DNA of 35,792 nt, from NCBI GenBank assembly GCA_017609985.1, contig JAFCCW010000001.1, forward strand, positions 80,397 to 116,188, given 5' to 3'. The stretch comes from Candidatus Iainarchaeum sp. (GTDB lineage: Archaea > Iainarchaeota > Iainarchaeia > Iainarchaeales > JAFCCW01). The translations under genes and the position numbers were made by a program. This document shows positions 1 to 35,792 of this stretch, in pieces (position 1 is the first letter of the stretch; each line of letters begins with the position of its first letter). The notes under the pieces were generated by a model. That model ran no database searches, was not told the DNA's origin, and worked only from the letters and a program-made list of their open reading frames with translations.

Positions 1-801
1 ATCAGGAAAGTTGTTTGTGCAATGAAAGATCCAAATCCATTGGTTGCTGGCAAGGGAATTAATAGACTGAAAAGAGCAGGAATAATAGTTGAAACAGGTT
101 TGTTGAAAGAAAAAGCAAAAGACCTGAACAAGGCTTTTGTTAAATGGGTGCTGACGGGAAAGCCTTTTGTGACGTTGAAGATTGCAATGACCGAGAATGG
201 ATTTATTTCCTGGGGAAATGGAAAAAGGAAAAAAATTACTGAAAAAGAAAGCCTGCAAAAAGTTCAAGAACTGAGAGCAGAGCATGACGCAGTGCTTGTT
301 GGAATAAACACTGTGTTAAAAGACAACCCAAAATTATCAAACAGGTCGGGCATGGGAGAACAGCCGGCAAAAATTATATTGGATTCAAATTTGAAAATTC
401 CGCTGGACTCAAAAATTATTAAAGGAAAGGGAAAAATAATAATTTTTCACTCAGGAAGAAATATTGATAAGGAAAGAAAGCTGAAGAAAAAAGAAGTGGA
501 CCTTGAAAAAGTGAAAGGAATTAAAGGAAAAATTCCAATACAGAAAGTATTGCAAGTGCTTGGCAAAAAAGGAATAACAAGCCTGTTGGTGGAAGGCGGT
601 CAGGAAATAAACACTTCTTTTATTGAAGAAGGAAAAGCAGACAAGCTTGTGTTGTTTATGTCAAAAAAGAATGTGAAAAACGGAATGTATTTTGTGAAAA
701 TCTTAAAAAATAAAAATCTGCTTGACACAAAAGCCACAAAAATTAAAAATTGGAAAATTCAGAGAAAAGGAAAAGATTTGATGCTGGACGCCTATTTTTA
801 G
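1..801 (+). CDS. ribD: Bifunctional RibD-like protein (end of deaminase domain plus reductase domain), 5' truncated by window edge
   Basis: Frame +1 is open from base 1 (IRKVVCAMKDPNPLVAGKGINRLKRAGIIVETGLL...LNKAFVKWVLTGKPFVTLKIAMTENGFIS), the RibD deaminase/reductase junction; VEGG motif near C-terminus; stop TAG 799-801. Confidence 0.88.
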   Translation: MRKVVCAMKDPNPLVAGKGINRLKRAGIIVETGLLKEKAKDLNKAFVKWVLTGKPFVTLKIAMTENGFISWGNGKRKKITEKESLQKVQELRAEHDAVLVGINTVLKDNPKLSNRSGMGEQPAKIILDSNLKIPLDSKIIKGKGKIIIFHSGRNIDKERKLKKKEVDLEKVKGIKGKIPIQKVLQVLGKKGITSLLVEGGQEINTSFIEEGKADKLVLFMSKKNVKNGMYFVKILKNKNLLDTKATKIKNWKIQRKGKDLMLDAYF

Positions 802-872
802 GAATTAGTAAAAAACCTAATCAATCAATAGTTTATTTATATATCCAAAAACACAATATTTGAGGTGATTTA

Positions 873-2414
873 ATGAAGTCTGAATGGATTGTGATTGCAC
901 TAATTGGAATATCAATAATTTTAGCAGGATGCTTAACCGAGAATGCATTAAGCCCAAGCATAGTGATTGAAGAAGCAGACAAATTATTGGGAAAAGAACT
1001 TGCAGTGATTGGAGCCGCGAGAGGATTGGAAGGTTCAAATCCTGAAATAATATTGCTTTACGATTCTGAAAGAGGACTGGAAATAAGAGGAATTGATTTT
1101 CCAGAAGGATATTATGACAAAAAGTTTATCGCAACCGGAGTTCTAAAAGAAGAGAATGGAAAATATTACTTAGAAGCCAAAAAAATAGAGGAAGTAAGTG
1201 AGGTAATTCCAGACAATGGAGACGACTGTGTTTGCACAGCAGAGTATGCTCCTGTTTGTGGAACAGACGGAGAAACTTATAGTAATTCGTGCATGGCAGA
1301 ATGCGCAGGAATAGAAATTGAGTATAGTGGAGAATGTGAATCTCAAGGATGTTACTGCCCCGAACTCTGGGACCCGGTTTGTGGAATAGATGGAGAAACA
1401 TACGCAAACAGTTGCACAGCAGGGTGTGCAGGAGTAAAAATAAGCTATGACGAAGAATGCAGTGAGACAGGTTGTTCAGAAGGCTATGTTTATTCCGAAA
1501 TGAGCTGTAAATGCGTTCCAGACCCATCTGATTGTGGTCTGTTGTTTGGAGATGAATGTGAACAAAACAGTGAATGTAGCTTGTTCAACAGAAGCGGAAG
1601 TTGCGGATGTCCAATGTGTGAAAACTTTCTGACACAATGCCTGCCAAAAACAGAGCCCGAGGAAAGATGTTATGGAGAAGGAGAATCCCTCGGAGCAGTA
1701 GTGCCAGAACATCTTGACAGAGAATGCTGTGAAGGACTGTATTCATATGTAGCGTGTGCTGGAGACGGAGTGATTGCAGGTTGCCCAATGGGAACAAGAG
1801 GAACCTGTGAAAAACTTGTTAAGTCTCACAAAATGAACGAATGTGGCGGAAACAGCATAGAACCATACAGCACTATTGGAAACATTGTGTCAATTGAAGA
1901 AAATGGAAGCTTGATAACAGTGGAAGCAGATTTTTCAACATATTGTGGAGGCACAGAAATAACAGCAAGTGCTGTGAAAAAAGGAAACAAAATTTACCTA
2001 AGCTATAATGAAAAAATTGTTGGGAATTTAACAAAATGCATGTGTGCAAAAAGTGTGAAAACTGTATTGAGAAATTCTTTTATGGCATCAGAAATAGCAG
2101 AGATTGTTTACAAAGGAGAAGAACTTGAACTGCCTGCAGAGAAAAAACCAAACGAAGAAGATTTATATTCCTGCAAGGAAGATGAAGACTGTGTTTCTAT
2201 TGCAACAGGATGCTGTGGATGTTCAATGGGCGGTTCAATGACTGCCATAAACAAATCTTACAAGGAATACTGGCAAGAGAGTGTAATAGGTGACTGCTTA
2301 AATATTATGTGCCCTGCATGGTACAGATGTGAAGAATATGGGGCAGTGAGCTGTCAAAGCAACAAGTGTGAAATAGAGCTTATTTCACAGGGTGACATTA
2401 TAGCCCAAGGTTAA
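873..2414 (+). CDS. Secreted Cys-rich lipoprotein with two Kazal-type protease-inhibitor-like domains
   Basis: N-terminal signal with lipobox (IILAGC); two repeats CxCxxEYAPVCGTDGETYSNSCMAECAG and CYCPELWDPVCGIDGETYANSCTAGCAG match the Kazal signature; many further Cys. Confidence 0.85.
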   Translation: MKSEWIVIALIGISIILAGCLTENALSPSIVIEEADKLLGKELAVIGAARGLEGSNPEIILLYDSERGLEIRGIDFPEGYYDKKFIATGVLKEENGKYYLEAKKIEEVSEVIPDNGDDCVCTAEYAPVCGTDGETYSNSCMAECAGIEIEYSGECESQGCYCPELWDPVCGIDGETYANSCTAGCAGVKISYDEECSETGCSEGYVYSEMSCKCVPDPSDCGLLFGDECEQNSECSLFNRSGSCGCPMCENFLTQCLPKTEPEERCYGEGESLGAVVPEHLDRECCEGLYSYVACAGDGVIAGCPMGTRGTCEKLVKSHKMNECGGNSIEPYSTIGNIVSIEENGSLITVEADFSTYCGGTEITASAVKKGNKIYLSYNEKIVGNLTKCMCAKSVKTVLRNSFMASEIAEIVYKGEELELPAEKKPNEEDLYSCKEDEDCVSIATGCCGCSMGGSMTAINKSYKEYWQESVIGDCLNIMCPAWYRCEEYGAVSCQSNKCEIELISQGDIIAQG

Positions 2415-2420
2415 GAATGG

Positions 2421-3476
2421 TTAGGGTGCAAAAGAAATTCCCTGCACAGAAATTTTTGCAGGCTGTCCCATGCCCCCCACTACTTCAAACTTGCAACCGA
2501 GAATTTTTTCACAAACAGAAATATTTGTAAGAGTGTGCTGGGAAAGCGCAGTGCACTGAATTTCACTTTTTCCGTTAGCAATAGCCATGAAGGGAATAAG
2601 CTGATCTGCAAGATGAGAATCAACTGGCTTTGCAGGGCCTAGTTCAGCAAGAAGATTTTTTGCAGCCTGCTCTCCAATTTGTTCAGCAGGAATTCCCTTT
2701 TGCCCAATCGAACTTGCTCCGATTATAGAACCATCTGAAAACTTCGCAAACAAAGAAACTGAAGAACCAATAGTGTTAGAGCGATTAGGTTCTGCTTTGA
2801 TTTCCTGATTCCAATCAAAATCAGAAAGATTGGATTTTTTAAGAAAATTTTTTGCACCAAGAGCCTGATTTCTGGAAACCTCTTGAGGAAGAGAAGAAGA
2901 AAAAGAGAAACATTCAATTGATTGAAGAGAACCCTGTTCAAGAAGAGTAATTGGTTTGAGAGGAAGAGAAGACTTTTTTGAAGTGAATGAAACAGAACCG
3001 TTTCCCTTCGGAAAAAAACCTGTCGAAATAAGTTTAAGAGAGAGTTTTGCACCTGCACGATTGAGAACTGGAAAAAGAAGCTTGTTCAAATAAGTTATTG
3101 TCGGCGCCCACTTGACTGACGTGCCCCCCTCAATTCTCACAGTGCAATCAACTGGAAGAGAAGCTGGAAGAATTTGCTGAAGAAGAAGAGAAATTGAACC
3201 AGCAGTGCCAATTTTTACTGCAAAACGAGAATCACTTATTTTTTCAGGTTTGAATGAAAGAGAATGGCTATTCCGAAACACTCCTGAAACCTCAGCAGAA
3301 CAAATATTTGCCAGGGCATTTACTCCAGCAATATGCTGAGGCTTAAGGCCTGGCGACGGGCGAGAAGAACGAATATTATTTATTTTTATTTCTTTGCCAG
3401 TTAAGGCAGCAAGGGACAGGGAAGTACGCAAAATTTGGCCCCCGCCCTCTCCCTCAGAACCATCTATTTCAAGCAT
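2421..3476 (-). CDS. rtcA: RNA 3'-terminal phosphate cyclase
   Basis: MLEIDGSEGEGGGQILRTSLSLAALTGKEIKINNIRSSRPSPGLKPQH is the RtcA N-terminal signature. Confidence 0.93.
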   Translation of the reverse strand: MLEIDGSEGEGGGQILRTSLSLAALTGKEIKINNIRSSRPSPGLKPQHIAGVNALANICSAEVSGVFRNSHSLSFKPEKISDSRFAVKIGTAGSISLLLQQILPASLPVDCTVRIEGGTSVKWAPTITYLNKLLFPVLNRAGAKLSLKLISTGFFPKGNGSVSFTSKKSSLPLKPITLLEQGSLQSIECFSFSSSLPQEVSRNQALGAKNFLKKSNLSDFDWNQEIKAEPNRSNTIGSSVSLFAKFSDGSIIGASSIGQKGIPAEQIGEQAAKNLLAELGPAKPVDSHLADQLIPFMAIANGKSEIQCTALSQHTLTNISVCEKILGCKFEVVGGMGQPAKISVQGISFAP

Positions 3477-3535
3477 ATAAAAATTAGTTGTGAATATTAA
3501 TAATAAGGTTTTGGAAGCTATTGCGTGTGGTTGAG

Positions 3536-4450
3536 ATGAAGGTTGTGGTAACAGGAAGCACTGGTTTTCTTGGAAAAGAAATTTGCAAACAACTGAGAGA
3601 AAAAGGATTCAGAGTAAAAGAATTTTCGCGCTCTCGGGGATTTGACCTGCTAAAAAAAGAAGACTGCGAAAAAGCCTGTGAAAAAGCAGACTATGTTGTT
3701 CATTCTGCAGCAATAATAAGTGAGAGAGAGAAAAACATAATGGAAGCAGTGAATGTGCAAGGCACAAAAAATATTCTGGAAGCAGCAGCGAAAGCAAGAG
3801 TAAAACATTTTCTGCACGTAAGCAGCACCTCAGTTTATGGGATGCCAAAAGGGGAACTAACCGAAGAAAGCGAGAAACACCCAAAATATCTTTACGAAAA
3901 ATCAAAGCTTGAAGCAGAAAAAGTTGTGCTAAGTTTTCAGGAAATGCTGCCAGTGACAATTATAAGGCCTCCAATAATTTTCGGAGCAAACAAGACCTGG
4001 GAAAAAATAATTGAATATGCAAAAAGCAAGAGCCCTGTTCCAGGAGATGGAAAAAACCCATTCCAGTTTGGGTACATAAAAAATATAGCTTCAGCAATAG
4101 TGTTCCTGCTTGGAAAAGAAGAAGCTTTTTCAGAAGCATATCTTGTGGCAGATGACGAAAAGAAAAGCTTTGAAGAAGTAGTAAAACTTTTTAGAAGAGA
4201 ATTAGGATTAAGTGAAAAAACTGTGAAAATCCCATTATGGATTGCGCTGACAGGAGCTTATGGAATAGAATTTTTTGCAAAGGCAAGAGGAAAATATACT
4301 TCTTATTCCCCAGAGAATGTGAAAAGACTTGCAAAGAGAATGGAGTATGATATTTCAAAAATTAAAAATTTGGGGTGGAAGCCAAAGTATGGAGTGGAGG
4401 AAGCAGTAAAGGAAGTAGTTGGGGAGTTAAAGAATGAAGGAAAGCTTTGA
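3536..4450 (+). CDS. NAD-dependent epimerase/dehydratase (extended SDR)
   Basis: MKVVVTGSTGFLGKEICKQL Rossmann motif and YxxxK (YLYEKSK); ORF track starts at TTG 3521, but ATG 3536 looks more likely. Confidence 0.88.
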   Translation: MKVVVTGSTGFLGKEICKQLREKGFRVKEFSRSRGFDLLKKEDCEKACEKADYVVHSAAIISEREKNIMEAVNVQGTKNILEAAAKARVKHFLHVSSTSVYGMPKGELTEESEKHPKYLYEKSKLEAEKVVLSFQEMLPVTIIRPPIIFGANKTWEKIIEYAKSKSPVPGDGKNPFQFGYIKNIASAIVFLLGKEEAFSEAYLVADDEKKSFEEVVKLFRRELGLSEKTVKIPLWIALTGAYGIEFFAKARGKYTSYSPENVKRLAKRMEYDISKIKNLGWKPKYGVEEAVKEVVGELKNEGKL

Positions 4451-4820
4451 AGAACTTTTAAAAGTAATGGAACGACTCAGGAAAGAATGTGACTGGGACA
4501 AAGAACAGAGTTTCGAAACACTTGTCCCATATACACTGGAAGAAGCACAGGAAATAGCAGAAGCAGTTGAAAAAAAAGACTGGGACAACCTAAAAGAAGA
4601 ACTTGGGGATGTGCTGTACCACATACTGTTTTATTCAGAAATTGCAAAAGAACAAGGCTTGTTTGACATTAAAGACGTGCTGAAAGAAGCAAGAAAAAAA
4701 CTTGTTAGAAGGCACCCGCATGTGTTTGGAGATGTGAAGGTTAGTGGAGTAAAAGAAATAAAAGAAAACTGGAAGAGAATTAAAGAAGAAGAAAAGAAAG
4801 AGAAAGAAAAAAAAGCCTGA
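4434..4820 (+). CDS. mazG: MazG-family nucleotide pyrophosphohydrolase
   Basis: LRKECDWDKEQSFETLVPYTLEEAQEIAEAVEKKDWDNLKEELGDVLYHILFYSEIA; overlaps the upstream gene by 17 nt. Confidence 0.92.
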   Translation: MKESFEELLKVMERLRKECDWDKEQSFETLVPYTLEEAQEIAEAVEKKDWDNLKEELGDVLYHILFYSEIAKEQGLFDIKDVLKEARKKLVRRHPHVFGDVKVSGVKEIKENWKRIKEEEKKEKEKKA

Positions 4821-4927
4821 AAAAATAAGAAAAAGCATAAAGAAAAAAACAAACATGCGGAAAGTAAAAAATAAAGAAAAAAAGTAAAAAAAAGAAAATT
4901 CAAAAAAATAAAAAAAATGAAAATAGA

Positions 4928-5698
4928 TTATTTTTTCTTTTTTCCAGCAAGTCTGATTGCTTTTGAAAAAGAAGAAATTTTTTTCTTCAAAGCTTTTGCG
5001 TTTTCAAAAGCAGTGCCTATAACAATTATGTCAGCACCCGCCAAAACACGCTCTGACGCCTGCTTTGGAGTCTTGATTCCCCCTCCAACAATCAAAGGAA
5101 TTGAACCAAGAGCTTGCTTTGCATATTTCACAATTGGAAGAGTTACTGGAAACTCTGCTCCACTTCCAGCTTCAAGATAAACTAATCGCATTCCCATCAG
5201 CTTTGCTGCAAGAGCATAAGCAGAAGTAAGTTTTGGTTTACGAACAGGAAGCGGACGCACATCTCCAACCCAGCCAGCAGCAGTGTTCTGACCTGGTTCC
5301 ACAACCAAATAAGCCATCGGAACAGTTTCAATTCCACTTCTTGCAACAAGGGGAGCAGCAAGAGCCTGAACTCCAGAAATATAGTAAGGATTTCTGGAAT
5401 TGAGAAGAGACATGAAAAGAAGAACATCAGCGTAACTGCTTACACCTGAGATGTCGCCGGGAAACAAAAGAACAGGAAGTTCTGGAGCAGATTTCTTGAT
5501 TGACTTAATAGTATTGTCAAGAAGCTCGCCCTGCACACCCACGGTTCCCCCAACAAGAATAGCATCAGCTCCGCCAGCCATAGCCTGCTTTGCAGTCCCG
5601 CCAGCATTTTCATAACCAACATCCTCCGGGTCAATTAACACAAACAAAAGAGCTTTTTCTTTTTTAATTTTTTTTAAAATTTCATCAAAGACAGACAC
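4928..5698 (-). CDS. Geranylgeranylglyceryl phosphate synthase family protein (paralog A, canonical-looking)
   Basis: LIDPED, LFPGDISGVSSYADVLLFMSLLNS, YLEAGSGAEFPV, VGGGIKTPKQA, GTAFE motifs of GGGPS/PcrB family. Confidence 0.88.
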   Translation of the reverse strand: MSVFDEILKKIKKEKALLFVLIDPEDVGYENAGGTAKQAMAGGADAILVGGTVGVQGELLDNTIKSIKKSAPELPVLLFPGDISGVSSYADVLLFMSLLNSRNPYYISGVQALAAPLVARSGIETVPMAYLVVEPGQNTAAGWVGDVRPLPVRKPKLTSAYALAAKLMGMRLVYLEAGSGAEFPVTLPIVKYAKQALGSIPLIVGGGIKTPKQASERVLAGADIIVIGTAFENAKALKKKISSFSKAIRLAGKKKK

Positions 5699-5713
5699 AA
5701 CAAAAACCTCGCA

Positions 5714-6508
5714 TTATTTTCGTTTCCTAACTCCTTTTTCAACAGCAGAAACAAGACCTGAAACAACTTTTTCAGCTTTCTTCAAATCTCCTCCTGTTTT
5801 TTCAAGAGCAGTTCCAAAATGAATTATTGAAGCACCCGCAAGAGCTGTTTCAAAAGCATAATTTTCATTTCTAACACCGCCTGCAACAACAAGGGGAATA
5901 TTAGTCATTGAAGAAACATGAGCAACCATTTCGGGAGGAGCAGGAGAATGAGCTCCCCCGCCAGACTCAAGAATTGTAAGATGGGCTCCAAGATACTGGC
6001 CAGCTAAAGCAGTTGCAGAAGCAAGATATGGTTTGTCACGCGGAATAAGATGAGCGCGACCAACCCAGCCAACTGCTCTGCCAGGCTCGGTGATAATGTA
6101 AGAAGTGGGAATGACTTCCAGCCCCATTTTTTTTACGGGAATAGAAGAAGCAGTTTGTGCTCCAGAAATAAAATAAGGGTCAAGAGAATTAAGCATTGAC
6201 ATAAAATAAATAGCATCAGCGTTGGGGGAGAGAGTTGCAATGTTTCCAGGAAACAAAATAACTGGAAGAGAACAAGAAGCTTTTATTTCATCAATTGTTT
6301 CATGCAAAAGCTTTCCCTGCGCGCCAACACTTCCACCAACAGCAACAGCAAATATTCCATTTTTTTCAGCAACAGAAGCTATTTTTCCAGCAGTTTCAAC
6401 GCTCTGATTAGGAGGGTCAATCACAAGAAAAGGAAGACATTTCATTTCAGAAATCCCATTAAGGATGGTTTCATAAACTTTTCCAAAGTGTGAATGCATC
6501 AAAATCAC
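5714..6508 (-). CDS. Geranylgeranylglyceryl phosphate synthase family protein (paralog B, diverged)
   Basis: VIDPPNQ, LFPGNIATLSPNADAIYFMSMLNSLDPYFISGAQ, ILESGGGAHSPAP, AGGVRNENYAFETALAGAS, GTALE; same fold and motif order as the neighbouring paralog. Confidence 0.82.
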   Translation of the reverse strand: MILMHSHFGKVYETILNGISEMKCLPFLVIDPPNQSVETAGKIASVAEKNGIFAVAVGGSVGAQGKLLHETIDEIKASCSLPVILFPGNIATLSPNADAIYFMSMLNSLDPYFISGAQTASSIPVKKMGLEVIPTSYIITEPGRAVGWVGRAHLIPRDKPYLASATALAGQYLGAHLTILESGGGAHSPAPPEMVAHVSSMTNIPLVVAGGVRNENYAFETALAGASIIHFGTALEKTGGDLKKAEKVVSGLVSAVEKGVRKRK

Positions 6509-6510
6509 TT

Positions 6511-7170
6511 CTATAAATAAGCGGAGCCAAAAGTTTTTAAAGCAGTTTTAATGTTTTTTTCCTGCTCGCCTCTGAGCACGAGACCGTGGCCTGGGAGAAG
6601 CAAATCAAAGTCAATTTTTAGAAGAGAAGAAATTGATTTTTCAAGTTCCAAGGGACTTCCCGACGGCAAATCATCCCTGCCTCTGCTACCATAAAATAGA
6701 GTGTCTCCACTGAAAAGAAGGCCAAGATTTTTCTCTAAAAAACAAACACTTCCAGAAGTGTGACCAGGGGAAGGAATTACTTCAAGAAAAAAAGGAGAAA
6801 TTGCAAGCTTTCTCTTTCTGGAAAGAGAAACAGAAATCTTGGGAAAAAAACTTGTTCCAAAAAGAGAGGACACAGTAAAATCAGCGTCCTTGTCAGATAC
6901 TTTTCCAGAATCAGGAGAATGCATAAAAGATTCAGCATTGGAGAAGGGTTGAGAAGCAGAAAAATGGTCAGAATGACCGTGAGAAAAAATCAAAAAATCA
7001 ATTTCTTTTGGAGAAACACCGAGGCTTGCAAGAGACTCAACCAGATACTGGGTGTTTTGCTCAATTCCAGGATCAATCAATGCTTTTTTTTCTCCAAGAA
7101 GCAGGAAGGAATTGCTTCCAGAATTAGGAGAATATAGAACAAAGGCGTTTTCAGCTATCTTTTCGAACAT
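6511..7170 (-). CDS. Metallo-beta-lactamase fold hydrolase
   Basis: SHGHSDHFSA (HxHxDH), SPGHTSGSVCF, FSGDTLF, LPGHG motifs. Confidence 0.9.
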   Translation of the reverse strand: MFEKIAENAFVLYSPNSGSNSFLLLGEKKALIDPGIEQNTQYLVESLASLGVSPKEIDFLIFSHGHSDHFSASQPFSNAESFMHSPDSGKVSDKDADFTVSSLFGTSFFPKISVSLSRKRKLAISPFFLEVIPSPGHTSGSVCFLEKNLGLLFSGDTLFYGSRGRDDLPSGSPLELEKSISSLLKIDFDLLLPGHGLVLRGEQEKNIKTALKTFGSAYL

Positions 7171-7207
7171 TTAAAGGAATAGAGGCAAAATCGTTAAAAG
7201 CAGTTTC

Positions 7208-8542
7208 ATGAAAGAAATGAGTATGGACATAAATAATACTGAAGAAATCATTGCACACATCAGAGAAAAGACTGGAAAAGAAGACGAAGAAGTCAAACAA
7301 TTGATTGAAAACAAGAAAGAACGATTTTCAGGACTGTTAACTGATGCTGGAGCCGCATTCATGGTAGCCAAAGAACTCAAGCTAGATGTGAATGCAGCAG
7401 AAAGTGTTTCTGAAAACCTGAAAATAAACCAGTTAGAAGAAGGAATGAACAATGTTGATGTTGCAGGAATAGTTAAGCAAATTTTTTCACCAAGAACATT
7501 TGAAAAAGAGGGAAAAAAAGGATTATTAAACAACCTGATTATTGCAGACAACTCTGGAGAAATACGAGCAACAGTCTGGAACCAGGATGTAAAAAAGCTG
7601 GAAGAACTAAAAGTAGAAAAAGGCAGCAAATTGAGATTAAAAAACTGTTATGTAAGCGCATACAATGAAAAACCACAGATAAACCTTGGATTCAACGGAG
7701 AAATGATTGTTAACCCAAGTGACTTAACAGAAGGATTTCCAAAAATAGAAACCAATGAAAAAAAAATAGCTGAGTTGAGAGAAGGATTATCAAGTGTTGA
7801 TGTAAAAGCCAGAGTGATAAGAGTCTATGAAGAAAGCGGTTTTGAAAAAGACGGAAGAAAAGGAAAGGTTAGAAACTTTGAAATAGGGGATGATACAGGA
7901 AAAATCAGAGCAACAGCATGGAATGATTTAAGTGAACAAGTAGGAAAATTAGACCAAGGAGATCCAATCAAAATAGAAAATGGATACACAAAAAAAGGAC
8001 TCAAAGAAGAGCCAGAACTGCATCTTGGCTGGAGTGCAAGAATAGTAACTGCAGAAGACGAAGGACTTCCAAAAATTGAAGAATTGACCGACGAAAAAAT
8101 AGAGAAGAAAAAAATTGCAGATTTAGGGGAAGGAGACAAGTTTGTGGAAATAGAGGGAAGAATTATTGCTGTGCAACCAGGCAAATTGTTCTACGAAGTC
8201 TGCGGAAAATGTGGAAGAAAAGCAAAACAGCTGGAAACAGGAAAAGTTTGCGAAAATTGTGGAGAAATAGAAAAGGAAGACATTAACCTTGTTATTGGAG
8301 TGCGAGTTGATGATGGAAGTGCACAGATAGATGTTGCAGGATTTGGAAACTCAGCAGAAAAAATAATCGGGCTGGGAAAAGAAGAATTCAAGAAAAAAGA
8401 AAAAGAAGAAGGAATAGAAAAAATATTCAACGAGCTGGAAAAAGAGCTTGTTGAAAAGAAAATAAAAACAAGCGGTTATGTGAGAAAAAACACTTTCTCA
8501 GACCAGCTAGAGTTTGTAGTGAAGACAGTGAAGTTTGAATAA
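7208..8542 (+). CDS. Replication protein A (OB-fold ssDNA-binding protein with zinc ribbon)
   Basis: Repeated OB-fold segments (DNSGEIRATVWNQDV; DDTGKIRATAWNDLSEQV; VDDGSAQIDVAGFG) and CGKCGRKAKQLETGKVCENCG. Confidence 0.9.
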   Translation: MKEMSMDINNTEEIIAHIREKTGKEDEEVKQLIENKKERFSGLLTDAGAAFMVAKELKLDVNAAESVSENLKINQLEEGMNNVDVAGIVKQIFSPRTFEKEGKKGLLNNLIIADNSGEIRATVWNQDVKKLEELKVEKGSKLRLKNCYVSAYNEKPQINLGFNGEMIVNPSDLTEGFPKIETNEKKIAELREGLSSVDVKARVIRVYEESGFEKDGRKGKVRNFEIGDDTGKIRATAWNDLSEQVGKLDQGDPIKIENGYTKKGLKEEPELHLGWSARIVTAEDEGLPKIEELTDEKIEKKKIADLGEGDKFVEIEGRIIAVQPGKLFYEVCGKCGRKAKQLETGKVCENCGEIEKEDINLVIGVRVDDGSAQIDVAGFGNSAEKIIGLGKEEFKKKEKEEGIEKIFNELEKELVEKKIKTSGYVRKNTFSDQLEFVVKTVKFE

Positions 8543-8551
8543 AAACTGATT

Positions 8552-9133
8552 TTATGGTGCAGGGAGCAGAAATAATAAAAAAATATAAAGGCAAAATATT
8601 GCCAGCAACTCAACCCACCCCCAAGCAAGAACAAGAATGAAATTCCAAACAATCAAAACCTTTATCATCAACCATGCCTGCTCAGTTGAAATCCTTTTAA
8701 CCGCTAAACGAATCAGATAAATTATTATAGCAAAAATCAAAACCGTAAAAAGCAGAATAGTGAAAAGCTTTAATGCGACAACTTCTGTTGAATGAGACCA
8801 CCCATCAAGGGAAAGCAATGAAAGCAGTCCCGAAGATGCAAACACACCAGTAATAAGGGCAACAGGAAACACAGAAATAACAATTGATGGAAGAAGGGAA
8901 ACAGTAAGAGAAAGCCAGATTTTGCCTTTCTTGAAAAGCCATATTGACAAAAAAGAAACAGCCAAAAACAACAGCACGTGAAACAGCAACAACCCAATGC
9001 TGATTACACCAGCTTCAAATTCATCAAAATAATTAAGGTCTGAAAACCCAACGAAATATAAAAACAGCTCAAAAATCAGGAAAAGCAATGCAACGGCCAC
9101 CACAACAATTTGCACATTAAGACTTGTTTTCAT
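8552..9133 (-). CDS. Multi-pass integral membrane protein, unknown function
   Basis: Several hydrophobic segments; ATG start; no recognised family. Confidence 0.6.
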   Translation of the reverse strand: MKTSLNVQIVVVAVALLFLIFELFLYFVGFSDLNYFDEFEAGVISIGLLLFHVLLFLAVSFLSIWLFKKGKIWLSLTVSLLPSIVISVFPVALITGVFASSGLLSLLSLDGWSHSTEVVALKLFTILLFTVLIFAIIIYLIRLAVKRISTEQAWLMIKVLIVWNFILVLAWGWVELLAIFCLYIFLLFLLPAP

Positions 9134-9178
9134 CGAGCTACAAGGAATTTGAGATATATAAATTTTTGTAGAATAAAA

Positions 9179-9196
9179 TTCACCGGAAACCCAGAG
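9179..9196. repeat. Imperfect direct repeat copy 1 (TTCACCGGAAACCCAGAG)
   Basis: 15/18 identical to 10017-10034; the two copies flank the 9312-9993 gene pair. Confidence 0.45.
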
Positions 9197-9280
9197 CCCA
9201 AAAGCAATTTTAAATAACAGAATTATAATTTTTATTGAGCAGGCTAAGAAAGTGGTTGAAAGAAAGAATTAAAAAGTAGT

Positions 9281-9299
9281 TATAACATTAAATGTTATA
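9281..9299. promoter_or_regulatory. Palindromic candidate operator TATAACATT-A-AATGTTATA
   Basis: Perfect 9-bp arms around 1 nt, ending 12 nt before the ATG at 9312. Confidence 0.6.
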
Positions 9300-9311
9300 T
9301 GAGTTGGTTGA

Positions 9312-9647
9312 ATGAGTTTAAAGGAGTATGTCTCAAGGCTAAGCAGAGAGGATTTTATTTATGTCATGATTGAAACAGCAGAAGGAAAGACGGTTAATTT
9401 GACAGTGGTTTATTTCAGTGAATTTGATGGGTTTGCAGAGGAAATTTTTAGGGTTGACTGTGCGCACGGCTTTCTGCACAAGCATTTGCTCTTTAAGCCA
9501 AAGGAAAGAATTGAAATAATTGAAAGAGAACTAAGCGGAGAACTTGACAAAGAGCTTGTTGATGAAATAAAAGCGAACTGGAAAGAAATGAAGAAAAAAT
9601 ATTTCCTATTAAAGAAAAGAGGTGAATTAAGTGGACAAAAAAGTTAA
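9312..9647 (+). CDS. Small protein, candidate toxin of a toxin-antitoxin-like pair
   Basis: 111 aa with motif FRVDCAHGFLHKHLLF resembling the His-rich signature of TumE/DUF6516- or DUF7718-type small archaeal proteins; overlaps the downstream HTH gene by 17 nt. Confidence 0.55.
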   Translation: MSLKEYVSRLSREDFIYVMIETAEGKTVNLTVVYFSEFDGFAEEIFRVDCAHGFLHKHLLFKPKERIEIIERELSGELDKELVDEIKANWKEMKKKYFLLKKRGELSGQKS

Positions 9648-9993
9648 GGATTTTGAAATCCGCATTGGAAGAGACTTTGGAAAAAAAATAGGCTACTTAA
9701 TTGACCACCCCAAAGAACTGGACAAAGAGCCGAGAAGAGTGCTTTACGTGGACGACCTAGAGATGCTTGCAGCCATAATCTCTAACAAAAAACTGCAGCT
9801 GATAAAATTCATTGGAAACAACAAAATCAGTTCAGTGAGCGAGCTGGCAAAGAAACTGAACCGGAAACAAGAGGCAGTCAGCAGAGACATCAGCAAGCTG
9901 GAGTCAGTAGGACTGCTCAAAAAAGAGAGAAAAGGAAAGAATATTGTGCCAAAGATTGCAGCAAAAAGCATTACTATTTCGCTGACTGGATAG
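9631..9993 (+). CDS. HTH transcriptional regulator, candidate antitoxin (HVO_A0114/MarR-like winged helix)
   Basis: GTG start; IKFIGNNKISSVSELAKKLNRKQEAVSRDISKLESVGLLKKERKGKNIVPKI is a winged-helix segment. Confidence 0.72.
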   Translation: MDKKVKDFEIRIGRDFGKKIGYLIDHPKELDKEPRRVLYVDDLEMLAAIISNKKLQLIKFIGNNKISSVSELAKKLNRKQEAVSRDISKLESVGLLKKERKGKNIVPKIAAKSITISLTG

Positions 9994-10016
9994 ATGAAAT
10001 TTAAATCTTTCCAAAG

Positions 10017-10034
10017 TTCACCGGCAAGCCAGTG
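10017..10034. repeat. Imperfect direct repeat copy 2 (TTCACCGGCAAGCCAGTG)
   Basis: 15/18 identical to 9179-9196. Confidence 0.45.
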
Positions 10035-10152
10035 TCTGAAAAGGATTTAAAAAGAAACAATCTTATTTTTAGTGACCAAAAAAAGCAATGCAAAGGGGAA
10101 TTGCCTCCCAAAGCAAGTTCCTCAAAAAGCATCTGCTTAAGGAGGAGATAAA

Positions 10153-11100
10153 ATGGGAAAAGAAATAAAAGAAGTCAAAGACCTGCCAGGTGTTGGAACA
10201 ACAGCAGCAGAAAAACTATTTAGTGCAGGATACAAAACACTTGAATCAATAGCAATAGCTTCCCCAATGGAGCTTATAGAAGTAGCTGGATTAGGAGATG
10301 GAACATCAGACAAAGCAATCAAGGCAGCAAGAGATGCTCTTGAAATGGGTTTTGAATCAGCAGACAAGCTTGCAGAGCGAAGAAAACAGGTTGGAAAGAT
10401 CACAACCGGAAGTGAAGCTCTTGATGAACTAATAGGCGGAGGAATAGAAACACAAAGTATTACCGAGGTATATGGAAAAATGGCAAGCGGTAAAACACAG
10501 TGGTGTTTTCAGGCAGCAGTGACTGCTCAGCTTCCAAAAGACAAGGGAGGGTTAGCAGGAAATGTACTGTACATTGACTCAGAAAATAGTTTCAGACCAG
10601 AAAGAGTATCCGCGATTGCAAAAGCACAGGGTCTTGACCCAGACAAGATTCTTAAAAATATTCTAGTTGCAAGAGCATACAATGCAGACCACCAAATTCT
10701 TCTGGCAGAAAAAGCAGTGGACATGATTAAGGAAAAAAACATAAAATTAGTAATAGTTGATTCTTTGACAAGCCAGTTCAGAGCAGAATATATTGGAAGA
10801 GGAAAGCTTGCTGACAGACAGCAAAAGCTAAACCAGCACATGAGAACACTAATGAAACTTGCTGAAATGCAAAACTGTGCATTGCTTGTGACCAACCAAG
10901 TAATGGCCAGGCCAGACATCCTGTTTGGAGACCCGACAGCACCAGTAGGAGGGAATGTTGTAGGACATGCGTCCAAAACCAGGCTTTATTTGAGAAAAAG
11001 CAAGGACGAAAAAAGAATTGCAAAACTTGTTGATTCACCAAGCCTGCCGGACGGAGAAGCAGTTTACAGAGTTACAGAAAATGGAATAGAGGATATGTAA
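10153..11100 (+). CDS. radA: DNA repair and recombination protein RadA
   Basis: N-terminal HhH (DLPGVGTTAAEKLFSAGYKTLESIA), Walker A GKMASGKTQ, LVTNQVMARPD; GGAGGAG ribosome-binding site upstream. Confidence 0.97.
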   Translation: MGKEIKEVKDLPGVGTTAAEKLFSAGYKTLESIAIASPMELIEVAGLGDGTSDKAIKAARDALEMGFESADKLAERRKQVGKITTGSEALDELIGGGIETQSITEVYGKMASGKTQWCFQAAVTAQLPKDKGGLAGNVLYIDSENSFRPERVSAIAKAQGLDPDKILKNILVARAYNADHQILLAEKAVDMIKEKNIKLVIVDSLTSQFRAEYIGRGKLADRQQKLNQHMRTLMKLAEMQNCALLVTNQVMARPDILFGDPTAPVGGNVVGHASKTRLYLRKSKDEKRIAKLVDSPSLPDGEAVYRVTENGIEDM

Positions 11101-11111
11101 CTATATCCTCT

Positions 11112-11840
11112 TTATATTCCTCTAACTCCAACTTCCCCAAAAAAAGCTTCTAGCGTTTCAGCAAAAGCAGTTAGCTGAGCAGGAGTAAAAGAATTTTTAT
11201 TCTCAAGAGATCTGTCAATCATTCTTGAATCACTCTTGAATTGCTGAAGAAAAAAACGCTTTGGTTTTCCAGATAAAGAAAGAGAAGAAATCCATTTGCC
11301 AATAGAAACAAGTTTTTCCTCAGAAATAAATTCAGGGATAACAGTTGTGCGAAATTCATAGTCAGGAGCAGAATTTATTATAAGAGAAATAGACTGTTCA
11401 ATCAGTTCAGAATCAACTTCAACTCCTGCAACAGCAGAGTAATCATTTTTTGGAGCTTTAACATCCATTGCCACATAGTCAGCAAGAGATTTTGAAAAAA
11501 CTTTCTTCAAAACAGATGGATTGCCACCATTAGAATCAAGCTTGACTTCAAACCCAAGGTCTTTGACTCTTGAACAAAAATCCAAAAGCCCTGGCTGAAG
11601 AGTTGGTTCTCCGCCAGTGATTGCAACCCCCTGCAACCATTTCTTTTTAGACTCCAAAAAAGAAAAAAATTCTTCAACCGGAATCCTTGGTTCAGAAGGC
11701 TTGCCTAAAGCAAGTTCAGGATTGTAACAAAAAGGACAGCGAAAATTACAAGAATTAGTAAAAACAACACAGGAAAGTTTTCCTGGAAAATCAAGCATTG
11801 AGGTTCGGAGAACCCCGCGAATATCAAAATCAAGACTCAT
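11112..11840 (-). CDS. nrdG: Anaerobic ribonucleoside-triphosphate reductase activating protein (radical SAM)
   Basis: TNSCNFRCPFCYNPEL (CxxxCxxC), TGGEPTLQPGL; same operon as NrdD. Confidence 0.88.
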   Translation of the reverse strand: MSLDFDIRGVLRTSMLDFPGKLSCVVFTNSCNFRCPFCYNPELALGKPSEPRIPVEEFFSFLESKKKWLQGVAITGGEPTLQPGLLDFCSRVKDLGFEVKLDSNGGNPSVLKKVFSKSLADYVAMDVKAPKNDYSAVAGVEVDSELIEQSISLIINSAPDYEFRTTVIPEFISEEKLVSIGKWISSLSLSGKPKRFFLQQFKSDSRMIDRSLENKNSFTPAQLTAFAETLEAFFGEVGVRGI

Positions 11841-11848
11841 AAAAAAAC

Positions 11849-12112
11849 CTAGTGAAGAGCCTTTTCCACCTCTTCTTTTGGAGGAACTTCAGATTTCCAG
11901 GAAACAAGCTCAGTACCAGAATCATCCACTACAACAAGAGAAGGAGTGCCCATAATTCCATACATTGCTGCTTCTGCAAGACCCTCTGGATCGCCAATAT
12001 TTAGATAGCTAACTGAAACACCACTCTGTTCAAACTCTTTGCCAAGTTCCTTTGCAGATGGACATTTTCCACAGCCTTCTTTCCAAAAAACAAGCAACTT
12101 TATACACAACAC
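11849..12112 (-). CDS. Thioredoxin/glutaredoxin-like protein
   Basis: LLVFWKEGCGKCPSAKELGKEF...YGIMGTPSLVVVDDSG: CxxC and cis-Pro TP; lies between the NrdD parts and NrdG. Confidence 0.82.
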   Translation of the reverse strand: MLCIKLLVFWKEGCGKCPSAKELGKEFEQSGVSVSYLNIGDPEGLAEAAMYGIMGTPSLVVVDDSGTELVSWKSEVPPKEEVEKALH

Positions 12113-12117
12113 CTTCT

Positions 12118-12267
12118 TTAGATTTTGTAGTTTCCAGCTTGACGGTCAACAAACTCTGCTTTTTTTCCAGAATTCCAGTTTTGTATTTTGCTATAATATC
12201 CAACAACTCTTGTTATTCCTTCGACATTTTCACTTCCACAGTGAACACATTTTGCTTTTAATTCCAT
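12118..12267 (-). CDS. Separate C-terminal zinc/glycyl-radical segment of class III ribonucleotide reductase (split NrdD), 49 aa
   Basis: Hand translation: MELKAKCVHCGSENVEGITRVVGYYSKIQNWNSGKKAEFVDRQAGNYKI. Matches the NrdD C-terminal CxxC + R-V-x-G-Y + W-N-x-G-K-x-x-E pattern; ATG overlaps the NrdD stop (TGATG); GGAGGTG 5 nt upstream of the ATG. Not in the supplied ORF track. Confidence 0.85.
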   Translation of the reverse strand: MELKAKCVHCGSENVEGITRVVGYYSKIQNWNSGKKAEFVDRQAGNYKI

Positions 12268-14735
12268 CAACACACCTCCGCGACGGACTTTTTTGATTTA
12301 TTAGATTTATCTAATTTTCCAGAATTTTCTTTTTTAATTGAAACCTCTTTTTCAGTTGAACTCTCCTCTTCAGCACCCTGCACAGCAGAGCGAACAAAAC
12401 CACGAGAAATCTTGTCACAATCCTTACAAATAGTAAATTCAGGAGAAATAACTATCTGCGCACTAGGAGTATTGTCCCATGTTCTCTTAACAAGCTCAAA
12501 AATTGCTGCTGGATCCGGCTTTTGTTCTCCAAGAAAAACATGAGTTATTGCGCCAGATTCAATGAGTGTATTGAACTTCGCTTGTTTATCAATTCTTTCG
12601 ATTATATCAACCTCTGAATTAGGAGAAAAATGAACCGAGTTTGTATAATACACATTCTCAGAAGCAACATCGCCCTGAACATAGTCTTTAACAAAATCAA
12701 AACGTCTTAAATCAACTTTAGCCATTCGAGAAGACGCACTCTCAGCAGGAGTTTCCTCGAGAGTAAACTTTAGCTTGTGTTCTTTTTCAAGAGCCTTTAC
12801 CTTGAGATACATTGCAGAGATTATCTTGAGACCCTCTTTGTAAGCATCTTCAGACTCATGAAGTTCTTTGTCAGTCAAATACTTAACACACTCATTCAAT
12901 CCAATTATCCCAATAATATAAGTTGCCTTGTCAGTATCAACATATTTTCTGCCATCTTCAGCAACTTTTCCAATCTGCCAGAGAGGCATGTGAGGAGCAG
13001 ACATAAGCTGGTCAATAAATTTCTTCTTTTGGAGATGTGCCTTTACAGCTAAATCCATCATGGCTTCAACAGTTTTAATTGTTTTACCAGTGTTCTTGGA
13101 TGACTTGAAAGCAGCCTGAGGCAAATTAATGCTTACATTCTGAAAACCACAAAAGCGCATGCTCTCAGGATGCAACACCATATAATTGTCAGTAATTTCA
13201 GTGCGAAGTCTGCAACACATTGAAAGATTTACCTCATCGCGATCAAAAATAAAATAAGGAGAACCATTCTCAGAAGCAATTACACAAGCTTCGCTCAAAA
13301 GCTCGCGCTGTTTTGGATCATCAAAAGAATCCTGATTAACATGAAGATCAAATTTTGGAAATGGAAAAGGAAGATTGTTTCTGTCACCCTCTCTCCAAAC
13401 CTCCATCAAAGCCCTGCAAAATTGCTGAGCCTCTGCTTCAAAATCAAGATAAGTTAAAATCTTTCCATCAGCAGACTGCTCAAGCTCGCCGTTCTTGTTT
13501 CTGGGAACCTCATCAAGTTTCTCAATCGATCCGTCCTTCTTTTCAAGCATATATTTTCCGCCAGGACCGATGGCAGGAACATTCTTGAGATAAGAAGGGA
13601 TTCCGGTGTGAATATTAAAATCAATAAAGAGTGTCTGGCCACCTCTAGAAAATGCATTCTGAGAACAAGAAAAAATCAAATACTGTGCTTCCTGCTTCAT
13701 TCGCTCAAAAGACATTCCGCGCATTAGCGGCGCATAAAAAAGATTAACATAACTTATTCCAAGAGCCCCGGCATAGTAAGCCTGCATGGAAGCAAGAAAA
13801 GTGTTAAGATGGCCAGTGAGAGTCTGAGCATGCTTTGCGGGCGCAGAAACAGTTGAAAGATTCTCAAGCTTGAGACCATATTTTTTGATATACTCCAAAG
13901 AATGCGCAGAACAATAAGTTCTTATTGGATAACCCAAGTCATGAAGGTGAATTGCACCCTCAAGATGAGCCTTAGAAATATCTTTAGAAAAAAGATTATT
14001 CAACGCAAACTGTTTCAGGATATTTTCCGCAATCGAAAGATTAACTGCTTCAGGATTGTTAGCAGCAACATTTGAATTCTCATTACTCATAGAACTTATG
14101 AGTTGTTTCAAATCATACACCGGCATTCCAATAAGAGTCTGCTTCTCAAGTTTTGACTGATAACCACGATCAAATAATTCAGTGTCAACCAAAGCACGAA
14201 TAAGAGAAGTTGAAATCTTCTTCAAACCAGATTTAAAAATTCGCTCCTCAACAGCATCAGCTATTTCCTCTGCCTCAGCAAGAGGAATGCTTGCCTCTTT
14301 ATGGAGCGCAGAAGCAATCTTGGATTTACTCCACTCAAATAATTCATCCTTGGAAGAGGGCTCCACCAACAAAAGCAAGTCAGTAGAAGAAGCCTTGCCC
14401 CTTACCTTTTTCCTTACTTGAATCTTAGAACGCATTCTCTTGCGCTCGTCCCTGTAAAGAATAAATGCTTTTGCAGTCTTTGCCCTGCCATCTTCAATAA
14501 GAATTTTTTCAACAGAATCCTGAACCTCCTCTATGGTTGGGCTCTTGCCGCCAAAACTCCGCCTTAAATCATTAGTAACTTTTCTGGCAATATTTCTTGC
14601 AGAACCATAATCCTTGCCACCGACAGACTTAGCAGCCTTAAAAATTGCATTTGCAATTTTCTCCTCATTAAAAGGAACAAACCGCCCGTCTCTTTTTTGA
14701 ACATTAGTGAAAAATTCTTCAACCATAAAACACAC
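12267..14735 (-). CDS. nrdD: Anaerobic ribonucleoside-triphosphate reductase large polypeptide, lacking its own glycyl-radical motif
   Basis: N-terminal ATP-cone (VQKRDGRFVPFNEEKIANAIFKAA), second ATP-cone-like segment, class III RNR core (CSAHSLEYIKKYGL, TLTGHLNTFLASMQAYYAGALG, FTICKDC); ends with a K/S/E-rich tail instead of a glycyl-radical segment. Confidence 0.93.
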   Translation of the reverse strand: MCFMVEEFFTNVQKRDGRFVPFNEEKIANAIFKAAKSVGGKDYGSARNIARKVTNDLRRSFGGKSPTIEEVQDSVEKILIEDGRAKTAKAFILYRDERKRMRSKIQVRKKVRGKASSTDLLLLVEPSSKDELFEWSKSKIASALHKEASIPLAEAEEIADAVEERIFKSGLKKISTSLIRALVDTELFDRGYQSKLEKQTLIGMPVYDLKQLISSMSNENSNVAANNPEAVNLSIAENILKQFALNNLFSKDISKAHLEGAIHLHDLGYPIRTYCSAHSLEYIKKYGLKLENLSTVSAPAKHAQTLTGHLNTFLASMQAYYAGALGISYVNLFYAPLMRGMSFERMKQEAQYLIFSCSQNAFSRGGQTLFIDFNIHTGIPSYLKNVPAIGPGGKYMLEKKDGSIEKLDEVPRNKNGELEQSADGKILTYLDFEAEAQQFCRALMEVWREGDRNNLPFPFPKFDLHVNQDSFDDPKQRELLSEACVIASENGSPYFIFDRDEVNLSMCCRLRTEITDNYMVLHPESMRFCGFQNVSINLPQAAFKSSKNTGKTIKTVEAMMDLAVKAHLQKKKFIDQLMSAPHMPLWQIGKVAEDGRKYVDTDKATYIIGIIGLNECVKYLTDKELHESEDAYKEGLKIISAMYLKVKALEKEHKLKFTLEETPAESASSRMAKVDLRRFDFVKDYVQGDVASENVYYTNSVHFSPNSEVDIIERIDKQAKFNTLIESGAITHVFLGEQKPDPAAIFELVKRTWDNTPSAQIVISPEFTICKDCDKISRGFVRSAVQGAEEESSTEKEVSIKKENSGKLDKSNKSKKSVAEVC

Positions 14736-15105
14736 CTGTTTTTTTCAAGCATAATAGAGATAGCTTTTTTGTTTATAAAAGATTACTAAGAAAAGACAAC
14801 AGTTAGGAAAAAGCAGTAAACCAAGGTTAAAAGTTCGGAAAGCTAAGGGATATTGCTTGTTTGCGCATTGAGAGTTTGTTTTTTTTCCTAAAAAAACCAG
14901 TTTCCCAAGAAAATACTAAAAAACAGCAGTAAAAAACAACAAAAAGCAAATAAAAAACAAATGAAAAACAAAACAAAAATAGAATAAATGCAAATTAAGC
15001 AGGGTTAGATGAAAAGAGAAACTAGAATTGAAAACCAAAAGCCAGAGGACAGAGGCTAAAAACTAAACTCTGAAAACTGAAAACAGAAATTAATAAAACA
15101 AAAAA

Positions 15106-15504
15106 TTAGTGCTGTGGAGAAAAAATGGAAGACTGGGGAGCTAAAGAACCAGATTTAACAGGGGATGAAATTTCTTTGGCAATCTGCCTCAAATCTGTGC
15201 TTCCGATTGAATGATTCTTTTCCAAAGAAGGCTTCTTGAAAACTTTTACAAACGGGCCAGTGCTTATTGGAACTGGTTTTCGCTTAAGCTTCTTGGAATC
15301 AGCTCTTTTCTGAAGAAGAAGATCATGAAGGCTTTGGTTTCCCTCAATAATTTCAGCAGAAACAAAATTACAATCCCTGCACTCATAAATTTCCCCCCAA
15401 GTCTCAGGAGTACAAACCAGATTGTCTTTGACATAAGTTTCAGCGCCAAGTTTCACAAAAACAGACTTTGAAAGACATTTTGGACAGATGCATAAAATCT
15501 TCAA
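15106..15504 (-). CDS. Hypothetical protein with zinc-ribbon-like CxxC pairs
   Basis: CICPKCLSKS...YECRDCNF; no further identity. Confidence 0.5.
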   Translation of the reverse strand: MKILCICPKCLSKSVFVKLGAETYVKDNLVCTPETWGEIYECRDCNFVSAEIIEGNQSLHDLLLQKRADSKKLKRKPVPISTGPFVKVFKKPSLEKNHSIGSTDLRQIAKEISSPVKSGSLAPQSSIFSPQH

Positions 15505-15657
15505 TTATATCACTTGTTGGGAGTTTAGCCTTCCGCTTGAAAGCTTGAAAAACTGAATATTATTAATATATTCTTATATAAAAGCTTTGCCGAAAAAAAA
15601 GCAGAAATACACAAAAAACCACCCACAAAAGCTTAAAAACACCTGCAACAAAGATAT

Positions 15658-15885
15658 TTGTGGGCTAGGTTGGGCCGTCAGCGGTGGCTTGTAACCGGAA
15701 ATCCGCTTTATGCCGGAACCGAAGCAGATGGAAAGAGCTTCAAATCGCGAAAAAGCCGCTTTTGCAGCGTCGAACTCCTGTCCTTAAAGAGGCCATGTTA
15801 GAGCAAATCCGCCAGGGTCGGAAGACAGCAACGGTAACTCTGATAAGGACTGCTTTAGGGGTCGCGGGAGGGAGCTGTAAAAACG
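15658..15885 (+). ncRNA. Archaeal signal recognition particle 7S RNA (ends approximate)
   Basis: GGGCTAGGTTGGGCCGTCAGCGGTGGCTTGTAACCGGAAATCCGCTTTATGCCGGAACCGAAGCAG resembles the archaeal Alu domain (UGUAAC motif); helix 8 signature GCCAGGGTCGGAAGACAGCAACGGTAA with GGAA tetraloop; locally GC-rich. Confidence 0.87.
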
Positions 15886-16002
15886 TTCACTTTTTTACGA
15901 AATTTGGGGTGCGATTCATCTGTGTGCCCATTTATCCTCAAAAAAAAGAAAGAATTAAATACAAGAAAAATATTATCTTTTTGGTTCAAAAAAGGTGTTT
16001 AA

Positions 16003-16314
16003 GTGGATGAAGAACGAATTCCAGTCAAAGAACTAATTGAACAGATGAGACGAGAGCTAATGCAAGATCAAGGAAGCAAAGCAAAGCCAAAAACAACAAA
16101 ACCAAAGAAAAGTGTGAAAAAGAAGAGAAAATCAAAAACAACAAAAAAAAGAAGCCCAGCAAAAAAGAAAAAAACCACTAAAAATAAACCAGTAGCAAGA
16201 AAAAAAGCAACAAAGAAAAAGAAAACAGCGAAGAAAAAAACAGCAACAAAGAAAAAAACAACCACTAAAAGAAAAACAAGATGCAGAGCCAAACCCAGAA
16301 AAAAGAGAAAATGA
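16003..16314 (+). CDS. Extremely Lys-rich basic protein (histone H1-like / nucleoid or RNA-binding candidate)
   Basis: Short mixed N-terminus (MDEERIPVKELIEQMRRELMQDQ) then K/T/A/P repeats; GTG start with AAAGGTG upstream. Confidence 0.7.
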   Translation: MDEERIPVKELIEQMRRELMQDQGSKAKPKTTKPKKSVKKKRKSKTTKKRSPAKKKKTTKNKPVARKKATKKKKTAKKKTATKKKTTTKRKTRCRAKPRKKRK

Positions 16315-16650
16315 TTATTTGATTTCTGATTTTACTTCCCGCATCAAAGAATTAATTGTTTTCTGCAAAGCAGTTATAAGTTTCCAGTCCCAACTAGACG
16401 CAACAAAATTTAAGCCAGGAACAGAAGCACGGAGTTTTATAGAATGCTTTCTTCTAAGACCGTCAGAAGAATGCTGTTTGAAATGAACCACAAAAAGCAA
16501 TTCATTGCTCAAAATAGTTGAAATTTTATCATAAGTTGATTCGATAGTACTGTTAATTTTTGCAGCATCGATTTCATCAACATCCGGAGCACCAACAATT
16601 TGAATATTCCTTTTTGCAGAAGAAAAATAACTCGCAACAGGATTACTCAT
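16315..16650 (-). CDS. Hypothetical protein; possible RaiA/HPF-like ribosome-associated protein
   Basis: HSSDGLRRKHSIKLRASVPGLNFVASSWDWKLITALQKTINSLMREV suggests a beta-strand/helix layout like HPF/RaiA; weak. Confidence 0.4.
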   Translation of the reverse strand: MSNPVASYFSSAKRNIQIVGAPDVDEIDAAKINSTIESTYDKISTILSNELLFVVHFKQHSSDGLRRKHSIKLRASVPGLNFVASSWDWKLITALQKTINSLMREVKSEIK

Positions 16651-17327
16651 TTTAACCCCCTTGCCAAATCAAGAATTGAGTCTTTTGGATTCTCGCTTTT
16701 AACAATACCGGAAGCAACAAATACCCCCACAGTTCCGAGTTCCAAAGCTTTTTTAACATCAGCCATGTCCTTAATTCCCGCGCCAGTCACAACATCAATG
16801 GAAGAATTTACAAGCTTTACTTTTTCAACAGTCTCAGTTATTAGCTCAGGCTTTGCATTTGAAACACTCACCTCCCCCCCAATGAGTTCAGGAGGCTCAA
16901 CAGCAATAAGGCCAGGAGCAGGATTCATGGAAGCTAGTTCAATAGCTCTGTCAACTGACTCAGCACAAACCATTACCTCTAACCCAGCTTCCTTTGCGCG
17001 CTGAATTGCGGATTGAACAAAAGAATTGTCCTTTTTGTTTTCAGCATGATTAAGAACAGCCCCCACAGCACCAGCAAACTTAACTGCCTCTGGAAGAATA
17101 TGGCCCGTGTTGGAACCAAAAGAAACTGGATCAAGATGCTGTGAAAAAACAGGAATAGAAACTTTTTCAGCAACCATCCGCAAATCAATTGCTTGGGGCA
17201 CAACTGCAATAGACACGTTCTCTGAAATAGAAACAGATTCTGCAGAAAGTGCAAGCGCAAGCGCGTTCTCAGAAGTAGCCTGTTCATAAGTTTTGAAATT
17301 GATGAAAATAACAGGCTTATTGAGCAT
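16647..17327 (-). CDS. tpiA: Triosephosphate isomerase
   Basis: MLNKPVIFINFKTYEQATSENALALA; FSQHLDPVSFGSNTGHILPEAVKFAGAVGAVLNHAENK; AVEPPELIGG; GAGI. Confidence 0.94.
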   Translation of the reverse strand: MLNKPVIFINFKTYEQATSENALALALSAESVSISENVSIAVVPQAIDLRMVAEKVSIPVFSQHLDPVSFGSNTGHILPEAVKFAGAVGAVLNHAENKKDNSFVQSAIQRAKEAGLEVMVCAESVDRAIELASMNPAPGLIAVEPPELIGGEVSVSNAKPELITETVEKVKLVNSSIDVVTGAGIKDMADVKKALELGTVGVFVASGIVKSENPKDSILDLARGLK

Positions 17328-17439
17328 AAATAATATAAAACACCAAAAAGAATAAAATTAGAATAATGCAAACAAAACATCTGCGAAAAAGGGTTCCAAA
17401 AGTACTATAATAATTTACCAAACAGCATTATTTTAGAAA

Positions 17440-19305
17440 ATGAAGAAAAAAAAAACAAACCTGAAAGAACTCATTAACGAAGTAAAGAGCAAAAATTCAG
17501 ATGCAAACATCGCCCTTATCAAAAAAGCATTTGAAAAAGCCACTGCCAAAAACACTAGCAAAATAAGAAATATGGAAGAACTCAAAACACATCTTTTGAA
17601 CAGCGCAATCACTATAGCAAAATTAAACCTGGGGGAAGAAGCAGTAAACGCAACACTGTTGCATGAAACAGGAAACACGCAAGAAGAAATTGAAAAAATC
17701 AAACACGATTTTGGAAAAGCCACAGCACAACTTGTTGAAGAGATAACAAAGATAACAGAAATTGAAGAAAACAACAGGGGAAAAATTTCAAATGAAGTTC
17801 TGAGCAGGGTAATACTTTCAACAGGCAAAGACATCAGATCAGTATTTATAAAACTTGCAACAACTCAGCAAAATATTGAAGATATTGACCTCTGGAAAGA
17901 AAAAGGAGAAAAAATGGCAGAAATCACTGCCCAGGCGTATGTTCCGATTTGTCACAAACTTGGATTAAAAGAAATGGAGTGGAACATGCGAGACCTTGCA
18001 TTCAAAAAGCTTGAGCCGGAAGAATACGCAAAAATAAAAAAAAACATAGGTCAAAAAAGAGAAAAAAGAGAAAGAGAAGTTAATGAACTTGTTGAAGAAC
18101 TAACAAACGAACTTCAAAAACAAAAAATGAAAGTATATGTGTATGGGCGACCAAAAAGTTTTTACAGCATCTACAAAAAACTAAAAACCGGAAAACAAAT
18201 TGAAGAAATTCATGATTTGCTAGCAGCAAGAATAATTTGCGACTCAATCAAAGAATGTTACGAAGCACTCTCCGTAGTGCATTCCTTATTCAAGCCTGTT
18301 TCAAAAGACTTCAAGGATTATATTGCAAGCCCAAAGAAAAACAATTACAAAAGCATTCACACCGCAATGGAATGGAGAAAAAAAATTGTAGAAATACAAA
18401 TAAGAACCTGGGAAATGCACGCAGAAGCAGAACTAGGAATCGCAGCGCACTGGAAATACAAGGAATTTCAAAAAGACCAGTATTTTGATCAAAAACTTGG
18501 CTGGGCAAGACAGTTAGCAGACTGGCAACAAAAAGAAAAAAATGCAATTGATGTAATGAAAAGTTTAAAGTTAGATATTGGAGAAAACAAGATATTTGTT
18601 CTGACCCCACAAAAAAAAGTTGTTGTTCTTCCGGAAGGTTCAACCCCAATAGACTTTGCATTCGCAATCCATTCAGAAATAGGTTACAAATGCAAATTAG
18701 CAAAAGTTAACGGAAAAATAGTGCCATTAAACCAGATTCTGGAAAATGCAGACACAATAGAAATAATTACATCCCCCAAAGACCAGGCAAAAAGCCAATG
18801 GATAAGTTTTGTGAGGCTAGACAAAGCAATAACAAAACTCAAACAAAAACTTGGCATAAAAGAAAAACAAGAAAAGAAAAAACACAAAATCGTTGGGAAA
18901 AAAAGCAGAAAAAACATTAGAATTGCAAACTGCTGCAAACCAATTCCCGGAGACCCAATACAAGGATACAAAACAACAAAAAGAAAAATAAGCGTGCACA
19001 AAAAAGAATGCAAAAACCTGAGCACGATTGAAACAGGAAAATTAGTAGAAATAAGCTGGGAAGGCCTTGGAGGCGAATTCCAAGCAGAGATATATATCCG
19101 CGCAGAAGACAGACCAGAAATTCTCAGAAATCTTTTAGATGAAACAGCAAAAGAAAAAATAAAAATATACTCAACCAGCGCAAAAGCCAAAGCAAACGCG
19201 ATTGAATGCATATTCAAGATAGGGATAAAAAACGCAAACCAGCTTGAAAAACTAATTAACAGACTTGAAAAGGTACCTGGCACCCACAGCGTGAAAAGAA
19301 GATAA
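17440..19305 (+). CDS. RelA/SpoT homolog (long RSH: degenerate HD, synthetase, TGS, Cys motif, ACT)
   Basis: VYGRPKSFYSIYKKLKTG, IHDLLAARIICDS, DYIASPKKNNYKSIHTAM, VEIQIRTWEMHAEAELGIAAHWKYK; TGS LPEGSTPIDFAFAIHSEIGYKC; NCCKPIPGDPIQGY; C-terminal ACT-like segment. Confidence 0.94.
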   Translation: MKKKKTNLKELINEVKSKNSDANIALIKKAFEKATAKNTSKIRNMEELKTHLLNSAITIAKLNLGEEAVNATLLHETGNTQEEIEKIKHDFGKATAQLVEEITKITEIEENNRGKISNEVLSRVILSTGKDIRSVFIKLATTQQNIEDIDLWKEKGEKMAEITAQAYVPICHKLGLKEMEWNMRDLAFKKLEPEEYAKIKKNIGQKREKREREVNELVEELTNELQKQKMKVYVYGRPKSFYSIYKKLKTGKQIEEIHDLLAARIICDSIKECYEALSVVHSLFKPVSKDFKDYIASPKKNNYKSIHTAMEWRKKIVEIQIRTWEMHAEAELGIAAHWKYKEFQKDQYFDQKLGWARQLADWQQKEKNAIDVMKSLKLDIGENKIFVLTPQKKVVVLPEGSTPIDFAFAIHSEIGYKCKLAKVNGKIVPLNQILENADTIEIITSPKDQAKSQWISFVRLDKAITKLKQKLGIKEKQEKKKHKIVGKKSRKNIRIANCCKPIPGDPIQGYKTTKRKISVHKKECKNLSTIETGKLVEISWEGLGGEFQAEIYIRAEDRPEILRNLLDETAKEKIKIYSTSAKAKANAIECIFKIGIKNANQLEKLINRLEKVPGTHSVKRR

Positions 19306-19351
19306 AAGAAAATTATATTAATAAGAAAAACAGTAATAAAGATGTGATAAA

Positions 19352-20092
19352 ATGAATAGGGTAAAAACAGGAATAAAAGGATTAGACACATTGGTCGAAG
19401 GCGGGTTTCCAAAAGGCAGAAGTGTGCTTGTAAGCGGAGGTTGCGGAACAGGAAAAACAATTCTGTCAATGCAATATATTTACAGCGGAGCCAAAGACTT
19501 TGGAGAACCAGGAGTGTATGTGACACTTGATGAAAGACCAGATTTGTTAAGAGAAGATTGTTTAAGATTTGGATGGGATTTAGCCAAGCTTGAAGACAAA
19601 AACCTGATGCAGATAATAGACGGAAGCATTGCAAAACTTGGAATTCCATCAGAAGAAGAATTCTCACTCCCAGTAACCGGATTTGATATAGATAAGCTAT
19701 TGTTGGAAACAATGAGAATAATAAAAAGAATTGGGGCAAAGCGTGTTGTGATAGACTCTATTCCCGCACTCGGATTCAATTTCAAAGACGAAAACGAAGT
19801 GAGAAAAGCAATACTCAAACTTAGCTATATGTTAATGAGAAGCGGAGTAACATCCATAATGACAAGTGAAGTAGCAGAAGGAGACCAAAGATATGGCAAG
19901 TATGGAGTAGAAGAATATGTGGTTGACGGAGTAATTGTGTTACACTACATGGGGGTTGGAACCCAAAGCAATAGAACGCTTCATGTCAGGAAAATGAGAG
20001 CAACAAACCACAGCGAAGACCTTCACCCACTCAAGATAGGAAAAAAAGGAATAGAAATAAGCAAAATAGAAGACGAATACAACGATGTTTAA
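19352..20092 (+). CDS. KaiC-domain RecA-superfamily ATPase
   Basis: TGIKGLDTLVEGGFPKGRSVLVSGGCGTGKTILSMQYIY; VVIDSIPALG; EYVVDGVIVL. Confidence 0.88.
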   Translation: MNRVKTGIKGLDTLVEGGFPKGRSVLVSGGCGTGKTILSMQYIYSGAKDFGEPGVYVTLDERPDLLREDCLRFGWDLAKLEDKNLMQIIDGSIAKLGIPSEEEFSLPVTGFDIDKLLLETMRIIKRIGAKRVVIDSIPALGFNFKDENEVRKAILKLSYMLMRSGVTSIMTSEVAEGDQRYGKYGVEEYVVDGVIVLHYMGVGTQSNRTLHVRKMRATNHSEDLHPLKIGKKGIEISKIEDEYNDV

Positions 20093-21708
20093 ATTCCTGC
20101 TTCCTTGATTCTTTCAATACATTTTTCTTTCCCCAGCGCAAAAACAAGCGTGCCAATCTTTGGACCGCGTTCTTTACCCACTAAAATAAGATAAAGCGCC
20201 TTAAAAAGATTTCCTGGGGAAACACCAGCAGACTTAGCAGTTTCAAAAACAGCAGTCTGAATCAAATCAGGAGAATCAAGAGGTTCAATTTTCTTAGAAA
20301 GCTCTGTAAAAAGAGAAATAATTTCAGAATCAACTCCAAGCAATAGCTTTTTGTCAAACTCTTCCAAAAAACCAAGTTTGAATTCAGGAGGAGCATATTT
20401 TTCAACCCAAGTTTTAGCAAAACCAAGCGTTTCCAAAAACAATTCTTTTTCATAACCAGAAAGTTTTTTTGAAATATACTTACTTTCAATAAGAATTTTC
20501 TCCAAACTCTCAAAATCGTTCACAAAATCAACAAGTTGAGCAAGCTGAATCGCAAAACTGTAAGAAAGTTTTACTGGCATTTTTTTGGGAAGTTTTGAGA
20601 TAGCAGAAAATTCAAAATCAAGTTTAATTTTTTCAGAAAGCTTGTCAGTTTGCGCAGATTCCAAACCATAAAAAATCCGTTCCGCTCGCTCAAACCTACC
20701 CATGAGCAATACAAAAGAGTTGCCAGAAAGATCAAAATCAATAACTTTATTCGGACGATAATTAAAATTCAAAAACCGAAATGCTTCAGGAGGCGCAACT
20801 TCAACCCAGTCAGACAAAGTAGTAACGTTTCCAACAGAGCCAGCCATTTTCCTGCCCCCAATCTGAATAAATTCAGTTGGAAGCTGATATGGAGGCGGAG
20901 TTCCAAAAACTTCCCGAATCATTGCGTGCCCAACATCAACACTGCTTCCTTTTGAAAAATGATCCTTTCCCCCGGATTCAAAATCAACCTTGTGCAAAAG
21001 CCAGTGCGCAACCCAATGAACACGCCAATGAAGTTTTCCATTTCCATCAAACGGAGATTTTTTTCCATTGTGCCCGCAAGCACTGCAAGAGTACTCAACT
21101 TCTTTTCCGTCCCAAGAAAGAGCATCAGTAAAATAAATCTTCCCGCAAGAATCACAAAAAACCTGAACTGGGAGGAAAGAAGATTTTTTGTCAGCCCCAG
21201 CCACTCTATTCCAAACTTCAACGATTTTTTCAGACTTGTCAAGAGATTCAGAGATAAGAGAATTAAACTTTCCAGATTTATAAGTTTGAAAAGCAGAAAC
21301 AATATTCAGATCAACACCAAATTTTTCAATTACAGAAACAACATCTGAAACAAAAGCATCAGCCCAGGAATTAAATCCCTTAATTGGAGATGGCGCCAAC
21401 GCACAAGGAACCCCAAGAAAATTTTTTTCATCAGATTTCTTTATCCCAAGAGGAGGGGGAATTTTTTTAACCGCATCAAAATCATCAATGATAAAATTTT
21501 GAGACACCTTAACCCCCTTATCCTCAAGAGCGCGCTTGACCGAGTAAGGAGTGAAAATTTCAGGCCTTGAGTTTCCAATATGAAAAAAACCAGACGGTGT
21601 CCACATACCTTGACAAACATAATTCTTTTTGTTACGCTTCAACACTTCTGAAGCCGCAGACTCAGCCCAACTGGAAGCATCAGAATTTGATTTATTTTTT
21701 CTGCCCAT
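20089..21708 (-). CDS. lysS: Class I lysyl-tRNA synthetase
   Basis: MWTPSGFFHIGNSRPEIFTPYSVKRALEDKG (HIGN), zinc-binding Cys pairs, RKMAGSVGNV (KMSKS-like). Confidence 0.93.
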   Translation of the reverse strand: MGRKNKSNSDASSWAESAASEVLKRNKKNYVCQGMWTPSGFFHIGNSRPEIFTPYSVKRALEDKGVKVSQNFIIDDFDAVKKIPPPLGIKKSDEKNFLGVPCALAPSPIKGFNSWADAFVSDVVSVIEKFGVDLNIVSAFQTYKSGKFNSLISESLDKSEKIVEVWNRVAGADKKSSFLPVQVFCDSCGKIYFTDALSWDGKEVEYSCSACGHNGKKSPFDGNGKLHWRVHWVAHWLLHKVDFESGGKDHFSKGSSVDVGHAMIREVFGTPPPYQLPTEFIQIGGRKMAGSVGNVTTLSDWVEVAPPEAFRFLNFNYRPNKVIDFDLSGNSFVLLMGRFERAERIFYGLESAQTDKLSEKIKLDFEFSAISKLPKKMPVKLSYSFAIQLAQLVDFVNDFESLEKILIESKYISKKLSGYEKELFLETLGFAKTWVEKYAPPEFKLGFLEEFDKKLLLGVDSEIISLFTELSKKIEPLDSPDLIQTAVFETAKSAGVSPGNLFKALYLILVGKERGPKIGTLVFALGKEKCIERIKEAGI

Positions 21709-21848
21709 ATAAAAAAGTTTCCCGGCAAACAGTTAAAAAACAATTGATAAAAATTTTTTCAACAAAAAAAGGAAAGAAATAAATTTAAATACCAGAACGC
21801 TGTTAATAACAAATCTTTTTTATAAAACTTCAAAGGAGGTAAACAAGA

Positions 21849-22148
21849 ATGCCAGCAAAGAAAAAGAAAACAACAAGAAAAAAAACAGCGACAAAGAAAA
21901 AAACAACAAAAAAGAAAACCACACGAAAAAAAGCAACAGCAAGAAAAACAGTTAAAAGAAAAACCACACGAAAAAAACCAGCAGCAAGAAAAAAAAAGGT
22001 TAAGAGAAAAACAATAAAAAAAAGAAGACCTGCAAAAAAGAAAACCACACGAAAAAAAACAACAAAGAAAAAAAGCATTAGAAGCAGGGTAAAAAAAGCG
22101 GTTCACAAAGTTAAAAAGAGAGTAATAAAAAGGAAGAAGAAAAAATAA
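21849..22148 (+). CDS. Extremely Lys/Arg-rich protein (histone H1-like)
   Basis: 99 aa with about 44 Lys and 14 Arg and no Asp/Glu by hand count; strong AAAGGAGGT upstream of ATG. Confidence 0.75.
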   Translation: MPAKKKKTTRKKTATKKKTTKKKTTRKKATARKTVKRKTTRKKPAARKKKVKRKTIKKRRPAKKKTTRKKTTKKKSIRSRVKKAVHKVKKRVIKRKKKK

Positions 22149-22221
22149 CTTCTTCCAACCATCTCTTTTCTGATTTTTATTTTTTTAAAAAAAATAGGCC
22201 CAGCAATGGACAAATAAAAAA

Positions 22222-22295
22222 TGGGGCGGGCGGGATTTGAACCCGCGACACTACGGTCTTCAGCCGTATGCTCTCCCAGGCTGAGCTACCGCCCC
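22222..22295 (-). tRNA. tRNA-Phe (GAA)
   Basis: GGGGCGG/CCGCCCC acceptor; TACGG-CTGAAGA-CCGTA anticodon arm; GCGGGTTCAAATCCCGC T-arm. Confidence 0.95.
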
Positions 22296-22347
22296 AGAAA
22301 AAGAATACTGTTAAAGCATTCTTTAAAAGATATCCTTGTTTATGCAG

Positions 22348-22421
22348 CGAGCCCGGAGGGATTCGAACCCTCGACGCCCTGGTTAAGAGCCAGGTGCTCT
22401 GCCAGACTGAGCTACGGGCCC
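22348..22421 (-). tRNA. tRNA-Lys (CTT)
   Basis: GGGCCCG/CGGGCTC acceptor; CCTGG-CTCTTAA-CCAGG anticodon arm; GAGGGTTCGAATCCCTC T-arm. Confidence 0.95.
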
Positions 22422-22453
22422 AACAGATTTACAAACTGTTGGCAATAACTAAA

Positions 22454-22527
22454 CGAGCCCAGAGGGATTCGAACCCTCGACACCCTGGTTAAAAGCCAGG
22501 TGCTCTGCCAGACTGAGCTATGGGCCC
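22454..22527 (-). tRNA. tRNA-Lys (TTT)
   Basis: GGGCCCA/TGGGCTC acceptor; CCTGG-CTTTTAA-CCAGG anticodon arm; near-copy of the adjacent tRNA-Lys. Confidence 0.95.
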
Positions 22528-22590
22528 ATAAAACACAAACAAATCGTTTAATACTTTGCACTCAGATAAATTAATAAAAGTTGAGCAAAC

Positions 22591-23880
22591 CTATTTTTTC
22601 TTCCCAACAATCTCTTTTTGCCCACCCATATAGGCCTGAAGTGGTTTTGGAATTAAAATATTACCCTCTTTTGTCTGAAAATTTTCAACAATCGCACGAA
22701 GTGCACGACCAGTCGCCACTTGAGTACTATTCAAAGTGTGAACAAAACTCGTCTCATGTGTTTTTGGATCTCTGACCTTGATATTAGAACGAACTGCCTG
22801 ATAAGAGGTACAGTTACTGCAAGACACTGCTTCCCTATATTTTTTCTCACGAGGCATCCAAATTTCCAAATCATATTTTTTAGCAGCAACTGTGCCCATG
22901 TCACCAGTGCAAACATTCACAACCTGATAAGGAATTTTAAGTGCCTGAAAAAATTGCTCAGCATTTTCAAGAAGCTCTTCATGAATTTTCCAGCTGTCCT
23001 CTGGTTTGCAAAACACAAACTGCTCAATTTTGTTAAACTGGTGAACTCTAAAAATGCCTTTAGTATCTACTCCGTGAGACCCAATTTCTTTTCTAAAACA
23101 AGCACTAATTCCAGCAAACTTCAACGGCAATTCCTTTTCTTCAACAATTTCATCCAAAAATCTGCTGCCGATAGCGTGCTCGCTTGTAGCAATAAGATAA
23201 AGATCTTCACCCTCAATTTTGTACATTACATTTTCAAAGTCATCAAGATCAGTCACGCCCTCATATGCCTTCCGATTAATCATAAATGGAGGTTCAACAA
23301 GGATAAATCCTTTCTTCACAAGAGAATCAATCCCAAACATCTGAATTGCCATTTCAAGACGGGCAAAATCCCCCAACAGATAATAAAAACCAGCACCAGC
23401 AACTTTAGTGGCACGATCAAAATCAGCTAAGCCAGCATTCTGCAAAAATTCCCCGTGCGGCTGCAATTCAAAGTTATGATTTGGAAGCTTGCCCCATGTT
23501 TTAATAACAACATTTTCAGAATCATCTTTGCCTTCCGGAACCGACTCGTGCAAAACATTAGGAAGACGCATCAAACAAGAATCAATCTCACTGCGTAAAG
23601 CATTGGTTTTTGATTCAAGTTCCTTAATCTTGTTCGGAAAATCAGAAGCAGAAGCAATTTGCTTGCTTGCATCCTTGCCCGCAGCCTTAAGCAATTTAAT
23701 TTCAGAAGTAATCTTATTTCTCTGCTGCCTCAAAGAATCAGCTTCCTTTTTCAACGCACGCCAAGCAACATCCTTTTTGAGAAGGCTATTGAATAAATCC
23801 TTCTTCTCGGGCTGGGCTCTTTTATCAAGGTCAGCCAAATAAACCTCGGGGCGGGCTCTGATATCACAAATATCCAACAT
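22591..23880 (-). CDS. serS: Seryl-tRNA synthetase
   Basis: MLDICDIRARPEVYLADLDKR coiled-coil N-terminus; TSEHAIGSRFLDEIVEEKELPLKFAGISACFRKEIGSHGVDTKGIFRVHQFNKIEQF; TGRALRAIVENFQTKEGNILIPKPLQAYMGG. Confidence 0.97.
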   Translation of the reverse strand: MLDICDIRARPEVYLADLDKRAQPEKKDLFNSLLKKDVAWRALKKEADSLRQQRNKITSEIKLLKAAGKDASKQIASASDFPNKIKELESKTNALRSEIDSCLMRLPNVLHESVPEGKDDSENVVIKTWGKLPNHNFELQPHGEFLQNAGLADFDRATKVAGAGFYYLLGDFARLEMAIQMFGIDSLVKKGFILVEPPFMINRKAYEGVTDLDDFENVMYKIEGEDLYLIATSEHAIGSRFLDEIVEEKELPLKFAGISACFRKEIGSHGVDTKGIFRVHQFNKIEQFVFCKPEDSWKIHEELLENAEQFFQALKIPYQVVNVCTGDMGTVAAKKYDLEIWMPREKKYREAVSCSNCTSYQAVRSNIKVRDPKTHETSFVHTLNSTQVATGRALRAIVENFQTKEGNILIPKPLQAYMGGQKEIVGKKK

Positions 23881-23931
23881 AAAAACACCAAACCATATAA
23901 AAAAACTGATAGAAAACAGTTAAAAGGGTTA

Positions 23932-24477
23932 ATGAACGCAGTAGATTTTATGACAAGAGAAGTTGTTGTGTTAAGATATGGCCACAGAATTGTGAGAGAC
24001 GAACGCGTCACAAGCCATGTCTGTCTTGTGGCAAGAGCCTTTGGAGCAAAAAAAATTATTGTAGCGGGAGACGAAGACAAAAGTACAAAAGAGAGTGTGC
24101 AAGATATTGTGAAAAGATGGGGGGGAAATTTTAAAGTAGAATTCAGTGAAAGCTGGAAAAAGACAATGAAAAGCTATCAAAAGAAAGGATTCAAAGCAGT
24201 TCACGCAACAATGTATGGGCTTGAATTAAACAAAGCAGAAACAAAATTAAAAAAAATAAACAAAATATTGTTAGTGATAGGCTCCCAAAAAGTTGAAAAA
24301 GAAGTATACCAGCTAGCAGACTATAATATTTCAGTAGGATTACAACCCCATTCAGAAATAGCAGCCCTAGCAGTAGTGCTGGACAGACTATTTGAAGGAA
24401 AAGAGTTGGAGAAAAAATTCAAAGGAAAAGTAAGAATAGAACCACAAGCCAAAGGAAAAAAAGTCATAAAAAATTAA
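23932..24477 (+). CDS. tRNA (cytidine(56)-2'-O)-methyltransferase, aTrm56 type
   Basis: VVVLRYGHRIVRDERVTSHVCLVARAFGAKKIIVAGDED; LLVIGSQKVEKEVYQLADYNISVGLQPHSEIAALAVVLDRL. Confidence 0.88.
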   Translation: MNAVDFMTREVVVLRYGHRIVRDERVTSHVCLVARAFGAKKIIVAGDEDKSTKESVQDIVKRWGGNFKVEFSESWKKTMKSYQKKGFKAVHATMYGLELNKAETKLKKINKILLVIGSQKVEKEVYQLADYNISVGLQPHSEIAALAVVLDRLFEGKELEKKFKGKVRIEPQAKGKKVIKN

Positions 24478-24522
24478 AAACAGCAGACGAGTTTAAATTA
24501 GTTTTTGAAGGAATAATAGTTT

Positions 24523-25059
24523 ATGGCTCGAAAGAAATGCATTACTAATTTTGAAATCGCACAAACAATGTTGAAAGACATGGCGGGAGACGTTGCAATA
24601 GACCTTGTAAAAATTTGTGAAAGAAAGCGAAAAGGAGTAACAGACGAAGAAATAGCAAAAAAGATGGATTTAAAAGTTACAGAAGTCAGAACAATCCTAA
24701 ATATGCTTCATTTCAGAGGAATAGCTTGTTACAACAAAGAAAAAAACAAAAAAACAGGGTGGTACAACTACACTTGGGAAATAAAACAGAAACGAATTAC
24801 AGAACTATTAATAGAAAAATACTTAGAAAAAATTGCAAAACTAGAAGAAAAGAAAGGACTGGAAGAAAACTATGTATTCTTCAATTGCAAAAACAAATGT
24901 GAAAACCACCCATTCGAAATAGCCGCAGAATACCAGTTTAAATGCCCGGAATGTGGAGAATCAATGAACCCATTAGATAACAAAAAACGATTGAAAGAAG
25001 TGGAAAAAAGAATAAGTTTGCTTAAACAAGACCTTGAAGAGCTTAGAAATAATTATTAA
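24523..25059 (+). CDS. tfe: Transcription initiation factor E subunit alpha
   Basis: Winged helix (ERKRKGVTDEEIAKKMDLKVTEVRTILNMLHFRGIACYNKEKNKKTGWYNYTWEI) plus Cys zinc ribbon (NCKNKCENHP...KCPECGE). Confidence 0.9.
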   Translation: MARKKCITNFEIAQTMLKDMAGDVAIDLVKICERKRKGVTDEEIAKKMDLKVTEVRTILNMLHFRGIACYNKEKNKKTGWYNYTWEIKQKRITELLIEKYLEKIAKLEEKKGLEENYVFFNCKNKCENHPFEIAAEYQFKCPECGESMNPLDNKKRLKEVEKRISLLKQDLEELRNNY

Positions 25060-25256
25060 AAAACACAAATACTTGGACACATGTTCCAACACATCAAAAA
25101 AGAAAAACAACCCAACAAAAGAACCAAACTGACCCTTGTTTGGAAAACAAAGGCAAAAAAAAGGATTTTATTAAAAACAAGGATTCAAAATAAGCACAAT
25201 AAACAAATGCAAATCATTTAAAACTTTATTGCGTAGAAATATACTGTGTTTTAAGC

Positions 25257-25331
25257 AGCGGGGTGGGGCAGTCTGGAGTGCCCGTCGGGCTCATAACCCG
25301 AAGGTCGAAGGTTCAAATCCTTCCCCCGCTA
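25257..25331 (+). tRNA. Initiator tRNA-Met (CAT)
   Basis: AGCGGGG/CCCCGCT acceptor with A1:U72; TCGGG-CTCATAA-CCCGA anticodon arm with three G:C pairs, typical of archaeal initiator tRNA. Confidence 0.93.
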
Positions 25332-25707
25332 CACTTATTTTCTAATAAATAAACAAATACTAAGCAATTACTAGAAAAAGAGAAAACTCTCTTTTGTCGG
25401 CACAAGACACTATTAACTAAATCAACACTCAAAAAAACAACACCAACAAAATCCAAAAAAGCAAAGTAATTACCAAAAAAATAAAACACTCACCAACCAC
25501 TCAAAAAAACAAGTCTTGCTAACAAAAGCATCACAACAAGCGATAACTGGAAAAAAAACCACTCACTACACACAACTAATTTTGGGTTTGCATCACCCAA
25601 ACAAAATAAGAGCAGAAAACCAAAAAAAACAAGCCTCACTTCAACCCCAAATTGCGCAAAAACTCTAAAAAATAAAGGTTTTTGGAGGAAAACAGTGATA
25701 AAAACAA

Positions 25708-25787
25708 GTAATTACTATTAATTACACATAATTATCCTTCTTACAAACAATTACTCTTCCTGACCGTAATAATTTTAAGTCATTACG
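25708..25787. promoter_or_regulatory. Cluster of GTAAT/ATTAC half-sites upstream of ORF 25808
   Basis: GTAATTAC palindrome (25708-25715), ATTAC at 25721-25725 and 25750-25754, inverted CGTAAT (25765-25770) / ATTACG (25782-25787) around a TATA-like AATTTTAA. Confidence 0.5.
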
Positions 25788-25807
25788 TTCATTATAATAG
25801 TGATAAA

Positions 25808-26248
25808 ATGGGTTTAATTGAATTTTTAAAGAAAATAAAGCTTGTTTTTGGGAATGAAACCAGAATCACCCCCCAAGAAACAATTTATCAAGAACAAACA
25901 AAAACAAGCCCCGAACCAGAGGACATCCATTCCATCTGGGATTATCTTAAATTTCAGGAAAATACTCAAGCATTTCACTTAGTGAATATAGTGGGTTTTG
26001 ATGAGTGGGTAGATATGGAAGAAATTAGAAGAAGAATACTTGAACTATTCAACATAGAATACAAAAATGAAAGAAGTCTGTATCCTTATCTAAAAACATT
26101 AACAGATATTGGTTTTTTTGAAACAAACAATGTTGGGGGCAGAAGAAAATGGAGAAAAAAAGACCTCATCTTCAGAACAAAAAATAAAATCACAGAATCC
26201 GAAGAAAATAAAAAAATAACAAAAAAACTAACCCAAAAAACAGAATAA
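25808..26248 (+). CDS. Hypothetical protein with winged-helix-like region
   Basis: DMEEIRRRILELFNIEYKNERSLYPYLKTLTDIGFFETNNVGGRRKWRKKDLIF resembles wHTH; ATG start. Confidence 0.55.
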   Translation: MGLIEFLKKIKLVFGNETRITPQETIYQEQTKTSPEPEDIHSIWDYLKFQENTQAFHLVNIVGFDEWVDMEEIRRRILELFNIEYKNERSLYPYLKTLTDIGFFETNNVGGRRKWRKKDLIFRTKNKITESEENKKITKKLTQKTE

Positions 26249-26265
26249 AAACTTATTCTAGAGAC

Positions 26266-26865
26266 TTATTTTAAAGACTTATAATTCTCGTAAAACTGCT
26301 TTAATTTTGGAGACTTTTGATATACTTGCTTAAACCATTGATTTGAAGTAATCGCCCCAGCATCAGCAAGAGTAGCAGAAAGATAACCAACATCATAGTT
26401 TGAAGACCCTTTATTATTAATCAAATTAAGTTCATTAAAAAGAGAATTCTTAGAATTATCTTGAGATAAAACAAAGGTTCTATCAATAAGATCTTCACAG
26501 GCCTTGGCTGCAGAAGAATCATCCACATCTTTTTCATTCATAAAATACTTGGCTTTCCAATCCCCCTTCATTTGCCAGTTGTGGGTGGGGTTGTTCCCAG
26601 TATTAAAAAAATTCAAGAGTGATTTAAAAGAACCAGGGGGAATAATAACACAATTTTTTCCTGGTTTTAAATAAGGAACCTCAGACAACAATCCTTTTCT
26701 ATGGTATTTATAGCGCTTGCCTGAAGCCTTGTAAACACTTTGAGTATAACCATAAAGTGCTCTGAAAAGTTTTTGGTAAGTGTAAGAGCTATGATTCATA
26801 GAATCAGGAACCATAAACCAGTATTGAATGAAAAAACCCTTGACCGGCAAACCCACACCCCGCAC
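26266..26865 (-). CDS. Hypothetical protein
   Basis: 199-aa ORF with no overlapping alternative; no recognised family; start uncertain. Confidence 0.5.
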   Translation of the reverse strand: MRGVGLPVKGFFIQYWFMVPDSMNHSSYTYQKLFRALYGYTQSVYKASGKRYKYHRKGLLSEVPYLKPGKNCVIIPPGSFKSLLNFFNTGNNPTHNWQMKGDWKAKYFMNEKDVDDSSAAKACEDLIDRTFVLSQDNSKNSLFNELNLINNKGSSNYDVGYLSATLADAGAITSNQWFKQVYQKSPKLKQFYENYKSLK

Positions 26866-27060
26866 TTCTTGTAATTTTATTAATGAACTATAATGGAATT
26901 GTTTATGTATATAGTTATAACATAACTAAATATAAATATTGCTTTGAATATCTTTTTTAACTACTAAATCAGATTTAATAAATATTAAAATAAACTAGTT
27001 TTTAGATCTATTTTTATTTAATTAACTTAAAAAAATAGAATTGGGCTAGAAGACAGATAA

Positions 27061-27357
27061 TTATCTTCGTCTTCTATGGTGCCCTGTTTCTTCAGCAGGT
27101 GGAGCTTCTGCTTCTGTACCACCAACAATAATGATATCTTTTGCTGATTTAACATTTTTGTAAGGGATACTTTTTTCAGTAATTATTTTTTTTGCTTCTG
27201 CTTTAGACCTGGCCTTAAGAGGCTCAGTAGTTATTGTTTCAATTCGCCCCTTTTCAAGGTTTATAACAAGGTCATAAACTTTTCCCTTATAGCCTGCAGT
27301 TGCGTTGTATATATCCATCCCAAAAAGTTTTGAAAGTCTAACACTCACACAACACAC
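27061..27357 (-). CDS. PRC-barrel domain protein
   Basis: VRLSKLFGMDIYNATAGYKGKVYDLVINLEKGRIETITTEPLK; GGAGGTG upstream; start may be an internal GTG. Confidence 0.72.
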   Translation of the reverse strand: MCCVSVRLSKLFGMDIYNATAGYKGKVYDLVINLEKGRIETITTEPLKARSKAEAKKIITEKSIPYKNVKSAKDIIIVGGTEAEAPPAEETGHHRRRR

Positions 27358-27434
27358 CTCCTTTGATTTTCTGTATAATAAAACCCATTGAACTATTTAA
27401 AGCTTTTGCTGGCGTTAAACCCCAGAAAAACAAA

Positions 27435-27447
27435 AAGTATACATAAT
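27435..27447. repeat. Direct repeat AAGTATACATAAT copy 1
   Basis: 13/13 identical to 27488-27500, upstream of the PRC-barrel gene. Confidence 0.5.
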
Positions 27448-27487
27448 CTTTTTGTTTTTTTACTGGTTGTGTTTAATTGCCCTTAAT

Positions 27488-27500
27488 AAGTATACATAAT
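27488..27500. repeat. Direct repeat AAGTATACATAAT copy 2
   Basis: 13/13 identical to 27435-27447. Confidence 0.5.
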
Positions 27501-27591
27501 AAAAACTGATTTTTTTGAATAAAATCTTTATTTCTTTGGGGGTTGCTGATTGTGGAATAAACAAGATTACTGGAAGCGCGGGGGGTTACTC

Positions 27592-28524
27592 TCACAAAGA
27601 ATCTAACGGGCTTTTTATTTTCTTTAATTCTTCTGTTGAAACCGAGGTATAAATTTGGGTGGTGGAAAGATTTGAATGTCCTAAAAGTTCCTGAATTTTT
27701 CTGATACTTTCCCCTGCTTCAAGGAGGTGGGTAGCATAAGAGTGCCTTAGTTTGTGTGGAGTAACTTGTTTCTGGATGCTTGCTTTCTTTGCTGCCTTGC
27801 GAACAATTCTTTGAACTGTGTCTGTGCTAATATGGGAACCATTTTTTTTTGCAAAAACCCATTCACTTGTCTGTTTTCTTTTTTTAAGATATTTTTTCAA
27901 CTCCTTTGTCCATTGATTTGAAAGAATAATAATCCTGTCTTTTCCTCCCTTTCCGCCTCGCACATACCCTGTTTTTTCCCTTAAATCAATGTCTGTTGTT
28001 TTTAATTTGACTAGCTCGCTTACTCTGCAGCCAGTGGAATAAAGAAACTGAATCATTAATCTGTTTCTTCCAAATCTAGCAGCCTTTATCAGAGATTTTA
28101 CTTCTTCCCTGGAAAGGACAGTAGGAAGCTTTTTTTCCTTTTTTGCACGGGGCACATCTTTCATTATCTCAACACCAATTATTTTTGAAAGATAGAATTT
28201 GAGTGCAGAATTAACTAGTGCAAGAGTGGCATTGCTTGCGCTGTTTTCTTTTTTGATGGCTAAAAATTCAACAACGTCTGCTCTGTCAGCCCTGTTAATT
28301 GTTTTGTTTTTTGCCAAAATAAATTCTGTGAATTCGTTTGAGTAGATTTTGTACATTTTTGTTGTTTTTGCAGAATATCCGCTGATGCTTAGTTCTTGGC
28401 TTAACCTAGTTATTTGGGGGTGTTCTGTTTGTTTGGTGTTGGGGGCGGCGGGTTTTTTGGGTAACGGGTTGTTTTTGGTTTGTGTCGCATCAAGAGCATT
28501 ATTTTGAATTGGATTATCCTGCAT
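27592..28524 (-). CDS. xerA: Tyrosine recombinase, XerA-like
   Basis: STGCRVSELVKL (R), TPHKLRHSYATHLLEAG (HxxR), LGHSNLSTTQIYTSVS (catalytic Tyr). Confidence 0.92.
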   Translation of the reverse strand: MQDNPIQNNALDATQTKNNPLPKKPAAPNTKQTEHPQITRLSQELSISGYSAKTTKMYKIYSNEFTEFILAKNKTINRADRADVVEFLAIKKENSASNATLALVNSALKFYLSKIIGVEIMKDVPRAKKEKKLPTVLSREEVKSLIKAARFGRNRLMIQFLYSTGCRVSELVKLKTTDIDLREKTGYVRGGKGGKDRIIILSNQWTKELKKYLKKRKQTSEWVFAKKNGSHISTDTVQRIVRKAAKKASIQKQVTPHKLRHSYATHLLEAGESIRKIQELLGHSNLSTTQIYTSVSTEELKKIKSPLDSL

Positions 28525-28612
28525 GCTATTATTTGAGTTTTTTAGTTTTTAAGACTTGGCTTTTAAAAAATAGGTTTTTATATTTAATCGCTACATGATT
28601 TTATTGGTTAAA

Positions 28613-28867
28613 ATGCCTCCAAAAAAAATAAGGCGATTGCCCCCTGAAGGCAAAGTGATTGAAAAGCCGGAAGACGCGGCATGGAAAAATTGGTTCAATG
28701 AATTAAGTGAAGAAGAGCACAAAAAAAACTTGAAACAACTGGGTTTAGGCGACGACGAGTTTGAAGAATGGGAGCAGATGCACGGCCATCTTGATGAGAT
28801 AATTGATGGTGAAGAAGCTGCCGCAGAAGAATCTGTGCCCAAGTCTGGAAAAAAGAAAAAGAAATAA
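28613..28867 (+). CDS. Small hypothetical protein with acidic middle and Lys tail
   Basis: MPPKKIRRLPPEGKVIEKPEDAAWKNWFNELSEEEHKKNLKQLG; ORF track starts at 28595. Confidence 0.55.
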   Translation: MPPKKIRRLPPEGKVIEKPEDAAWKNWFNELSEEEHKKNLKQLGLGDDEFEEWEQMHGHLDEIIDGEEAAAEESVPKSGKKKKK

Positions 28868-28976
28868 CCCCTTTTCCTTAAAAGATAGGTTTAAAAGGAG
28901 TTGAACACACTATTAATGTATACTATTTTTCTCAGCAGTGTTTGCTTGAGATATAGGACTATTCAAAAGGTGTTTT

Positions 28977-29147
28977 ATGATGACTACGTTTTTAGATTCT
29001 GGTGTGGATGAGGAAATGCGCATGAGCCTTCTCGAAGAGGAGTTTAAGATGCGCAAGAAACAGCCAGAGGCTTGGACAAAGACCAAGTATAGAAAATATG
29101 CAAACTTTGGCATAAAAAAGAAAGACAAGAATGAAGAAGCAAAGTAA
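28977..29147 (+). CDS. Small hypothetical protein (56 aa), not in ORF track
   Basis: AAAAGGTG before ATG; MMTTFLDSGVDEEMRMSLLEEEFKMRKKQPEAWTKTKYRKYANFGIKKKDKNEEAK. Confidence 0.55.
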   Translation: MMTTFLDSGVDEEMRMSLLEEEFKMRKKQPEAWTKTKYRKYANFGIKKKDKNEEAK

Positions 29148-29193
29148 ACCAGTTTCTGTTTTTTAATTTTTTTCTTATTCTGCCAAGGCACTA

Positions 29194-29215
29194 TAGCCAA
29201 GAGGCTAGCTTTTTC
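29194..29215 (+). terminator. Hairpin plus U-tract, candidate terminator
   Basis: TAGCC-AAGA-GGCTA followed by GCTTTTTCT. Confidence 0.3.
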
Positions 29216-29249
29216 TATTTTTTATTAAATTAAAAAAGAGAAAGAAGAA

Positions 29250-29537
29250 TCAGAGTTTAGTCATTTTTCCAAATTTGCCAGTGCTTACCTGCAAATTACC
29301 TTGGTATTCATTAACCCAACCCTGTTCAATCTTTACTTTATCTCCTTCAACGACTTCGTCAATCTGTTCATTCCAAAGAGTCAAGGAAACCTCATCCCCA
29401 TCCTCGTCCTTTGCAGCAGCACTGCATACTTTGCCTGTGCCTTGTGCTGAAGCAAAAGATCTTGCTTCTGCTTTAGAGACAATTTCCAATTCTATTTCGT
29501 CGACCGGAGTCTTTGCTTTCAATTCTTTTACTTTCAT
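29250..29537 (-). CDS. Single OB-fold nucleic-acid-binding protein (RPA/SSB-like)
   Basis: AAAKDEDGDEVSLTLWNEQIDEVVEGDKVKIEQGWVNEYQGNLQVSTGKFGKM. Confidence 0.75.
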   Translation of the reverse strand: MKVKELKAKTPVDEIELEIVSKAEARSFASAQGTGKVCSAAAKDEDGDEVSLTLWNEQIDEVVEGDKVKIEQGWVNEYQGNLQVSTGKFGKMTKL

Positions 29538-29722
29538 TAAATATCACCTTTATGGAGATTGCAACAAAAAACATAAAAGCTTGTTCCCAAAAAAATGTAA
29601 GCTTTTTAAAGGATTCCAACACCCATAATACTGGGTGTTTGGCCCTAGGAATGTGTGTGAATAATTGGTTTCATGGGTGTTTTGAAGAAAGTAAATAACT
29701 AATTAAACAGGAGGAGAATTGA

Positions 29723-30061
29723 ATGGATGAAGGGAGAAACAGGCGCGGATTCTCACCAGTGCCGGTGGAAGAAGGAAAAGAATATGATATGACGATTGAA
29801 GGAATTGGAAGCAAAGGAGACGGAATCGGCAGGATCAAAGGATTTGTTGTAATAGTTCCAAATACGCAAGAAGGTCAGACAGTAAAAGTAAGAGTAAATG
29901 CAGTTCGGGGCAAGGTTGCTTTTGCAGATGTTGTTGGAGAAGCTGAAGCAAAGCCAGCAGAAGAAGAGGGCGGAGCAGAAGAAGTTTCAGAAGATGAAGA
30001 AGACGCTGACGCAGAAGACGAAAAAGCACCCGAAGAAGAAACAAAAAAGGAAGAAAAATAA
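29723..30061 (+). CDS. TRAM-domain protein with acidic C-terminal tail
   Basis: PVEEGKEYDMTIEGIGSKGDGIGRIKGFVVIVPNTQEGQTVKVRVNAVRGKVAFADVV; GGAGGAG upstream. Confidence 0.85.
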   Translation: MDEGRNRRGFSPVPVEEGKEYDMTIEGIGSKGDGIGRIKGFVVIVPNTQEGQTVKVRVNAVRGKVAFADVVGEAEAKPAEEEGGAEEVSEDEEDADAEDEKAPEEETKKEEK

Positions 30062-30176
30062 TTAAAATTTTCTTTCAATTTAATCAGGCTTTTTGCCTGA
30101 TATTCTTTTAATTTCATATACTCAAATATCTATGTTGTGGTAATTCAGAGTAATCTGGGAAAGGAGTGCGAATAAA

Positions 30177-30338
30177 GTGGGGTTGGGAGTAAGTCCTGTG
30201 CGAGTTGATGATTTTTCCAGGGCGCACGCAAAGTGCATGAATTGTGGAAAACAAATCGAAGGCGGGGTTGAAAAATATTCTAGGAGATTCTGTTCAGAGG
30301 ATTGCAGGGCAGAGTATATAGGGCAAGAAAAGAAATAA
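30177..30338 (+). CDS. Small zinc-finger protein (DUF2116-like), not in ORF track
   Basis: GTG start with AAAGGAG upstream; MGLGVSPVRVDDFSRAHAKCMNCGKQIEGGVEKYSRRFCSEDCRAEYIGQEKK. Confidence 0.65.
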   Translation: MGLGVSPVRVDDFSRAHAKCMNCGKQIEGGVEKYSRRFCSEDCRAEYIGQEKK

Positions 30339-30446
30339 ATCTTGGAATCCTGGAACAAATACTTCTTATACATAACAAGGGTTTGTTTTTTTACAAACGC
30401 GGTTCCGCACACTTCAAATTTAATTGTTTTGAGGTTGGTTCTGCTA

Positions 30447-31088
30447 ATGAAAAAAAACACTGAAAACAAAGACATTAAGTTTATTCTCGAAGCAATGGCT
30501 AAAAGCATTGATTCGCCTCCAACAGTATTGTTCCCAAACAGTTTTCAGGTTCTGATTTCCACTATTCTAAGTGCAAGAACAAAGGATGTTTCAACTGCTC
30601 GAGCTTCAAAAAAATTGTTTGCTTGCTTTCCTGATGCAGAATCTCTTTCGAAAGCAAAGTTGTCTAAAGTAAAGCAATTAGTGAAGGGCTGTGGATTCTA
30701 CAATGAAAAAGCAAAAAACATAATCAACTCAGCAAAAATAATTATTAAAGAATATAATGGGCAAGTGCCAAGCAAAACAACTGAATTAGTGAAGCTGCCC
30801 GGGGTGGGAAAAAAGACTGCCGCCTGTGTAAGATGCTATGCTTTTGGACTGGACGACATTTGTGTGGACACGCACGTGCACAGAATTTCAAATCGCCTGG
30901 GGCTTGTAAATACAAAAGAACCTGAGCAAACCCAGAAAGAGCTAAAAAAAACAATCCCAAAAAAATACTGGAAGCAGATAAACCACGCGATGGTTAAATT
31001 TGGTCAGAAAGTCTGCTTGCCGCGCAAACCCAGATGTGGCCAATGTCCTGTGGCGAAAGAATGTGATTATTTTGGAAAATTAGGTTAA
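30447..31088 (+). CDS. nth: Endonuclease III (HhH-GPD, 4Fe-4S)
   Basis: LPGVGKKTAACV, VDTHVHRISNRLGL, C-terminal CLPRKPRCGQCPVAKEC; ORF track starts at 30342, ATG 30447 more likely. Confidence 0.93.
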   Translation: MKKNTENKDIKFILEAMAKSIDSPPTVLFPNSFQVLISTILSARTKDVSTARASKKLFACFPDAESLSKAKLSKVKQLVKGCGFYNEKAKNIINSAKIIIKEYNGQVPSKTTELVKLPGVGKKTAACVRCYAFGLDDICVDTHVHRISNRLGLVNTKEPEQTQKELKKTIPKKYWKQINHAMVKFGQKVCLPRKPRCGQCPVAKECDYFGKLG

Positions 31089-31148
31089 TTGGGTTACTTG
31101 GATTAATCCAATAAGCAGGTTTAAATTTTTTGCAGACACAATAGTTAT

Positions 31149-31412
31149 ATGAGTTTGATTTATGAAATTGGAAAAGGAATAACTGATTCAATTCCCGCGC
31201 TTGCTGCAAAAATTGGCACAATTCTAGTCTTATTTTTTTTCTTTGGAATGTTGCTTGGCTACTGGGCGGGAGGCCTTGGGTTGAGTCCAATAATCTTTCT
31301 TGGATTGCTCGCGGTAATGGCTATACTGTGGGACAATCTTGACGTTGGCACAATTCTCTTTTTTGGGTTTATTGCAGTGCTAGTGTTTTTTCCTAGTTTT
31401 TTTAATTTCTAG
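31149..31412 (+). CDS. Small membrane protein, unknown
   Basis: Hydrophobic segments covering most of the 87 aa. Confidence 0.5.
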   Translation: MSLIYEIGKGITDSIPALAAKIGTILVLFFFFGMLLGYWAGGLGLSPIIFLGLLAVMAILWDNLDVGTILFFGFIAVLVFFPSFFNF

Positions 31413-31421
31413 GTGAACAGG

Positions 31422-31955
31422 ATGAAATTGTTTGAAGCTATCAAGAAAAGGAAAAGCATTAGGAAATTTGAAGCAATGAAAATCCCAAGAAAAGATTTGG
31501 AAAAAATAGTTGGAGCAGCAAGCCTTGCTCCGAGTGCAATGAATCAACAACCCTGGCGATTTGTAGTAATTGAAGATGTTTCTAAAAAAAAGCAAATTAG
31601 GCAAAGTTATGAAAATTGCAGAAAAGCGCTTGGGGCATACAAGCAGGACACGGAATTTGTTGAAAACGGAGTGTTGTTTGCGGTTTTTATGGAAAAAGAA
31701 AAACTCAAACCAGAGTTCTCAACTGCCTTGGCTGTGGAGAATTTGCTGTTGGCAGCAACAGCTCTTGGATATGGGAGCATTGTAATGACTGCTCCGGTTT
31801 CCCACAAACCAAGCAATGAACTTATTTGCGAGTTATGCAATAAGCCGGCGGGTCTGGAACTGGTTGCATTAGTTGTTGTTGGCAAGGCAGGGGAAGCGCC
31901 GGAGAGAAAGGAAAGGAGCGGGTTGAAAAAAACTCTTTTTTGGGAAGAATTCTAA
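31422..31955 (+). CDS. Nitroreductase family protein
   Basis: MKLFEAIKKRKSIRKFEAMKIPRKDLEKIVGAASLAPSAMNQQPWRFVVIED. Confidence 0.9.
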   Translation: MKLFEAIKKRKSIRKFEAMKIPRKDLEKIVGAASLAPSAMNQQPWRFVVIEDVSKKKQIRQSYENCRKALGAYKQDTEFVENGVLFAVFMEKEKLKPEFSTALAVENLLLAATALGYGSIVMTAPVSHKPSNELICELCNKPAGLELVALVVVGKAGEAPERKERSGLKKTLFWEEF

Positions 31956-32009
31956 GCAGTTTTTTTTCAAACAGCAAGCTTTTAATGCAATTGCAGGCAA
32001 GAATCTTGC

Positions 32010-33218
32010 ATGGCAGAACATCCCACACTAAAGATTAAAGGAAGCAAGAGCCAGTCTCTAACAGGCAAGCGCATTGTTTTAGGAGTCACTGGAAGCATTG
32101 CAGCAGTCAAATGCGTTGAGCTAGCCCGTGAACTGATAAGGCACGGGGCAGAAGTCTTGCCGGTCCTGAGCAAAGAAGCAAGAAGGATAATTCACCCGAA
32201 CTCAATGCACTATGCTTGTGGCAGAGAGCCAATAACAAAATTGAGCGGAGCAATAGAGCACGTACGAGAATGCGGGGTGGGCGGAATGGCAGATTTGCTA
32301 TTGATTGCTCCAGCCACGGCAAACACGGTTGGAAAGATTGTTCAAGGAATAGATGACACGCCAGTAACCACATTTGCAACAACCGCTCTTGGAAGAAAAA
32401 TGAAGCTTGTTCTTGTTCCCGCAATGCATAGCTCAATGTATGAAAGCCCTGCAGTGCAAAGAAATTTAGAACAGGCAGGGAAAGACACAATAATTATTGT
32501 GAATCCCAAAAAAGAAGAAAACAAGGCAAAGTTTCCGGAAATCGAAGACATTGTAATAGAATGCGAGCGAGCGCTTGGAAACGGAAAATTCGCTGGAAAA
32601 AAAATTGTTGTTTCCTCGGGAGCAACACTGGAAGAAATTGACGATGTGCGAGTTTTGACAAACAAATCGTCTGGAAAAACAGGGCAGGAAATAGCAAAAG
32701 AATTCTATCGTAGAGGCGCGGAAGTAACAATAGTTCACAACAGCGGAGCACTGGTTTCAGGAATTGGGGCTCGAAAGGTTGAGACTGCGGAGCAAATGGA
32801 AAACGCATTGTTGGAAGAATGCAAAAAAGCAGATATCTTTGTTTCTGTTGCGGCAATGGGTGATTTTGGAGTAAAGAAGGAAAAAGGAAAAATAAAGAGC
32901 GAAGAAGAGAAAACTCTGACTCTCAAACCAAGAAGCAAAACAATTGCAAAGATTAGGGAGAAGTTTCCTGAATTGTTTGTGGTTGGGTTTAAGGCAGAGT
33001 CTGTTGGGGGAAAAGAGCTTGAAAGCCGCGCACACAAATTCTTGGACAAAAACAATCTTCAGGCAGTCTGCGCAAACAACATCTCCAAACACAAAATAGG
33101 GGGGCAAGAGAACGAGGTCTTGCTGATTTCAAAAAACAAGCTTGCGAAGGCAAAGGGTTTAAAAGAAAAAATCTCACGTAATATAGTTGATTTTATAGAA
33201 GATGTTTATTTTGGCTAA
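32010..33218 (+). CDS. coaBC: Bifunctional phosphopantothenoylcysteine decarboxylase / phosphopantothenate-cysteine ligase
   Basis: GKRIVLGVTGSIAAVKCVELAREL; LLIAPATANTVGKIVQGIDD; PAMHSSMYESPAVQRN; VSSGATLEEIDDVRVLTNKSSGKTG. Confidence 0.95.
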   Translation: MAEHPTLKIKGSKSQSLTGKRIVLGVTGSIAAVKCVELARELIRHGAEVLPVLSKEARRIIHPNSMHYACGREPITKLSGAIEHVRECGVGGMADLLLIAPATANTVGKIVQGIDDTPVTTFATTALGRKMKLVLVPAMHSSMYESPAVQRNLEQAGKDTIIIVNPKKEENKAKFPEIEDIVIECERALGNGKFAGKKIVVSSGATLEEIDDVRVLTNKSSGKTGQEIAKEFYRRGAEVTIVHNSGALVSGIGARKVETAEQMENALLEECKKADIFVSVAAMGDFGVKKEKGKIKSEEEKTLTLKPRSKTIAKIREKFPELFVVGFKAESVGGKELESRAHKFLDKNNLQAVCANNISKHKIGGQENEVLLISKNKLAKAKGLKEKISRNIVDFIEDVYFG

Positions 33219-33432
33219 AAGGCACAATGCAGTGAAAAACCAAAAAGTTGGCGCACGCAAGCGGCACGGGTTGTCTAATGTGCCTGAAGATATTCGCAGA
33301 TTTTATATGCAACACGTTGGCCCGGAGTCTGGGCGAGTAACGCGCTGGCTTCAGCTTACAATTAAGGAAGGGAAAACCCCTGCGCAGGTGATGGAAATAA
33401 TGCAAAAAGAAATACACAAAGGAAAATACTGA
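33202..33432 (+). CDS. Small hypothetical protein (76 aa)
   Basis: ORF overlapping coaBC end by 17 nt and followed closely by the next gene. Confidence 0.5.
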   Translation: MFILAKRHNAVKNQKVGARKRHGLSNVPEDIRRFYMQHVGPESGRVTRWLQLTIKEGKTPAQVMEIMQKEIHKGKY

Positions 33433-33442
33433 ACTGATTTTT

Positions 33443-34321
33443 ATGAATAAAAAAATTGCAGTAGTCGGCGCAGGTCCAGCTGGTCTTCACATGGCTTTCC
33501 TGCTTTCAAACAATGGCTATTTAGCGGAGGTTTTCGAACGAGAGGAGAAACCAGGCGGAATGCTTCAGTATGCTTTGCCAAGATTTAGGTTTCCGCGCGA
33601 GCCGATTGAAAAAAAAGCAGCTGATTTGGAAAAACAGGGAGTAAAATTTCATTACTCGACTTCTGTTGGAAAAGATATTTCCCTTGAACAGCTTGACCGC
33701 CAGTTTGATGCAGTAATCCTTGCCTGTGGAGAATGGAAACCTCGCTTGCTGGGTTGCCCGGGGGAAAATTTGCCTGGCGCGGAGCAATGGCTTCCGTTTC
33801 TCAGAAAATTCAATTCCGGCAAGGCAGAAAGCCTTGAAGGAAAGAAAACAGTTGTAATTGGTGGGGGAGACACTGCAATGGACTGTGCAATTGCTGCCTC
33901 CAAACTAGGTGCTGAAACAATCCTTGCCTACAGGCGAAGCAGGGAAGAAGCTCCGGCGCAAGAAAAAGAGATTCAAGCAGTGGAAAAAGCAGGTGTTGAT
34001 TTCAAGTTCAGACTTGCCCCAAAAGAATTTATAGGAAAAAAAGGCGCTGAAAAAATAATTTTTGAAAAAACAACTGGCCTTGGGCGGGATTTGGTTGGAA
34101 CAAGAGAGCTAGTTGAAGTGCCTGCTGATTTTGTTGTTGTTGCTGTGGGGCAAAAAATTGACGAAACAATTTTTGAAAATTCCAAATGGGATTCTTTGAG
34201 TGTGCTTCCGGAAAAATTCATCCTTGTGGGGGATATCGTCAATAAAAAGAAAAATATTGCTTCTGCGATTCAGTCTGCAAACCTTGCCTTTGAAAAAACA
34301 AAACAAATTATAGACAATTGA
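33443..34321 (+). CDS. FAD/NAD(P)-dependent oxidoreductase, glutamate synthase small-subunit (GltD)-like
   Basis: IAVVGAGPAGLHMAFLLSNNGYLAEVFEREEKPGGMLQYALPRFRFP; VVIGGGDTAMDCAIAASKLGA. Confidence 0.88.
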   Translation: MNKKIAVVGAGPAGLHMAFLLSNNGYLAEVFEREEKPGGMLQYALPRFRFPREPIEKKAADLEKQGVKFHYSTSVGKDISLEQLDRQFDAVILACGEWKPRLLGCPGENLPGAEQWLPFLRKFNSGKAESLEGKKTVVIGGGDTAMDCAIAASKLGAETILAYRRSREEAPAQEKEIQAVEKAGVDFKFRLAPKEFIGKKGAEKIIFEKTTGLGRDLVGTRELVEVPADFVVVAVGQKIDETIFENSKWDSLSVLPEKFILVGDIVNKKKNIASAIQSANLAFEKTKQIIDN

Positions 34322-34380
34322 CGTATTTTGCAATGACAAACAGCGAAAGCTTTTTATATTCTTGATATCTTAATTGTAGC

Positions 34381-35568
34381 GTGTTTCAAATGACTAATGC
34401 CTTTGAAAAATTTTACAAAAAAAGCATTTCTGGAAGGCGAGCAGTGATTAAAAAATCAGCAAATCTTTCCCCTTCCGAACTAAAGCTTTTTGAAAATGCG
34501 CTTGGTTCACAGAACGCAGACCAGATAATCGAAAACGTTGTCGGCACATATGAGCTTCCTCTTGGCATAGCAACAAACTTTGTTGTCAACGGAAGACAGG
34601 TTGTTGTTCCAATGGCTGTTGAAGAACCAAGTGTTGTGGCTGCTGCTTCAAATGCAGCAAAACTCTGCAAGGCAACAGGCGGTTTTAAAACAAAAGCAAG
34701 CAAGCCGGAAATGATTGGGCAGATACAGCTTGTCAAAGTTAAAAATCCTGCTTCTGCTTTAAAAAAAATCATCAAGGAAAAAAAGAATCTTGTCAAAATT
34801 GCCAATTCTCGCGACCCATTGCTGGTTAAATATGGGGGCGGAGCAAGAGATATTGAAGCAAAAACAATTTTTGCGGGCAGAAAAAAAATGGTTATTATTT
34901 ATCTAACAGTTGACGTGCGGGATGCAATGGGTGCAAACGCAGTTAACACAATGTGCGAAGCAATTGCGCCGGAGCTGGAAAGAATGTCTGGGGGGATAGC
35001 GCGCCTTAGAATAATTTCCAATTTAGCAGTTAAGCGAACAGCAAAAGCAAAAGCTGTCTGGAAGAAAAAAGATTTAGAGAAAAGTGCTAAAGGCACTGGA
35101 ATGACTGGGCAAGAAATTGTTGACGCAATAATTGAATCTTACGAACTCGCAGAAAATGATATTTACAGATGCGCAACCCACAACAAAGGAATAATGAACG
35201 GAGTTGATGCTATTGCAGTTGCATGTGGACAGGACTGGAGAGCAATCGAAGCCGGAGCCCATGCTTTTGCTGCAAAAACAGGGCAATACAAATCCCTTAC
35301 AAAATACTCCAAAGACAAGCAGGGAAATCTTGTTGGAGAAATAGAAATTCCAGTTGCAGTCGGAATTGTTGGGGGCGCAATAAAAGCACAGCCTCTTGCC
35401 CAACTCTGTGTTAAGCTTACTGGGGTAAAGACTGCTCAAGAGCTTGGGGAAATAATTGCTGCAGTTGGCCTAGCACAAAATTTTGCTGCACTGCGCGCAC
35501 TTTCAACAGAGGGAATTCAACGAGGGCACATGAGACTGCATGCAAGAATGCAGGGTGAGAAAAAATGA
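34381..35568 (+). CDS. Hydroxymethylglutaryl-CoA reductase, class II type
   Basis: ENVVGTYELPLGIATNFVVNGRQVVVPMAVEEPSVVAAASNAAKL; DVRDAMGANAVNTMCEAIAP; THNKGIMNGVDA; GHMRLHAR. Start may be GTG 34381 or ATG 34390. Confidence 0.93.
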   Translation: MFQMTNAFEKFYKKSISGRRAVIKKSANLSPSELKLFENALGSQNADQIIENVVGTYELPLGIATNFVVNGRQVVVPMAVEEPSVVAAASNAAKLCKATGGFKTKASKPEMIGQIQLVKVKNPASALKKIIKEKKNLVKIANSRDPLLVKYGGGARDIEAKTIFAGRKKMVIIYLTVDVRDAMGANAVNTMCEAIAPELERMSGGIARLRIISNLAVKRTAKAKAVWKKKDLEKSAKGTGMTGQEIVDAIIESYELAENDIYRCATHNKGIMNGVDAIAVACGQDWRAIEAGAHAFAAKTGQYKSLTKYSKDKQGNLVGEIEIPVAVGIVGGAIKAQPLAQLCVKLTGVKTAQELGEIIAAVGLAQNFAALRALSTEGIQRGHMRLHARMQGEKK

Positions 35569-35792
35569 AAGCAGGAATAGTTGGCTATGGCGCAGAAGTG
35601 CCTATTCTAAGAATTAAAACAGAGGAAATTGCAAGAGCCTGGAAAAAAGACGGCGTGAAAATCGCAACAGGTCTTGGAGTAAAAGAAAAAGCTGTCGCAA
35701 GCTTTGATGAAGACTCCTGCACTCTCGCAGTCGGAGCAGCAAGAAAAGCAGTTCTTGACTTTGGATTGAATGCACAAAAAATTGGAGCAGTT
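35565..35792 (+). CDS. Hydroxymethylglutaryl-CoA synthase, 3' truncated by window edge
   Basis: MKAGIVGYGAEVPILRIKTEEIARAWKKDGVKIATGLGVKEKAVASFDEDSCTLAVGAARKAVLDF; ATGA overlap with HMGR. Confidence 0.88.
   Translation, partial: MKAGIVGYGAEVPILRIKTEEIARAWKKDGVKIATGLGVKEKAVASFDEDSCTLAVGAARKAVLDFGLNAQKIGAV

What the first reader, a model, noticed from the sequence alone, without database searches (positions are those of the whole stretch)
12118..12420. Split class III ribonucleotide reductase: glycyl-radical segment encoded as a separate 49-aa ORF
Seen directly: NrdD (minus) reads ...SPEFTICKDCDKISRGFVRSAVQGAEEESSTEKEVSIKKENSGKLDKSNKSKKSVAEVC-stop and has no glycyl-radical motif. A second ORF starts inside the stop (TGATG), preceded by GGAGGTG, and encodes MELKAKCVHCGSENVEGITRVVGYYSKIQNWNSGKKAEFVDRQAGNYKI. 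Established: in class III RNRs the radical Gly lies in a C-terminal R-V/I-x-G-Y motif next to a four-Cys zinc site, on the same chain as the ATP cones and catalytic barrel. Inference: the radical-bearing segment is a separate, translationally coupled polypeptide. The zinc site would then be shared between chains (CKDC from the large one, CVHC from the small one), possibly stapling the peptide into the active site. The charged tail of the large chain and the dedicated ribosome-binding site argue for an evolved split rather than a sequencing indel. A functional analogy is GrcA/YfiD, which supplies a replacement glycyl-radical domain to pyruvate formate-lyase, but here it would be the only copy.
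Basis: partly seen in the sequence, partly recalled or inferred. Interest (0 to 1): 0.92.

Follow-up and report, generated by a model that had tools for sequence, protein, structure and literature searches.

The report
Anaerobic nucleotide reductase in two chains
In this archaeon, and in about 70 other archaeal and bacterial genomes examined, the enzyme that makes DNA building blocks without oxygen is encoded as a large catalytic protein plus a separate peptide of about 50 residues that carries its essential radical, an arrangement that arose several times and for which no published description was found.

Summary
On the minus strand, nrdD (12267-14735) stops after the first CxxC of its zinc site. 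A 49-codon ORF (12118-12267) starts in the stop (TGATG) behind GGAGGTG and carries the second CxxC and the radical motif RVVGYY. The two match Pfam NRDD positions 1-517 and 521-560. This is the only RNR found in the genome (87% complete). It is not an assembly error: an independent Aenigmatarchaeota contig (59% identical protein) has the same split and gene order. In the window's order, 41 of the 48 genomes with this segment have it in its own short frame. With two more phyla, about 74 genomes are split at the same place. Small ORFs have Shine-Dalgarno sites (52 of 55; background 6%), pN/pS of 0.08, and nrdG usually follows. Relative frames and gaps vary, so recoding is not the general mechanism. 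Splits arose repeatedly (one origin rejected, p 5e-29). Best reading: a two-chain class III RNR in which NrdG activates a small glycyl-radical subunit clamped by a shared zinc site. Second copies among oxygen-defence genes and free-standing viral copies suggest exchangeable spare parts. Function is untested. No earlier report was found.

The parts
12267..14735 (-). nrdD body: ATP cones plus catalytic barrel, ending after the first CxxC (CKDC) of the zinc site; no radical glycine. Frame from GTG 14735; ATG at 14726
   Evidence: PF13597 positions 1-517; PF03477 ATP-cone; TIGR02487 NrdD 354 bits, cut-off 326
12118..12267 (-). 49-aa glycyl-radical subunit with the second CxxC (CVHC) and RVVGYY; ATG overlaps the nrdD stop by 1 nt
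   Evidence: PF13597 positions 521-560; aligned with the C-terminus of PDB 8p23 NrdD, including its radical-glycine region
12273..12279 (-). Shine-Dalgarno sequence GGAGGTG, 5 nt before the small ORF's ATG, inside the nrdD reading frame
12288..12294 (-). A_AAA_AAG, the only in-frame -1 slippery heptamer in nrdD; probably chance in an A-rich tail
11849..12112 (-). 87-aa thioredoxin/NrdH-like redoxin (CGKC), probable reductant
   Evidence: PF13192 over its cut-off; same position in L004
11112..11840 (-). nrdG, radical-SAM activase of the NrdG2 type
   Evidence: TIGR02495 206 bits, cut-off 131

Best explanation
It is a class III ribonucleotide reductase made of two chains. The large chain has the ATP cones, substrate site and catalytic cysteines and ends inside the zinc site. 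The 49-residue chain, read from its own Shine-Dalgarno site by ribosomes finishing nrdD, supplies the other half of the zinc site and the glycine that holds the radical. Zinc, held by cysteines of both chains, should clamp the small chain so that its glycine loop reaches into the barrel. The neighbouring NrdG puts the radical on the small chain, and the neighbouring redoxin probably re-reduces the active site. Shown by sequence: the split, its conservation, selection on the small ORF, its ribosome-binding site, gene order, and being the only RNR found. Inferred: assembly, shared zinc, radical on the small chain. Likely benefit (inferred): oxygen destroys a glycyl radical by cutting the chain there, so only a cheap 50-residue part is lost.
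For: The two ORFs tile one NrdD with no gap. L004, an independent Aenigmatarchaeota contig, has the same split, a new ATG with GAGGTGAT, and the same order nrdD, small ORF, redoxin, nrdG. In the window's order 41 of the 48 genomes with the segment have it in its own frame, in L004's phylum 15 with a body upstream, and in the Omnitrophota set 18 of 20 fetched loci. The body ends at model position about 739-766 and the small chain starts at about 733-751 of 788. Small ORFs have a Shine-Dalgarno match in 52 of 55, against 111 of 1805 internal ATGs. Pooled pN/pS is 0.08 over 15 pairs. nrdG is found just downstream in 67 of 80 short-frame cases; most exceptions are spare copies, contig ends or wrong frames. 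Body cysteines and radical glycine are invariant across 21 continuous NrdDs and one split one. A split relative (G017) read through its stop is predicted to fold as a class III RNR, mean pLDDT 85, radical segment about 81-91. No other RNR in the genome.
Against: No biochemistry, proteomics or reads. The genome is 87% complete, so another RNR could be missing from it. A single slippery heptamer leaves frameshifting open for this gene alone. The structure model joins the chains, so it cannot show that separate chains bind.
Confidence: 0.88

Rival explanations
1. Programmed -1 ribosomal frameshifting at A_AAA_AAG (12294-12288) joins the frames, so full-length NrdD is made as one chain with a long linker inside the zinc site.
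For: The heptamer is the only in-frame one in the gene, lies about 18 nt before the stop, and the -1 frame is open from it into the small ORF.
Against: L004 has no such site and its small ORF is in another relative frame. Across splits the small ORF occurs in all three relative frames, with gaps from 43 nt of overlap to over 100 nt of spacer. A Shine-Dalgarno sequence at normal spacing before an ATG is unneeded for frameshifting.
Confidence: 0.06
2. A sequencing or assembly indel, or a decaying gene.
For: Single MAG contig; no reads available.
Against: The same split in an independent genome with a 59% identical protein and a different junction, and in dozens more. Strong Shine-Dalgarno sites and pN/pS of 0.08. 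The only RNR gene found.
Confidence: 0.02
3. The small ORF is only a GrcA/YfiD-like repair part and the enzyme normally takes its radical from elsewhere.
For: Free-standing second copies exist in G016, G028, G400 and G431 and in many viral contigs.
Against: In the window the body has no radical glycine of its own and there is no second copy or second nrdD. The small ORF sits between body and nrdG in most splits.
Confidence: 0.03
4. The two chains are joined after translation (split intein or similar ligation).
For: Frame lengths of 1000-1700 aa suggest inteins in NrdDs of several relatives.
Against: Neither window ORF has any intein-like extra domain: all but a short tail is NrdD.
Confidence: 0.01

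Closest known systems
Single-chain class III RNR, NrdD (T. maritima 4coi/4u3e, Prevotella copri 8p23, S. thermophilus 9d3x, phage T4 1h78)
   Same: ATP cones, barrel, zinc site, RVxGY radical loop, NrdG next door
   Different: Radical loop and half of the zinc site are on a separate 49-aa chain
GrcA/YfiD and phage T4 Y06I, spare parts of pyruvate formate-lyase (PMC8683613)
   Same: Short protein that duplicates the radical-bearing C-terminus of a glycyl radical enzyme
   Different: Belongs to NrdD, not PFL; in the window it is the only radical segment, not a replacement. That paper says spare parts were validated only for PFL
Split class II RNR NrdJa/NrdJb of Pseudomonas aeruginosa (PMC4520616)
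   Same: RNR whose C-terminal part is a separate, essential chain from the same operon
   Different: Class II; NrdJb is 229 aa and does thiol exchange, not radical storage. [quoted passage not shown]
Phage nrdD genes interrupted by introns, inteins or homing endonucleases (PMC3653736)
   Same: nrdD in more than one piece
   Different: Caused by mobile elements or unexplained fragmentation in single phages; not a conserved radical subunit with its own ribosome-binding site
Split protein genes of Nanoarchaeum (PMC3655853)
   Same: One-chain proteins encoded by two genes in DPANN-type archaea
   Different: RNR is not in that paper's table of split genes; most of those halves are far apart in locus-tag number

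Membership tests
Class III RNR (NrdD) | NRDD domain with ATP cones | tested here: met
   PF13597 and PF03477; TIGR02487 354 bits over cut-off 326
Class III RNR (NrdD) | Conserved active-site cysteines of the barrel | tested here: met
   Window body reads YCSAHS and MCCRL; these cysteine columns are invariant in relatives
Class III RNR (NrdD) | R-V-x-G-Y radical loop and cysteine zinc site | tested here: met
   Present but divided between two chains
Class III RNR (NrdD) | Radical glycine on the same chain as the barrel | tested here: not met
   hence 'variant', not an ordinary member
Class III RNR (NrdD) | NrdG activase | tested here: met
   TIGR02495 above cut-off
Class III RNR (NrdD) | Glycyl radical and NTP reduction | not testable with these tools
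   needs EPR and activity assay
GrcA/YfiD autonomous glycyl radical cofactor | Homology to the PFL radical domain | tested here: not met
   the only Pfam match is NRDD (E up to 1 allowed)
GrcA/YfiD autonomous glycyl radical cofactor | Replaces the radical segment of an enzyme that has its own | tested here: not met
   no other radical segment in the genome. The second copy in G016, which has a continuous NrdD, would meet it
Programmed -1 frameshifting | Conserved slippery site and fixed -1 frame relation | tested here: not met
Split intein | Intein halves at the junction | tested here: not met
Split class II RNR NrdJab | Class II catalytic domain (PF02867) | tested here: not met

The most novel reading that the evidence does not exclude
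Probability: 0.4. Interest if true: 0.92.

Novelty: new variant of a known kind. Interest (0 to 1): 0.8.

Why it matters
Class III RNR is described as one chain that carries its own radical. A recurrent two-chain form gives a natural system in which the radical-bearing part can be labelled, swapped, titrated and activated apart from the catalytic body, so the questions of how NrdG reaches the glycine, how the radical domain docks, and whether oxygen-cut NrdD can be repaired become directly testable. It also bears, at sequence level, on the suggestion in PMC8683613 that spare-part proteins may exist for glycyl radical enzymes other than PFL. Annotation pipelines may drop the 45-60-aa gene or call it a fragment, making essential RNRs look broken.

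Tried and rejected
Sequencing error or pseudogene: rejected by L004 and dozens of other splits, Shine-Dalgarno sites and pN/pS. Frameshifting: the window has a perfect heptamer, but the feature is not shared. Intein trans-splicing: no intein parts. A single ancient split: rejected (11 changes needed, 7 forced by well-supported branches). A second complete nrdD or another RNR in the genome: none found. The G000 hit at C25:16601 is an ATP-cone-region similarity only. Phage and plasmid database searches with the window peptide gave mostly ordinary NrdD C-termini. Folding the two window chains together was not possible; a read-through of a relative with gap 0 and the same frame (G017) was folded instead, which cannot prove binding of separate chains. 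Some rows of the automatic junction tables are wrong frames (extra G066, G287 and G295 rows; one G087 row) and were not counted. Names of the window's genome and its relatives are withheld, so its phylum is not named here; L004 is Aenigmatarchaeota by record title.

Full report
What is there. The window is archaeal: RadA, geranylgeranylglyceryl phosphate synthase and archaeal SRP RNA are present. It lies in a 1.16-Mb MAG that is 87% complete. On the minus strand lie nrdD (12267-14735), a 49-codon ORF (12118-12267), a redoxin (11849-12112) and nrdG (11112-11840). The nrdD frame has ATP cones and the barrel and stops after CKDC, the first half of the zinc site. The small ORF begins in the stop codon (TGATG), 5 nt after GGAGGTG, and reads MELKAKCVHCGSENVEGITRVVGYYSKIQNWNSGKKAEFVDRQAGNYKI. 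Pfam NRDD is tiled by the two at 1-517 and 521-560. Neither part has another copy in the genome, and no class I or II RNR was found.

It is not an error. The nearest relatives by sequence (53-59% identity) are mostly continuous NrdDs on Ratteibacteria, Omnitrophota and Atribacterota contigs. One, contig WANL01000028 (L004, Aenigmatarchaeota), is split at the same place...FTVCDDCGRVSRGYARKVEAR-stop, then an ATG behind GAGGTGATC and MEPKCPCCGSRNVFGLSRVVGYF..., followed by the same redoxin and nrdG. The junction DNA, spacing and relative frame differ from the window's.

It is widespread. A profile of the segment was searched through the window's order: 48 of 75 genomes have it, 41 in a short frame of its own and 7 inside a continuous nrdD. 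In the phylum of L004's genome, 15 genomes (L004's own included) have a short frame behind a truncated body. In the phylum of the Omnitrophota genome G089, 18 of 20 fetched short-frame loci are splits, so bacteria have it too. In total about 74 genomes are split; in two of the 41 the body lies beyond the contig end. Against one model of 788 positions, bodies end at about 739-766 and small chains start at about 733-751.

The small ORF is a gene. A match of 5 nt or more to GGAGGTGATC at 2-11 nt spacing precedes 52 of 55 small ORFs (56 rows, one a wrong frame), against 111 of 1805 internal ATGs (6%). Where several starts were possible the best was taken, which inflates the first figure a little. 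Fifteen close pairs give pooled pS 0.54 and pN 0.044, ratio 0.08. nrdG is found just downstream in 67 of 80 short-frame cases; most exceptions are spare copies, contig ends or wrong frames.

How it is read. The window has A_AAA_AAG about 18 nt before the stop, with the -1 frame open from there, so frameshifting had to be considered. It fails as a general account: small ORFs lie in all three frames relative to the body, gaps run from 43-nt overlaps to over 100 nt of spacer, L004 has no slippery site, and only a few -1 cases have one. For the window alone it stays a minor possibility (0.06).

It arose repeatedly. On a tree of the barrel (46 rows) split and continuous forms need 11 changes, 7 of them forced by well-supported branches; one clade of all splits is rejected (p-AU 5e-29), and one of the three splits outside the main clade, G000, G087 and G100, is rejected too (p-AU 1e-5). 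The window and L004 are sisters next to continuous bacterial NrdDs; G100 is nested among continuous NrdDs of L004's phylum. The direction of each change is not inferred, so re-fusion in parts of the main clade is possible. The Omnitrophota splits were not in this tree.

Anatomy. In 22 aligned NrdDs (21 continuous, one split) the invariant cysteines include three of the zinc site (C637, C650, C673 in the G017 numbering). In the splits the body keeps at least two cysteines of this region and the small chain nearly always has at least one, so the zinc site is divided between chains. In the window it is 2+2 (CKDC, CVHC). In P. copri NrdD the radical domain is residues 676-739 with Gly711, holds a structural zinc, and becomes disordered when dATP binds (PMC11226230); the window peptide aligns with the end of that domain. 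A domain that already moves in and out is a plausible one to detach (inference). A G017 read-through (gap 0, same frame) modelled with 22 sequences has mean pLDDT 85, 66 in the linker and about 81-91 in the radical segment, and its best PDB matches are class III RNRs.

Spare copies. G016 has a continuous NrdD and a separate 49-aa peptide between a rubrerythrin and a peroxiredoxin gene; G028 has a split NrdD and a second peptide between a rubrerythrin and a CDGSH gene. In an Omnitrophota genome (G400) a second peptide lies near a hybrid-cluster (prismane) protein, a ferritin and an ODP-family metallo-beta-lactamase-fold gene that is probably a flavodiiron protein; in G431 one lies near a gene that looks like HtpG by eye. 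Of 104 viral contigs that matched, 67 have a short frame with no NrdD body within about 3 kb, 32 a continuous NrdD and 2 a split one. This fits peptides that replace damaged radical segments, as YfiD does for PFL (PMC8683613). It is suggestive, not shown.

Novelty. Ten full-text searches found no report of a class III RNR with its radical on a separate chain. Crona et al. [quoted passage not shown] phage nrdD splits in PMC3653736 come from introns, inteins or fragmentation. Only open-licence PMC text was searched, and such short genes may sit in databases under the NrdD name (for example ANMV-1 AJP62049).

Verdict. A real, recurrent two-chain class III RNR: a new variant of a known enzyme, with the radical on a small subunit (inferred) and a likely but unproven advantage in repair.

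Noticed in passing
Viral contigs L130, L132-L135, L137-L144, L243, L249-L251, L254-L258 and others: 67 of 104 matching viral contigs carry a free-standing NrdD-type glycyl-radical peptide (frame of about 41-168 aa) with no NrdD body within about 3 kb; some have an extra N-terminal domain. 336 viral contigs matched in one scan.
   Followed up: partly
L079 (G016), L080 (G028), L358 (G400), L362 (G431): Second, free-standing radical peptides; the first three lie beside rubrerythrin, peroxiredoxin, CDGSH, hybrid-cluster or ferritin genes.
   Followed up: partly
L374 (ANMV-1 virus AJP62049): 144-aa viral protein annotated as anaerobic ribonucleoside triphosphate reductase; at that length it can hold the radical segment but no catalytic barrel.
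   Followed up: no
L004:2106-4604; L210 (G218); L206 (G221): The NrdD frame begins with an NrdR-like zinc ribbon (KCPYCLSENLKV...RRRRECLSCGKRFTTYE) in front of the ATP cone, as if the NrdR repressor were fused to the enzyme.
   Followed up: no
window 17440-19305 (+): 621-aa RelA/SpoT family protein (TIGR00691 over its cut-off) in an archaeal genome, unusual for archaea.
   Followed up: no
G032, G030, G219, G170, G100, G073 and others: NrdD frames of 940-1680 aa whose matches break into pieces, probably inteins, alongside the split.
   Followed up: no
G056 (L054) and G089 (L119): Second, divergent continuous NrdD (RVVGYFTRVNNWNPGK type) in the same genome as another NrdD.
   Followed up: no
L127 (G088, Ratteibacteria): 151-aa frame with a cysteine-containing N-terminal part and an NrdD radical motif, separate from the genome's continuous nrdD.
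   Followed up: no
window 16003-16314 (+): Very lysine/threonine-rich 103-aa ORF just after the SRP RNA; possible nucleic-acid-binding protein.
   Followed up: no
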